NCBI RefSeq assembly: GCF_009937765.1
Contig: NZ_CP047089.1
Span: 1,858,272 to 1,922,271 of the forward strand
Origin: Bacillus pumilus
Lineage (GTDB): Bacteria > Bacillota > Bacilli > Bacillales > Bacillaceae
Direction of reading: 5' to 3'
Length of the DNA: 64,000 nucleotides
The position numbers and the translations under genes were made by a program. This document shows positions 1 to 64,000 of the stretch, in pieces (within the stretch, counting starts at the first letter, position 1; every line of letters begins with the position of its first letter). The notes under the pieces were generated by a model that did no database searches, was not told the DNA's origin, and saw nothing but the letters and a program-made list of their open reading frames with translations.

Positions 1-267
1 TTCCGTCAGCCAGTGGGAAAGCTCCATTAGCTCATCTGTCAGAACAGGTGATAAATCAAATAAATCGACAATGTCCTTTATGCTTCCTGTTTTTACGTCT
101 GTTTCTTCTTTGACTTTTGTCACAAACCCTTGAATCTTCCTCGGGCCAAAGGGAACGACCACCCTCATTCCCGCTTTGACGAGATCTTTGAATCGATCTG
201 GTACACGGTAATCGAATGGCCGATCAATGGCTTTCGTCGTGACATCTACGATGACTTCAGCAATCAT
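1..267 (-). CDS. priA: PriA primosomal helicase, N-terminal part only (cut by window edge)
   Basis: The first 89 residues of the replication-restart helicase PriA are visible; the rest lies beyond base 1. PriA binds stalled forks and reloads the replisome. The visible part is the N-terminal DNA-binding segment, beginning MIAEVIVDV, with FDYRVPD and VVVPFGPRK motifs typical of the PriA 3'-end-binding domain. The ATG at 267-265 overlaps the coaBC stop as ATGA, so translation is probably coupled. The helicase domain and zinc-binding region are not in the window. Family assignment is by recognition of this segment and the conserved coaBC-priA order. Confidence 0.93.
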   Translation of the reverse strand, partial: MIAEVIVDVTTKAIDRPFDYRVPDRFKDLVKAGMRVVVPFGPRKIQGFVTKVKEETDVKTGSIKDIVDLFDLSPVLTDELMELSHWLTE

Positions 268-1481
268 GCTCGATCACGCTCTTTTGGCAACAGCTGTTTT
301 GCCTCCTTTAAGATTTCAAAAGCGAGGTCTTTTTTGCTCATCATCGGCAGTTCTTTTGTTGTACCATCTGCTTTGATGATGGCTGCTACATTTGTGTCTG
401 TCGCAAATCCTGCACCTTCTTTTGTGACGTTGTTGGCCACAATCATATCTAAATGCTTAGATTCGATTTTCTTTTTCGCATAATATTCTACATCCTGCGT
501 TTCAGCTGCAAAACCGACAAGCACTTGATGCTCTTTTCTTTTCCCCAGCTCTTTTAAAATATCTTTAGTCCGAGTGAATTCTATCTCTAAGGCGCCGTCC
601 TGTTTTTTCATTTTATGTGGATATGAGGTCACGGGGGTATAGTCGGCGACGGCTGCTGATTTAATGAAAAGGTCCGCTTCCTCATACTCAGCTAATGCGG
701 CTTGATACATGTCCTCTGCCGATTCAACGTGCACCACATGGACATGATTAGGTTCAGTTAAAGAAACAGGTCCTGAAATGAGCGTGACATCTGCGCCCAT
801 CTGCTGCGCAGCCTCTGCAATCGCATAGCCCATTTTTCCTGACGATCGATTTGTAAAGAAACGCACAGGATCGATGACTTCTCTAGTAGGACCTGCTGTC
901 ACCACGACTTTTTTACCTGAGAGCGGTAAGCTTTTTGGCTCTTCAAAAAATGCACGGATGTGCTCTACGATTTTTTCAGGCTCCTCTAATCGCCCTTTTC
1001 CAATGTAGCCACACGCTAAATAACCTTCGCTCGGTTCAATAAACCGGTAGCCATCCTCATATAATGTGCGAATGTTCCGCTTCACAGCTGGGTGATCATA
1101 CATATGCACATTCATCGCTGGTGCAATCCATACAGGAGCGATTGAAGCAAGTAAGGTCGTCGTGAGCATATCATCTGCAAGCCCTGCCGCCATTTTACCA
1201 ATCGTATGTGCTGTTGCAGGGGCAACTAGAATGAGATCGGCCCAGTCAGCTACATCAATATGCGCTATGACCTTTGGATTGTTTTCTTTAAATGTATCCA
1301 CATACACCTCATGTCGAGACAGAGCTTGGAAGGTAAGCGGAGACACAAACTCACGAGCAGATTCCGTCATAATGACTCTTACATTTGCGCCCGCCTGTAC
1401 GAGTTTACTAGTAAGTGCAGCTGCTTTATATACGGCGATTCCTCCGCTGACGCCGAGCAAAATATTTTTTGACTGTAACAT
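264..1481 (-). CDS. coaBC: Bifunctional phosphopantothenoylcysteine decarboxylase / phosphopantothenate-cysteine ligase
   Basis: CoaBC carries out two successive steps of coenzyme A synthesis: ligation of cysteine to 4'-phosphopantothenate, then flavin-dependent decarboxylation. The N-terminal CoaC half (about residues 1-190) shows GVSGGIAVYKAA, the PAMNVHMY motif and the GYLACGYIGKGR loop with the catalytic Cys. The C-terminal CoaB half begins near TAGPTREVIDPVRF and contains the NRSSGKMG motif. I place the start at the ATG 1481-1479 (MLQSKNILLG), because AAGGGGG lies just upstream; this gives 405 residues. A longer in-frame start at 1511 has no good ribosome binding site. It lies downstream of rpoZ, separated by a hairpin, and is coupled to priA. 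Confidence 0.95.
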   Translation of the reverse strand: MLQSKNILLGVSGGIAVYKAAALTSKLVQAGANVRVIMTESAREFVSPLTFQALSRHEVYVDTFKENNPKVIAHIDVADWADLILVAPATAHTIGKMAAGLADDMLTTTLLASIAPVWIAPAMNVHMYDHPAVKRNIRTLYEDGYRFIEPSEGYLACGYIGKGRLEEPEKIVEHIRAFFEEPKSLPLSGKKVVVTAGPTREVIDPVRFFTNRSSGKMGYAIAEAAQQMGADVTLISGPVSLTEPNHVHVVHVESAEDMYQAALAEYEEADLFIKSAAVADYTPVTSYPHKMKKQDGALEIEFTRTKDILKELGKRKEHQVLVGFAAETQDVEYYAKKKIESKHLDMIVANNVTKEGAGFATDTNVAAIIKADGTTKELPMMSKKDLAFEILKEAKQLLPKERDRA

Positions 1482-1528
1482 TAGTTTGTCCCCCTTAACG
1501 GCCTTTTTCACAAATTCGTCTACAATTC

Positions 1529-1564
1529 AAAAAAGTCAAAACCAATCATAGTTTTGACTTTTTT
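1529..1564 (-). terminator. Rho-independent terminator after rpoZ
   Basis: A 14-bp perfect inverted repeat (AAAAAAGTCAAAAC / GTTTTGACTTTTTT) around an 8-base loop sits between rpoZ and coaBC. It is flanked by A and T runs on both sides, so it could act in either direction. It probably reduces read-through from gmk-rpoZ into coaBC. Confidence 0.8.
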
Positions 1565-1598
1565 GAACGTATCGTATCTGCATAGCAGAAGCGATGTG

Positions 1599-1802
1599 TT
1601 ATTCTTGATCCTCTTTTTCAAATGTCAAAAGACCGGCATCGATTTCTTCAAGTGCTTTGCCTACAAATTTGTAAGACTTCGTATTTTCGATTTGCTGATC
1701 TTGGTGGATCTGCATTTCACGTGCACGGCGTGCAGATACTGTTACAAGTGTATATTTTGAATCAAGTTTGTTCATCAATGAGTCAATTGAAGGATCTAAC
1801 AT
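1599..1802 (-). CDS. rpoZ: RNA polymerase omega subunit
   Basis: This 67-residue protein matches the Bacillus omega subunit, which stabilises the beta' subunit in RNA polymerase. It has the conserved N-terminal MLDPSID and the core [16 protein letters not shown], which includes the R-A-R-E signature of the omega family, and an acidic tail. It follows gmk with only three bases between the gmk stop and its ATG, and a hairpin terminator follows at 1529-1564. Length and gene order (gmk-rpoZ-coaBC) are as in B. subtilis. Confidence 0.95.
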
Positions 1803-1805
1803 GGT

Positions 1806-2429
<624 letters not shown>

Positions 2430-2699
2430 TTACCCCTGCCCTTCATCTATGATTTCTTCTTTTACAGAAAGTCTTTGCGCGACAGTCTCAGGCTGAACGG
2501 CAGATAAGATGACATGGTCACTGTCCATAATGACAACAGCACGGGTTCTTCTTCCGTATGTAGCATCTATGAGCATGCCTCGATCTCTTGCGTCTTGTAT
2601 CATTCGTTTAATCGGTGCTGATTCCGGACTGACGATCGAAATCATCCGATTCGCTGAAATGATGTTTCCAAATCCGATATTGATCAACTTTATGGTCAT
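2430..2699 (-). CDS. remA: Extracellular matrix regulator RemA
   Basis: RemA (formerly YlzA, DUF370) is a small DNA-binding protein that activates biofilm matrix operons in B. subtilis and forms ring-shaped oligomers. The 89-residue sequence has the family pattern: [25 protein letters not shown] near the N-terminus, then [16 protein letters not shown]. Matrix regulators use the conserved Arg residues in this central part for DNA contact (family knowledge). The gene sits between yloC and gmk, the conserved position. A GGGGGA ribosome binding site is just upstream. Confidence 0.93.
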
Positions 2700-2724
2700 C
2701 TTCTAACGTCCCCCTGTATTATAA

Positions 2725-2752
2725 ACGTCTCTAGTCTCGCCGAAAGAGACGT
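2725..2752 (-). repeat. Hairpin between yloC and remA
   Basis: The inverted repeat ACGTCTCT / AGAGACGT with a 12-base loop lies upstream of remA. On the minus strand it is followed by TTTATAATACAG, which contains a TATAAT-like element. It could be a weak terminator or part of a remA promoter region; the sequence does not decide between these. Confidence 0.4.
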
Positions 2753-2775
2753 ACTGTAAACAGCATACACAATGA

Positions 2776-3651
2776 CTATTCTATATTTTGCACTTGTTCT
2801 TTTATTTTTTCAATAGCACTTTTCATTTCAACCACGAGCTTAGTTAAATGATGATGGTTCGCTTTTGAGCCAATGGTGTTCACTTCACGGTTGAGCTCCT
2901 GTACAAGAAAATCAAGTTTTCTTCCGGCAGCACCGCCTTGCATCAAGATTTGCTGGAATTGTTGAAAGTGACTTTTCAATCTCGTAATCTCTTCTGTAAT
3001 GTCACACCGGTCAGCAAAGATCGCAGCTTCTGTTGTCAATCTGCTTTCGTCAAGCGCCTCTCCAACCCACTCTTGCAAACGCTGATTGAGCCTGTCTTTA
3101 TACTGACTCACAACCTCTGGTGCAAAGACTTTGATTTCTTCTGTATAGGCTTCTAATTCAGAAAGCCTCAGCTCACAGTCTTTTTGAAGTGATGTCCCCT
3201 CCTGCTCTCTCATGAAACAAAGCTCCTTGACAGCCGTTTCACAAGCTTCCATCAGCAATTGCTCTAATTGCTCATTTCGGCTGGCGGATTCTTCTACTTG
3301 AACGGCATGCTCTAGCCCAAGTAAGTCATGTGCATGCTGAATGCCTGAAATGTGATAGCGCTTCTCGAGATCTTTTGCGGCTTTCATGTATTCATCAAGC
3401 AGCGACCAGTCGATCTGCAAGGACCGGCTTGCTAGTTTACCGCCTTCAATCGTAACAAACAGCTCAATTCTACCACGCTGCACGTGACGAAGAATGATTT
3501 TTTTTAATGTGTCTTCGAAATATAAAAGCGGCCTCGGCAAACGGGCATGAACCTCTTTAAAACGGTGATTGACCGATTTTAGCTCAACTGACACTGTCAG
3601 TTCTCCATCCGTTTTACTCGCTTGACCGAATCCCGTCATACTGCGTATCAT
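2776..3651 (-). CDS. yloC: YicC family endoribonuclease-like protein
   Basis: A 291-residue protein of the YicC/YloC family, members of which have been reported as endoribonucleases. The N-terminal MIRSMTGFGQ motif is diagnostic, followed by SVELKSVNHRF. The C-terminus carries the second family domain (DUF1732), with GAAGRKLDFLVQELNREVNTIGSKA and a final helical LVVEMKSAIEKIKEQVQNIE segment. The gene starts the yloC-remA-gmk-rpoZ-coaBC-priA series. Start choice is clear because MTGFGQ must be near the N-terminus. Confidence 0.93.
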   Translation of the reverse strand: MIRSMTGFGQASKTDGELTVSVELKSVNHRFKEVHARLPRPLLYFEDTLKKIILRHVQRGRIELFVTIEGGKLASRSLQIDWSLLDEYMKAAKDLEKRYHISGIQHAHDLLGLEHAVQVEESASRNEQLEQLLMEACETAVKELCFMREQEGTSLQKDCELRLSELEAYTEEIKVFAPEVVSQYKDRLNQRLQEWVGEALDESRLTTEAAIFADRCDITEEITRLKSHFQQFQQILMQGGAAGRKLDFLVQELNREVNTIGSKANHHHLTKLVVEMKSAIEKIKEQVQNIE

Positions 3652-3691
3652 GTCAAAACACCCAATTCTTTCATATTAATAAAATGAAAAA

Positions 3692-3713
3692 GGTAATAGC
3701 AGACACTATTACC
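3692..3713 (-). terminator. Terminator after yloB
   Basis: The inverted repeat GGTAATAG / CTATTACC with a 6-base loop is followed on the minus strand by TTTTTC. It separates the monocistronic yloB from yloC. Confidence 0.8.
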
Positions 3714-3734
3714 TCAAAATTATACCATAACGAA

Positions 3735-6410
3735 TTATTTTTTTCTTGTCAAAAGTGATCCTGCCAGTAAAAAAGTTGGCAGTGCAGACATACCGATGAT
3801 CAATAGCCAATCAATTGGTGCAATCGCCACCGTTTTGAAAATCGGCTGTAGCGGCGGATAATAAATGACCACAAACATCAATAAAAGTGATGACAAAACC
3901 GCACCGATTAAGTAAAGATTCCCGAATGGATTCCGCTCAAAGATGGATCGTTCACTGCGGCAGTCAAATACATGAATGAGCTGCGCCAACACAAGCGTAC
4001 TAAATGCAACAGTCTGCGCATATGGCAGATTGTTTGGATCACGGTGATACACAAACATAAATGCTAAAAGGGTCGCAAGTCCAATGAGGAACCCTCTAGA
4101 TACAACCTTCCAGCCGAGTCCTCTAGCAAAAATCCCCTCTTTCATATTCCTCGGCTTCCTTTTCATGACATCGCCTTCTGGCTTATCCATGCCAAGCGCC
4201 ATCGCCGGGAGACCATCTGTGACGAGGTTGACCCATAAAATTTGAATAGGAACGAGAGGAAGCGGAAGCGCTAGAAGCATCGCAAACAGCATAACCAAAA
4301 TTTCCCCCACATTTGATGCGAGCAAATAACGGACAAACTTACGGATGTTTTCATAAATATTTCGGCCTTCTTTAATAGCCGATTTAATGGTCGCAAAGTT
4401 GTCATCAAGTAAAATAAGAGAGGACGCTTCCTTGGCTACGTCTGTTCCAGTGATGCCCATAGAGATACCGATATCTGCTTGTTTAATTGCAGGCGCATCA
4501 TTGACCCCGTCACCTGTCATCGCTACAATATGTCCATTTTTTTGATAGGCCTTCACAATTCTCAGCTTATGCTCCGGTGATACCCGTGCAAAGACGTATA
4601 CATTTTCAGCCGTTTGCTCAAGCTCTTTGTCACTCATCTGATCCAGCGCTTTTCCGTCGAGCACCTTTCCTTGCTTTGGTAAAAGGCTCAAGTCTTTCGC
4701 AATCGCTTTGGCTGTTTCCACGTGATCTCCTGTAATCATGACTGTTTTTATACCCGCATCCCTGCACTCTTTAATCGCTCGTCTCACTTCAGGACGAGGG
4801 GGATCGATCATGCCTTCTAGCCCGATAAATGTTAAATCAGTTTCAGCCTGCTGGACAGAGGTGATGGTTTCGGTCAGACCAACTTTTTTATACGCAATGG
4901 CGATCGTTCTGAGCGCTTGTCTTGCTAAACTTTGAATCGCAGCCTCTGTTTCTTGCCTATGAGTGGTTGAAAATGACGCTGTACGGCCGCCGTGCATGAT
5001 ATGGCTGGAACGGTTCATTAGGACATCAGGTGCACCTTTTGCAATGACGTACCGCTCTTTTTGATTCGTTTCGACGACGACTGACATCATCTTTCTTTCT
5101 GAATCAAAAGGAAACTCTTCTACCACGTGAAATCCTGCTTCGATGAATTGCTCTGTAAAACCCGCTTTACGTGCTGCGGTGAGAAGTGCCCCCTCTGTCG
5201 GATCACCATCAAGCCTCATTTCGCCATCTTTTTCAACGATGGTCGATGTATTACAAAGCGCCCCATATAATAACACCTTTTGCAGGCTTGGATGTTTGTC
5301 GACATGGACAAGTTCTCCGTTCAAGGTGAAATCACCAGATGGCTCATAGCCCGTACCAGAAATATTCCACGTTTTGCCCTCTGCCCATACATGGGTCACA
5401 GTCATTTTATTTTGCGTCATGGTTCCTGTTTTATCTGAACAAATGATCGACGCACAGCCAAGAGTCTCCACCGCCGGGAGTTTTCTGACAATCGATTTTT
5501 GTTTGATCATCCGCTGCACGCCTAGTGAAAGTGCGACGGTGACAATCGCAGGTAGGCCTTCAGGAATGGCAGCAACTGCAAGTGATACTCCCGCCAGGAA
5601 CATATGATACAAATCATGTCCTTGCACAACGCCAAGAACAACAACGAGCACCGTTAAAAATAAAGCAACGACAATGAGGATTTTCCCAAGCTGTTCGAGA
5701 CGTCTTTGCAGCGGTGTTTCCATATTCCCTGCTGCATCCAGCATGCCAGCAATTTGTCCCATCGCTGTATTCATCCCTGTCCCAATGACAACGCCCACGC
5801 CGCTTCCTCTAGTGACAAGCGTCCCCATAAAGGCCATGTTCGTCAAATCACCAAGCGAGACATGGTTGCTAGAAAGCGGACTTGCGTGTTTGACTGCTGG
5901 GATGGATTCGCCAGTGAGAGCAGACTCCTCGATTTCCAGGCTCTTTGTTTCTAGTAATCTAATATCTGCCCCAATTCGGTCTCCACTTGAAAATTTCACA
6001 ATATCCCCTGGCACAAGATGTTTAGACGGGATCTTGATCCATTCATTATTTCTCCTTGCATACACATGCGGGGTTGATAATTCCTTTAGCGCTTGAAGGG
6101 ATTTTTCCGCCCGGCGCTCTTGATAAAAGCCGAGCACTCCATTAATGAGAACAATCGCTACAATGGCAACTGCATCAATGTATTCACCTAGAAAAGCAGA
6201 AATGATCGTTGCTGCAAGCAAGATTAACACCATAAAATCTTTAAATTGCGCTAAAAAAATGATCAGAGCCGACGCCTTTTTCCCTTCTTGCAATTCATTT
6301 GGCCCATGTTTTTCAAGCCGTTTTTGTACATCTTTTTCTGACAGTCCGTCACCTATCGATGTATTCATTGTTTTTAATAAATCGGTTTGGTTCAGTTCAT
6401 GCCAATTCAT
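3735..6410 (-). CDS. yloB: P-type calcium-transporting ATPase
   Basis: YloB is an SERCA-like P2A calcium ATPase in the cytoplasmic membrane. In B. subtilis it is expressed in sporulation and is reported to help spores build heat resistance. The 891 residues contain the actuator TGES motif (166-169), the PEGL motif in the fourth membrane helix (283-286), and the phosphorylation motif DKTGT with the acceptor at Asp326. Further on are KGAPD (nucleotide domain), TGD, and the hinge [10 protein letters not shown]. About ten membrane helices can be read, with a C-terminal group of six. The gene is alone between terminators and divergent from rqcH. Confidence 0.95.
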
Positions 6411-6470
6411 TTGACCTCGTCCACTCCTCTTTTGTTCTCTCTCATATGCAGTGTTCTATAAGCCAGTTTA

Positions 6471-6499
6471 TTCAGACTCGTCCTAAATCATGCTATAAT
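6471..6499 (+). promoter_or_regulatory. Sigma-A promoter of rqcH
   Basis: TTCAGA at 6471-6476 and a perfect TATAAT at 6494-6499 are separated by 17 bases. They lie about 75 bases upstream of the rqcH start and are the only good plus-strand promoter seen here. Confidence 0.65.
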
Positions 6500-6574
6500 A
6501 ATGAGACTGCCTAAAGAACGAGAAATGGAAGGTTCTTTCAGTAGATTTGTGTGAAAGAAGAGGGTGTATCCAAC

Positions 6575-8284
6575 ATGTCATTTGACGGCATTTTTACATA
6601 TGGTATGACAAATGAATTGCAAGAGACATTAACTGGCGGTAGAATTTCAAAAATCCATCAGCCATATAAGCACGAGTTGATTTTTCATATCCGAGCAAAC
6701 GGAAAGAATCATAAGCTCCTTTTATCCGCTCACCCGAGCTACGCTAGAGTGCAGCTCACAGAGCAGCAATATGACAATCCTAGCGAACCTCCAATGTTTT
6801 GTATGCTCCTTAGAAAACATCTTGAGGGCGGATTCATTGAACGTTTCGAACAAATTGGATTTGACCGAGTGATCGTACTTCATGTACGAAGCCGCAATGA
6901 AATTGGCGACGAACAGACTCGAAAGCTCTACATTGAAATCATGGGAAGACATAGTAATTTGATTCTTGTCGAAGATGACACGCAGCAGATAATCGATGGC
7001 CTGAAGCATCTTTCTCCATCTGTGAACAGCTACCGGACAGTGCTTCCTGGTCACGAATACCTTCTGCCGCCTGCTCAGCAAAAATTAAATCCGTTTGCAG
7101 TAACGAAGGATGATATTTTAAAACATTTACGCTTTCAAGAAGGAATGATCGCAAAACAAATTGTCGATACATTCTCTGGGGTTTCTCCTCTGTTTGCAAA
7201 GGAAGCTGTACACAGGGCCGGTCTTGTTAATCAGGAAACCATTCCAAATACACTGCTCGACATGTTCCAGCTTATTCGCATGCATTCCTTTACTCCGCAG
7301 CTCACAAGAAAAGATGGGAAGGAGTATTTCTATTTATTAGAGCTACAGCATATCGATGGTGAAATGAAAACATTCGACTCTCTCAGCCAGCTGCTTGACC
7401 GCTTTTATTTCGGCAAAGCTGAAAGAGACAGAGTGAAACAACAAGCGTCTGACCTTGAACGGTTTGTCGTAAATGAAAAAAAGAAAAATGAAAACAAGCT
7501 CAAAAAACTGAACAGAACCCTTGAGGAATCTCAAAATGCCCATAAATATCAGCTCTATGGCGAATTGCTAACAGCCAATTTATATGCCATCAAAAAAGGG
7601 GATAAAGAGGCGACTGTCATCAATTATTACGATGAAGATGGCGGAGAAATCACGATACCGCTCAAAACAAACAAAACCCCTTCTGAAAATGCGCAAGCAT
7701 ATTTCACAAAATATCAAAAGGCAAAAAATGCAGTAGAAGCGGTCAATGTACAAATTGAGCGGACACATGAAGAGATTGCTTATTTTGATGAGTTGATTCA
7801 GCAGCTGTCCTCTGCCTCACCGAAAGATTTAGAGGAAATGAGAGAAGAGCTTGTTGAGGGGAAATATTTACGCGCCAAACAAAAGCGTAACGCCAAAAAG
7901 AAAAAAACGGCGGCGATTCAGCTCGAAACGTATGAATCGTCTCAAGGGATTCCGATCTTGGTCGGAAAAAACAACAAACAAAACGAATATTTAACCACAA
8001 AAGCGGCTGCCCGTGACGATATTTGGCTGCACACGAAAGATATTCCTGGATCACACGTCGTCATCCGTCATCAAACGCCTGATGAACAGACGCTGCTTGA
8101 AGCGGCTCAAATCGCTGCCTACTTCTCGAAGGCAAAAGAGTCGAGCTCCGTACCTGTCGATTACACGAAAATCCGGCATGTGAAAAAACCAAATGGAGCC
8201 AAGCCCGGTTTTGTGACATATGATCAACAGCAAACATTATTTGTCACCCCTGACGAAGATGTGGTTCTAAAGCTCCGAAAATAA
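6575..8284 (+). CDS. rqcH: Ribosome quality control protein RqcH (NFACT family)
   Basis: RqcH (YloA/FbpA; NEMF/Rqc2 family) binds 50S subunits that still carry a nascent chain and recruits tRNA-Ala to add C-terminal alanine tails, marking the chain for degradation. I start at the ATG 6575 ([10 protein letters not shown]), with AGAGGG upstream, giving 569 residues. The essential Asp97-Arg98 pair of the NFACT-N domain is in IGFDRVIV at exactly those positions. A coiled-coil middle region (roughly 285-430) is rich in Lys and Glu. The C-terminal NFACT-R domain shows [17 protein letters not shown]. It is the only plus-strand gene in the window, with its own promoter and terminator. Confidence 0.95.
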
Positions 8285-8288
8285 TAAT

Positions 8289-8323
8289 AGCCGATAAAAT
8301 CTTTTAAGGAGATTTTATCGGCT
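8289..8323 (+). terminator. Terminator of rqcH, overlapping sirC 3' end
   Basis: A 14-bp perfect stem (AGCCGATAAAATCT / AGATTTTATCGGCT) is followed by TTTTTC on the plus strand. It begins just after the rqcH stop and covers the sirC stop codon at 8315-8317, so it may also act weakly on the converging cys operon. Confidence 0.88.
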
Positions 8324-8818
8324 TTTTCTTTGTTGTTTTTTTCTTTCGATATAGAGAGCGTCAAGTGCATCTACATCCTCTTGTTCAAGCAATGTCTCAA
8401 TTTCCGCAGCCAGCTGTTTTGTCCGAGCTGGGCTCGCACCGCTTGTAGAGACTGAAATCGTCACTCTCCCTGCTTTGACCACCTTTGGCACGATCACATT
8501 GCCAAGTTCTGATTGGCTCACACAATTCACAAGCTGATGGGGCCTTGCTGTTTGGGCAATCCATTCATTTACCGCCGGATCATTTGTAGCAGCGACAATG
8601 AAAAAAGCATCCTCTAAATCTTCAGCATCCACTTTCTTTTCTTTCCAATTCAGGTTGTATGTATCAATGAGACGTGCCATTTCTTTAGAAATGCCAGGAC
8701 TCACGATGGTGATATGGCAAGGCTCTATACATAGCGCCTCTGCCCTTCTTGCCGCTATTTTTCCACCGCCGGCAATGAGCACTTGTTGATTGGTTAAATC
8801 AAGATGGACTGGAAGCAT
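8315..8818 (-). CDS. sirC: Precorrin-2 dehydrogenase / sirohydrochlorin-making enzyme (SirC)
   Basis: SirC (YlnF) oxidises precorrin-2 to sirohydrochlorin with NAD, an intermediate step of siroheme synthesis; siroheme is the cofactor of sulfite reductase. The 167 residues show the NAD-binding QQVLIAGGGKIAARRAEAL near the N-terminus and the CysG-type VTISVSTSGASPA motif. I start at the ATG 8818 because AAGGAG is 6 bases upstream; an upstream in-frame ATG at 8848 lacks such a site. The first 20 bases overlap the end of sirB, indicating coupling. The 3' end runs into the converging rqcH terminator. Confidence 0.92.
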   Translation of the reverse strand: MLPVHLDLTNQQVLIAGGGKIAARRAEALCIEPCHITIVSPGISKEMARLIDTYNLNWKEKKVDAEDLEDAFFIVAATNDPAVNEWIAQTARPHQLVNCVSQSELGNVIVPKVVKAGRVTISVSTSGASPARTKQLAAEIETLLEQEDVDALDALYIERKKQQRKSR

Positions 8819-9584
8819 GGCTTTCTCCTTGAAAATGAAACGCATCATCTTTGTTTAAAATGGTTTCTTGCACACGTTCAATATAAGCTGCTTTTACATG
8901 CGGATGAAAGCCAATATACCGGCATACCCGGACATCTTTTAGCCTCTCTCTCGCCTGAGCCGCTTCATTTTCAATCTCTTTCATTAACATACCCGTAAAC
9001 AACAGGTAAGGAACAAGATAAACAGGAACATCATCATCTACTGTTAATTGCGCCAGAACATCTCGGTAATTTGGTTCACATGCTGTAATAAAACATGGCA
9101 GGACTTCTGCAAGAGGCAGCAGGCGCCTGACATCGTCCGCAATGCCAAACACATCTCGCTTCACATCTGGATCAGAGCTTCCACGGCCAATTAAAAGAAT
9201 CCGTGCTTTCTCGCCTTGATATCCTGCTTCTTCAATTCTTGCAGCAACTGCTTTTGTCACTTCTTGGTTGACCCCGATTGGTTTTCCGTATGTGACCTTC
9301 ACTTGCGGGTATCGTTTTTGTACTTTCTCAATCTCAACTGGAATATCTGATTTAGCATGCATAGCAGTTAAAAGGAGGAGCGGGACGATCGCAATGTGTG
9401 TCGCTCCTTTTTTCACACAAGCTTCAAAACCTTCTTCTATAGAAGGGGCTGTCAGTTCTAAAAAACAAATCTCTTGTATATCGGCTTCTACTAATGGCAT
9501 ACAGCTTTTCATAAAAGAAATGGCTTTATCTTGTGCTTCTTTTACCCTGCTTCCATGTCCAACATAAAGGACAGCTTGTTTCAT
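8799..9584 (-). CDS. sirB: Sirohydrochlorin ferrochelatase SirB
   Basis: SirB (YlnE) inserts ferrous iron into sirohydrochlorin to make siroheme. The sequence begins MKQAVLYVGHGSR; the His at position 10 in HGSR is the metal-site His of CbiX/SirB chelatases. A second half repeats the fold, with ILLIGRGSSDPDVKRD and VYLVPYLLFTGMLM. The start at 9584 is chosen from GGGAGGAG a few bases upstream and gives 261 residues. It overlaps sirC and lies downstream of the methyltransferase gene ylnD, so the three genes together make siroheme. Confidence 0.93.
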   Translation of the reverse strand: MKQAVLYVGHGSRVKEAQDKAISFMKSCMPLVEADIQEICFLELTAPSIEEGFEACVKKGATHIAIVPLLLLTAMHAKSDIPVEIEKVQKRYPQVKVTYGKPIGVNQEVTKAVAARIEEAGYQGEKARILLIGRGSSDPDVKRDVFGIADDVRRLLPLAEVLPCFITACEPNYRDVLAQLTVDDDVPVYLVPYLLFTGMLMKEIENEAAQARERLKDVRVCRYIGFHPHVKAAYIERVQETILNKDDAFHFQGESHASSPS

Positions 9585-9622
9585 GTGACTCCTCCCTCTC
9601 ACTTTGTTTTGTTCAGACGAAA

Positions 9623-9645
9623 AGACACGATCAATGTACGTGTCT
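9623..9645 (-). terminator. Weak hairpin between ylnD and sirB
   Basis: The inverted repeat AGACACG / CGTGTCT with a 9-base loop is followed on the minus strand by TTTTC. It may partially terminate or stabilise the 3' end of the upstream part of the cys operon. Confidence 0.4.
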
Positions 9646-9659
9646 CTTCTTTATTATTC

Positions 9660-10415
9660 TCATTTCTCAATGAGAGCAGGTTCAAACCAGTTCAGCTTTT
9701 GGTGAAAATGAACGACATCCCCAACCACGATTAAACTTGGATGCTCGATGCCTTCTTTTTCAACGGTTTCAGACAGTGTCGCTACAGTGCAACAAGTCGT
9801 CTTTTGCCTCGTCGTGGTTCCCCAGTGTATAAACGCTGCTGGCGTTGCAGGATCGCGTCCATTTTTTATCAGAAGCTGCTGCACTCTTTCTACGTTTTTG
9901 ACGCCCATGTAAATCACAAGGGTATCAATCCCCGTAGCCAGTGCTTCCCATTTTTCTTCAAAATGCTCATCTTTTTGATAGTGACCCGTAACAAACGCAA
10001 CATTCGAGCTGAATTCACGGTGGGTTACAGGAATGCCTGCATAAGCTGCTGCTGCAATGCCAGAAGTAATTCCTGGGACAACTTCATATGGAATTCCATG
10101 CTCAGCTAAGCATTCGATTTCTTCACCGCCGCGTCCAAATACAAAGGGATCGCCGCCTTTCAGCCGGACGACAACATTCCCTTCTTTTGCATGGGTGACA
10201 AGGGCTTCATTAATGGCTTCCTGTCTCATCGTATGATGATTCGGCAGCTTTCCGCAATAAATTAATTCCGCCTCGGGTTTGGCGTGGGCGAGTATTTCTT
10301 GATTGACAAGACGATCATATAAAATGACATCTGCCTGCTGTATTGCCTTATGGGCTTTTAATGTAATTAAGTCTGGATCCCCAGGTCCAGCCCCCACAAT
10401 GTATACTTTCCCCAT
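9660..10415 (-). CDS. ylnD: Uroporphyrinogen-III C-methyltransferase
   Basis: This SUMT enzyme uses S-adenosylmethionine to methylate uroporphyrinogen III at C2 and C7, giving precorrin-2, the first step towards siroheme. The 251 residues show the family signatures VYIVGAGPGDPDLITLKA at the N-terminus, RLKGGDPFVFGRGGEE in the middle, and VPGITSGIAAAAYAGIPVTHR. There is no fused dehydrogenase domain as in CysG; that activity is in the separate sirC. It lies between cysC and sirB in the sulfate operon. Confidence 0.94.
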   Translation of the reverse strand: MGKVYIVGAGPGDPDLITLKAHKAIQQADVILYDRLVNQEILAHAKPEAELIYCGKLPNHHTMRQEAINEALVTHAKEGNVVVRLKGGDPFVFGRGGEEIECLAEHGIPYEVVPGITSGIAAAAYAGIPVTHREFSSNVAFVTGHYQKDEHFEEKWEALATGIDTLVIYMGVKNVERVQQLLIKNGRDPATPAAFIHWGTTTRQKTTCCTVATLSETVEKEGIEHPSLIVVGDVVHFHQKLNWFEPALIEK

Positions 10416-10444
10416 CGTGCTTTTCTCCCCCTGCCATCAGGCGA

Positions 10445-11038
10445 TTATTTCGCTTTTTCTTTTACATAATCAACAAGACGTTGTTTGGACTCTTCACGCG
10501 ATAATTCACCTGTATCTAGAACGAGCTCAGGTGCTGCTGGCTCTTCATATGGTGAATCAATTCCGGTGAAAAATGGAATTTCGCCATTTCTAGCTTTTTT
10601 ATATAACCCCTTTGGATCACGTTCTTCGCATACGTTCAAATCACATTTCACAAACACTTCGTGAAATTCCCCTGCTTCCACTAACTGTCTGACAATGCGG
10701 CGGTCTTCTTGAAATGGAGAAATAAAAGCCGTGATAACTATCGTTCCTTGCTCAACAAACAATTTCGCCACTTCTCCGATGCGGCGGATGTTCTCTTTTC
10801 TGTCATCATCTGAAAACCCTAAATCTTTATTCAATCCATGCCGCACATTATCACCATCAAGAACGGTCACTTGATAACCTTGTTCAAACAGCTCTCTAGC
10901 CGCTGCATTTGCAATTGTTGATTTACCTGATCCACTTAGACCTGTGAGCCAAATAATGCCGCTTTTATGATTGTTTTTCTGTTGATATTCTTTTTTTGTA
11001 ATAGATGAATCATGCCACACGATATGTTCGTTGCTCAT
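10445..11038 (-). CDS. cysC: Adenylyl-sulfate (APS) kinase
   Basis: CysC phosphorylates APS to PAPS with ATP. The P-loop GLSGSGKST is at residues 33-41, followed by the [16 protein letters not shown] motif that binds APS and the [25 protein letters not shown] region near the C-terminus (in two pieces: [10 protein letters not shown] and FTGIDSPYE are the key parts). The start at 11038 ([10 protein letters not shown]) has GGAGGG 7 bases before it; a start at 11053 would overlap this ribosome binding site. This gives 197 residues. It follows sat directly. Confidence 0.93.
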
Positions 11039-11052
11039 GCCATACCCTCCCA

Positions 11053-12189
11053 TTAAGATACCGTCGTTTTTAATCCTTCGATTAATGTTTCAATGACTTC
11101 TTTTCGGCTGAACGTGCTTGGCGGTAATTCTCCGTTTCTTAGCATCGTTCGAACCTTTGTACCTGAAAGAATGACATGCTCGCTTTTATCGTGAGGACAT
11201 GTTTTTGGTGTTGCCATTGCTTCACATGTATTACAGTAGAAGCTATGTTCAAATTTTAACGGGGTAATGCCAATTTCTTCGCTTGTAAATTGTTCAAATA
11301 ACTCCTGCGCCTCGTATGTGCCGTAATAATCACCAACACCTGCATGATCTCTTCCCACAATAAAGTGAGTACAGCCATAATTTTTACGAACAAGTGCGTG
11401 AAAGATTGCTTCCTTTGGTCCAGCATAACGCATTGCCGCAGGAAAAACACCTAAAAAGACGCGATCTTTTGGGTAATAACCGTTCAATAACACTTGATAA
11501 CTTTTCATTCTCACATCTGCCGGAATATCGTCTGATTTTGTTTCGCCGACAAGTGGATTTAAAAACAAACCATCGACGGTTTCAAGTGCTGTCTTTTGAA
11601 TATATTCATGGGCACGGTGAACAGGGTTTCTCGTTTGGAAACCAACAATGGTTTTCCAGCCGTTCTCCTTAAAATGACGTCTTGTTTCTTCCGGCTCATA
11701 CGTAAATTGAGGGAATGGTTTTTCGCTGCGTTTCGTCAGTGTAATTTTACCACCAATGTAAGTGTCACCGCGTTCAAATAATTTTTTCACACCTGGATGA
11801 TTGCGGTCATCAGTTTTGTACACATTCACCGCTTCTTTTTCTTTATCTGGTGTGTACTGATCCTCTACTTCAATTACGCCATATACAGTTCCATTATACG
11901 ATAGACGCACAATATCGCCTTGATGGATTTCCGCTGCCTTTTCCTTTGTCACTGGCAGTGTAATAGGAAGAGACCAAACGACACCACTTGCTAGCCGCAT
12001 ACTGCTCACAACGGATTCATAATCAGCTTTTGTTAAAAATCCTTCAATTGGGCTATACCCACCAATTGCTATGAGTTCAAGGTCTGCAAAAGAGATAGCA
12101 TCTAGTTCAATTTCCTTTGCAACCGTGCTGAGATCATATTCTTCATTTACTCGATTAATTAATACGCCACCATGTGGTGTTAAACTCAT
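11053..12189 (-). CDS. sat: Sulfate adenylyltransferase (ATP sulfurylase)
   Basis: Sat activates sulfate with ATP to form APS, the entry reaction of sulfate assimilation. It is a 378-residue homo-oligomeric type enzyme with no fused kinase. The [10 protein letters not shown] motif is at 185-194 and GRDHAG at 279-284, both parts of the active site. A C-terminal zinc-binding-like cluster, [19 protein letters not shown], is present. The start at 12189 (MSLTPHGG) is preceded by GAGAGGAAG; an upstream in-frame ATG at 12213 is less likely. It is cotranscribed between cysP and cysC. Confidence 0.94.
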
Positions 12190-12244
12190 TTGTATCTTCC
12201 TCTCAATGTTCATATTTAGTAGATGTTAATAGTCGGATTTAACA

Positions 12245-13309
12245 TTAAATCCCGCCGCCCTGTTCATGAATCGAGCTGCTCTCATTTTTGACTGCCTTCA
12301 TCAGACTTAGCGCACCAAGTGAGGCAAGCAGTACACTCATCATGATAAAGATAGAGTAATAGTCACCTTTTAAGAAAAGGCTCACTAGCAAATACGATAG
12401 ACTAAGTGATAAAAAGGGTGATACTACCCACACTTTCAGCATTTTTTTCACCACATGTTTATGAAAAATATTAGGTCCACCTTTTGCCATGCCAAGTCCA
12501 ATGATAGACGAGGAGGTGATTTGGGTAAGTGGAACAGGTAGCCCAAAAATAGAGCTGATGATGACAAGTCCAGCACCGGTACCTGAAAGCAATATCCCTT
12601 CGCCCGTTTGATAGCGGGTGATTTTCTTTCCATTTGTTTCTAGTACCCTTCTTCCTAATAAAAGAGCACCAAGTGCAACGAAAAGCCCACCGTAAAGCGT
12701 TCCTTGCCCAACAGATAAAATGCCTGAAGCAACAAGGGGACCTACAGCATTGGCGACATTGTTCATCCCAGCAGAAAATGCTTCTAGAAATCCACTAATG
12801 ATCAAAATAATCGATAAAATCAAAGTCCCTTTTTTTGAAAAGGTTCGTTTCGGGAACATTCTGATGATTTTGACTACAATGAATGTAAAAAGAAAAGCAA
12901 CAATAGGAATGATGACCCAAAAGGACACGATGACTAAAATGGATTTCACATACAATACTTTATACGCTACCGCAACTCCAACGACAGCACCTACTGTCAC
13001 CTCACTCGTTGATAAAGGGATCGCCATCAAATTCGCTATAAAGAGTGATAATGCAGCAGAACCAATAATAATACAAACAATTTCAAGTGTAATGACGGAT
13101 TCAGGCATAATCCCAGAACTGATGGTTTTGACGACCTCACCGCCGCCAATGACTGATCCTGCTAAAATCCCAACCGCACATACACTGAGTGCAAAGATTG
13201 GCTTTCGAATCGCGCCTGATCCGTATGCGATGCCCATTGAAGCAGCTGCACCACTCGCGCCAATGTTTAGCGCGAAAAATAAACTAAATAAAATTGCGGC
13301 AATTTCCAT
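12245..13309 (-). CDS. cysP: Sulfate permease CysP (PiT family)
   Basis: CysP is a membrane sulfate transporter related to inorganic phosphate transporters (PiT). It has 354 residues with about ten to eleven hydrophobic helices. The duplicated PiT signature is visible: ALNIGASGAAASMGIAYGSGA near the N-terminus and GMNNVANAVGPLVASGILS in the second half. These replace the GxNDxAN motifs of phosphate carriers. Its place between cysH and sat supports sulfate rather than phosphate as the substrate, as shown for the B. subtilis protein. Confidence 0.92.
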   Translation of the reverse strand: MEIAAILFSLFFALNIGASGAAASMGIAYGSGAIRKPIFALSVCAVGILAGSVIGGGEVVKTISSGIMPESVITLEIVCIIIGSAALSLFIANLMAIPLSTSEVTVGAVVGVAVAYKVLYVKSILVIVSFWVIIPIVAFLFTFIVVKIIRMFPKRTFSKKGTLILSIILIISGFLEAFSAGMNNVANAVGPLVASGILSVGQGTLYGGLFVALGALLLGRRVLETNGKKITRYQTGEGILLSGTGAGLVIISSIFGLPVPLTQITSSSIIGLGMAKGGPNIFHKHVVKKMLKVWVVSPFLSLSLSYLLVSLFLKGDYYSIFIMMSVLLASLGALSLMKAVKNESSSIHEQGGGI

Positions 13310-13322
13310 ACACTATGCTCCC

Positions 13323-14024
13323 TTACTCATGTAATCCGCACTCAGTCTTAGCTGTGCCTGACCATCTGCCAGACCGCAGATCCTCGGCAGTAAATGCTGG
13401 CTGTGTACACGGCGCACAGCCGATACTTGGATATCCCTGATCGTGCAGCGGATTATAAGTAAGTTCTTCTCTAGATGCATATCTCCATATGTCCTTCCAC
13501 GTCCAGTGGATAAGCGGACATACTTTCACTGATTTGAATTTTTCATCCTTATTTAAAAAGTTCGTCCCTGCTCGCTTAGGTGACTGCTCTCTTCTTAAGC
13601 CAGAAAGCCATGCAGGATAGCCTGATAACGCTTCTTGCAAAGGAATGACCTTCCGCATATGGCAGCAGCTTTGAGGATCCGTTTTCCATAGTTGATCACC
13701 ATGTTGCTCGTTTTGCTCCTCCACCGTCAGCTCAGGGGTTTTCAGCACAATATCTAAACCCGGGTATCTTTCCTTTACCGCATCAATTGTGTCGTACGTT
13801 TCCTTAAAATGCAGACCTGTATCTAAAAAGACAATTCTTGCATCCTTTTTTACTTTCGCAATCAAATCAATAAGGACAATGCCTTCAATACCAAAACTAC
13901 ATGCATAAACGAGCTGATCACCATAATGACCGTATGCCCATTTCAGCACAGATAAGGCCCCTTTATACAAATCATCTTCTTGAAATGTAATGGACGGCTC
14001 TTGCCAATTTTCATAAGTTAACAT
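13323..14024 (-). CDS. cysH: Phosphoadenylyl-sulfate/adenylyl-sulfate reductase
   Basis: CysH reduces APS/PAPS to sulfite with thioredoxin. The 233-residue protein ends in ECGLHE, which holds the nucleophilic Cys229. Two cysteine pairs, in PQSCCHMRK and GCAPCTQP, are the ligands of a [4Fe-4S] cluster, which marks it as the APS-capable type and not the cluster-free PAPS type of E. coli. PP-loop residues are in YACSFGIEGIVLID. It is the first intact gene of the operon, behind a SAM riboswitch; GGGGAGAAAC precedes the ATG. Confidence 0.95.
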   Translation of the reverse strand: MLTYENWQEPSITFQEDDLYKGALSVLKWAYGHYGDQLVYACSFGIEGIVLIDLIAKVKKDARIVFLDTGLHFKETYDTIDAVKERYPGLDIVLKTPELTVEEQNEQHGDQLWKTDPQSCCHMRKVIPLQEALSGYPAWLSGLRREQSPKRAGTNFLNKDEKFKSVKVCPLIHWTWKDIWRYASREELTYNPLHDQGYPSIGCAPCTQPAFTAEDLRSGRWSGTAKTECGLHE

Positions 14025-14065
14025 TGTTTCTCCCCTTCCGGAGTATCACTACTCTTCGCACTACG

Positions 14066-14203
14066 TCAACTGATTTTTCTGTTTTCTTCCACTTGAATCA
14101 CTTGACCGTCCTGAACAATCAGTGCAACTAAACTGAATTCATATCCCCAATCAGTTTCTGCATAGTCTTCATCCTGCTTTTGCTCTCACTTCCCCCTCAC
14201 CAT
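14066..14203 (-). pseudogene. Remnant of a small DUF2292/YezD-like gene in the cysH leader
   Basis: An ATG at 14203 opens a frame of five codons, then an in-frame TGA (14188-14186). After it the same frame stays open for 39 codons to a TGA at 14068-14066. The downstream part contains FSLVALIVQDGQVIQVEEN, which looks like the core of YezD (DUF2292) proteins, typically about 55 residues and often found next to sulfur-assimilation genes. A GTG at 14192-14190 follows AGGGGG but is in another frame and stops after six codons; a one-base change would join it to the open part. I read it as a decayed or frameshifted small gene between the riboswitch terminator and cysH. The similarity is from memory and needs a search. 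Confidence 0.4.
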
Positions 14204-14210
14204 TAAAATA

Positions 14211-14245
14211 AAAAAACTTCCTTTCAGTCCGAAAGAAAGATGAGG
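14211..14245 (-). terminator. Terminator of the SAM riboswitch
   Basis: On the minus strand a CTTCCT ... AGGAAG stem, with inner TTTC/GAAA pairing, is followed by a run of seven T. It lies downstream of the SAM aptamer and upstream of cysH, as expected for the expression platform that stops transcription when SAM is abundant. Confidence 0.75.
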
Positions 14246-14259
14246 AAGCTCACGATTTC

Positions 14260-14359
14260 CTTATCTTTCAAAATAGAATCATTTTGCAGGAAGTAGCACC
14301 TTGCATATCGCAGGTTGCCGGGCTTCATCGGGCCAGTCCCTCCACCTCTCTGGATAAGT
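14260..14359 (-). promoter_or_regulatory. SAM-I riboswitch (S-box) aptamer
   Basis: The minus strand reads CTTATCCAGAGAGGTGGAGG then GACTGGCCCGATGAAGCCCG, then GCAACC, GGTGCTA, and closes with AGATAAG. These are the conserved blocks of the S-box: P1 strands, the kink-turn, the GCAACC/GGTGCTA pair and the SAM pocket. It controls the cysH operon by premature termination, linking sulfate assimilation to the SAM level. Confidence 0.95.
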
Positions 14360-14376
14360 GTTTTAATTTGTCTTAA

Positions 14377-14404
14377 ATATTAACACAATTCAAACAAAAG
14401 TCAA
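14377..14404 (-). promoter_or_regulatory. Sigma-A promoter of the cysH operon
   Basis: TTGACT (14404-14399) and TAATAT (14382-14377) with a 16-base spacer lie directly upstream of the SAM aptamer, which would begin about 15-20 bases downstream of the -10 element. Confidence 0.6.
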
Positions 14405-14470
14405 CCCGACTTTATTGATAGGATTAGTTTTTATTTAAATTTGAGTCTATTTTACTATTTTTAACCAAAT

Positions 14471-14501
14471 AAAAAAGCTGTGCGATTGTGCGCAGCTTTT
14501 T
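14471..14501 (-). terminator. Terminator of the pyr operon
   Basis: A stem of AAAAAGCTG and CAGCTTTTTT halves (with GCGC/GCAC inside) starts at the pyrE stop codon and ends in a T run. It closes the ten-gene pyrimidine operon. Confidence 0.85.
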
Positions 14502-15138
14502 AAAAGGTTTCTTCCATCCAAGATTCAGAGGAAGGATCTTGTCTCCAGCGTTTTAATTTATTCATAGCAGAAGGCTCGATTGCTTTCAGCTCAAGTGCCA
14601 CGTCTGTCAGTGTGTCATAGTCTGTTAGAGTAACATATGGAATGTTTTTCTCTTGGAATGCTGCCGTAGCTTTTGGCAAACCGTATGTGAAGATCGCGGC
14701 AACGCCTAGTACGTCACAGCCCGCTTCTTGAAGAGCAGCGACCACTTCAAGCACACTGCCTCCTGTTGAAATTAGATCTTCTACGACGACTACCTTTTGG
14801 CCTTTTGATACGGCACCTTCAATTTGATTCCCTTTTCCATGTGCTTTTGGCTTACTTCTGACATAACACATCGGAGCATTCAGACGGTCTGCCGCTAATG
14901 CCGCATGCGGGATGCCTGCTGTTGCAGTACCAGCAATCACCTCTGCTCCCTCAAAATGAGTGAGAATCAACTCTTTCAGACCTTCGGCAATGTCGTGTCT
15001 GACTTCTGGATAGGACAAGGTAAGACGGTTGTCACAATAGATCGGTGATTTGATACCGCTTGCCCATGTAAACGGTTCGTCTGGCTTCAATGAGACCGCT
15101 TTGATTTGTAATAGGTGTTTAGCGATTTTCGTTTTCAT
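14500..15138 (-). CDS. pyrE: Orotate phosphoribosyltransferase
   Basis: PyrE joins orotate to PRPP to form OMP, the fifth step of UMP synthesis. The 212 residues include the PRPP-binding signature [13 protein letters not shown] (about 117-129) and the flexible loop [14 protein letters not shown]. It is the last gene of the pyr operon; its stop codon overlaps the terminator hairpin. It begins seven bases after the pyrF stop. Confidence 0.96.
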
Positions 15139-15145
15139 CTGGCAG

Positions 15146-17520
<2,375 letters not shown>

Positions 17521-17524
<4 letters not shown>

Positions 17525-20500
17525 ATCGTTACTGTCACCTCAGCATTCGTTTTCACTTCTGGCATTTCGTCTGCTCTAAATGTCATACTTTCTAGTACTC
17601 TTAAAATGGCTTCTGCTGTATCTAGCGATGTTAAGCATGCTACGCCATTTTCAACAGCTTCACGTCTGATTCTAAAGCCGTCTCTTGCTGGCTGTTTTCC
17701 TTTTGTCAGAGTGTTGATGACAAATTGGGCTTCCCCGTTTCGAATGACATCGAGAAGGTTTTTGCCTTCTTCTCCTATTTTGCCGACAACACTTGATGGG
17801 ATGGAAGCTTGTTTTAAGTAATTCGCCGTTCCCTCTGTCGCTAAAATATGGTAGCCGATTGAATGGAATCTTCTCGCAATCTCAAGTCCTTCTTCTTTAT
17901 CCTTATCAGCAACTGTCAGAAGAACTGTCCCGTCTTTAGGAATTTGAATGCCTGATGCAATTAATCCTTTGTAAAGAGCTTTTTCGATTGTGACATCTTT
18001 CCCCATGACTTCACCTGTTGATTTCATTTCAGGTCCGAGTGTAATATCGACTCTTCTTAGTTTTGCAAAAGAGAAGACTGGAACTTTGACGTACACGCCT
18101 TCTTGCTCTGTGTGAAGTCCTTCTTCGTAGCCATAGTTTTTAAGTTTTTCTCCTAAAATAACTTTTGTCGCCAGGTTTGCCATCGGGATGCCCGTGATTT
18201 TACTTAAGAAAGGAACTGTCCGGCTTGAACGCGGGTTCACTTCAAGTACGAACACTTCACCTTTTGAGAGAACAAATTGAATGTTTAGTAGCCCAATGAT
18301 GTTGAGTCCTTTTGCAAGCTTGATCGTGTATTCTGCAATCTTCGCTTTGATCTCTTCAGATAAGGTTTGCGGCGGGTAAACCGCAATCGAGTCACCAGAG
18401 TGAACCCCAGCTCTTTCAATGTGTTCCATAATGCCTGGGATCACGACAGTTTCGCCATCAGACACGGCATCTACTTCAATTTCTTTACCTGTCAAATACT
18501 TGTCAATTAAGACTGGGTGCTGCGGATTGACTTTCACCGCATTCTCCATGTAGTGAAGAAGCTCGGCTTCTTGATAAACGATTTCCATTGCGCGACCGCC
18601 TAATACATAGGAAGGGCGGACAAGGACTGGGTAGCCGATCTGATTGGCAATCGCTACAGCTTCTGGCACTGACGTAGCTGTTTTCCCTTTAGGCTGCGGC
18701 ACGCCAAGTGTTTCTAATGTTTGTTCAAACTTGTCTCGGTTTTCAGCTCGATCTAGGTCTTCAAGAGAAGTGCCGAGAATCTTCACTCCTCTATTTGATA
18801 GTTCGTCTGCTAGGTTGATGGCTGTTTGTCCGCCGAACTGGACAACGACTCCTTCAGGCTGCTCTAGATCAATAATGTGCATCACATCTTCTACAGTAAG
18901 TGGTTCAAAGTAGAGCTTGTCCGAAATACTAAAGTCTGTTGAGACCGTTTCAGGGTTGTTGTTAATAATGATTGCTTCATAGCCTGCTTGTTTAATTGCC
19001 CACACAGAATGAACAGTCGCATAATCAAATTCTACTCCTTGCCCGATTCTGATAGGACCTGAGCCTAATACGATGACACTTTTCTTGTCTGTACGTTCTG
19101 ATTCATTTTCATTTTCATATGTGCTGTAGAAATATGGCGTCTCTGATTCAAATTCAGCCGCACACGTATCTACCATTTTGTAAACAGGTACGATGCCTGT
19201 TTCTTGTCTTAGCGTGTAGACATCCGCTTCATTCATATTCCACTCGCGGCTAATATAGATGTCTGAGAAGCCTTTTTCTTTCGCTTCTTTTAATACGTCT
19301 GGATTGCCTTTGTTTTCTTTTAATGTCTTTTCAAAAGCGATGATGCCTTCCAGCTTATGAAGGAAGAAGTAATCAATTTTTGAGAATTCATGTATTTGTT
19401 CAACCGTATACCCTCTTCTAAGCGCCTCGGCGATATAGAATAATCGTTCGTCTCCCGCCTTGATAATCCGCTTTTCAAGCACTTCGTTTGTGATATCTGC
19501 TTCATCTTTTAATTCAATGTGATGCACATCAGCTTCAAGTGAACGGACAGCCTTTAGAAGCGACTCTTCTAACGTACGGCCGATCGCCATTACTTCACCC
19601 GTTGCTTTCATTTGTGTGCCAAGACGTCTGTTGGCAGATTCGAATTTATCAAACGGCCAGCGCGGAATTTTAGACACAATATAGTCAAGTGCCGGTTCGA
19701 AGGCGGCATAGGTTTTACCTGTGACTGGGTTCATCATTTCATCAAGCGTTAAGCCGACAGCAATTTTCGCTGCAAGTTTCGCAATTGGATAACCCGTTGC
19801 TTTCGACGCAAGTGCTGAAGAACGACTCACACGCGGATTCACTTCAATGATATAGTATTGAAAGCTGTCTGGATCAATCGCCAGCTGTACGTTACATCCG
19901 CCTTCAATCCCAAGTGCACGGATCAGCTTGAGCGACACATTGCGAAGCAGCTGATATTCACGGTCACTTAACGTTTGGCTTGGCGCCACAACGATACTGT
20001 CACCTGTGTGGATACCGACTGGATCAAAGTTTTCCATGTTACAAACAACGATTGCATGATCACCGCTATCACGCATGACTTCATATTCAATTTCTTTAAA
20101 GCCTGCAATACTTTTTTCAAGTAAGCATTGTGTGACTGGACTTAGCTTCAACCCGTTTTCGACGATTTCCTTTAGTTCTTGCTCGTTTGTACAAATTCCG
20201 CCGCCTGTTCCGCCTAATGTATAAGCTGGTCTCACAATGACTGGGAAACCGATTTGGTTCGTAAACGCCATCGCTTCTTCTAGGTTATGGATGATTTCAC
20301 TTTCTGGTACAGGCTCATTTAGTTCATTCATCAAATTTCGGAATAGATCTCTGTCTTCTGCTTTTTGAATAGCTGACAGCTTTGTCCCTAATACTTCAAC
20401 ACCGCATTCAGCGAGTACGCCAAGATCTGATAATTCAACAGCTAGGTTCAATCCAGTTTGTCCGCCAAGTGTTGGCAAGATCGCATCAGGACGTTCTTTT

Positions 20501-20736
20501 CGAATGATGCGTGTTAAGAATTCTGGTGTCAGTGGTTCGATGTATACCTTATCGGCCATTTCTGTATCTGTCATGATCGTCGCAGGGTTCGAGTTCACAA
20601 GAACGACTTCATAGCCCTCTTCTTTTAGCGCTAAGCAAGCCTGTGTACCTGCATAGTCAAACTCTGCTGCCTGACCAATGATGATTGGACCTGATCCGAT
20701 CACTAAAATCTTTTTGATATCTACGCGTTTTGGCAT
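17521..20736 (-). CDS. pyrAB: Carbamoyl-phosphate synthase, pyrimidine-specific, large subunit
   Basis: The 1071-residue large subunit makes carbamoyl phosphate from bicarbonate, ammonia (from PyrAA) and two ATP. It shows the internal duplication of two ATP-grasp halves. [20 protein letters not shown] and [11 protein letters not shown] are in the first half; [15 protein letters not shown] and [11 protein letters not shown] are in the second. A C-terminal MGS-like allosteric domain (about 930-1071) is where UMP and PRPP act in the family. The start overlaps the end of pyrAA by 16 bases. Confidence 0.96.
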
Positions 20737-21811
20737 ACTTCTTCCCCTTCTTTCTCAGTTGTATGAATCATATCCATGAACTGGTCGAATAAGTAGTTCG
20801 CATCTTCTGGACCTGGTGATGCTTCTGGATGGTACTGGACAGTGAATGCTGGTGCTTCTTTATGTTTTAAACCTTCAATTGTATTGTCGTTTAGTGCGAT
20901 ATGTGTGACTTCGAGCACGTCCTCGTTAATGGCACTAACTGTGTAGCCATGGTTTTGAGATGTCAATGTCACCTTGCCAGTTGCTAGTTCTTTCACTGGA
21001 TGATTTGAGCCTCTGTGACCGAATTTCATTTTTTCAGTACTTGCGCCGCATGCCAGCGCGAATAATTGATGTCCTAGGCAAATACCAAAGAGTGGAACCT
21101 TTCCAATCAATTGCTGAATCATCTCGACTGCTTCTGGTACATCCACAGGATCCCCAGGGCCGTTTGAAAGCATGATTCCATCTGGCTTAAGCTGCAGTAC
21201 TTCATCTGCCGTGATATTGTACGGCACCACAATGACATCACAGTCCCGTTTATTAAGCTCTCGCAAAATACCGTGCTTCATACCGTAATCGACAAGGACA
21301 ATTCTTTTTCCTCTTCCTGGGCTTGGGTACGCATTTTTCACAGATACTTGACTTACTTGATCTGTTGGCAGCTGCATCGTTTGAAGGCGGCTCACAACGT
21401 CTTCTACTTGTTCATCCGGTCCTGCAAAAGCTCCTCTTAATGTGCCTGCACTCCGAATCATGCGTGTCAGCTTGCGTGTATCTATTCCGCTAAGACCCGG
21501 GATGTTTTTCATTTTTAAATACTCATCAAGCGAGTATGCAGAGCGCCAGTTTGAGGGCTTTTCACAAAGTTCCTTCACAATCAACCCTTTTACAAACGGT
21601 GTGATCGATTCAAAATCATCACGATTAATGCCGTAGTTGCCGATAAGCGGGTAAGTGAGTGTGACAATTTGTCCGCAGTATGATGGATCAGACAAAATTT
21701 CTTGATAACCTGTCATCCCTGTATTAAAGACGACTTCTCCGACTGATGATTCTAAGCTGCCAAAGCCTGTTCCTTCGAATACTGTTCCATTTTCTAGCAC
21801 TAAGCGTCTCT

Positions 21812-21815
<4 letters not shown>
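20721..21815 (-). CDS. pyrAA: Carbamoyl-phosphate synthase, pyrimidine-specific, small subunit
   Basis: The 364-residue glutaminase subunit hydrolyses glutamine and channels ammonia to PyrAB. The N-terminal CPSase domain starts [20 protein letters not shown]. The C-terminal class I glutamine amidotransferase has [14 protein letters not shown] with the nucleophilic Cys, and the [11 protein letters not shown] motif with the catalytic His and Glu. It overlaps pyrC by four bases (ATGA). Confidence 0.96.
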
Positions 21816-24026
<2,211 letters not shown>

Positions 24027-24043
24027 TCATCACTTTCAGGTTC

Positions 24044-24144
24044 AAAAAAACCCTAAGCCTCGGCAGCTTAGGGTTCTCCAAAAGAAGCAGCGGCACGTTC
24101 GTGCATTCTGCTCATTTTAGAACCCTTGTCAGCCTCACTGGACT
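24044..24144 (-). promoter_or_regulatory. PyrR attenuator 3 (pyrP-pyrB)
   Basis: The PyrR-binding hairpin sequence AGTCCAGTGAGGCTGACAAG is at 24144-24121 and overlaps the end of pyrP. A terminator with a CCCTAAGC/GCTTAGGG stem and seven T follows at 24075-24044. PyrR bound with UMP is known to free the terminator in this arrangement. Confidence 0.93.
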
Positions 24145-25463
24145 TCTTTTAAAAGGTTTTCTGTATTCGATTCATTTGACTCGTCATCATCCGCTTTTGG
24201 CTGAGGCAGGATCAGGTTTAACAAGACACCTGTGATGGCAGCAAGTGCCATTCCAGATAGCGTGAGGTTGATTTGTTTCACCTCAATGAATGCCCCGCCA
24301 ATTCCGATGACTAAGATGACTGATGCGATAATGAGATTACGTTTTTCTTCAAAATTCACTTTATGATCAATCAGAATTCTCAGACCGCTTGAGGCAATGA
24401 TCCCAAAGAGCAGGAACGAAACGCCTCCCATGACCGCGGACGGCACTGTACTGATTAATGCTGAGATTTTTCCGACAAAGCCGAAGCAGATAGCAAAGAC
24501 TGCTGCTCCGCCGATGACGAAGATACTGAACACTCTTGTAATGGCAAGGACGCCGATGTTCTCTCCATACGTTGTTGTCGGTGGTCCGCCAATGAGTGAA
24601 GCGAAGATTGTCGCCGCACTGTCTCCTAAAATGGAGCGATGAAGACCAGGTTTTTTAATGAAATCTTGCCCTACAACTTTACTTAACACCACTTGGTGGC
24701 CGATATGCTCAGACATTGTCACAAAGGCAACCGGCACCATCACAGTGAGAATGCTTAATGTCACAGCAGGTGTGTAATCGACAAATGGTACGACGAAGTC
24801 TGGTACAGCAAACCATTTTGCATCTATGACCGGCTGAAAATTTACAATGCCTTGTGATAAGGCAAAGAGATAGCCGCTGATTATGCCAATTAATACTGGA
24901 ATCAAGCTTAGGAAGCCTCTTAGGAAAATCATGCTGATAATCGTGACAGCCAGTGTGAAGCCGGCGACCGTTAAGTGCTTCAGGCTGTAAACAAGCTCAG
25001 TGGCATTTGGATCAACATACATCGCCATGTTAACAGCTGTTCCAGCGAGTCCAAGTCCGATGACCATAATGACCGGCCCTACGACGACTGGCGGCAGAAG
25101 TTTCATCAGCCAGCCTGTGCCAAGCCATTTTATAAATAGTGCAATGAGTGCATACGCGACACCCGCCATGAAGGCACCAACCATTGCGGCTCCAGGGCCG
25201 CCTGTTGCTTTGACATTCAGTATGGGGGCGATAAAGGCAAAGGACGAACCAAGATACGCCGGAATTTGGCCTCTTGTGATGATTAAGTAAACAATCGTTC
25301 CAACACCGCTTGAGATGAGCGCGACGGCTGGACTCATATCGATGATTTTTGGTACTAGAATGGTCGCACCAAACATGGCAAACAAATGCTGAAGGCTAAG
25401 CGACAGCCATGTGAACGGTTTTGGGATATCTCGAATGCCTAAATTGGCTTTTTGCTGACTCAT
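24135..25463 (-). CDS. pyrP: Uracil permease
   Basis: PyrP imports uracil by proton symport (NCS2 family). It has 442 residues with about 12-14 hydrophobic helices. Family motifs include FTWLSLSLQHLFAMFGATILVP, written in two parts as FTWLSLSLQHLFAM and FGATILVP, and GDSAATIFASLIGGPPTTTYGENIGV (key part GGPPTTTYGENIG). The C-terminal tail is acidic and soluble. It lies between pyrR and pyrB with an attenuator on each side, as in other Bacillus. Confidence 0.95.
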   Translation of the reverse strand: MSQQKANLGIRDIPKPFTWLSLSLQHLFAMFGATILVPKIIDMSPAVALISSGVGTIVYLIITRGQIPAYLGSSFAFIAPILNVKATGGPGAAMVGAFMAGVAYALIALFIKWLGTGWLMKLLPPVVVGPVIMVIGLGLAGTAVNMAMYVDPNATELVYSLKHLTVAGFTLAVTIISMIFLRGFLSLIPVLIGIISGYLFALSQGIVNFQPVIDAKWFAVPDFVVPFVDYTPAVTLSILTVMVPVAFVTMSEHIGHQVVLSKVVGQDFIKKPGLHRSILGDSAATIFASLIGGPPTTTYGENIGVLAITRVFSIFVIGGAAVFAICFGFVGKISALISTVPSAVMGGVSFLLFGIIASSGLRILIDHKVNFEEKRNLIIASVILVIGIGGAFIEVKQINLTLSGMALAAITGVLLNLILPQPKADDDESNESNTENLLKEVQ

Positions 25464-25495
25464 GATTTTTCCTCCTAGATGTGTCCTTTTTCATT

Positions 25496-25603
25496 AAAAA
25501 AGCCTCTTTGCAAGTATGCGCAAAGAGGCCTAGAAAAACCGTACACGTCTTGTTAACCGTGCTCAGTGTCTCTGTTATTGCCCTCTTTGCAAACTCTCTG
25601 GAA
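25496..25603 (-). promoter_or_regulatory. PyrR attenuator 2 (pyrR-pyrP)
   Basis: A PyrR site TTCCAGAGAGTTTGCAAAGA lies at 25603-25581. It is followed by an antiterminator region and a terminator with a GCCTCTTTG/CAAAGAGGC stem and T run (25529-25496). The GCAAAGAGG of the binding site repeats part of the terminator stem, consistent with mutually exclusive folding. Confidence 0.92.
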
Positions 25604-25617
25604 TGCATTTAAAAAGG

Positions 25618-26163
<546 letters not shown>

Positions 26164-26184
26164 TTACACCTCTTTTTGACAAAT

Positions 26185-26277
26185 AAAAAGCCCCTTCTGC
26201 AAAGGGCAGAGAGGGGCGTTCATTTGTGCATACACGTGCACAAATTGATCCGTTATCCTTCTCAGCCTCTCTGGACT
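26185..26277 (-). promoter_or_regulatory. PyrR attenuator 1 (pyr leader)
   Basis: The PyrR-binding hairpin AGTCCAGAGAGGCTGAGAAG is at 26277-26255. The terminator at 26217-26185 has a GCCCCTCT/AGAAGGGGC stem and ends in TTTTTATTT. It is upstream of pyrR and controls the whole operon. Confidence 0.94.
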
Positions 26278-26305
26278 GTTTTAAAGAATCTTGATTTCTT
26301 CGTTC

Positions 26306-26334
26306 ATTATTTCAAAAAAAGAACGGCCTGTCAA
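26306..26334 (-). promoter_or_regulatory. Sigma-A promoter of the pyr operon
   Basis: A perfect TTGACA (26334-26329) and AATAAT (26311-26306) are separated by 17 bases. The -35 element overlaps the last codons of rluD. Confidence 0.8.
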
Positions 26335-27245
26335 TCGTTATTTCTTAATGAATCGATAAAGCCCCGCATATCAGCAGGAACTGGTGCTGTGAACTCGATA
26401 TATTCGCCTGTTCTTGGATGATCAAATCCTAAAACACCTGCATGCAGCAGCTGACCATTGAAATCGACTGTCTTTCTCGGTCCATATTTCGGATCTCCTG
26501 CAAGCGGATAGCCGATATATTTCATATGAACACGAATCTGGTGTGTTCTTCCTGTTTCAAGTCGGCACTCCACCAACGTGAAATCCTCAAAGCGTTCAAT
26601 CACATCAAAATGAGTGACGGCTTGTTTTGAACTTTCTTTTGTCACTGTCATGCTTTGGCGGTCTTTTTTGTCTCTGCCAATTGGGGCATCAATTGTACCT
26701 GTATCATGCTGGATAATGCCATGAACAACAGCTGTATATTTTCTTGTGACAGTCTTAGCCACAAGTTGATTGACGAGTGATTCATGCGCCATATCGTTTT
26801 TTGCGACCATTAACAGCCCAGACGTGTCTTTATCAATGCGGTGGACTATGCCAGGACGCATCACTCCATTAATCCCTGATAAATCTGTGCAATGGGCCAT
26901 TAGACCATTTACTAGTGTTCCTGACACATGACCTGGCGCTGGATGAACGACCATTCCTCGTGGTTTATTCACTACGAGCACATCTGCATCTTCATAATAT
27001 ATATCAAGATCCATTGCTTCTGCTTCTACATCTAGTGCTTCTGGTTCTGGAATCTCGACTTTAATTTGATCTCCAGCTTGTACTTTGTAATTGGCTTTCA
27101 CTTGCTTCCCATTTACTTCGATCAGCCCATCTTTTACCCACTGCTGGACCTGGGTTCTTGACCATTCTGGTTCTGTCGTGCTTAGAAATTTATCAAGCCG
27201 TTCACTTGTTTGTTCTTCTGAAACGGCAATATTTACTTGATTCAT
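26331..27245 (-). CDS. rluD: RluD-family 23S rRNA pseudouridine synthase
   Basis: YlyB/RluD converts uridines to pseudouridine in 23S rRNA (helix 69 in the E. coli enzyme; the Bacillus target is inferred). An N-terminal S4 RNA-binding domain (about 13-70) is followed by the catalytic domain with [14 protein letters not shown]; the catalytic Asp is Asp138. I use the ATG at 27245 ([10 protein letters not shown]), with AAGGAG upstream, giving 304 residues. It overlaps the lspA stop by four bases (ATGA). Confidence 0.93.
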
Positions 27246-27709
27246 GTAGTTGACTCCTTCGTTTTCTTTCCATCTAACAGCATTTGAATGAAGAGCAGAA
27301 TAACTCCTACACATAGAGAAGAATCTGCAATATTAAAGATTGGGTAGTGATAATTCCCAAAGACGAAATGAGCAAAATCTACCACTTCCTGACGGAAAAC
27401 GCGGTCGATAAAGTTCCCAATCGCTCCGCCAAGCATTAAGGCAAGTGCAACTCCAAGCAGCTTGTCCTTTTGTCCATGCTTTTGCAAATAATAAACAATT
27501 CCCGCAATAACAACGAGTGTGATCACATAGAAAAACCACATTTGTCCTTGGAGAATTCCCCATGCGGCGCCTGAATTTCGGTGAGACGTGATATAAAAGA
27601 AGCCATCAATCACTGGATAAGAATCTCCGAGCATCATATTTTTGACAATGAGCCATTTTGTTAATTGATCTAAACAAATCATCACGAATGCGATTATGTA
27701 ATAGAACAC
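27242..27709 (-). CDS. lspA: Lipoprotein signal peptidase (signal peptidase II)
   Basis: LspA is a membrane aspartyl protease that removes signal peptides from prolipoproteins. The 155 residues have four hydrophobic helices. The catalytic aspartates are in [11 protein letters not shown] and [11 protein letters not shown], and an N-terminal DQLTKWL motif is typical. It is translationally coupled to rluD. Confidence 0.95.
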
Positions 27710-27803
27710 ACACGTTCCTCCACTTTCATACTTTGATCTTTAAGCATTTTATCAAGAAAACAGGGAGGAGTAAAGAAACTTTAGTTGACAGACAAAAACC
27801 TCC

Positions 27804-28178
27804 CTACATGTGGAAGGCTTCAAAATGAGAATCATCTGATTCATGAGGATAAGGAGTGAATGCTTTTTTCTCGTATTGCTTATGATATAAAAAGTCGTCA
27901 ACTGTGCGGGCGGTAGGAAGAATACTCATTTGTTCAAGCGGAATGACATCACCTGTTGCCTCACAAATACCATAGGTTCCTTGCTCCATTTTTGCAATAG
28001 CGAGAGACACATCTTGAAGTTCTTCTTTGATGTGGTAAAGAAGCGTGGCCGTTTGGACCTCGTTCATTGAGACATGCTCAGCGGGTGAACGAAATGATGT
28101 GTATTCAAAAAGTTTAGCTTGCAGCTCTTCTTTCATTTGAAGGAGTTCCGTGTAAATCGTCTCTAGGTCGCCAATCAT
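27804..28178 (-). CDS. ylyA: YlyA, DksA/TraR-like RNA polymerase-binding protein
   Basis: YlyA is a DksA-like protein which in B. subtilis is made in the forespore under sigma-G and modulates spore germination genes. The 124 residues have a helical N-terminus (about 1-70) and the motif EQGTYGICEATGDVIPLEQMS. In zinc-finger relatives four cysteines would bracket this loop; here only one Cys is present, so no zinc site can form. It lies between ileS and lspA. No clear promoter was identified, although it is probably separately transcribed. Confidence 0.85.
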   Translation of the reverse strand: MIGDLETIYTELLQMKEELQAKLFEYTSFRSPAEHVSMNEVQTATLLYHIKEELQDVSLAIAKMEQGTYGICEATGDVIPLEQMSILPTARTVDDFLYHKQYEKKAFTPYPHESDDSHFEAFHM

Positions 28179-28285
28179 GTCGCTATTTCAACTCCTGCCC
28201 TGTCGTGATAATCATATTGTTGCCCTGGCTGTCCACTTTAAAGCCATAAGATTTTTCCTTTCGTTCTAAACGCTGTCATTTTCGC

Positions 28286-28320
28286 AAAAAAGAAAACGCC
28301 CCGCATATGGCGGGGCGCTA
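28286..28320 (-). terminator. Terminator of ileS
   Basis: A GC-rich stem CGCCCCGC / GCGGGGCG with a short loop is followed on the minus strand by TTTTCTTTTTT, just after the ileS stop. Confidence 0.92.
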
Positions 28321-28338
28321 GTTGGTCTTATCACACTG

Positions 28339-31104
28339 TTAATTCTGGTAATATTTTTCCACGATTTCAGCATTTTTCAGTGACAATGTTGGGTATTTCG
28401 GATTTGCACCAACATCTTTAGAAATAATACGAGAACGTTCGCATAGTTCTCCTTCTGCTTTTTGAACCACAATTCTTCCTGAAGTGTATTCAGGTGCGGA
28501 TGTGTCAGCATTTTGCGCATCTTCTACCGTTAATTCAGAGATGATAAAGAGCTGTTTCACATCTTCTTTAATGGATGCAAGAAGGTTTTTCACTTCTTCT
28601 GTCGCATAAAGGGTCACACTTGCTTCAAGAGAACGTCCGATCACTTTCTCATTACGCGCAATTTCGAGCGCTTTTAGCACATCGTCACGCACTTCCATAA
28701 AGCGGTCAAACTTCGCTTCTGTTGCTTCTGCTTGAGAAACAGCCACACCTTTTGGCATATCTGTTAATTGAACACTTGGCTCTTCAACAAAGCTTAAGTG
28801 GCTCCATAATTCATCTGCTGTATGCGGAAGAATTGGTGCAGTCAGCTTCACTAACGCCATCAATGTTTCGTAGAAGACCGTCTGCATGCTGCGGCGGTCT
28901 GGATGATCCGCATGCTCAATGTACACGACATCCTTTGCAAAGTCGAGATAGAAAGAACTTAGCTCAATTGTACAGAAATTGTGAATCGCATGATACACGA
29001 CCGCAAATTCGTAATCATCATATGCCTTTTTCACTTTCTCAATCAATTTGTTTAATTTGATCAAGATATATTGATCCACTTCGCGAAGCTCTTCTACAGG
29101 CACCGCATTGACTGCTGGATCAAAGTCAAATAGGTTACCGTGCAGGAAGCGGAACGTGTTACGGATTTTACGATAGACTTCTGCTACTTGTTTTAAGATA
29201 TCATCAGACACCGGGTGATCGGCTTGATAGTTGACAGAAGATACCCAAAGTCTTAGAATCTCCGCCCCAAGCTGCTTCGCTACCTTTGTTGGGTCAATTG
29301 TATTGCCTAATGATTTACTCATCTTGCGTCCTTCTTTATCAAGCGTAAAGCCGTGGCTCAGAACACCTTTATACGGTGCTTTTCCAGTGACCGCAACTGC
29401 TGTTGATAAGGAAGAGTTAAACCAGCCGCGATATTGGTCAGAGCCTTCAAGGTAAAGGTCTGCCGGACGAACAAGGTCATCTCTTTCTTCTAAAACGGCT
29501 TGGTGAGAAGAACCGGAATCAAACCATACATCCATGATGTCCTGCTCTTTTGTGAATTCACCGTTCGGACTGCCTGGATGTGTAAAGCCTTCTGGCAATA
29601 GTTCTTTCGCTTCTTTTTCAAACCAAATATTCGAGCCATGTTCTCTAAATAATTGAGAGACATGCTGAATGGTTTCGTCCGTGATGATTGGCTCCCCATT
29701 TTCAGCATAAAAGACCGGAATTGGAACGCCCCAGACACGCTGTCTTGAAATACACCAGTCGCCTCTGTCACGCACCATATTGAAAAGGCGTGTCTCGCCC
29801 CATGCTGGCACCCATTTCGTTTCTTTAATATTGTCTAGAAGCGCTTCTCTGAAGTCTTTAATCGACGCAAACCACTGAGCGGTTGCACGATAAATCGTTG
29901 GCTTTTTCGTTCTCCAATCATGCGGGTAAGAGTGCGTGATAAAGTCGAGCTTTTTCAGCGCGCCTTTTGCTTCAAGCTGTTCTGTGATAGCTTTATTCGC
30001 ATCTTCGTAGAATAGTCCTTCAAAACCAGGCGCTTCTTCTGTCATGACACCTTTTTCGTCTACTGGACATAGTACGTCTAGACCGTACTTCATGCTGACA
30101 ATAAAGTCATCCTCCCCGTGACCTGGCGCTGTATGAACACAGCCTGTACCTGCATCTGTTGTCACGTGATCACCAAGCATCACAAGTGAATCTCTACCAT
30201 AAATCGGATGCTCTGCAACGACGTTGTCTAATTCTTTTCCTTTTAATGTTTTCACAACTTCATACTCTTCAAAACCAAGCGTTTTTGCCACTTGTTCAAC
30301 GAGTTCAGATGCAACAACATATCGCTCAGCACCCACTTGAAGAACGCTGTACTCTAGGTTGGGATGAACACAAATACCAAGGTTTGCAGGAAGTGTCCAA
30401 GGTGTTGTTGTCCAGATGATGAATTGTTCGTCGTTTTCAAGTACGCCTTTTCCATCTTTCACTTTAAATGAAACGTAAATGGATGGTGAACGTTTGTCTT
30501 TATATTCAATTTCCGCTTCAGCAAGAGCTGACTCACTTGAAGGAGACCAGTTAACTGGTTTTAATCCTTTGTAAATATAGCCTCTCTTCGCCATTTCACC
30601 GAAGACAAGAATTTGCTGCGCTTCGTACTCAGGCTTTAGCGTGACATATGGATTGTCCCAGTCTGCTCTGACGCCTAATCGCTTAAACTGATTGCGCTGT
30701 CCTTCGATTTGCTTCCAAGCATACTCTTCGCATAGTTTGCGGAATTCAGCTGTAGACATTTCTTTGCGTTTGACTTTTTTATTTTTTGTGAGTGCTGTTT
30801 CAATTGGTAAGCCATGTGTATCCCAGCCCGGTACGTACGGTGCGTGGAACCCATTCATTGATTTAAAACGGACAATAAAATCTTTTAGAATTTTATTGAG
30901 GGCGTGCCCCATATGAATGTCACCATTCGCATATGGAGGTCCATCATGCAAAATAAAGGTCGGGCGTCCTTTTGTCCGCTCTAAAACCATTTGATAGATG
31001 TCTTTTTCTGCCCACTCCTCTTGGATTTCAGGCTCTTTGTTCGGCAAGTTCCCTCTCATAGGGAATTCTGTTTTCGGCATTAATAAGGTGTCTTTGTAGT
31101 TCAT
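28339..31104 (-). CDS. ileS: Isoleucyl-tRNA synthetase
   Basis: IleS charges tRNA-Ile. The start at 31104 ([10 protein letters not shown]) has GGAGG seven bases upstream; the ATG six bases earlier overlaps that site. This gives 921 residues. The class I signatures are GDIHMGHAL (HIGH) and KMSKS. The CP1 editing domain lies between, with [13 protein letters not shown]. At the C-terminus only one Cys (CERSRI) remains where many bacterial IleS have a four-Cys zinc finger. Expression is controlled by the T-box leader upstream. Confidence 0.96.
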
Positions 31105-31142
31105 ACCCATTCCTCCATATGCAAATTCTGATTAAAAAACAA

Positions 31143-31405
31143 TAAAAAAAGCCCTCTCATCCCATAAGGGACGAGAAGGCTTGTCTCGCGGTACCACCCT
31201 TTTAGACAAGCGCTATTGCCGCTTATCCACTCTAAAATCGTAACGTGATCAGACGCCTTTTCTTACTGATCATTTCAGAAAAGGAACTAAAGGGGTGATC
31301 TCATTGCAGCATCTCGTAATGTCAGGCTTCCACCACCCCTGATTCGCTTTATTACGTATATGACAACTGCGAGTGTCCCTTTCAAACGTTTATCTCTTGT
31401 TAATT
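31143..31405 (-). promoter_or_regulatory. T-box leader of ileS (isoleucine specifier)
   Basis: On the minus strand AGGGTGGTACCGCGAGACAA (31200-31181) is the canonical T-box sequence that pairs with the tRNA acceptor end. It is followed by a terminator with a GCCTTCTCGTCCC / GGGATGAGAGGGC stem and seven T (31182-31143). Further upstream the specifier loop reads GAG-ATC-ACC; the ATC at 31299-31297 is an isoleucine codon. Uncharged tRNA-Ile should favour read-through. Confidence 0.95.
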
Positions 31406-31414
31406 TATGATGGT

Positions 31415-31444
31415 ATTATATGCAACATGAGCGTGTCATGTCAA
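31415..31444 (-). promoter_or_regulatory. Sigma-A promoter of ileS
   Basis: Perfect TTGACA (31444-31439) and TATAAT (31420-31415) with an 18-base spacer, immediately upstream of the T-box leader. Confidence 0.88.
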
Positions 31445-31454
31445 GATGATGCGC

Positions 31455-31949
31455 TTATTCTTTTTCGTCAAAGACAGCGTCAACTTCATATTCCAGTAAA
31501 TGATCCCAATCGTCATTTTTTAGAAGATCAAGCTGAGCTTCGATGAGCATTTGGAAGCGAGTTCTAAAGACTTTTGACTGCTTCTTAAGCTCTTCGATTT
31601 CCATCGCAATCTTTCTTGATTTAGATAGCGCTTCGTTGATAATACGATCTGCATTTTTCTCTGCTTCACGAATGATCAATTTCGCTTCTTTATCAGAATG
31701 ACGTTTGACGTCTTCTGCTGCTTCCTGCGCCACAAGAATTGATTTGTTTAACGTTTCTTCAATTGTTGCAAAATGACCTAGTCTTTCGTCAAGCTCGTTT
31801 ACTTTTTCTTCGAGTTCATTCTTTTTGCGAAGCACGATTTCGTAATCTTTACGTACTTGGCTTAAAAACTCATTTACTTCATCTTCGTCATAGCCGCGAA
31901 AGCTTTTTGTGAACGTTTTATTATGAATATCATTAGGTGTTAATGGCAA
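31455..31949 (-). CDS. divIVA: Cell-division topological determinant DivIVA
   Basis: DivIVA binds curved membrane at poles and septa and places MinCD through MinJ; it also anchors the origin region in sporulation. I start at a TTG (31949), with GGAGG seven bases upstream, giving MPLTPNDIHN and 164 residues, the usual length. Phe17-Arg18 in KSFRGYDEDEV are the known membrane-insertion residues. Two coiled-coil segments follow (about 30-60 and 70-150). It lies between ylmH and ileS but has no obvious terminator on its own. Confidence 0.95.
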   Translation of the reverse strand: MPLTPNDIHNKTFTKSFRGYDEDEVNEFLSQVRKDYEIVLRKKNELEEKVNELDERLGHFATIEETLNKSILVAQEAAEDVKRHSDKEAKLIIREAEKNADRIINEALSKSRKIAMEIEELKKQSKVFRTRFQMLIEAQLDLLKNDDWDHLLEYEVDAVFDEKE

Positions 31950-31975
31950 CCTCGCCACCTCCAGATTCAAGTTCG

Positions 31976-32752
31976 TTATGTCAGAAGCTCAAATGTTACT
32001 TTAAATTTATCTTTTTTGGTCTTCCCATCAATTGTTTTGAGGCTAAAGCGGCCAAATCCCCTGACAGAGAGCTGATCGCCTTCTCCAATTGTAAAGGAAG
32101 GGTCCTCAGTGACTTTCCAGTTAACTTTAACAAGCCCATTTTTGACAAAAAGTTGTGCCTTTTGCCGAGATTGACGGCTGATTGCAGCACATACCGCATC
32201 AAGCCGTAGTGAAGAAATCGTATCTTCTTTGATGTCAGTCTTACTGGTAACCGGCTTTAAATCTGCCTGCGTGATTTCCTCTAATGATACGGAGGCTCTG
32301 CCGACATGCGTCAGCTGCGCCCGTACAAAATCAGCAACATCACTCGTACAAATAAACTGCACATCTTCCTCTGAAAATAACAGATCTCCAAATTTTTGAC
32401 GCTTCAAGCCTGTCCCAATCAGTGAACCAAGGAGCTTCGGATGTTCTAGCGAAATAAACTTTTTCGCATAGTTCACTTGAAAATAAGACAGCTCAGCATC
32501 CTGAGTAGCCGGTTCTAAATATTCAGGATAAATGAGCGCTCTTTTCCGCTCCGCGCCTTCATACCCGCCAAAAAACATGATTCCAAGCTCATCAGCATGC
32601 TGGATGACGGACTGGGTAATAAACTGCTCCCGCGGATCAAGAAAGTCTGTTAATTTCATTCGATATTGGTCAAGTGCGATTTTTTTCCAGCCTAACACTT
32701 GGTCAACAAATGGCTGTTCGTCTTTTCTAAAATGTTGATAAATATCGCTCAT
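31976..32752 (-). CDS. ylmH: S4-domain RNA-binding protein YlmH
   Basis: YlmH is an RNA-binding protein recently linked to ribosome quality control with RqcH-like tasks in B. subtilis (knowledge, not seen here). The 258 residues have an N-terminal and central alpha/beta region, and a C-terminal S4 domain from about residue 180, RLDAVCAAISRQSRQKAQ then FVKNGLVKVNWK. It belongs to the conserved sepF-ylmG-ylmH-divIVA group downstream of the sigma genes. Confidence 0.92.
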   Translation of the reverse strand: MSDIYQHFRKDEQPFVDQVLGWKKIALDQYRMKLTDFLDPREQFITQSVIQHADELGIMFFGGYEGAERKRALIYPEYLEPATQDAELSYFQVNYAKKFISLEHPKLLGSLIGTGLKRQKFGDLLFSEEDVQFICTSDVADFVRAQLTHVGRASVSLEEITQADLKPVTSKTDIKEDTISSLRLDAVCAAISRQSRQKAQLFVKNGLVKVNWKVTEDPSFTIGEGDQLSVRGFGRFSLKTIDGKTKKDKFKVTFELLT

Positions 32753-32805
32753 TTTGTTCCCCTCTTATGTAAAAGAGCCTGGCAGTGCCAAGCCCGGCAG
32801 CCTGT

Positions 32806-33087
32806 CTACATGAAGCGTGCAATCATATTGTAAAGACCAGTTAGTCCGTATAATGATGCAAAACGAATCACAAGCAATGCCACAATTGGCGAAATGTCAA
32901 TCATGCCAATTGGCGGAATAATTTTACGAAATGGTTCTAAATACGGTTCACAAATATTTGTCAGAAAGCGCCCAATTGCTGTTTCTCTTGCAGATGGCAC
33001 CCATGACATGAAGATGTAAATAATAATCGCGAACGAGTAAATCGTTAATACAGTTTGCAAAAACTGGAAAATGTAATATAGAATCAC
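32806..33087 (-). CDS. ylmG: YggT family membrane protein YlmG
   Basis: A 93-residue integral membrane protein of the YggT/YlmG family. It has two hydrophobic helices (about 2-27 and 65-85), separated by the conserved [18 protein letters not shown] loop. The start codon is GTG (33087-33085), with AGAGGTGG upstream. Members sit next to sepF and are suspected to help in division or membrane organisation; the exact role is not known. Confidence 0.88.
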
Positions 33088-33093
33088 TATGAT

Positions 33094-33552
33094 TTACCAC
33101 CTCTGAGGTTCTTCCTCTGTCAGAAGTTCTGATATTGTGCCAGATACATCCACATTATCAGGTGTGCAGAGGAATATATTCGAGCCAATGCGCTGGATGT
33201 CTCCACCGATTGCATAAACAGTTCCGCTTAAGAAGTCGATGATTCGCTTTGCTTGATCGTGCTGAATGCGCTGCAAATTGACGACGACTGCACGTCTGTT
33301 TTTAATATGGTCTGCAATCTCCTGCGCTTCTGCATAAACACGCGGCTCACTTAACACCACTTTAGAGGATTTCTGCACGCTTTGCAAGCTGACGACATTT
33401 TGTTTTCCTGTCTGCGGACGCTCTTGAAATGCCGCTTTGTCCTTCGTTCCTTTTTCTTCTTGGACTGGTTCTCTTTCTTCATCAATATATTCGTACTCAT
33501 ACTCTTCATCGTCGAGAGTGAAAAAGCTTTTAAACTTATTTTTTATACTCAT
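33094..33552 (-). CDS. sepF: Cell division protein SepF
   Basis: SepF binds FtsZ filaments and the membrane and forms rings that shape the septum. The start at 33552 ([13 protein letters not shown]) follows AGGAGG and gives 152 residues. The N-terminal amphipathic helix is the membrane anchor; a long acidic/charged linker (about 14-60) follows; the C-terminal DUF552 domain has [13 protein letters not shown] and [15 protein letters not shown]. It directly follows ylmE with almost no gap. Confidence 0.94.
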
Positions 33553-33553
33553 G

Positions 33554-34243
33554 TCACGCACCTCCTGTTTCATTTCCAACAAGTGAAGAGCCAATCCGAA
33601 CGAATGTCGCACCTTCTTCAATTGCGATTTCAAAATCATTTGACATGCCCATCGATAAATGCTGACAAGGTGCATTTACTTGGTTAAGATGTTTTACTTC
33701 TTCTTGAAGGTTTTTTAATGTTTTAAAGCAGTTTCGTATCACAGTGTGATCATCTGTAAATGGAGCCATTGTCATCAGTCCAGCAATTTCAATCTTTTTG
33801 AAATCAGCGAGCTGCTTCACAAATGGAATCACGTCTTCACTTTGCAGGCCGTGCTTTGACTCCTCCAGCGATGTATTCACTTGTACAAAACAGCGAACCG
33901 TGTGATCCGCTCTTTTTTCAATTTCATTCGCAAGTGAGATCCTATCGAGCGAATGTAAGTAGTCAATGGTCTGAATGACAGATTTTACTTTTCGTGTTTG
34001 TAGACTACCGATGAAGTGCCAGCTAATGCTTTCATCGGTTATAGATGCTTGTTTTTCAAGTAACCCTTGGTCACGATTTTCACCAAAATGCAAGATTCCT
34101 GCTTCTTTGGCTTCTTGTGCTCGTTCAATTGAGACATATTTTGTGACAGCGACGACGGATACATCGTCTGGGTTTCGACCGGCTCTTTTACATGCTTCTT
34201 TTATTTGTTCATTTATTTGTCTGAGATTCTCTCGTACATTCAA
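33554..34243 (-). CDS. ylmE: YggS family pyridoxal phosphate homeostasis protein
   Basis: YlmE belongs to the PLPBP/YggS family, which binds pyridoxal 5'-phosphate and affects its supply and amino acid balance. The 229 residues form a TIM barrel like the N-terminal half of alanine racemase. The PLP-binding Lys is Lys35 in VAVTKYV, and [10 protein letters not shown] and [13 protein letters not shown] are family motifs. It is between ylmD and sepF. Confidence 0.94.
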
Positions 34244-34249
34244 TTGCTC

Positions 34250-35089
34250 TTATGCCTCCTTAAACCCGACAAAAGACATCATACGTCCTGTTTTTCCTTG
34301 ATCACGCCGATGTGAGAAGAATAGCTGATCATTGCAGCTTGTGCACATCGAACTGACATGTATGTTTTCTTCTTTCATCCCTGCATGAAGCAATACGTTT
34401 TTGTTTAATGTTTTTAAGTCTAATTTATATTGTCCTTGTGATATCACGGAATACACATCCTCTGTAGAAAAGGGAAGCTGTTTCACTTGATTTAAGACTA
34501 CATCATCCACTATGTAGCAGCAATTGCCAATGGATGGTCCAATGACGACTTGTATTTGATCGGTCTTAGCACCTTCTTGGTTGACCCATAGATCTACCAT
34601 CTTTGCACCAATTTGCTTGACGGTTCCTTTCCATCCGGCATGGGCTGTTCCGATGAGGCCATGTTGCGGAGCTAGAAAATAAAGCGGAACACAATCGGCG
34701 AAACAAAGAGCGAGCATGATGTTCGGTTCAGACGTATATAATCCGTCAGTTCCAGGCAGTGCCTCATGATAATGAAGACTTCCTCTTCCTCTTTGCTCCT
34801 TGGTGACTTTCTTGATGCGGTCCTCGTGTGTTTGGTCTGCAAACACCCAATCAGAGAGCGGCACAGCAGTAGCATCTGCTATGACTTGACGATTCATTTG
34901 GACACTAGAAGCATCATCTCCTACATGGAGTCCAGTGTTCAATGATTGATATGGAGAAAGGCTGAAGCCGCCATTTTTTGTCGTAAATCCGGCCAATACC
35001 TCTTTACCAGAACATGTCATGTTCGTCCAATCATGAATCATCATTGCATCAGGTGATTTCTGCTGAAAGGGGTCATAATTGTGTGTCAA
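34250..35089 (-). CDS. ylmD: Multicopper-polyphenol-oxidase-like purine nucleoside phosphorylase YlmD
   Basis: YlmD is in the YfiH/LACC1 family, formerly called laccase domain proteins; related enzymes act as purine nucleoside phosphorylase and adenosine deaminase. Metal-binding motifs are ALCFADCVPLYF, GTAHAGWKGTV and the C-terminal CTSCNDQLFFSHRRD. I prefer the TTG at 35089-35087 as start (MTHNYDPFQQ), because GGGAGG is 5 bases before it, giving 279 residues. An ATG at 35113 has no spaced ribosome binding site. Confidence 0.88.
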   Translation of the reverse strand: MTHNYDPFQQKSPDAMMIHDWTNMTCSGKEVLAGFTTKNGGFSLSPYQSLNTGLHVGDDASSVQMNRQVIADATAVPLSDWVFADQTHEDRIKKVTKEQRGRGSLHYHEALPGTDGLYTSEPNIMLALCFADCVPLYFLAPQHGLIGTAHAGWKGTVKQIGAKMVDLWVNQEGAKTDQIQVVIGPSIGNCCYIVDDVVLNQVKQLPFSTEDVYSVISQGQYKLDLKTLNKNVLLHAGMKEENIHVSSMCTSCNDQLFFSHRRDQGKTGRMMSFVGFKEA

Positions 35090-35325
35090 AGCTGCCTCCC
35101 ACCTTTCATTCATCTCTCTTTATATCGCTCCTATTTTACCACAAGACATGCGTAGACAGTTAGTGGGATTCATTAAATATTACACTCAAATGTGCCCTTT
35201 CTACAGGTTTTTTTGCAAATTGATATGAAAACGTAATCTTTTTACCCGAAAAAGACATTGTTTGCTGAGAATGGAGAGCTTTTGTTAAGGATTATTAAAT
35301 GATTCATTGAGGAGTTATACGAATT

Positions 35326-35562
35326 TTAAGAAGATAATCGGACAAGTATCACATCTTCGCCAATTTTTACTATATTTCGCCACGGCACAATCATTTCCTC
35401 TTCTTTTCCGAAAAATCCCATCATTTTACCTGTTCCGCCGATAATGATTGCTTGTATTTTACCGCTCGTCACATTGATATCAATGTCCCCAATGGTGCCT
35501 AGTTTTTTTCCGCTTGACACATCGACAACATCCTTGATTTGGAATTCAGAAATACTGATCAT
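35326..35562 (-). CDS. ylmC: YlmC/YmxH family PRC-barrel sporulation protein
   Basis: A 78-residue PRC-barrel-type protein. It has ISEFQIKDVVDVSSGKKLG, GDIDINVTSGKIQAII and a C-terminal EEMIVPWRNIVKIGEDVILV, all characteristic of YlmC/YmxH. The family is found in spore formers and is linked to sporulation by gene neighbourhood; no biochemical role is known to me. It lies between ylmA and ylmD, as in B. subtilis, with about 210 bases of gene-free sequence before ylmD. Confidence 0.9.
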   Translation of the reverse strand: MISISEFQIKDVVDVSSGKKLGTIGDIDINVTSGKIQAIIIGGTGKMMGFFGKEEEMIVPWRNIVKIGEDVILVRLSS

Positions 35563-35641
35563 CTGTCCTTCCCCGCCTTTCGTTTTCTACTATAATATGT
35601 ATGATGGAAAAGCAGGGACGCAGACCAATAGTTTCTTTTAT

Positions 35642-36421
35642 CTACAATTTACTTAAGTGAGGACGGCCATTTCTCCACATCACATCTACCGCACATTCAA
35701 AGAAGGAAGAAAGCAAATCGCTTGTCATCATCTCTTTTGTTTTCCCTTGATCAAAAACAGATCCATTTTTTAATAATAAAGTGTGCTGAAAAACAGGCAA
35801 AATCTCTTCTGCATGATGGGTCGTGTAAAGCATCGTAGGCGCATCAGGCTTTGATGCAATGAATGAGATGGTCTCTAGCACCTGTTCTCTTGCTAAAAAA
35901 TCAAGACCCGTCACAGGCTCATCTAAAATCAGGAGCTTAGGATCATTCATTAAAGCCCTCGCAATCAGGACTTTCTGCTTTTCTCCTTGTGAGAGTGTTT
36001 CATATGGCCGGTTCGCATATTTGAACGAACCAAATGCTTTTAATAGATCAATGGCTTTTTCTCTTATCTCATCTGTCGGGGTTTCGTAGAGTCCAATGGA
36101 GGCAAATGCCCCGCTGAGCACAATTTCAAATGCATTGTCGTCTCTGTGCAGTTTCTTTTCAAGTCCTGCAGAAATGAGCCCAATTTTCTTCCTGAGCTTT
36201 TCGCCAAGAGCCTCCTTGCCAAAGACATGCTCCAGCACGGTCATCTCACCTGATGTAGGGAAATAATATGAACAGAGCATATTTAATAAAGCGGTTTTCC
36301 CCGCACCATTTAAACCGTAAAGCACCCAGTGCTCCTCTTTGTTCACCTGCCAGTCAACAGACTGAAGCAACCATTTTCCATTTCGTTTTAAAGAAACATT
36401 CTTTAATTCAAGTGACACCAT
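35642..36421 (-). CDS. ylmA: ABC transporter ATP-binding protein YlmA
   Basis: A stand-alone ABC ATPase. Walker A is GLNGAGKTALL (about 37-47), the signature is LSQGEKQKV, and Walker B is LLILDEPVTGLD. It lacks an attached membrane domain and no permease gene is adjacent, so its partner and substrate are unknown. Starts are crowded (ATG ATG GTG); the ATG at 36421 has the best spacing from AGGAGG. In B. subtilis the gene is next to sigG; here the polyol PTS block separates them. Confidence 0.88.
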   Translation of the reverse strand: MVSLELKNVSLKRNGKWLLQSVDWQVNKEEHWVLYGLNGAGKTALLNMLCSYYFPTSGEMTVLEHVFGKEALGEKLRKKIGLISAGLEKKLHRDDNAFEIVLSGAFASIGLYETPTDEIREKAIDLLKAFGSFKYANRPYETLSQGEKQKVLIARALMNDPKLLILDEPVTGLDFLAREQVLETISFIASKPDAPTMLYTTHHAEEILPVFQHTLLLKNGSVFDQGKTKEMMTSDLLSSFFECAVDVMWRNGRPHLSKL

Positions 36422-36507
36422 CATTTCCTCCTGATTAAAAATTCTGAATAAACAAATAATGAATGTTTACAGCATACCGCAATTGATCTTTCTGGTAAAC
36501 CTCATAT

Positions 36508-36539
36508 AAAAAAGCTGCTCCTTTTGAGGAACAGCTTTT
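36508..36539 (-). terminator. Terminator of the polyol PTS operon
   Basis: The stem AAAAGCTGTTCCTC / GGAGCAGCTTTT (minus strand) has a 4-base loop and is followed by TTTTTT. It is directly after the IIA gene and insulates the PTS block from ylmA. Confidence 0.9.
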
Positions 36540-36547
36540 CTTTATCG

Positions 36548-36904
36548 TTACGAAATTTCAATTCGTACGCCTTCTTTTATATCAGGAAACGTGTGCGGAG
36601 ATGCAAAGACAGCTCCCGGTAATACATCATCAAACGGCTCTTGGAAGTAGATCGAAATATGGCCGAGTTCTTTAAAATTGTCATTTGCTTTATTGCCGAG
36701 AGCTGTAATCGTGTACGTTTGATCGCCCACTTGAATGGTACCGCCCAATTTCAACGGCTCTTCTTCTAAGTGTTCGAACTCGTGAATGACGGACATATCT
36801 CTTAATTCCTGCGGCGCTGCGGGTCCAAATAAAACAATCAGCTTATCTTCTTTAAATTGCGGGACTAATATCCCGATTTCTTTTACGACAGATTGTGTAA
36901 CCAT
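36548..36904 (-). CDS. srlB: PTS glucitol/sorbitol-type EIIA component
   Basis: IIA of the glucitol family accepts phosphate from HPr and passes it to the IIB domain. It has 118 residues and the family core of SrlB: SVIHEFEH then GDQTYTITALGNKANDNFKELGHISIYF (key GHISIYF). His41 in VIHEFEH aligns with the phosphorylated His of E. coli SrlB, with His45 as a second candidate. It is the last gene of the operon, after IIBC. The substrate need not be sorbitol. Confidence 0.9.
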   Translation of the reverse strand: MVTQSVVKEIGILVPQFKEDKLIVLFGPAAPQELRDMSVIHEFEHLEEEPLKLGGTIQVGDQTYTITALGNKANDNFKELGHISIYFQEPFDDVLPGAVFASPHTFPDIKEGVRIEIS

Positions 36905-36930
36905 GTATCTCGATTCCTCCTTTAATACGT

Positions 36931-37941
36931 TTAATACATACCGAAGCTGGCAGCGTATGCGATCACAACAGATAGAACCCCTGTAATGAGACGGCTATAC
37001 AAAACAGCTGGTACTCCATATTGTACCGTTTCCGGCTTCGCTTCACCAAGTGATAGCCCAACTGGAATGAAATCACACCCTACTTGACCGTTGATGGCAA
37101 ATAGTGCAGGAAGTGCAAATTGAGGCGGAATATTCCCTAGTGCAATTTGACTACCAATGAGAACACCGATGACTTGTGCAATGACTGCACCAGGTCCTAA
37201 GACAGGTGATAGGAATGGCAATGTACAGACCACAACGAGTAGTAAGAGTCCCCATATAGATCCTGCCAGTGGTGATAGAAAATGGGCAATCAAGTCACCA
37301 ATTTTTGTATAATTGATAATTCCAATTAACATACTGACAAATGCCATGAATGGAATAATGTTTTTCAAAAGCATATCAACGGAATCACGACCAGCCTGAT
37401 AGAACGTACCGGTAACTTTGCCAATTCCTCTTGAGAACCTCATCAAGAAATTCCCTTTTTCCTGACGCTCGAGATTTTCTTCTTTCAGTTTTGAATAGGT
37501 TTCTTTGAAATTCTCTTTGTCAATCGGCTCACTGTTATCCTGACCTTCTACTTTTGCCTCACCACTTGATGCATCCGCAAAGGAAATATCTTTTTCTGTG
37601 ACGCCTGATACGAAGATATCCTCTGTAATATGTTTTGCAAGCGGTCCAGAAGGAGAGGATGCCAAAACGTCTACAGTTGGAATGCGCTTCATTGGATACA
37701 GTCCGATTCGCGCAGTTCCTCCGCAGTCAATGACAACACACATCATTTCATCTTCTGGTATCGAGTTTTTAAAGCCATCACATGCTTCTGTCCCTGTCAT
37801 TTCTGCAATTTTACGTGCAACTGGGTGAATGCCTCCCCCTGTAATGGAAACAACCTTTCTTCTTTTACCGGTTGGTTCAAGCTCCAAGCCTTGGCCCCAT
37901 CCGCCAGCACCTTTTGCTACAAATACTTTGTGGTTTGTCAT
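36931..37941 (-). CDS. srlE: PTS glucitol/sorbitol-type EIIBC component
   Basis: This protein phosphorylates the sugar alcohol during uptake. It has 336 residues. The N-terminal IIB domain (1-125) begins with [12 protein letters not shown] and carries the phospho-acceptor Cys73 in [15 protein letters not shown] charged linker (about 125-165) follows. The C-terminal membrane part (IIC half) has about four helices with [35 protein letters not shown] and [16 protein letters not shown], all strongly conserved with E. coli SrlE. It is split from IIC2 (next gene upstream), as is usual for this PTS family. Confidence 0.92.
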
Positions 37942-37954
37942 GTCTAACCCTCCC

Positions 37955-38485
37955 CTATTGTGAATTCGCTTTCATTTTTCCTGCTAAGTACTTTGTAATC
38001 CATTCAGTAATAATACCGCGAAGTAAAATGACGACGATCCCGACTAAGAAGTACCGAACAGCAAGCTCTGACATTGAGTACCCTGCTTCTTTAATCCCGT
38101 TCGCAATCCCTAAGTAGACAAACAGTTCTCCTGCGTTGGCATATGGGAACAGTGATGTCACCGGATGAACAAATGAAACAGCTGAATCATAGAATGCTGG
38201 TTTTTGTTTTTCCGGTAAGAATCGGCCAAACGTATAAGCCATTGGGTTTGTCAAAATAAGTACGGATAAGATCGGCATTAACGTGTAGCGTAAAATGGTA
38301 TATTTCGCAGCAAACTGAATTGCTCTATTCACTCGCTCTTCTCCAATAAACTTCATGACAGCATAAGTGAAAGTAAGTAACACAACAAGCGTTGGAACGA
38401 TACCTGTAACAAGACCCATGAATTGCTTTCCGCCGGCTTCAAACATTCCGATAAAGTGCTCTCCAAACCATTGAATCCATTCCAT
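37955..38485 (-). CDS. srlA: PTS glucitol/sorbitol-type EIIC component
   Basis: This 176-residue membrane subunit forms part of the translocation channel with the IIBC protein. It shows [38 protein letters not shown] and [15 protein letters not shown], which match the SrlA/GutA family. Three to four hydrophobic helices are visible. The order srlA-srlE-srlB is the same as in the E. coli srl operon. It lies after gutM, in contrast to E. coli, where gutM follows the dehydrogenase. Confidence 0.92.
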
Positions 38486-38503
38486 GTTTCATCTCCCCTT
38501 TCT

Positions 38504-38935
38504 TTAGTTCACATTTGTTATATTTTTTTTCGAAATCGAGACAAGTGCCTGTTCAGCTGCCATGGAAAGTGCGTGCATGACAGCTGGCCCCTTTTTGCGT
38601 TTTTTCAACGTCTGCTTCATCATATGGTGCTCGTCTAACACAGCCCCTACATGCTTTCCTTCATATGAAGGGACTTCTTTAAACTTAGATAAGATCGACA
38701 CACCGCCAAGCACATGGCATTTTTGAATGATATACGATTCATCCACAATGATGAGCGCAATGGCACCAGGGCCAACTTTGCGCCGCTCCATTCCTGAAAA
38801 TAAGTGGTAACCTTGCTTCCCTCTGTAATCATCAATAAGTGAATCCATGCTCTTGCGGTAGTACTTGATTTGAATAAAAGATAACCCGTACTGCACAATG
38901 AGAATGATACAAAGTACGATCGCTAATTTTTCCAC
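38504..38935 (-). CDS. gutM: GutM family glucitol operon activator-like protein
   Basis: GutM activates the glucitol operon in E. coli, although the mechanism is not clear. The 143-residue protein has an N-terminal hydrophobic helix (about 5-22), then the GutM pattern YYRKSMDSLI, GRRKVGPGAIALIIVDE-like sequence, and QKCHVLGGVSILSKF. A basic patch TLKKRKKGPAV and a C-terminal tail make it longer than E. coli GutM (119 residues, from memory). It sits first among the PTS genes, after the oxidoreductase, and may be a membrane-tethered modulator. Confidence 0.82.
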   Translation of the reverse strand: MEKLAIVLCIILIVQYGLSFIQIKYYRKSMDSLIDDYRGKQGYHLFSGMERRKVGPGAIALIIVDESYIIQKCHVLGGVSILSKFKEVPSYEGKHVGAVLDEHHMMKQTLKKRKKGPAVMHALSMAAEQALVSISKKNITNVN

Positions 38936-38947
38936 AGCTTCACGCCC

Positions 38948-40192
38948 TTATGATTGAAATAAGTGATCTTGTAATGAACGCAGCTTCCAGACCGTTGTGT
39001 TTGAATCAAGCTCTACATCATCGTGAGTGAGGAATTGTCCTAATTTGATGTCTTTTTTCGCTACGACTTTTCCGCTAATTAAGCCAATTGGAATGTGGCC
39101 GTTCGTTTTCATGTCTTGATGTGTTTCAAGAACACCTCTTACGGAGTATCCGCCAATTCCGTCAAGTGATTCTCCAGCTTTGATATCTCTTTTCGCCACA
39201 GCGACTGTTTCTGATACTGGTACACCAATTGGGTGAATAGATGAATCATGTTGTAAGACCGCTTTTGCGATGGTAACAGGTGTTTCAAGACTCGCTAAGT
39301 GGAAAGGACGGTAAAGTGTGTAGTGTGGGCCTTTTCCAACTTTTAAGTAACGCAGCTCTTCATCTACTGGCTCAAGATCACTCTTCACGATGACAAATAC
39401 ACCTGGTGCAAGTCCATTGACATATTCAACGACTCCGAAGTTATCGAGCACGCCGCCTTGCTGTTTTTGATTCAATTTATCTGCAACATTTTCTAAATTC
39501 GCTTCGACTCCATGCATACCGACTTTATCTGGTAGAAGCCCTGTTGCGTTACTTAATAAGTTCATTTCCGCCATTGTTTTTGTTCCGTCTTGGAATGCAG
39601 CTAGCATATGTGCACTCATATGTTTACTATCTGCTTCTGCTTTACACGTATCTGGATTTGCTTCTGGGAAGAATGGGTTGTTCTTTCCTTTACCAGCAAC
39701 GAGTACCTCAAGCCCCATTGTTTTCGCAAATTCATATAATTCTAGTGTTGCTGCTGGTTCGTCTCCAGCTGATCCTGAGTAAACAAGTCCTGCATTTGTG
39801 AACAACTTATGCATAACCAAGCCGATGGTAATATCAACTTCTACATTTAAAAGAACGAGATGTTTTTTTGAATTAAGCGCTTCCAAAGAAATGTTTGCTC
39901 CGACCTCTGGGACACCTGTTGCGTCTACGACAACTTCCACGGAATCTGATTGAATCACTTCTCTGTAATCATTTGTGACAACCATTTGATGCGGTTTTGC
40001 ATGCTGCTTGTAAAAATTCGCTGCCTTCTCTGCTGCACTAAGGTGGATATCACAAACACCAGCAACAATCATGCCTGGAATTTTAGAAATTTGTGAAATG
40101 AGTCCAAAGCCCATTTGGCCTGCACCAATAATCCCTACTTTGATTGGATCTCCACTACGTTCTCGAGCTAACAATTGTTGATAGATTGACAT
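38948..40192 (-). CDS. SAF-domain NAD(P)-dependent oxidoreductase, DXR-like (DRL) / homoserine dehydrogenase-like
   Basis: A 414-residue oxidoreductase. The N-terminus has a Rossmann NAD(P)-binding motif VGIIGAGQMGFGL (about 19-31), then VVVDATGVPEVGA and VLLNVEVDITIG, as in homoserine dehydrogenase-like proteins. The centre has SAGDEPAATLELYEF and VAGKGKNNPFF; the C-terminal part (about 335-405) is a SAF domain, with VAVAKRDIKAGE and GKVVAKKDIKLGQ. This architecture matches the DXR-like (DRL) family of Brucella, which makes 2-C-methyl-D-erythritol 4-phosphate from DXP. It is first in the operon with a polyol PTS and no other enzyme, so it likely oxidises the imported phosphorylated polyol. 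The substrate is not determined by the sequence. Confidence 0.8.
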   Translation of the reverse strand: MSIYQQLLARERSGDPIKVGIIGAGQMGFGLISQISKIPGMIVAGVCDIHLSAAEKAANFYKQHAKPHQMVVTNDYREVIQSDSVEVVVDATGVPEVGANISLEALNSKKHLVLLNVEVDITIGLVMHKLFTNAGLVYSGSAGDEPAATLELYEFAKTMGLEVLVAGKGKNNPFFPEANPDTCKAEADSKHMSAHMLAAFQDGTKTMAEMNLLSNATGLLPDKVGMHGVEANLENVADKLNQKQQGGVLDNFGVVEYVNGLAPGVFVIVKSDLEPVDEELRYLKVGKGPHYTLYRPFHLASLETPVTIAKAVLQHDSSIHPIGVPVSETVAVAKRDIKAGESLDGIGGYSVRGVLETHQDMKTNGHIPIGLISGKVVAKKDIKLGQFLTHDDVELDSNTTVWKLRSLQDHLFQS

Positions 40193-40239
40193 CTAAATCA
40201 TCCTTTCAGGTTTTCTTGCTTCTCGGGTAGATTGCTAGA

Positions 40240-40327
40240 AATATAATCTGAAACTTTTAACAAATGTTATAAAAATTAACAAAAATCTGTTTCTTGTAAC
40301 ATTTGTTATTTTATTTATCATTTGTTA
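40240..40327 (-). promoter_or_regulatory. Promoter/operator region of the polyol PTS operon
   Basis: Three copies of a 12-bp palindrome occur: TAACAAATGTTA at 40258-40269, TAACATTTGTTA at 40297-40308, and TATCATTTGTTA at 40316-40327 (one mismatch). The two distal copies are 19 bases apart, centre to centre; the proximal one is 39 from the middle one. A possible -10 (TATATT on the minus strand, 40245-40240) has no convincing -35, which fits an activator-dependent promoter. The same palindromes recur upstream of the SorC-type regulator. Confidence 0.75.
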
Positions 40328-40390
40328 TGAACTTAGTTTATATGATGTGTCAACTTTGTGTCAAGCTAAAATCGATAAAATTTTCAATCT

Positions 40391-40438
40391 TTTTGAGTCT
40401 AAAGACTCAAAAAAACTACCTAATGATATTAGGTAGTT
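40391..40438 (-). terminator. Terminator of the SorC-type regulator gene with adjoining second hairpin
   Basis: The perfect 11-bp stem AACTACCTAAT / ATTAGGTAGTT (40438-40414) starts at the regulator stop codon and is followed on the minus strand by seven T. A second palindrome, TTTTGAGTC / GACTCAAAA (40391-40412), follows directly. The pair would stop regulator transcripts before the PTS promoter. Confidence 0.88.
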
Positions 40439-41375
40439 ACTTTAATAAGGCATCTCCAGTTCGTTCATCGGTAATTAATACATGAATTAATCCACCTGCT
40501 AATGCCGCCCGAATGGCTTCAATTTTCTCTTCACCACCTGCAACACCTATGACAAGCGGAATTTCTTTTAGCTTTTGCGGGCTTATGCCCATCACCCGGT
40601 CGTTCCATGGGTGGGGATATACTTCCCCTTGATGGTCAATAAAGTTATAGCAAATGTCACCTGCTACATCTTTCGCTTGAAGGATGTCTTCTTCGCCGCT
40701 TGTCATATAAGATTTCACCATCGTTGAATGCTGCGGGACACCACCAATTCCGACAACTGCGATATTTGATGATTCTCCTAGTTCAATGACTTTTTTGATC
40801 GACGGCTGCCGGATCAGGACATCTTTCGCTTCTTTCGTATCAAGCATGACGGGTACATGTAAAAATTCACATTTAGATTTGAGTGCCTCTGTGCATCTCG
40901 CAATAATATAGTTGGCGTGGATATCTACGTCTTCATTTCCCACACCTCCGACAAGCGGAACAAATGTCACGGATGGATAATGCTGAACAGACGTAAGCGC
41001 TTTCGCCATTTCATGCAGCGTGGTCCCTGAGGAAAACCCAATGACTTGTCCATCTTTCATCACTTTTAATAAAAAATTTGCCGCCGCGGCTCCGATTCGG
41101 CTTTTGGTTGTGTCTTTGCTGAGTGTTTCCACACAGACAACTTCTCTCAGTCCATATTTGCGTTCTATTTTTCTTTCTAACGACCCATACTGTTGGTTGA
41201 CTTCATCATGAATAATGATTTCCACGATTCCTGCTTCACGTGCTTTTGCCAAATATTTCGATATGAGCGAACGACTAACCCCAACCGCTTCTGCGATGTT
41301 AGATTGAGTGGCGCCTTCTTCATAATACATATGCGCAACCTTAATGAGCAGCCTTCTTTCATCATGGAATGTCAT
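40437..41375 (-). CDS. SorC/DeoR-type sugar-binding transcriptional regulator
   Basis: A 312-residue regulator of the SorC family. The N-terminal helix-turn-helix (about 18-45) is in EEGATQSNIAEAVGVSR and SLISKYLAKAREAG. The larger C-terminal sugar-phosphate-binding domain has VIGFSSGTTLHEMAKAL, TFVPLVGGVGN, NIAVVGIGGVPQHSTM and VAGGEEKIEAIRAALAGG, resembling the DeoR/CggR effector fold. It is a separate transcription unit upstream of the PTS operon, and 12-bp palindromes lie in both promoters, so it probably controls itself and the operon, with a phosphorylated polyol as effector. The family includes both activators and repressors. Confidence 0.9.
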   Translation of the reverse strand: MTFHDERRLLIKVAHMYYEEGATQSNIAEAVGVSRSLISKYLAKAREAGIVEIIIHDEVNQQYGSLERKIERKYGLREVVCVETLSKDTTKSRIGAAAANFLLKVMKDGQVIGFSSGTTLHEMAKALTSVQHYPSVTFVPLVGGVGNEDVDIHANYIIARCTEALKSKCEFLHVPVMLDTKEAKDVLIRQPSIKKVIELGESSNIAVVGIGGVPQHSTMVKSYMTSGEEDILQAKDVAGDICYNFIDHQGEVYPHPWNDRVMGISPQKLKEIPLVIGVAGGEEKIEAIRAALAGGLIHVLITDERTGDALLK

Positions 41376-41405
41376 AATAACCCTTCTTTCCGCTTAAGTG
41401 TTCCC

Positions 41406-41436
41406 TAACAAATGCTATCTAAAATAACATTTGTTA
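41406..41436 (-). promoter_or_regulatory. Paired operators upstream of the SorC-type regulator
   Basis: TAACATTTGTTA (41425-41436) and TAACAAATGCTA (41406-41417) are 19 bases apart, centre to centre, the same spacing as in the PTS promoter. They lie at and just downstream of the expected transcription start, a position suited to autorepression. Confidence 0.72.
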
Positions 41437-41441
41437 AAAAC

Positions 41442-41470
41442 AGATTAAATGAAAAAAATAACAGAGTCAA
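41442..41470 (-). promoter_or_regulatory. Putative sigma-A promoter of the SorC-type regulator
   Basis: TTGACT (41470-41465) and TAATCT (41447-41442) with a 17-base spacer. The -10 match is moderate. The start point would fall at the operator 41425-41436. Confidence 0.55.
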
Positions 41471-41499
41471 TACTAGAGGCGTGTTCTCTCATAAGAATG

Positions 41500-41530
41500 A
41501 AAAAAGCCGCACATGAAGCGGCGGCTTTAA
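41500..41530 (-). terminator. Terminator of sigG
   Basis: The stem AAAGCCGC / GCGGCTTT with a 10-base loop overlaps the sigG stop codon and is followed by TTTTTT on the minus strand. Confidence 0.88.
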
Positions 41531-42306
41531 AAGATGTTTTTATTCATTTGTTTAATGGCTGCTTTTTCAAGCCTCGAGACTTGTGCTTGAGAAATTCCGA
41601 TTTCCTCAGCGACTTCCATTTGCGTTTTGCCTTGGAAGAAGCGTTTGCGAAGAATCATTTTTTCCCTGTCGTTCAATCTGCGCATGCCCTCTTTTAAGGC
41701 CAATTCTTCCACCCATTGTGTATCTTTGTTCCGTTCATCACTAATTTGATCCATCACATAAATCGGATCTCCTCCGTCATTATAGATCGGTTCAAACAAA
41801 GAGACAGGATCTTGAATCGCATCTAAGGCAAAGACAATTTCCTCATGAGGCACTTCCAGCACTTTGGCAATGTCTTCTGCAGTTGGCTCCTTGCTTGTCT
41901 CACTAATCAGCCTCTCACGGACCTGAAGTGCCTTATAGGCAATATCTCTTAGTGAGCGAGACACCCGAATCGGGTTGTTATCACGCAAGTATCGACGGAT
42001 TTCTCCTATGATCATAGGAACCGCATAAGTTGAAAATCTGACATTGTGGCTTAAATCAAAATTATCAATTGATTTCATTAATCCGATACAGCCTACTTGA
42101 AAGAGATCATCGACATACTCGCCTCTGTTGTTGAAACGCTGAATCACACTTAAAACCAACCGTAAATTGCCATTGACTAGCTTTTCTCTTGCTGTATCGT
42201 CACCCTCATCTTGCAGCTGTCTGAACAATTTTCTCATCTCGTCATTTTTCAGAACAGGCAGCTTGGAGGTGTCGACTCCGCAGATTTCCACTTTATTTCT
42301 GGACAC
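41527..42306 (-). CDS. sigG: Sporulation sigma factor SigG (late forespore)
   Basis: Sigma-G directs late forespore transcription after engulfment. The 259 residues start at a GTG (42306) with GGGAGGG upstream: MSRNKVEICGVDT. Region 2 is DLFQVGCIGLMKSIDNFD and FSTYAVPMIIGEIRRYLRD; region 4 is GKTQMEVAEEIGISQAQVSRLEKAA (key EEIGISQAQVSRLE). A sigma-F-type promoter lies 30-60 bases upstream, and sigE is immediately before it. Confidence 0.96.
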   Translation of the reverse strand: MSRNKVEICGVDTSKLPVLKNDEMRKLFRQLQDEGDDTAREKLVNGNLRLVLSVIQRFNNRGEYVDDLFQVGCIGLMKSIDNFDLSHNVRFSTYAVPMIIGEIRRYLRDNNPIRVSRSLRDIAYKALQVRERLISETSKEPTAEDIAKVLEVPHEEIVFALDAIQDPVSLFEPIYNDGGDPIYVMDQISDERNKDTQWVEELALKEGMRRLNDREKMILRKRFFQGKTQMEVAEEIGISQAQVSRLEKAAIKQMNKNIF

Positions 42307-42342
42307 TTTTTTCCCTCCCTACAGGAGCTGTTGTACAAAGTT

Positions 42343-42371
42343 CAGTATCTCCTTGGGATGGAAAAATATGC
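42343..42371 (-). promoter_or_regulatory. Sigma-F/G-type promoter of sigG
   Basis: Minus strand GCATA (42371-42367), 14 bases, then GGAGATACTG (42352-42343), a full match to the sigma-F -10 pattern GGnnAnAMTR. The predicted start is about 30 bases before the GTG of sigG. This fits the known sigma-F dependence and sigma-G autoregulation of the gene. Confidence 0.8.
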
Positions 42372-42448
42372 ACGAGCGATGACGAGAATCATGAGAAAAA
42401 AGGTTGTTTCCTTTGACAGTGCAGGGACAGAGCTTTCCAAAAAAATTT

Positions 42449-43168
42449 TTAGACCATTTTATTAAATTCTTTTTGTAATCGTTTAATGATTCTTTTTTCA
42501 AGCCTCGAAATATAAGACTGAGAAATCCCAAGCATGTCAGCAACATCTTTTTGGGTTTTTTCCTCACCGCCAACTAAGCCAAATCTAAGTTCCATGATCT
42601 GCTTTTCGCGGTCATTTAATTGCTCTAGCGCTTTTTTTAGCAATTTTTTATCTACATTTGCTTCAATATCGCGTGTGATAATATCATCATCTGTTCCAAG
42701 TACGTCTGATAAAAGCAGTTCATTTCCGTCCCAATCAATGTTGAGCGGCTCATCAAACGAAACTTCTGACCGGATTTTGTTATTTCGACGCAAGTACATC
42801 AAAATCTCATTTTCAATACATCTCGACGCATATGTTGCAAGTTTGATCTTTTTTTCTGGGTTAAATGTATTGACTGCTTTGATCAAACCAATGGTTCCGA
42901 TACTAATTAAGTCCTCAATATTAATACCCGTGTTCTCAAATTTTCTTGCGATGTAAACGACTAAACGTAAATTTCTTTCAATTAAAATCGCTCTTGCGGT
43001 TTGATCACCTTTTGGTAATTTGACAAGCAGCTCCTGCTCTTCATCCTTTGATAATGGAGGCGGGAGCGCTTCACTTCCACCAATATAATATATTTCATCA
43101 CTCTTTAGACCTAGCTTCATGAGGAGTTTATACCAGTAGTAAGTGAGTTTAAATTTTATTTTTTTCAT
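42449..43168 (-). CDS. sigE: Sporulation sigma factor pro-SigE (early mother cell)
   Basis: Sigma-E governs early mother-cell transcription and is made as an inactive precursor that SpoIIGA cleaves. I start at the ATG 43168 ([12 protein letters not shown]), with AAGGGAG upstream, giving 239 residues, the standard pro-SigE length. The first 27 or so residues are the basic, amphipathic pro-sequence, ending near [12 protein letters not shown]. Region 2 has [18 protein letters not shown] and [15 protein letters not shown]; region 4 has [18 protein letters not shown]. Confidence 0.96.
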
Positions 43169-43226
43169 CTTCTTCTCCCTTCTAAATGTCAAGTTGACCT
43201 CGTAAGATAAAAGACATCACCAAAAA

Positions 43227-44156
43227 CTACGACACCCCCTGGATGATTTTCCCGTCTAACATATCTGGATGAATGATGGATTGAAATTCCTGATCTGCCG
43301 ATAAGCCGCTCAGACTCAACCCTACAAAACACTTAGCTGGCTGAATCATATGCGTCTTTGAATAAATGACAACTGTATCTGGTTTTAGGCATAGTAGAAA
43401 GCCGTGATCATGACCGACTGCTCGATATGGAACAAGTCTTAATCGATCAAGAAGAGGAAATTGATCATCGATCTTTTGCATGACTTCAACAGGATGAGAC
43501 TGTTTCATGAGGTCTATAAACGATTCTCCGCAAATGGCCGTTAGATGGTCGGCCTGGACGATCATAACCGGTGTTTTGGTCATAGGATCATACAGCTGGT
43601 TGCCAGAATCAACGAGTCCCTTTAAACGAATGGTCTCTCCGTGAATGTGTAGTTCCACAAGCACTTGTTCATCATATTGTCTTTTTTTCGTACCAACCTC
43701 TCCTAATCTTTTCTTTGAAAACAGCCAAATTGCAGGAAACCCAGTTAAAACAAAAAGCCAGCTAATTGGATCACCAAAGCCATCATTTTGTGAAATCAGC
43801 AGACCATTTTGAATCACTGTATTGGTTTGCAAAAATGAATGAACCCCGATCATGCCTCCTCCCATCAAAAATGTTACAAAGTAAAAAGCAAACAGATTTT
43901 GAAAAAAGGAACGAAATCTTTGAAAACCAAAGGTTGCAAGAACGATGAAGATAGAAAAAAGTAGTTTGCCTAAAGGGTGTGACACAACCATTGCAAATGG
44001 TGTAAAGAGCAAGAGAACAATGCTCGATCCAATGAGAGCTCCTAACATATATCGCCTTTTTTTTACTTGTCGTTTGAGAATAAATGCAGTGAGTAAGAGA
44101 AGCAATAGATCAAAACAAAAGTTTAACAGCCAAATCACATCTAAATAAATGACCAC
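43227..44156 (-). CDS. spoIIGA: Pro-SigE processing aspartic protease SpoIIGA
   Basis: SpoIIGA is a membrane protease in the mother cell, activated by the forespore signal SpoIIR, which cleaves pro-SigE. The 309 residues have five N-terminal membrane helices (about 1-150) and a C-terminal aspartic protease-like domain. The catalytic Asp183 is in GLVDSGNQLYDP. The start codon is GTG (44156), with AAGGAG 6 bases upstream. It forms the spoIIG operon with sigE, under the Spo0A-activated promoter upstream. Confidence 0.95.
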   Translation of the reverse strand: MVIYLDVIWLLNFCFDLLLLLLTAFILKRQVKKRRYMLGALIGSSIVLLLFTPFAMVVSHPLGKLLFSIFIVLATFGFQRFRSFFQNLFAFYFVTFLMGGGMIGVHSFLQTNTVIQNGLLISQNDGFGDPISWLFVLTGFPAIWLFSKKRLGEVGTKKRQYDEQVLVELHIHGETIRLKGLVDSGNQLYDPMTKTPVMIVQADHLTAICGESFIDLMKQSHPVEVMQKIDDQFPLLDRLRLVPYRAVGHDHGFLLCLKPDTVVIYSKTHMIQPAKCFVGLSLSGLSADQEFQSIIHPDMLDGKIIQGVS

Positions 44157-44215
44157 CTTCTGCTCCTTTCATCTGAAACAAAGAATCAAAAGCAGTACTT
44201 GCACTTGTTTGTACC

Positions 44216-44303
44216 AGTATAAAACAGTCATGAGATGGAAGTCTGTCAATTCTTGTTGGGGATGATAGAGAACTTTTGGTGGATTGTTATTGTTTTTGTC
44301 GAG
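44216..44303 (-). promoter_or_regulatory. spoIIG promoter with Spo0A boxes
   Basis: On the minus strand TTGACA (44249-44244) and TATACT (44221-44216) are separated by 22 bases. This unusual long spacing is a known feature of the B. subtilis spoIIG promoter, which sigma-A uses only with Spo0A~P. Spo0A-box-like sequences TGTCAAT (44244-44250, overlapping the -35) and TGTCGAG (44297-44303, about -90) are present. Confidence 0.85.
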
Positions 44304-44349
44304 GATTGAGAGAGATTTTTCTGGACGAGCCTTCAAACCTTTTTGAAAG

Positions 44350-44382
44350 AAAAAAGACACGCTCCTAGAAGTCGTGTCTTTT
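44350..44382 (-). terminator. Terminator of bpr
   Basis: The stem AAAGACACG / CGTGTCTTTT with an 11-base loop is followed on the minus strand by TTTTTTC, just after the bpr stop. Confidence 0.88.
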
Positions 44383-44389
44383 GTTTAAA

Positions 44390-47300
44390 TTACTTTTCAT
44401 TGATATTTAATGTGCCTGAAGCTTTTTGTCTTGTGACATTTCCATAATCATCTCGCACAATCACCTCAATGACCGCACTTTTTGCTTTAGCGGTAGAAGT
44501 AGCAGTCCAGTACCCTTCATACGTACCGCTCGATACTTCGCGAAGCGGCAGCTCTGTAGTATTTTGAAGCTTTGATCTCGCGTTTGTCAGCGGCATGTGA
44601 ATGACAAACGTTGCGTCTAGCTTTTCTCTGCTGTGGAATGAAATTTTAACAGACTCCCCTGATGCAAGATGGACATTCTCTGCTGGAGTCAGCTCAGAAA
44701 TCTCAGGTGCCTCATATTGGACATCGATATTGATTTTTTTAGTCGTTTTGTTTCCTGCTGCATCTTTCGCTATGACTTTGATCGTATTTTTCCCGTTCTC
44801 AAGTAGTATTCTTGCGGAATATGTCCCATCTTTTATGGTTGCCTTTTTTCCATTTACGGTGACTTGATCAAGATGATCGTCTGTGGCCTTTCCTTCTACA
44901 GTGAGCGATTCTTTATTTGTCTTTTCCCCTTTTTTCGGTGTATCGATGGTAAGCGCTGGAGCTGTTTGATCAATGATCACCTTTACTGGTGTTGATCGTT
45001 TTGTTGCGCCTTTATCCGTAACAGTTGCAGCCGTGAATACATGCTCTCCGCTTGAAACTGTGACCTTTTCTTTGAAAGCGCCTGACTGATCTGCTTTCAC
45101 TTTGGCAATCTCTTCATCGTTTTGATAGATCGCCACATCAAGCCCAGGAGAGGCTTTGCCTTCAATCTCCAGTTCACCTTTGTTCGTAATGATTCCTGCC
45201 TTTGGTGATGTAATCTCTGGCACATCTGCTTCATAGTCAACAAGCGCACGAATCATATAATTCCCCTCTTCTTTTGGAGAAGGAGAAAAAGCACCGCTTG
45301 TGAGCTGCCAGCTTCTTTCAGCATTTGGTCCATCCTCATCAGTTGCAAGGCCTGGAGATTCTGTATTCTTTTTCGTTTGAATATAGACAAGATAGAAATC
45401 TCCATCCACCGTAATGGCTTGGTCTTCTAAGTCTACTTTTGTCCATTCACCATTACGCAGTGCATTTGCTTTTAGAGGTCCTGCTATTTTCTCTCCTGGA
45501 GCTCCGTTCTTCCCAGAAGCGTCATACACTTCCACCGCAAATTCATTCCCTCCAGGAGCTGGCCACTCTGATGACCAGAATCGGAAAAGCCCTCCTGTGA
45601 GTTGCGCTTGTTTCTTCCCCTTTTCTAGTGAAAACTTCACAGCCCAGCCATTGCCTGGATCATAGAAGGCTCTCGCATTTTCAGCTGTACCGTCATCATA
45701 GCCAATCTCACCAGCAAATCCGATGAATGGCTCTAGCTGAATGGCTTTTTCCACCGGCTTTTCTGTCACATCTGCTGTAAAAGAATATCCTTTAAACCCT
45801 TTGGCAAATACTTTGACGGTATAGGCACCGCTCAATGCCTCTATAGAAAATTCGCCAGATTCATTTGTTTTCACCGGCTTAATTTTCGCATCCTCTACAA
45901 GATAAACCGTTGCATCCTTTATTTTTTCACCCGTTGTTTCGTTGGCAATTGTGCCAGATATCGTTCGTTTCTTTAGTGGCTGTAAGGCGAAATTCGCCTC
46001 AGCCGTTTCATTTGAAGAAATATGGACGGTTTGTGTGCGTGATTCAAATCCGTAAGCTTCCGCTTTCACTGTGAATTCTCCTGCACTATGAGGAAGCTGA
46101 TATCTCCCTGTCGCTTCATCTGTGTACGTTGACTTGCCGCTTTCAAGAACACTGATTTCCGCTTTCATAGGAAGAGCTTTGATGAACGGAGTAGTTAGAT
46201 TTTTTTCTTTTTTATGTGGATGTACAGCCTTATTTTTTTTAGGCATGGTTTGATCTGGAATTTTCATCTCATCTAAATGAACATCTTCGTTTGTCACCTG
46301 TCCTTCAACCATCCCAATTCCATCTGTTAATGCTGTAATTGCCTCTCTTGCATCAACTAAACCTGCCCCATAGCCATTGTTAGGTGATTCTGGGAATTGC
46401 TGATCAGTTAACGGCTTCGCAGTATCAATCAGTATTTGTTCAATCTGTTCAACTGAAAGATCTGACTGTGCTTGGCGAAGAAGAGCCACAACAGCTGACA
46501 CATGCGGGCCAGCCATCGACGTCCCGTTCCAGCCATCTTCATACCCTTTCCCAGGAATGGATGAACGAATGTTTACCCCTGGCGCCGCAATGTCTGGTTT
46601 CATGACGCCATATGGAGACGGACCTTGCAGTGAGAAAGACCCCAATTTATTATTTTGATCCGTAGCGCCCGTTGCAAAGGCCTCTTGATAGTTCGCAGGA
46701 TTCGCAATGGAGCCTTCACCACCAGGGTTGAATAAATCGGTATTGCCAGCTGAAAACTCTGGGAAGATGTCTGCGGCTCTCCAAGCATTGACGACATCCT
46801 TATACCAATCATCAAGACCAGGTCCACCGCCCCAAGAATTATTGACGACATCTGGTGCCTTTTCTGGATGTGGGTTTCCTGCGTCATCTTTTGGTGCTAA
46901 AATCCACTCACCTGCGTCAAGCAGATCAGCATCTGTACCACCATCTTCTGAGAAAGCTTTCACCGCGATCCATTTTGCCCCCGGTGCGACTCCGATTTGA
47001 TTCTTTCCATCTGGCTCAGAGCCAACCATCGTTCCCGTTACATGGGTACCATGCTCTAAATCATCATATGGTGCTTCAGATCCTGTCGTAGCATCGTACC
47101 AATTGAATTCATGCGTTGGTTCATTCGGATGTGCTGGATCAAACCCGCGGTATTTTTCCTTTAAAGCAGGATGATCCCATTCCACTCCTGTATCAATACT
47201 TGCCACAACTGTACCAGTACCGTCATAACCTAAAGCCCATGCGTCTGGAGCATGAATTTGAGAAATGTTCCACTCGACTCCATCTACTGCTTTCATTTGT

Positions 47301-47866
47301 TTTTTTTGCTTCGTCTTCAAATCAACGGGGCGGTGAATTTGACGAGTTTCATTTGGCAGCACTTGATCTACTTCCGGGAAGGCAGCCACCTTTTCCATGA
47401 CTTCTTTCGTTCCCGTCACCGCTAGACCATTCACAATATAGTACGAATGAATCTCCTTCACTTGCTTTTTCTTTTTCTCTTTTTGTAAATACGTAAGCAG
47501 CGCTTGCTGCGTCTCCTCAGATGTTGCTCTTAATTCGGATACGACAGCTGATCTTTTTGTGTATTGTGTTTTAGCCGCTGTTAATTTCTGTTTTTTGGCT
47601 TTGGACACCGCTTCCTTCGCCACTTTTTTCGTATTTGTTTGCTCTTTCATTTTGATTAAAAAAGTCACCTGATCATCCTGCTGAAACTGTTTCATTAATC
47701 TAGATGAGATCTTTGCTTTTGTTGTCTTAGAGGAGACAGCTTCCTCCTGATATGAGGTAGAAGTCGATTTTGCTTGAACCATCCCAAAGCTTGTCATCGT
47801 TAAAGTACCAATCACCAAAAGACTCATCAAACGATAGCCGGCGGTCTTGCGAAACTTCAATTTCAA
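44390..47866 (-). CDS. bpr: Bacillopeptidase F (secreted subtilisin-family serine protease)
   Basis: Bpr is a secreted S8 serine protease. A signal peptide of about 32 residues (MKLKFRKT, hydrophobic core, MVQA) and an I9-type propeptide (to about 195) precede the catalytic domain. The catalytic triad is Asp225 (ASIDTGVEWDH), His272 (EHGTHVTG) and Ser450 (NGTSMAGPH); the oxyanion Asn is in VNNSWGGG. C-terminal modules follow: carboxypeptidase-regulatory-like repeats (about 590-740), a beta region (about 745-890), and tandem Ig-like repeats (about 890-1060). Total 1158 residues, shorter than the B. subtilis protein (1433, from memory). The start is a TTG with AGGAGG 7 bases before it. The gene lies between ftsZ and spoIIGA; 47867-48117 holds no gene I can support. 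Confidence 0.93.
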   Translation of the reverse strand: MKLKFRKTAGYRLMSLLVIGTLTMTSFGMVQAKSTSTSYQEEAVSSKTTKAKISSRLMKQFQQDDQVTFLIKMKEQTNTKKVAKEAVSKAKKQKLTAAKTQYTKRSAVVSELRATSEETQQALLTYLQKEKKKKQVKEIHSYYIVNGLAVTGTKEVMEKVAAFPEVDQVLPNETRQIHRPVDLKTKQKKQMKAVDGVEWNISQIHAPDAWALGYDGTGTVVASIDTGVEWDHPALKEKYRGFDPAHPNEPTHEFNWYDATTGSEAPYDDLEHGTHVTGTMVGSEPDGKNQIGVAPGAKWIAVKAFSEDGGTDADLLDAGEWILAPKDDAGNPHPEKAPDVVNNSWGGGPGLDDWYKDVVNAWRAADIFPEFSAGNTDLFNPGGEGSIANPANYQEAFATGATDQNNKLGSFSLQGPSPYGVMKPDIAAPGVNIRSSIPGKGYEDGWNGTSMAGPHVSAVVALLRQAQSDLSVEQIEQILIDTAKPLTDQQFPESPNNGYGAGLVDAREAITALTDGIGMVEGQVTNEDVHLDEMKIPDQTMPKKNKAVHPHKKEKNLTTPFIKALPMKAEISVLESGKSTYTDEATGRYQLPHSAGEFTVKAEAYGFESRTQTVHISSNETAEANFALQPLKKRTISGTIANETTGEKIKDATVYLVEDAKIKPVKTNESGEFSIEALSGAYTVKVFAKGFKGYSFTADVTEKPVEKAIQLEPFIGFAGEIGYDDGTAENARAFYDPGNGWAVKFSLEKGKKQAQLTGGLFRFWSSEWPAPGGNEFAVEVYDASGKNGAPGEKIAGPLKANALRNGEWTKVDLEDQAITVDGDFYLVYIQTKKNTESPGLATDEDGPNAERSWQLTSGAFSPSPKEEGNYMIRALVDYEADVPEITSPKAGIITNKGELEIEGKASPGLDVAIYQNDEEIAKVKADQSGAFKEKVTVSSGEHVFTAATVTDKGATKRSTPVKVIIDQTAPALTIDTPKKGEKTNKESLTVEGKATDDHLDQVTVNGKKATIKDGTYSARILLENGKNTIKVIAKDAAGNKTTKKINIDVQYEAPEISELTPAENVHLASGESVKISFHSREKLDATFVIHMPLTNARSKLQNTTELPLREVSSGTYEGYWTATSTAKAKSAVIEVIVRDDYGNVTRQKASGTLNINEK

Positions 47867-48117
47867 TCAAATCCCTCCTCCTCAAATGGCCAAACAGAGT
47901 ATAGGTCTCACTCCTTTCCTTCTATTGTTCATGACAAGATTCATGTTGTTCTATTTAATGTAGTCAAATAAAGTTCATCATTTTGTCGTTTTTTGTAAGA
48001 GGGAGTAAAAATGATTCTTTTTTCTTAAACACCATAAGTCAAATTACACATGGAAGTTGAAATGACTTTCTCGCACTTAAGACTTTTTGATTAGATTCTC
48101 TTATACGTTGAGACATG

Positions 48118-48144
48118 AAAAAACCCCTTCCAATGGAAGGGGTT
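48118..48144 (-). terminator. Terminator of ftsZ
   Basis: The perfect stem AACCCCTTCC / GGAAGGGGTT with a short loop is followed on the minus strand by TTTTTTC, directly after the ftsZ stop. Confidence 0.92.
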
Positions 48145-48157
48145 AAGCGATACTTGA

Positions 48158-49303
48158 TTAGCGTTTATTGCGGTTGCGTAAGAACGTTGGAATGTCTAGC
48201 GTATCATCACTTGATTGTGTATTTTGTCTAGGCTGAGATGATGGCTGTTGATGTTCCTCGCGTTTTACTTCACGTTTTTGAGGAATGGATTGATTTTGCT
48301 TTAATCCTTGTCCTAATGGGTTTCTTTGTGATTTTGTCACTTCTGGTTCTTGCTCGATGAATCCAGTAGCGATCACAGTCACCACAATTTCATCCTTCAA
48401 GTTATCATTGATGACAGACCCGAAAATCATGTTTACATCTTCGTCAGAAGCAGAAGCCACAATATCTGCTGCTTCTTGCACTTCATAAAGACTTAGGTTC
48501 GTACCACCCGTAATGTTCATGATGACGCCTTGAGCACCATCAATCGCTGTTTCTAGAAGTGGTGAAGAAATGGCTTTCTTCGCAGCTTCAGCAGCACGAT
48601 TTTCGCCTGTAGCGACGCCAATTCCCATTAGAGCCGATCCTTTATTGGACATGATTGTTTTCACGTCAGCAAAGTCAAGGTTAATCAGACCTGGTGTTGC
48701 AATCAAATCGGAAATCCCTTGAACACCTTGTCTTAGCACGTTATCTGCTGCGCGGAACGCTTCCAGCATTGGCGTGTTTTTATCAACAATTTCAAGCAAG
48801 CGATCGTTTGGAATCACAATTAATGTGTCAACTGCTTCTTTCATAGAAGCAATTCCTTCTACTGCTTGAAGCTGACGTTTTCTTCCTTCAAATGTGAAAG
48901 GACGAGTCACAACTCCAACTGTCAATGCACCAGAATCTTTTGCGATTTTTGCAATGACAGGTGCAGCACCCGTACCAGTTCCACCGCCCATACCAGCTGT
49001 AACGAAGACCATATCTGCGCCTTTTAATACTTCTTCAATCTGCTCTTTGCTTTCCTCAGCAGCTTTTTTACCGACCTCAGGATTCGCACCTGCTCCAAGC
49101 CCTCTTGTCAGCTTAGCACCGATTTGCATTTTAGTTTCTGCTTTTGATAGGTTTAATGCCTGTGCATCAGTATTGACTGCAATAAAATCGACACCTTGTA
49201 CGTCATTTTCGATCATTCGGTTGACAGCGTTATTCCCGCCGCCACCTACTCCGATTACTTTAATTGATGCTAGGCCGTCTATATTTGTTTCAAACTCCAA
49301 CAT
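48158..49303 (-). CDS. ftsZ: Cell division GTPase FtsZ
   Basis: FtsZ is the tubulin-like GTPase that forms the Z ring. The 381 residues contain the tubulin signature [14 protein letters not shown] (about 103-116) and the T7 loop [12 protein letters not shown] variable linker rich in Gln and Arg (about 320-365) leads to the conserved C-terminal peptide [13 protein letters not shown], which binds FtsA, SepF and EzrA. It follows ftsA by 33 bases and ends at a strong terminator. Confidence 0.97.
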
Positions 49304-49336
49304 GCTGAATCCTCCTAATCCGTCGAAAATCTAATT

Positions 49337-50659
49337 CTATTCCCAGAACATATTAAATAGTTTTTTCATTTTGCCCGGTTTTTTATTTGTCTCTTGTTGT
49401 GCTTTTTGTTTTACTTTCGGTCTTGGCTGCGCTTCTTTCACTTGTGGTGCAGAAGAAACCGGCTCCATGGATGCGCCTACTTCATGAAACGCCTCATCTG
49501 GCATTTGGAATCCAACCTGTCTGCCCTGAATCTTTGCATTGCGATAAGCAAAGTGGATCAGACCCACTCCTGTCATATATTGAGGCTCTCTCACCCCGAT
49601 ATAATTCGGACTTGCAATCCTAACATTGTTTTGCAAAACCGTTTGTGCAAGAGAAAGGATACCTGGTATGGCTGCTTGTCCACCTGTGAGAACGAATCCA
49701 CCAGGCAAATCATGAACACCCATATTTCTTAATTCCTCTGCAACAAAGAGCAAGATTTCCTCCAGCCGCGCTTCAATAATGTTAGCTGCATCAAGCTGTG
49801 TATACGTTTGTTTTTGATCAGTACCGATCACAGAAACTTCAAATGTCTCTTCCGTCGATGCCTCATCATAAAACGCATGCCCAAATTGTTTTTTGATTCG
49901 TTCAGCTTCTTCAGTGGAAGTTCTAAGTCCTATAGACAAATCTTTTGTTATGTTCTCTCCGCCCAAAGGGATACTGTGAGTAGAATAGAGATGCCCGTTT
50001 TCAAATACGGAAATCGTTGTAGATCCGCCGCCGATATCGACAAGAGCTACCCCGAGATTTTTTTCATCTTTCGATAATGCTGCTGAGCCCGATGCAAGTG
50101 GCTGCAAGCATATATCCATAATTTCAATTCCAGCTCTTTCTACACATCGGAGCCAGTTATGTAGAATCGTTTTAGAACCTGTAATTAACGATCCTTCCAC
50201 CTCTAGCCGAACACCAAGCATTTTTTTCGGATCTGTGATCTCATCTCTTCCGTCCACGATAAATTGTCTCGGAATCACGTCTACGACGAGATGTTCTTGA
50301 GGAATAGATACTACTTGTGCAGCATCTAAGACACGTCTCACATCTTCAGCATGTATTTCTTTGTTTTCACTAGATACTGCGACTACGCCGCTCGTATTCT
50401 GAATATGAATGTGGTTTCCGTTAATTCCGACAATCGCCTTTTGTAAAGGAAAACCTACCATTCTCTCAGCCTGTTCAAATGCTTGTCTAATAGAATGAAC
50501 TGTCTCATCTATATCAACAATCGATCCTTTTTTTAACCCCTCTGAAGGGACATTTCCAACACCTATAATGTTAAGCGAATCATCCGCCATTTCTCCGACG
50601 ATGACTTTTATATTGGATGTACCGATGTCAAGGCTGACGTAAATTTCATTGTTGTTCAT
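49337..50659 (-). CDS. ftsA: Cell division protein FtsA
   Basis: FtsA is an actin-like ATPase that anchors FtsZ to the membrane. The start at 50659 (MNNNEIYVSLDIGTSN) follows GAGGAGG and gives 440 residues. Nucleotide-binding motifs are SLDIGTSNIKVIVG, ALVDIGGGSTTISVF and FVLTGGQAAIPG. A C-terminal amphipathic helix, KMKKLFNMFWE, serves as the membrane tether. It is upstream of ftsZ and has a sigma-H-type promoter. Confidence 0.97.
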   Translation of the reverse strand: MNNNEIYVSLDIGTSNIKVIVGEMADDSLNIIGVGNVPSEGLKKGSIVDIDETVHSIRQAFEQAERMVGFPLQKAIVGINGNHIHIQNTSGVVAVSSENKEIHAEDVRRVLDAAQVVSIPQEHLVVDVIPRQFIVDGRDEITDPKKMLGVRLEVEGSLITGSKTILHNWLRCVERAGIEIMDICLQPLASGSAALSKDEKNLGVALVDIGGGSTTISVFENGHLYSTHSIPLGGENITKDLSIGLRTSTEEAERIKKQFGHAFYDEASTEETFEVSVIGTDQKQTYTQLDAANIIEARLEEILLFVAEELRNMGVHDLPGGFVLTGGQAAIPGILSLAQTVLQNNVRIASPNYIGVREPQYMTGVGLIHFAYRNAKIQGRQVGFQMPDEAFHEVGASMEPVSSAPQVKEAQPRPKVKQKAQQETNKKPGKMKKLFNMFWE

Positions 50660-50788
50660 TCTATGGCACCTCCTCACATATCAATACTTTCTATTCTATT
50701 ATTTGCTGAACAACAATACAATGAATGTGTTTTTACAAGTGTGTAACAAAACTTAAAAAATCAACATTTTTTATAAGGATTACTGAAA

Positions 50789-50817
50789 ATATTCGTTACA
50801 TCATATGTATATCCTTT
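50789..50817 (-). promoter_or_regulatory. Sigma-H promoter of ftsA-ftsZ
   Basis: Minus strand AAAGGATAT (50817-50809) and AACGAATAT (50797-50789), separated by 11 bases, match the sigma-H consensus RnAGGAwWW / RnnGAATww. The B. subtilis ftsAZ operon has a sigma-H promoter (P2) used at the start of sporulation. The -35 element is next to the sbp stop codon. Confidence 0.78.
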
Positions 50818-50818
50818 T

Positions 50819-51187
50819 TTATGACTCACTTTTTTTCTTTTTTTCTCTAGAAATTGTCCATTTTGTTAGTAGAATTCTTCTGATTACTGCTATATTTTGA
50901 AACAATCTAACGCCGAATGCAAACATTCCAACTAAGTACAAGTCTACACCAAGATGGACGCCCAGAAAAGCTAAACTTATTGCCAGTATAATATTAAAGA
51001 AGAAGCCTGATACAAACACTAGTTCATCGTATGCCCCTTGCAGATGTGCCCGGATACCACCAATCAATGTATCAAGCGCAGCAAGTACAGCGAGGGAAAG
51101 ATAATTGGAATACTCATTCGGTATCGTAAAATTAGTTAAGAAACCGATCGCAACTCCTATGATTAAGCCAAGTACAGGAAGCCACAT
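50819..51187 (-). CDS. sbp: Small basic protein Sbp (membrane protein, DUF1290)
   Basis: A 122-residue membrane protein with about three hydrophobic helices: LPVLGLIIGVAIGFL, LAALDTLIGGIRAHL and the NIILAISLAFLGVHLGVDLY region. The C-terminus is strongly basic (ILLTKWTISREKKKKSES). It is found next to ftsA in Bacillus and has no assigned function. It overlaps the end of ylxX by one base. Confidence 0.88.
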   Translation of the reverse strand: MWLPVLGLIIGVAIGFLTNFTIPNEYSNYLSLAVLAALDTLIGGIRAHLQGAYDELVFVSGFFFNIILAISLAFLGVHLGVDLYLVGMFAFGVRLFQNIAVIRRILLTKWTISREKKKKSES

Positions 51188-51918
51188 TAAGATTTCCCCT
51201 CCTTTACATCGTCAAGAGGCTTCAATTCGTTTACTTGAATTGCACCGTCATATGCTTTTAAATGAATTTTTTTCTTCGGCTGGCTTATACTCAAGCTGAA
51301 GTTTTCCTGAGCAAACAAGTCACCAATATCTGATACATTTAAACGGCTGTATAATTTGTCGGCCTGCTCACCAATCATTTTAATGGTGACTTCATCACTA
51401 TCTAAGCTGTAGCCATCCATTTTTGTCGTGCCATTAATATCTCGAATCACACTTGTATTAATCACACGGCGATCATTAATAGAAATATGTTTTGCCCCAA
51501 ACATATTGGCTTCGTTAATTAACTTTTTCAGAAGATCAGGTGGGATATTTTTCACTTCTTCTCCGGTAAGGTCCTTGGAAAAAAGCTGAGAAATTTCAAT
51601 TTCAATCCCCTCCCCTTCCACTTCTGTAAAACCAGCCTTTTCTTTTAAATCTTTTAACGTTTTTGTTAATTGTGCTTCTTTTGATCGATCTCCTTGATGA
51701 CCATATTTTTTAAGCATCTCGTCGTATTTATCAATTTCTTTCAATAAATCCAATTCCTTACTTTTAGATGCAGATAAATCCTCTCTCAGTTCCCACACAT
51801 CACGAGTATCTCGAACTTCGGGCTTTTGTAAGGAATTGAATTGGATGGAGACCATGATGCCAAATATGATCATTAAAACTGTTAAACTAAGTAAAGGCTT
51901 CTTTTTCCTCAACACCAC
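51187..51918 (-). CDS. ylxX: DUF881 family protein YlxX
   Basis: One of two tandem DUF881 proteins. The 243 residues have an N-terminal membrane helix (LLSLTVLMIIFGIMVSI), a coiled-coil segment (about 40-95), and a C-terminal periplasm-side domain with NEANMFGAKHISINDRRVI and GYSLDSDEVTIKMIG-like sequence. The start is GTG or TTG; GTG at 51918 is taken, but GTG 51915 or TTG 51912 are possible, since AAGGTGA lies upstream of all three. The role is not known; the position in the division cluster suggests the envelope. Confidence 0.82.
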   Translation of the reverse strand: MVLRKKKPLLSLTVLMIIFGIMVSIQFNSLQKPEVRDTRDVWELREDLSASKSKELDLLKEIDKYDEMLKKYGHQGDRSKEAQLTKTLKDLKEKAGFTEVEGEGIEIEISQLFSKDLTGEEVKNIPPDLLKKLINEANMFGAKHISINDRRVINTSVIRDINGTTKMDGYSLDSDEVTIKMIGEQADKLYSRLNVSDIGDLFAQENFSLSISQPKKKIHLKAYDGAIQVNELKPLDDVKEGKS

Positions 51919-51932
51919 TCACCTTTTCACTT

Positions 51933-52622
51933 TTAATCTTTGTTTCTTAAAAGAGAATTCATACGAATATCCGTTTTCTCAATCGTCATTGAAATGTGAT
52001 CACTTGTCAGCTGATCGACCACTCCCCCTGCAATATTTAAAGCTGGTATTAACACAGCTGGATCACCAATAGCAGATATCACAAATGGTGCTGGATGCTG
52101 AACACCATCTACTGTGACAACTGGTCCGTTACAATGTATGTATGATTGGTGTGTGATTCTTTGTCCATTAATAGATACAGCAGAAGCACCTGATATAAAT
52201 AGTTCGTTTATCACATGAAAAATATGGCTCTCATGCACAATGTAATTATTTAAATTTTGTCCACTCGGGATATAAGATGCATCTTCAAGAGACACTTTTA
52301 CCCCTTTTCCTTTTACACCGATCTCTCCTGTAAACATTCTGTATTTCTCAACATCTTCCAATACATTAAAATACTGCTCTTTTTCATTTTTCAAATTGGA
52401 CTCTGTTGCTTGTACCTTTGATTGAAGACTATATAATTCTTTTTCGAGTTTCTGATTCGCCTTTTCTTGCGTTGTGAGCTGACTTTTCAGAGAGTATTCT
52501 TTTTTCCATTGCTCTGTCCGAATGACATCTGCCTGATGCTGCTTTGTATATTGGTATGAAAAAGATATCAGAAAGCCAAGAACAAGCATGACAATTGAGA
52601 ATATAACTGTTTTGCCCCTCAA
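51933..52622 (-). CDS. ylxW: DUF881 family protein YlxW
   Basis: The second DUF881 protein (229 residues) is related to YlxX and presumably a duplicate. It has an N-terminal anchor (VIFSIVMLVLGFLISFSY), a coiled coil (about 45-90), and the conserved domain NYIVHESHIFHVINELFISGASAVSINGQRI (key ELFISGASAVSINGQR), ending with DHISMTIEK. It overlaps divIB by four bases (ATGA) and lies 14 bases before ylxX. Confidence 0.85.
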   Translation of the reverse strand: MRGKTVIFSIVMLVLGFLISFSYQYTKQHQADVIRTEQWKKEYSLKSQLTTQEKANQKLEKELYSLQSKVQATESNLKNEKEQYFNVLEDVEKYRMFTGEIGVKGKGVKVSLEDASYIPSGQNLNNYIVHESHIFHVINELFISGASAVSINGQRITHQSYIHCNGPVVTVDGVQHPAPFVISAIGDPAVLIPALNIAGGVVDQLTSDHISMTIEKTDIRMNSLLRNKD

Positions 52623-53398
52623 CGCTCATCATCCTTTTTCTTAGATTTAAACGCTTCGAAATACGTAGCGACTTCCATATGAATTGTGCCTTTTTCAGAT
52701 GACGAAAGCTCTTTAACAATGGCTGGATAGGTTTTCATTTTATCACCGAATGTTTTAATTGAAGCAATCACAGTGTTTCCGTCATTCATATAAAATTTAA
52801 CTAACCACTTGTTTGAATTTGTCGGCACATAATAAACTTCTGAGATGAGTTCCTGAATAGAGGCTGGCAGTTGATTTAAAGATTTAACCGTTTGCTTCAG
52901 CTTCTCCTTATTGTCCCAATCGACAAAAATAGGTCCTGCATGACTCGGTGTCACTTCTTCTGGTAATGCGGTCCCATTTTCAAGAAGCTCATAATATAGA
53001 TTTCCCTTTTGAAGATACGCAATATTTGCATATTCTTTGACAGCAATACTCACTTTATTTGGGAAATGTTTTTTGATACTGACACTTTTAATCAGTTTAT
53101 TTTGTTTAATATGATCTGATGTTATATCTTTATTTAAATTCCAAAACTCTGTTTCGCCTTCTTTAATTTGTGAAAGTTTAACAAGCTGTTTTGTAGAGAC
53201 ATGTTCGTTACCTGTGATGGTTAATGAAGATATCTTGCTGATAGGTGTCTGCAAATAAATAATGATTAAAACCATGATAAAAAACAGTAGTATAAAAGAG
53301 ATCAGTCTCCGGTTCGCTTTTTGTTTCCTTTGTTCTTTAATTTTAGGAATTCGCTCTTCTATATTGACGATCTTTTCATTTTCATGATCAGGCCGCAT
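52619..53398 (-). CDS. divIB: Cell division protein DivIB (FtsQ)
   Basis: DivIB/FtsQ is a bitopic division protein that works with DivIC and FtsL to control septal wall synthesis. The 259 residues have a cytosolic basic N-terminus, one membrane helix (about 31-50), an external POTRA domain beginning at ISKIS SLTITGNEHVS (SLTITGNEHVS), and a beta domain with KWLVKFYMNDGN. The C-terminal tail is polar and Lys-rich. It follows a perfect hairpin downstream of murB. Confidence 0.93.
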   Translation of the reverse strand: MRPDHENEKIVNIEERIPKIKEQRKQKANRRLISFILLFFIMVLIIIYLQTPISKISSLTITGNEHVSTKQLVKLSQIKEGETEFWNLNKDITSDHIKQNKLIKSVSIKKHFPNKVSIAVKEYANIAYLQKGNLYYELLENGTALPEEVTPSHAGPIFVDWDNKEKLKQTVKSLNQLPASIQELISEVYYVPTNSNKWLVKFYMNDGNTVIASIKTFGDKMKTYPAIVKELSSSEKGTIHMEVATYFEAFKSKKKDDER

Positions 53399-53455
53399 AA
53401 CTCTTCACCTCATTCAAAGCTGCTTGTCCACACCTTTGGGTCATCATTTTGATGA

Positions 53456-53491
53456 GAAAACAAACGGCATTCTTTCATGCCGTTTGTTTTC
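53456..53491 (-). terminator. Perfect 36-bp palindromic terminator between murB and divIB
   Basis: GAAAACAAACGGCAT pairs with ATGCCGTTTGTTTTC around a 6-base TCTTTC loop. The A and T runs at the ends allow action in both directions. It separates murB from divIB. Confidence 0.85.
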
Positions 53492-53522
53492 TTCTGATGT
53501 GATCATTCATAAAAACTACCTG

Positions 53523-54434
53523 TTAGTTTTCTTCACCGATAATTTCTACTTCTGTATGCATCTCTACGTTGTAGTCTTCTTTAATTTTCTTTTGGATGAA
53601 CTGAATTAAGTCTAGTACGTCTTGAGCAGTGGCTCCACCAGCGTTGACAATAAAGTTTCCGTGCATATCAGAAATTCTAGCTCCGCCGAGTTGGTATCCT
53701 TTTAAATTCGCTTTTTCTACAAGCTGTCCTGCATATTCAGGCAGCGGATTTCGAAAAATACTGCCAGCACATGGCCGATTATAAGGCTGGGTTTCTTTAC
53801 GATAATCTTTATTTTGTTGCATCTTCTTTGTGATTTTCTCGCGGTCATCCTGCTTGAGCTTAAACACAGCTTCGAGAACAATGCCAGGTCGTTCCTTTTG
53901 AAGGACTGACGTTCGATAGCTAAAATTCATTTGTTCATTTGTAAGCCACTCGATACTTCCGTCTTCAAATAAGATTCTAGCTTTCACAAGAATTTTACTG
54001 ATATCAGATCCATGTGCACCTGCGTTCATATAAACAGCGCCGCCAATAGACCCCGGAATACCAGCTGCAAATTCCAAGCCTGAAAGACCCTGTTTACTAA
54101 GCGATGTTGCGAGCCTTACAACAGAGTAACCACCGCCGACTGTAATTTCTTCATCATTTACAGTTAGGTGATCCAGTCCAGTACCCAGCTTTAGGACAAC
54201 CCCTCGAATTCCTTTATCGAGTACAAGTAAATTCGAACCTCTTCCAATAACCGTCCAATTCGTCTGGTGTTTTTTCACATGATCCATGATCGTTTTCACT
54301 GCATCGATATCTTTTGGGATGATCAAAAGATCTGCTGGTCCGCCTATTTTCATTGTTGTATGATTCGCAAGCGGCTCGTTTTCAAGTACTTTACCAACTT
54401 GCGCTTCTAATAATTCATTCTTCAAGTTCTCCAT
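53523..54434 (-). CDS. murB: UDP-N-acetylenolpyruvoylglucosamine reductase
   Basis: MurB reduces UDP-GlcNAc-enolpyruvate to UDP-MurNAc with NADPH and FAD. I start at the ATG 54434 ([10 protein letters not shown]), with CGGAGGG upstream, giving 303 residues. Motifs of the type IIa/b enzyme are [44 protein letters not shown] (key [13 protein letters not shown]) and PAGSIFRNP-like [15 protein letters not shown]. It lies downstream of murG. Confidence 0.94.
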
Positions 54435-54465
54435 ATTACCCTCCGCCTTACCTAATATCATTCCA

Positions 54466-55560
54466 TCATGTAGTCGTAATTTCTTTTAACACATTATATA
54501 AACGTGTAGCCGCATCTGGTACTCCGAGTTCTTTCGTTAAACGGCTCATTTGGTTGAGCTTTTCTTCATTACCAGCAATTTCATCAATAGCATGCAGCAG
54601 ACGATCCCCTGTAAGCTCTGATTCTCTTAAAACAATCGCAGCATCATGTTTTTCAAGTGATCTTGCATTGATTTCCTGATGATTTGCCGTCACGTATGGG
54701 CTCGGAATAAAAATGGTTGGGATTCCAAGAGCCGTTACTTCAGCAATAGTTGTAGCTCCTGCTCTTGCAACAATCACATCGATCGACTTCAGGTACTCCG
54801 GCATCTGATGCAAGAAAGGTTTTGTGATCATGTTAGGTGCTAAACCTTTTTCCTTTAGTTCATTCAACACCTTTTCATAATGAACCTCGCCTGTGATATA
54901 TAAAAGCTGGTAGTTTTTTGCCTTTAAACCCTCTTGCATTTCAATTACTGCTCTATTGATTGGAGCAGCGCCTCGGCTCCCGCCGAAAATAAGAACCGTT
55001 TTTTTGTTTTCATCAAGCCCAAATTCTTTAAGAGATTTCCCCTCTTTTATAGAGACGACTTCAGAGGCTCTAGGGTTTCCCGTAAATACAACCTTTTCAG
55101 AAGGAAAATGTGCCTTTGCTTCATCAAAGCATATGGCTACCTTATTAACATATCTCGCTAGGAACTTATTTGTAATACCAGGCAGGCTGTTTTGTTCGTG
55201 TATAATAGTCGGGATCTTCAGCTTAGAAGCTGCATAAACCACAGGACCACACACATAACCGCCTGTTCCAATAACCGCATCAGGCTTGAATTCTTTTAAG
55301 TAAGATTTGCTTTTTTGAACGCCTTTTAAAAACCTCATCACCGTTTTGACGTTATCAAAGGAAAGTTTTCGTTTAAAACCTGAAATTTCTATCGCCTTGA
55401 AAGGGATATTTTCTCTTTCTACAATTTTCTTTTCAAGTCCATTTTCAGTACCAATATATAAAAATTCCACATCAGGATGCAGTCTTTTCACTTCTTTAAT
55501 AAAGGCTAAGGCTGGATAAATATGTCCGCCTGTTCCGCCTCCACTGATTACTATACGCAT
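54466..55560 (-). CDS. murG: Lipid II synthase MurG (GlcNAc transferase)
   Basis: MurG transfers GlcNAc from UDP-GlcNAc to lipid I on the inner side of the membrane. The start at 55560 ([18 protein letters not shown]) has GAGGGG upstream; any longer N-terminus would be abnormal. It gives 364 residues. The GGGTGGH loop, the [15 protein letters not shown] segment and the [13 protein letters not shown] and [11 protein letters not shown] motifs are all present. It sits between spoVE and murB. Confidence 0.95.
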
Positions 55561-55757
55561 TATACCATTTCCCCTCGATTTTTTTCTGCTCTGAACAAAG
55601 TATAAACCCTGTTTTAAACAACAGGGCTCCATTAAAACCTGTAAAGAAGAGTCAAAATACACGTTTTCGAAACAAAAACTGTCATTTTCACTCTTCAAAT
55701 CATTTTTTTATACTTTTGCAAAATAAACGTCAACATGTTTTCATTAGCTACATCAAG

Positions 55758-56858
55758 CTAATATCTTGCGTACCTGCTGACATTCAGAAGTACGCCAATC
55801 GCCATCAGCATTAATGTCAATGATGAGCCGCCATAACTAAGGAATGGGAGCGTAATACCTGTCACAGGAATCAGTCCTGTGACAACTGCGATGTTAATCA
55901 TTACTTGAATGGCAACCATTGAAATAATACCAACTGCTAGGAAACTACCATATAAGTCTGGCGCTCCAAGTGCTATTCGTATGCCTCTCCATAATAGAAC
56001 ACTAAAGAGGAGTAAAATAAGTGATCCTCCTATAAAGCCAAGCTCTTCAGACAATATCGCAAAGATGAAGTCCGTTTGGGGCTCAGGTAAATAGAAGAAT
56101 TTTTGCCTACTTTGACCAAGTCCCATTCCGAACAGACCACCTGGACCAACAGCGTATAAGGACTGAATAATTTGAAACCCACTGCCTAGCGGATCTTCCC
56201 AAGGATTTAAGTATGATGTAATTCGTTTTATTCGGTAGGGTGCTGATAAGACAAGCGCGGCAAACCCGCTGAGCCCTATAAGACCGAGAAATATAAAGTG
56301 AGCAATTCTCGCACCTGAAACAAATATCATGATAATACAGGTTCCAACCATTACCGTTCCTGTTCCCAGATCTGGTTGAAGCATAATGATGGCAAATGCA
56401 GAAAATACAATGCCTAAAGCTGGGGCAAAACCTTTGCGAAAGGATGTGATATTTTTTTGTTTTTCAGATAAGAATTTTGCAAGAAACGCAATCATCGCAA
56501 GCTTCATAAATTCAGAGGGCTGAATACTAAACGCACCGACACCGATCCAGCTTCTTGATCCATTTCTCTCCATACCGATGCCAGGAATAAGTACAAGCAG
56601 CAAAAGGAGAAAACAAACAGCAATCAATATCTTTGACCAAGTCCGCCACGTCCAATAATCGACTCGCATAATGAAAAACATTGCGATAACTCCGATTCCG
56701 GCAAACAACAGCTGTCTTTTTGCAAAATAAAACGAATCATCAAATTTATACGATGCCCACACTGCACTAGCGCTGTACACCATAATTAAACCAATCGTCA
56801 ATAAAAGTAACGTAATGACAACAAGCAAAAAATCCGGAGAAGTTTTCTTATTCGTCAA
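55758..56858 (-). CDS. spoVE: SEDS family peptidoglycan polymerase SpoVE
   Basis: SpoVE is a sporulation-specific SEDS glycosyltransferase that makes spore cortex together with SpoVD. The 366 residues have about ten membrane helices. Conserved SEDS features are GSRSWIGVGAFSIQPSEFMK (key SWIGVGAFSIQPSE), MLQPDLGTGTVMV, and PVTGITLPFLSYGGSSL. Its position in the murD-spoVE-murG series and its similarity to B. subtilis SpoVE favour this over FtsW. The 197 bases between spoVE and murG show no gene. Confidence 0.93.
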   Translation of the reverse strand: MTNKKTSPDFLLVVITLLLLTIGLIMVYSASAVWASYKFDDSFYFAKRQLLFAGIGVIAMFFIMRVDYWTWRTWSKILIAVCFLLLLLVLIPGIGMERNGSRSWIGVGAFSIQPSEFMKLAMIAFLAKFLSEKQKNITSFRKGFAPALGIVFSAFAIIMLQPDLGTGTVMVGTCIIMIFVSGARIAHFIFLGLIGLSGFAALVLSAPYRIKRITSYLNPWEDPLGSGFQIIQSLYAVGPGGLFGMGLGQSRQKFFYLPEPQTDFIFAILSEELGFIGGSLILLLFSVLLWRGIRIALGAPDLYGSFLAVGIISMVAIQVMINIAVVTGLIPVTGITLPFLSYGGSSLTLMLMAIGVLLNVSRYARY

Positions 56859-56917
56859 GAGACCGACACCCCAAGCATAATTTCATTTGGGCTGTCAGTC
56901 GTATGAGAGACAAGCCC

Positions 56918-58273
56918 TTATTTAAGCATATGCACGGCGTTTACAAACATGTCTCCACGTTCTTCAAATGTTTTATGTTGATCCCAGCTTGCACAAGCCG
57001 GAGATAATAAAATCACGTCTTCTTCTTCAGATATGTTAAACGCCGCAGGTACTGCTTGTTCAACATTATCGACATGTTTTACATGATGTATTCCAAGCTC
57101 TTCACCAAGCTTCACAAACTTAGGTGCAGTCTCACCAAACGTGATCATTCCTTTTACATGTTTCATAAAAGGTTTCAATTCATCAAATTCATTGCCTCGA
57201 TCAAGTCCACCTGCTAACAAAATAGTCGGTTGTTCGAAAGCTGACAATGCTTTACTTGTTGCCAAAATATTGGTTGCTTTACTATCGTTATAAAATTTCC
57301 GACTCTGAATTGTATCTACAAATTGCAGACGATGCTTCACTCCACCAAATGTCGTGAGAACGTGAACGATTGCATCATTTGAGCAACCTGCATTTTTCAC
57401 AACACAAATAGCTGCCAAAATGTTTTCTTGGTTATGTTCACCAGGAAGGACAACATCCTTTACATCAATGATATGTTCATTCATGTAGTAAATTGCACCA
57501 TGTTGAATAAACGCACCATGTTCTACTGGCTCTTTCACTGAGAAAAACACTTTTTTTGCTTTTGAACCTTCTGCTAGTTTTACAACTGAAGGATCATCTA
57601 AGTTAATGACAGCAATGTCATCTTCATGTTGATGTGCGAATACTTTCTGCTTTGCTTTTTCATATTCTTCACGAGTGTGGTGATAGTCTAAATGTGCATC
57701 AAAAATATTTAATATTAAGCTGATTTTCGGTCTAAATTCAACTGTTCCCATTAACTGAAAAGAAGAGAGTTCCGTTACGATCCACTCATCGCCATCTGCA
57801 TTTGCAGCGACTTCACTGGCAACTGTTCCAATATTACCAGCCACTAATGTTTTTTGGCTGTCTTTTTTCAGCATTTCATAAATTAATGTCGTGGTAGTGG
57901 TTTTTCCATTCGATCCAGTAATCCCAATAAAAGGAGATGAGGTTAAATGATACGCTAATTCTATTTCAGTCCAAACTGGAATTTGACGGCGAAGCGCTTC
58001 TTGAACCATCACATTTTCATAAGGAATGCCTGGATTTTTAATTAAAATTGTAATGTCTTTATCTTCGAATATACGAAGAGGATGACTGCCACAAACGACA
58101 TCAATCCCCTTTTCAGAAAGTAGCTGAGCAGGTTCATTCTCTTCAAATGGTTTTTGATCATTTACCGTCACATTTACTCCATGTTCATGAAGAATTGAAG
58201 CTGCTGCATATCCGCTTTTAGCAAGACCTAATACTAGTACATGTTCATTTTTTAACATTTGCATCTTATTCAA
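56918..58273 (-). CDS. murD: UDP-MurNAc-L-alanine:D-glutamate ligase
   Basis: MurD adds D-glutamate to UDP-MurNAc-L-Ala. The 451 residues include the N-terminal UDP-binding region [16 protein letters not shown], the ATP loop [18 protein letters not shown] (about 115-132), [13 protein letters not shown]-like metal-binding part [12 protein letters not shown], and the C-terminal [17 protein letters not shown] and [11 protein letters not shown] motifs. It begins one base after the mraY stop. Confidence 0.96.
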
Positions 58274-59248
58274 TTATAACCACACCTCGATGTAAATTCC
58301 TAAAACAGCCAGTAATAAACCAGCTGTCCAGAAGGTGACAACTACTCTCCACTCTGACCAGCCAACTAATTCATAGTGGTGGTGAAGTGGACTCATCTTA
58401 AAGATTCTTTTGCCGGTTGTTTTAAAGGAAATGACTTGAAGAATAACGGATAACGTCTCTACAACAAATACCCCACCAATAATGACAAGTAAAATTTCAA
58501 GCTTCGTTAAAATCGCAATTGCTACAATAGCTCCGCCTAATGCTAGAGAACCTGTATCACCCATAAATACTTTTGCAGGATGTGCGTTAAACACAAGGAA
58601 GCCAAGGACAGCGCCTGCAACAGCTACTGAAAAGATTGCTACATCATACTGCGATTGATTCCAAGCCAGTATAGCAAATGCTCCGAAAGCAATAGCAGCT
58701 GTTCCAGATAAGAGACCATCCAGTCCATCTGTTAAGTTTACGGCATTAGAACCTCCGACAAGCATGAAGACAACAAGGATAAAGTAAGCCCATCCTAAAT
58801 CAAAGCTGACGTCTGTTCCTGGAATGCGAATTGTCGTTGCAAACTGATAATAATGGAAAACTGCATAAAAGATCACAGCGATCACAATTTGACCGATTAA
58901 TTTCTGTTTCGATGTTAATCCAAGATTTCGTTTCATCGCTACTTTAATATAATCATCTAAAAATCCTAATAGGCCGTAACCAAGTGTGACAAATAACAGT
59001 AAAAACATTTCTGGACTAATCTCAGAAAATTTGTTGATCATCACAATTGTTGTAATAGTGATAGAAAAGATAATCATGATGCCGCCCATTGTCGGCGTTC
59101 CAGATTTCTTTTGGTGCGACTGTGGGCCTTCTTCTCTAATACTTTGACCAAATTTTAGTCTTCTTAAAAACGGTATAAAAATCGGGGATAAAAGAACACT
59201 GATTAAAAATCCCATTATGATTGTAAACAATATCACCTGTTCAAGCAT
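58274..59248 (-). CDS. mraY: Phospho-MurNAc-pentapeptide translocase MraY
   Basis: MraY transfers phospho-MurNAc-pentapeptide to undecaprenyl phosphate, forming lipid I. The 324-residue protein has ten membrane helices. Catalytic motifs are [16 protein letters not shown] (Asp pair), [27 protein letters not shown] and the [14 protein letters not shown] loop. It is followed immediately by murD; upstream are 135 bases before murE with no gene. Confidence 0.96.
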
Positions 59249-59383
59249 CGTTCTTTACTCCTTCCGAATTTCCAAAGCCGTTTTCCATCAGAAAATTGCA
59301 TTCATTATTATGGTATTCATTCTTGTTCTTCGTATGTTGTTTTTGTACAAAATGCTTCATTTCATTACACTCTTTTCATCATT

Positions 59384-60865
59384 TTAAGATTTGTTTAGGT
59401 CTAAAATAGCATCAACAGCAATTTTTGCATCATCAAAGTCATGGACTTGATCGCCAATAATTTGATAGGTCTCATGGCCTTTACCCGCTATTAGGACTGT
59501 ATCGCCTTTTTTTGCATTGGCAATGGCAAAGAAAATCGCTTGTTTCCGATTCACAAAGCTATGATAATATGCGTCTGGTACCCCATTTTCCATATCTTTT
59601 AAAATGGCTGAAGGATCTTCGCTTCTTGGGTTGTCTGACGTAAATACAGGTTCATCTGCATATTTCACAGCGATTTGAGCCATTTGAGGACGCTTTGTTT
59701 TATCACGATCACCACCGCAGCCAATCACACAGAAAATTTTGCCCTCTGTTAATTCTCTACACGTTGTGAGGACATTTTCTAAACTGTCAGGTGTATGCGC
59801 GTAATCTACGATGACCGGGAAATCTTGATCGCAGTTTACAAGTTCAAATCTGCCTTTGACTCCTTCAAGCTCTTCAATCGCACTCACGATCGTCTCAAAT
59901 GTTAAGCCAGATACGATCCCAACTGATACAGCTGCAAGGATATTATACACATTGAACTTCCCGACGAGGGCAACCGTCACTTTCTTGGTGCCGATTGGAG
60001 TGACCAAATCAAATTGAGTTCCCTTCGGCATGATTTGAATATTTTTTGCCATGACATCTGCTTTTTGCTCTAGGGCATACGTCATGACTTCAGCAGCAGT
60101 GACTTTTTCAAAATAACTCGAAGCCTCATCATCTGCATTTAAAATCGCATGCTTCGGTTTATTGTGATGAAAGGCACTTCCAAGCTGAGAAAACAACAAG
60201 CTTTTCGCATGTTTATATTCTTCCATTGTGTTGTGGTAGTCAAGATGGTCCTGTGTAAGGTTTGTGAAAACCGCAATATCATAATCACATCCATGTACTC
60301 TGCCAAGATGGAGGGCATGTGATGATACTTCCATGATGGCTGTGTCTACATCTTGATCAAGCATCTGTTTAAACGTTTTCTGAAGTGTGACACTTTCAGG
60401 TGTGGTATTTTTCACGTCGAGAATGTCATCATTCACTTTCATATACATCGTACCGATTAAGCCTGTTTTCTTTTCGGCTTTTCTCATCACTTGTTCGATC
60501 ATGTGTGTTGTTGAGGTTTTTCCATTTGTACCAGTGATCCCAATGAGATTCAGCTTATGAGTGGGCTGTTCATAAAACGCATCAGCTATTCTTGCAAGTG
60601 CTCTTTGAGAGTGTTTCACAATAATGACTGGTACATCTGTTATGTTAAGTGGGTGTTCTGCTACAATGGCTGCAGCCCCGCTTTTCACCGCTTTTTCAGC
60701 GTAATCATGTCCATCTACTGTATAGCCTTTTATACAGACAAAAAGGCTTCCCTCTTTCACCTCTCTTGAATCCATTTCAATGGAAGTGATATCAGGATTT
60801 TCGTTTATCAATTCGTTGTTTTCACTTTTAAAGTATGTAAGCAGTTCTTGTAATTTCATTTTCAT
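59384..60865 (-). CDS. murE: UDP-MurNAc-L-Ala-D-Glu:meso-diaminopimelate ligase
   Basis: MurE adds the third residue of the stem peptide. The 493 residues start at the ATG 60865 ([10 protein letters not shown]), with GAGAGG 6 bases before it. The ATP loop is [16 protein letters not shown]; the central [10 protein letters not shown] and [14 protein letters not shown] are family motifs. DNPRSEDP near residue 410 is the meso-diaminopimelate specificity motif, as expected for Bacillus. It lies between spoVD and mraY. Confidence 0.95.
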
Positions 60866-61024
60866 ATCAAACCTCTCAAATTCGTTCACGTGCATGTCTT
60901 GTGAAAAAAACACACAGTCTATATTTTATCGTAAAAAAAAGGATACATCCAGCGTATTCCTTAAGTTTCTGTTGGAAAAAACACACTTTGGACTCTTTTT
61001 TTCAAACTGTCCTTCTCTTTCAAC

Positions 61025-61058
61025 AAAAAGAGGTAGCCAAATGAGTGCGGCTACCCTC
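61025..61058 (-). terminator. Terminator of spoVD
   Basis: The stem GAGGGTAGCC / GGCTACCTC with a 10-base loop is followed on the minus strand by TTTTTG, just after the spoVD stop. Confidence 0.85.
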
Positions 61059-61071
61059 TGTTTATTCTTTA

Positions 61072-62991
61072 TTATTCATCGTTTAAGTATAATCTGATCG
61101 TCGAGCCTTCTTTGACCTTTGTCCCCGCAGCAGGTGATTGCTTCACTACCTTACTGCCAGTTCCTGAGGCATCGATCTTTAAGTTAATCAAGAGGGATTC
61201 AAGATCTGAAACAGATCCTCCTACAAGATTCGGTACTTCAATGGTTTTTGTGTCCAGCCACTGATACTTCTTTTCAATTTGGCCTTTTCTTTTTTTCACA
61301 CCCATCTCAGGCAGGCTATCCCGCATAATATGACCAACAATTGGCGCGGCAACGGTACCACCAAATTGAATGGTGCCTTTTGGGTTATCCACAGCCACAT
61401 AGACTACGATACTTGGGTCATCGGCAGGCGCAAAACCGATAAACGACACAATATGGTTATTCTCCATATACTTTCCGTCCTTTACCTTCTGGGCTGTTCC
61501 TGTTTTTCCGCCGACCCGATACCCTTCAACAAATGCATTTCGGCCAGTTCCTTGGGCGACTACACTTTCAAGTGCATACCTGATTTCTTTAGATGTTTCT
61601 GCTGAAATCACTTTCTTTTTGGCAATAGGCGATTGCTTTTTCACGACCTCTTTTGTGATTGGATCTATCCACTCTTTTGCAATATATGGCGTGTAAAGTG
61701 TCCCACCATTTACTGCAGCTGCTACTGCAGCCACTTGTTGAATCGGTGTAACAGAAACACCTTGACCAAAGGCCGTGGTCGCCTGCTCTACAGGACCTAC
61801 ACGATCAAGCGGGAACAAAATCCCACGCCCTTCTCCTTGAAGGTCAATTCCGGTTTTTTGGCCAAATCCGAAATTTTTGATATAAGAAAATAATTTTTCT
61901 TTACCCAGACGGTCTCCCAGCTCTACAAAGCCGGGGTTACAGGAATTTTGAACGACTTCCAAGAATGACTGCGATCCATGTCCGCCTTTTTTCCAGCACC
62001 TAAGCCTTGCACCATCAACTGTCACAGATCCGCTGTCAAAAAATGAATCACGTTTTAAATTAACTTTCTTCTCTTCTAATGCTGCTGCAAGTGTAATAAT
62101 TTTAAATGTTGAACCCGGCTCATATGTGCTCCACACCGGTAGATTTCGGTTGAACACTTTTGAATCAACTGATTGATAATCAGCTGGATCAAAATCTGGT
62201 CTGCTCGACATTCCGAGCACTTCACCATTTTTCGGATTCATCGCAATCGCAATCATACCATCAGGATTATACTTTGCCTGCGCGTTGTCTAATTCCCGTT
62301 CTATGATAGTTTGTACTTTTGCATCGACTGTCAATTTCATATCAAGACCATCTTTAGGGGGTGTATAATCATCTGCTTCATCTGGCATTTTTTGCCCTTT
62401 TGCATCAGAATAAAATTTCACAGAGCCTTTTTCACCTTTTAGGTCGTCATCATAGTAGGCTTCAAGCCCTAGTAAGCCTTGATTATCGATGCCAGCAAAA
62501 CCAAGTACATGTGAAAGAAAGCTGCCAAACGGATAATGTCTGATGCTGTCTTCTGCTACATACACACCTTCTAAATCAAGCTCTCTCACTTCTTTTGCTT
62601 TTTCATGTGATACCTTTCTGCCCTCAGGTGAAATTCGTTCTATTGATGTTTTCTTCGTGACGTGTTTGTACGCTTTCTCTTCAGACATATTCAGCACTGC
62701 TGCTAATTTCTTACTTGTTTCTGCAGGATCTTTAATTTGCCGAGGGACAACTAAAATAGATGGAGCACTTTTGTTCGTCGCAAGCTCTACTCCATTCCGG
62801 TCCAAGATATCTCCTCGTTCCGGTTCGAATGGAAGGTTTCTACTCCATGAATCTTTTGCTAAGCTTGTCAGCTTCTCGCCCATAATAAACTGCACATATC
62901 CTAATCTAGTATCTATGATGAAAAAAATGATCACCCCAAACAGCAGCACGAAAAGCAATCGTTTTCTCACTGTTACACTCGACACTCGCAC
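61072..62991 (-). CDS. spoVD: Sporulation-specific penicillin-binding protein SpoVD
   Basis: SpoVD is a class B transpeptidase needed for spore cortex synthesis and partner of SpoVE. The 639 residues start at a GTG (62991) with AAGGAG upstream. There is one N-terminal membrane helix (about 12-28), a PBP dimerisation domain (about 55-215), and the transpeptidase domain with the active Ser294 in STFK. The KTGTAQK motif is present, and a single PASTA domain is at the end (about 580-639). The pair of PBP genes pbpB and spoVD in tandem is typical for Bacillus. Confidence 0.95.
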   Translation of the reverse strand: MRVSSVTVRKRLLFVLLFGVIIFFIIDTRLGYVQFIMGEKLTSLAKDSWSRNLPFEPERGDILDRNGVELATNKSAPSILVVPRQIKDPAETSKKLAAVLNMSEEKAYKHVTKKTSIERISPEGRKVSHEKAKEVRELDLEGVYVAEDSIRHYPFGSFLSHVLGFAGIDNQGLLGLEAYYDDDLKGEKGSVKFYSDAKGQKMPDEADDYTPPKDGLDMKLTVDAKVQTIIERELDNAQAKYNPDGMIAIAMNPKNGEVLGMSSRPDFDPADYQSVDSKVFNRNLPVWSTYEPGSTFKIITLAAALEEKKVNLKRDSFFDSGSVTVDGARLRCWKKGGHGSQSFLEVVQNSCNPGFVELGDRLGKEKLFSYIKNFGFGQKTGIDLQGEGRGILFPLDRVGPVEQATTAFGQGVSVTPIQQVAAVAAAVNGGTLYTPYIAKEWIDPITKEVVKKQSPIAKKKVISAETSKEIRYALESVVAQGTGRNAFVEGYRVGGKTGTAQKVKDGKYMENNHIVSFIGFAPADDPSIVVYVAVDNPKGTIQFGGTVAAPIVGHIMRDSLPEMGVKKRKGQIEKKYQWLDTKTIEVPNLVGGSVSDLESLLINLKIDASGTGSKVVKQSPAAGTKVKEGSTIRLYLNDE

Positions 62992-63086
62992 GCCCGGTTC
63001 ACTCCTTACATATGGCTTATTTTCATCATATGCAGGCCCGTCCTTTTGTAGAACGCTCCTTGATATTCTGCTGGAGCAACAGAAAA

Positions 63087-63113
63087 AAACCTAGCAAGTG
63101 ATTTGCTAGGTTT
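63087..63113 (-). terminator. Terminator of pbpB
   Basis: The stem AAACCTAGCAA / TTGCTAGGTTT with a 5-base loop is followed on the minus strand by TTTTTTTC, directly after the pbpB stop. Confidence 0.9.
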
Positions 63114-63117
63114 CAAG

Positions 63118-64000
63118 TTAATTTGGACTTTTAAATGTCACAGTGACGACTTTGTCTGAAATCTCTGCTCCACTTTTGACACTTTGTTTCACAGCATATC
63201 CTTGTCCATTTGTTTCTATATGCACACCGGCAATCGAAGCATATTGAAGGACTTCCCTTCTGGACCAGCCTGTCATATCAGGCATCTTAATGGTTTTACC
63301 TGCTGTTTTCAAGAACACTTTCTGGCTTTCAGAGAATTCAGAGCCGGCACTCGGCCACTGGCGTTTAATGGAGAGCCCGTCGCCGATGACAACAGGCGTT
63401 AAGTTTTTCTTTTTGGCTTCTGTTTCTGCCTGCTTCACTTCTAAATCCAGGTATGAAGGCATCGTTTCTTGTTTCACTTTTTCTTCGCCTGATTTTTTAT
63501 CGTCTGTTTTTGTTGGTGCAATATTTAAATATAGCAAACTATTTTTCATGACAGGGTTAAAGATTTGAGAAACCGGAGCCGACCCCGTTTCTGTTTCAGA
63601 CAGCTGCGGCTGCTGAACAGCCACATACACAAGTAGCTTCGGATCATCTTTTGGCGCCATTCCCATAAATGAAAAGACATAATCGTTTCGTCCTTGGAGG
63701 TAACCGCCGGCACCACCAATTTGCCCCGTTCCTGTTTTCCCAGCAACGTCGAAGCCTTTGATTTGGTAAGGCTGACCTGTTCCAATTTTTGAAGAAACAA
63801 CCTCACCTAAAATGTCACGGACTTGCTTCGCTGTATCAGATGAAATTGGTTTTCCTGCTGCTGTTGGTTCGTGCTGCAAAATCGTTTTGTTTGTGTTCGG
63901 GTCTGTAATATGGTCAATGACATATGGCTTCATCATTGTTCCGCCATTTGCTATCGCTGTGGCTGCTTCAATTTGTTGAATCGGTGTGATAGCTGATGCT
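63118..64000 (-). CDS. pbpB: Penicillin-binding protein 2B, C-terminal part (cut by window edge)
   Basis: The last 293 or so codons of the essential septal transpeptidase PBP2B are seen; the 5' end lies beyond base 64000. The frame runs in from the edge with [19 protein letters not shown], then the transpeptidase KTGTGQ motif in [13 protein letters not shown]. Two C-terminal PASTA repeats follow ([19 protein letters not shown], then [16 protein letters not shown]). It precedes spoVD and ends in a terminator. The SxxK serine is not visible in this window. Confidence 0.94.

Follow-up and report, generated by a model that had tools for sequence, protein, structure and literature searches.

A glucitol-type PTS operon of Bacillus pumilus appears, on balance, to encode the first half, uptake and oxidation, of a catabolic pathway that uses 2-C-methyl-D-erythritol (ME), a reading drawn from sequence data. 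It rests on the family membership of the operon's DXR-like (DRL) oxidoreductase and on the co-occurrence of DRL genes with a TPP-dependent dehydrogenase complex.

Gene content and transcription signals

The locus occupies 36508..41470 of the window, which is the whole 64,000-nucleotide stretch of Bacillus pumilus NZ_CP047089.1 analysed here. All genes described were found there on the minus strand, and the Pfam matches of all operon and regulator proteins exceeded curated cut-offs.

36548-36904, minus strand: PTS IIA, glucitol-type, 118 aa (PTSIIA_gutA Pfam, 1.9e-34)
36931-37941, minus strand: PTS IIB(C), glucitol-type, 336 aa (EIIBC-GUT_N, 3e-71; EIIBC-GUT_C, 6.7e-47)
37955-38485, minus strand: PTS IIC, glucitol-type, 176 aa (EII-GUT, 3e-78)
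38504-38935, minus strand: GutM-family protein, 143 aa (GutM PF06923, 7.5e-20)
38948-40192, minus strand: DXR-II/DRL-family NAD(P)-dependent oxidoreductase with SAF domain, 414 aa (DRL_cat, 2.8e-62; SAF, 8.7e-08)
40437-41375, minus strand: SorC/DeoR-type sugar-binding transcriptional regulator, 312 aa (Sugar-bind PF04198, 1.2e-67)

ORFs and Pfam matches bore out the inventory of an earlier note (IIA, IIBC, IIC, GutM, a SorC-type regulator and a 414-residue Rossmann plus SAF oxidoreductase). They also agreed with its statement that sorbitol-6-phosphate dehydrogenase is missing, as none was found between the operon ends. The single EII-GUT match in the genome was the operon IIC. In eight of ten B. 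pumilus-group relatives (L007-L013, L037), the operon was flanked by a sigma-factor pair and an ABC ATPase gene; of the remaining two, L014 ends before the regulator and the ATPase ORF of L015 was uncalled.

The transcription signals were as follows.

36511-36538, minus strand: intrinsic terminator ending the operon, a stem of 12 pairs including one G-U, identified by eye and unlisted by the terminator scan
40414-40438, minus strand: terminator-like hairpin and T-run between regulator and DRL (terminator scan and sequence)
41506-41522, minus strand: terminator-like hairpin belonging to the upstream sigG, bounding the locus (terminator scan)
40335-40364, minus strand: possible sigma-A-type promoter of the DRL-PTS operon, TTGACA-18-TAAACT (promoter scan, weak)
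41425-41436, no strand: operator-like palindrome TAACATTTGTTA upstream of the regulator gene (pattern search)
40297-40308, no strand: operator-like palindrome upstream of DRL (pattern search)
40258-40269, no strand: operator-like palindrome upstream of DRL (pattern search)

Against an expectation of 5.5, the terminator scan listed 10 terminator-like sites, which makes any single site weak evidence, and the promoter scan found 12 sigma-A-type sites against 14.0 expected, which is not above chance. Both terminators said to bound the locus were present, but the upstream one is that of sigG. Since a hairpin and T-run separate the regulator from DRL, the regulator is probably a transcription unit of its own, apart from the DRL-PTS operon. 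The pattern TAACAWWTGTTA occurred at four places in the 3.77 Mb genome, three of them in this locus, while the backwards-pattern control gave two places. Repression of the operon by the SorC-type regulator, acting at these palindromes, probably lasts until a phosphorylated intermediate builds up.

The DRL protein belongs to the DXR-II clade

Aligned with Brucella DRL, as the earlier note had proposed, the 414-aa protein proved to be a DXR-II/DRL member with the Brucella substrate-site residues. It matched the Brucella DXR-II structures PDB 3upl/3upy (E ~5e-96) and showed the DXR-II architecture, namely an N-terminal Rossmann domain, a DRL_cat catalytic domain and a C-terminal SAF domain. Residues G98, E151, F155, K168, K170, T206, H227 and R295 equal Brucella G121, E174, F178, K191, K193, T229, H250 and R320, and Brucella Y322 corresponds to F297. 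K191, K193, T229 and R320 (Brucella numbering) were all present in the window DRL and in 58/58 E1-linked rows. In eight DLO-like rows, so labelled by divergence and not by comparison with published DLO sequences, K191 was found in seven, K193 in one, T229 in two and R320 in one.

In a DRL tree of 111 rows, the window protein fell in the DXR-II clade, and the DLO-like rows stood apart in two groups. This tree omitted L180, which is a second Listeria locus, and any DRL match whose alignment covered fewer than 350 residues; the short loci L059-L088, together with L001, L002, L125-L130 and L135-L167, were dropped from both the neighbourhood and the tree sets. Both this tree and the E1-alpha tree were built by a quick method without bootstrap, and long branches were reported. 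Placement in another SAF oxidoreductase clade, which the earlier note named as evidence against its reading, was not what we found: the DLO-like rows were separate and mostly lacked the active-site residues. Neither tree nor residues support a DLO-type identity.

The DXR-II clade of 53 in PMC3847144, of which 11 were experimentally verified, includes B. pumilus SAFR-032 and is described there as biosynthetic, converting DXP to MEP. Canonical DXR-I is also present in the window's genome, so a purely biosynthetic back-up role is unlikely. The earlier note had the operon feeding the MEP pathway, a view that fits poorly with the presence of DXR-I and with DRL genes tied to a TPP-dependent dehydrogenase complex, a tie that suggests breakdown for carbon, with acetyl-CoA and triose phosphate as products. 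A salvage role for isoprenoids, in which ME is imported as MEP and DRL keeps MEP and DXP in balance, either supplying the MEP pathway or unburdening it, seems quite remote. In its favour, the pathway has MEP as an intermediate, and a 54%-identical DRL directly precedes ispD and ispF in a MAG (L056) where no DXR-I was found, an arrangement that also counts in favour of the ME route. However, MEP would need no DRL to enter the pathway, DXR-I is at hand, and the layout, with a sugar-binding regulator in front of PTS genes and a dehydrogenase complex linked to them, is that of a catabolic system. The PTS context, DXR-I and the cognate complex together suggest that the window DRL runs in the reverse, catabolic direction.

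DRL co-occurs with a TPP-dependent complex

The window's genome encodes an E1-alpha/E1-beta/E2/E3 complex at G000:C1:2977616-2982349, about 1.08 Mb from the operon. Among 398 genomes of the window's class, DRL_cat was found in 39, cognate E1-alpha in 37 and both in 34 (Fisher 2e-40 by genome, 6e-21 by genus), leaving 3/37 E1-alpha genomes without DRL. The E1-alpha threshold (E <= 1e-115) was set after the data were seen, the cognate type scoring 3e-175 and the acetoin type 2.6e-104. In 25/34 genomes with both, the DRL and E1-alpha matches start less than 10 kb apart. Within glucitol-PTS genomes of the class, E1-alpha was present in 34/35 with DRL versus 0/20 without. E1-alpha above 53% identity was absent from seven DRL carriers among ten genomes or records searched; carriers without the cognate protein belong to Listeria, Trichococcus, Halolactibacillus, Terribacillus, Salinibacillus, Shouchella and Zophobihabitans.

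On alphaproteobacterial plasmids, 32/33 close E1-alpha homologues lie at most 128 bp from a DRL gene, and 6/38 alphaproteobacterial DRL records have no E1-alpha. Of nine annotated E1-linked alphaproteobacterial loci examined, four carry GutM-PTS-PtsP, three combine an ABC transporter and a sugar kinase (that of L185 was confirmed as PfkB), and two (L183, L187) have neither uptake module in the stretch covered. Both modules would yield a phosphorylated substrate. That the DRL substrate is a phosphorylated polyol is very likely, and it is likely that the E1-E2-E3 complex acts downstream of DRL. The DRL is the only enzyme of the operon, as the earlier note claimed, but probably not of the pathway, as this candidate partner is encoded at another site in the chromosome sequence.

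In the window's genome, the complex adjoins a galactitol-type PTS and a Zn-dehydrogenase and may thus serve another substrate additionally or instead. An exact copy of TTACAWWTGTAA lies at 2982383, upstream of E1-alpha. A genome pattern search did not find TAACAWWTGTTA at the complex locus, and TTACAWWTGTAA with at most one mismatch occurred 72 times against 78 for the control; an operator shared by operon and complex was therefore rejected.

The window genome's E1-alpha is 77% identical to the query and lies within the DRL-linked Bacilli group of a tree that left out matches shorter than 200 residues. The branch uniting DRL-linked rows of both phyla, together with a C. difficile row, had support 83 (not starred). 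Five acetoin-type E1-alphas formed a separate group (support 99), and the E1-alpha of the remote complex did not group with AcoA. At the lid loop, E1-alphas from loci linked to DRL or from genomes that carry it had Lys in 66/68 rows and Arg in 2/68, L169 being left out of the counts, and acetoin-type references had Glu in 5/5. In the E1-alpha of the B. pumilus-type genome, this lysine is residue 253. Lys/Arg also occurred in E1-alphas with no DRL nearby (L168, L170, L202), so it marks the clade and not the DRL link. The genome also carries PDH-, branched-chain- and acetoin-type sets, typed by similarity and gene context. Acetoin dehydrogenase was rejected as the DRL partner because the Aco-type set is separate and the tree splits the two.

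The complex might instead be a pyruvate dehydrogenase isozyme for polyol-derived pyruvate, with DRL forming a ketose phosphate by oxidation of an ordinary linear polyol phosphate. The best NCBIfam model is indeed PDH E1-alpha 'y', at its cut-off (TIGR03182: L019 397.7, G000 393.6, cut-off 393.85), and PDH chains are the top PDB matches. This alternative is nevertheless unlikely, as the genome already has the three sets above, none of the 20 glucitol-PTS genomes lacking DRL has the cognate E1-alpha, the lid loop of this E1-alpha differs from that of the genome's PDH-, BKD- and AcoA-type proteins, and the DRL retains reductoisomerase substrate residues. PMC3424233 bears on the chemistry of the proposed ME route: in its favour, the paper reports raised DXP in E. 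coli with a mutant PDH E1 and cites purified PDH forming 1-deoxyxylulose; against it, wild-type PDH gave no such rise.

Substrate of the operon

An ordinary operon for sorbitol or another hexitol, with DRL substituting for sorbitol-6-phosphate dehydrogenase, is very improbable. IIB and IIC passed the NCBIfam glucitol/sorbitol equivalogs NF049924 and NF049923, but IIB scored 389.1 against TIGR00825, below its cut-off of 458.7, and IIA (74.5, cut-off 189.55) and GutM (20, cut-off 148) fell far below theirs. The DXR-II placement of the DRL and the missing complex in glucitol-PTS genomes without DRL also argue against it.

Apiitol, an alternative raised in the earlier note, or another branched pentitol is a rather unlikely import. 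The PTS would form 2-C-hydroxymethyl-erythritol 4-phosphate, and DRL would give D-xylulose 5-phosphate (CH2OH for the CH3 of DXP) for the pentose phosphate pathway. The DRLs of Ligilactobacillus L005, Trichococcus L050 and Halolactibacillus L051 cluster together in the tree (support 91, not starred), their loci contain a transketolase, that of L005 also encodes a fructose-6-phosphate-aldolase-type protein, and an E1-alpha search did not find the complex in the L050 and L051 genomes. Apiitol remains alive mainly for this clade. The window DRL, by contrast, shares about 80% identity with many E1-linked DRLs but 63% with transketolase-linked ones, its genome has the E1 complex, and xylulose 5-phosphate needs no acyl-CoA-forming complex. 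Transketolase as a general DRL partner was rejected, being near full-length in only four loci (L005, L041, L050, L051) among 110 DRL matches and partial in L094. Judged by titles and abstract openings, the papers mentioning apiitol in an open-access library did not concern catabolism by bacteria.

A polyol converted by the PTS to MEP fits best, so that the uptake and oxidation of ME proposed in the earlier note are retained. ME itself is the moderately favoured import, and DXP is a probable intermediate. In the ME route, the PTS would deliver ME as MEP, DRL would oxidise MEP to DXP, and the complex would cleave DXP to acetyl-CoA, D-glyceraldehyde 3-phosphate and NADH, like acetoin dehydrogenase acting on acetoin. 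The whole would run the opening steps of the MEP pathway backwards for catabolism, using ME for carbon.

Implications

Plants produce ME and ME glucosides (PMC11192765). If true, the ME route would be a new degradation route for this plant product and a new reaction in the 2-oxo-acid/acetoin dehydrogenase superfamily, and the annotation 'DXR-II' need not imply isoprenoid synthesis. A catabolic role would also directly answer the question, posed in PMC3847144, of how DXR-II evolved in strains with DXR-I, for which gene dosage and fosmidomycin tolerance were suggested. Literature listings yielded no open-access account of a catabolic DRL cluster, ME catabolism or the acetoin-dehydrogenase link.

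With slightly more doubt than belief, we extend this further. DXR-II would be catabolic over most of its family, and at least two phyla would live on plant ME via the reversed first two MEP-pathway steps. A dedicated DXP-cleaving, acetyl-CoA-forming 'DXP dehydrogenase' would be a new activity of the E1-E2-E3 superfamily, lineages without DXR-I would have recruited DXR-II for isoprenoids, and, in those loci where a galactitol-type PTS adjoins the complex, this PTS would supply it with 1-deoxyxylulose or a deoxypolyol.

Comparison with known systems

The window DRL shares domain order, clade and phosphate/substrate-site residues with the biosynthetic Brucella DXR-II, but is part of a PTS operon, and its genome also has DXR-I and, at a distance, a cognate TPP-dependent complex. 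A Listeria glucitol-type PTS operon (L003) has the same gene order (regulator, DRL, GutM, IIC, IIB, IIA) and carries a sorbitol PTS annotation, whereas the Listeria record searched (W01) has no cognate E1-alpha, unlike the window's genome. By annotation, the L003 operon is probably lmo0542-0544 of PMC10580955, where the passage on these genes names no substrate.

The glucitol (srl) operon of E. coli comprises the IIA, IIB, IIC and GutM families and SrlD. The window operon has these four families in common with it, but has DRL in place of SrlD and a SorC-type regulator. In acetoin dehydrogenase, a TPP-dependent E1 splits an acyloin into acetyl-CoA and an aldehyde. The DRL-linked complex has the same subunit set as AcoABCL, but is linked to DRL and PTS genes, and its lid loop reads Ser-Lys/Arg-Ser in DRL-linked rows versus Phe-Glu-Gly in acetoin-type E1-alphas.

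Layout of the operon

An earlier note had proposed a glucitol-type PTS, GutM, a SorC-type regulator and a DXR-like oxidoreductase (DRL; 414 aa) as one gene set. The minus-strand set of SorC-type regulator, DRL, GutM and three glucitol-type PTS subunits was found at this place, which therefore confirms the observation, and the regulator gene probably forms its own transcription unit, since a terminator-like hairpin lies between it and DRL.
window:36508-41470, minus strand, operon
window:38948-40192, minus strand, DRL

The operon is flanked by sigG on one side and a ylmA-type ABC ATPase gene on the other. DRL_cat and EII-GUT each gave one match in the window's genome (3.77 Mb, one contig). The palindrome TAACAWWTGTTA occurred four times genome-wide (backwards-pattern control, two), with three copies at the operon, one upstream of the regulator gene and two upstream of DRL. 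Separately, a subtilisin-type peptidase ORF (window:44390-47866) encodes 1158 aa versus 1438-1441 aa in seven relatives, possibly a shorter allele.

Identity of DRL

The window belongs to a genome of the Bacillus pumilus group; its DRL was 100% identical to that of B. safensis FO-36b and matched Brucella DXR-II (PDB 3upl, 3upy; E about 5e-96). Of nine residues tracked from among those named in PMC3847144, eight were kept and Y322 was replaced by F, as in 9/58 E1-linked DRL relatives. K193, T229, H250 and R320 were mostly missing in eight divergent, DLO-like tree rows. DLO-like SAF oxidoreductases adjoining rfbF, an SDR gene and rfbC in Deinococcus and Gemmobacter (L184:4304-9299 and L194:4528-8311) may act in nucleotide-sugar synthesis.

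In a Bacillota MAG (L056:4642-7103), a 54%-identical DRL gene directly precedes ispD and ispF, and DXR-I was not found in the 1.3 Mb searched, possibly an incomplete genome. This arrangement, which looks like a biosynthetic DXR-II within the Bacillus-type DRL clade, independently supports action of a DRL relative on MEP/DXP.

Co-occurrence of DRL with a dehydrogenase complex

In relatives, the operon genes often run into, or adjoin, genes of a TPP-dependent dehydrogenase (E1-alpha, E1-beta, E2, often E3). E1-alpha lay within the fetched stretch at 22/52 named loci and 24/36 loci of the window's class, some stretches ending at contig ends. To tell biology from chance, 398 genomes of this class (taken as Bacilli) were counted. 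DRL_cat was present in 39, the cognate E1-alpha in 37 and both in 34. DRL without E1-alpha occurred in G138, G180, G262, G285 and G346 (the proteins of G138, G262 and G346 being DLO-like in the tree), and E1-alpha without DRL in G066, G073 and G160. Match starts were <10 kb apart in 25 of the 34 genomes, farther apart on one contig in seven and on different contigs in two. A hand count by genus, which removes shared descent only in part, gave 22 with both, four with only DRL, one with only E1-alpha and 118 with neither. To control for "polyol islands", we divided the 55 genomes with a glucitol PTS by DRL: E1-alpha was present in 34/35 with DRL and 0/20 without. A small zinc-ribbon-like protein (about 110 aa; cluster c11) was also seen beside the complex or DRL at 28/93 neighbourhood loci.

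The window's genome (G000) carries its complex 1.08 Mb from the operon:
G000:C1:2981366-2982349, best E1-alpha, 77% identity to the DRL-linked query
L131:2684-3013, small zinc-ribbon-like protein, beside the complex
L131:2684-14307 (G000:C1:2974683-2986306), second polyol operon with PTS, complex, SDRs and regulator

This E1-alpha is encoded together with E1-beta, E2 and E3, and the same region codes for a second SorC-type regulator, a galactitol-type PTS and three further dehydrogenases, one Zn-dependent and two of the short-chain type. The complex is distinct from the genome's acetoin-, branched-chain- and PDH-type sets, and its E1-alpha falls inside the DRL-linked Bacilli group. The second operon's substrate is perhaps 1-deoxyxylulose or a deoxypolyol. 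In G327, another genome of the genus, just the regulator and the small protein accompany the complex within the stretch covered (L178), and both DRL and E1-alpha are absent from three sampled genomes (G068, G162, G238).

The link extends to a second phylum: on alphaproteobacterial plasmids, E1-alpha, E1-beta and E2 directly follow a DRL that shares about 40% identity with the one in the window. Among the matches listed, DRL lay <=128 bp from E1-alpha in 32/33 records (homologues at least 68% identical to the Agrobacterium protein) and was not found in the remaining one, NZ_CP129381. Conversely, 32/38 alphaproteobacterial records with DRL of at least 52% identity had E1-alpha among the matches listed; the other six were five Phyllobacterium and one Pararhizobium. 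The listed S. fredii NGR234 record corresponds by strain name to a DXR-II strain named in the consulted part of PMC3847144. Uptake genes differed among nine annotated E1-linked loci: GutM-IIC-IIB-IIA with PtsP in four (L182, L186, L204, L205), an ABC transporter with sugar kinase in three (L181, L185, L191), and neither module in the stretch read in two (L183, L187). Both modules would bring phosphorylated substrate to a constant DRL-E1-E2 core. E1-alpha had no match at five DLO-like plasmid loci read.

Evidence against the proposed route

The proposed route runs from 2-C-methyl-D-erythritol (ME) via MEP (PTS) and DXP (DRL) to acetyl-CoA and glyceraldehyde 3-phosphate (complex). Against it, E1-alpha of >53% identity was not found in 7/10 searched genomes or records, Listeria included (eight picked because no complex lay adjacent, two with an adjacent one), so DRL has a different fate there or the complex is dispensable; among the eight, only G406 has E1-alpha elsewhere. 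Some loci have the complex but no DRL, either next to genes of a galactitol-type PTS (L169, L202) or in other settings (L168, L170), and the PDH E1-alpha model matches E1-alpha right at cut-off. The C. difficile plasmid L202:8016-18966 encodes a SorC regulator, a same-type E1-E2-E3 complex and a galactitol-type PTS; DRL was not found in the stretch read.

Other loci (L005:1512-9086, L050:1972-11248 and L051) combine DRL and glucitol PTS with transketolase in place of the E1 complex, and L005 additionally encodes a fructose-6-phosphate-aldolase-type protein. These sets are a possible apiitol route; the transketolase-linked DRL group suggests that in some bacteria the substrate is apiitol or another branched pentitol.

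Predicted cleavage of DXP

DXR-type oxidation of MEP yields DXP, in which a hydroxyl group sits next to a methyl ketone, as in the acyloin motif of acetoin. In acetoin dehydrogenase, TPP-E1 attacks the ketone, frees an aldehyde and passes acetyl to lipoyl-E2. By the proposed route, E1 would attack the DXP ketone, releasing glyceraldehyde 3-phosphate, and pass the acetyl group to lipoyl-E2.

According to the parts of PMC3424233 consulted, E. coli with mutant PDH E1 (aceE) had about 20-fold more DXP, wild-type aceE gave none above background, and purified PDH is cited as forming 1-deoxyxylulose from pyruvate and glyceraldehyde; an E1 enzyme can thus form the same bond proposed for cleavage. Plants contain ME and ME glucosides (PMC11192765, in part).

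The protein families are known, and PMC3847144, as far as consulted, records B. pumilus DRL among 53 DXR-II sequences, 11 of them reported active; there the B. pumilus protein is not named among those tested, and "PTS" is absent from the main text. No account of a DRL-PTS-E1 cluster or of ME catabolism was found in an open-access library, a scope outside which most subscription-journal papers and preprints fall. The new element is a DXR-II placed in a catabolic context, for which a new E1-E2-E3 activity is predicted.

Across 68 E1-alpha rows, taken from DRL-linked loci or from genomes with DRL, the lid loop has Lys in 66 and Arg in the other two. The same basic residue is present in three E1-alphas that have no neighbouring DRL (L168, L170, L202) and therefore marks the E1-alpha clade; we infer that it helps hold a phosphate. 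At this lid-loop position the acetoin-type references have Glu (5/5) and the PDH-type protein of the window's genome has Met.
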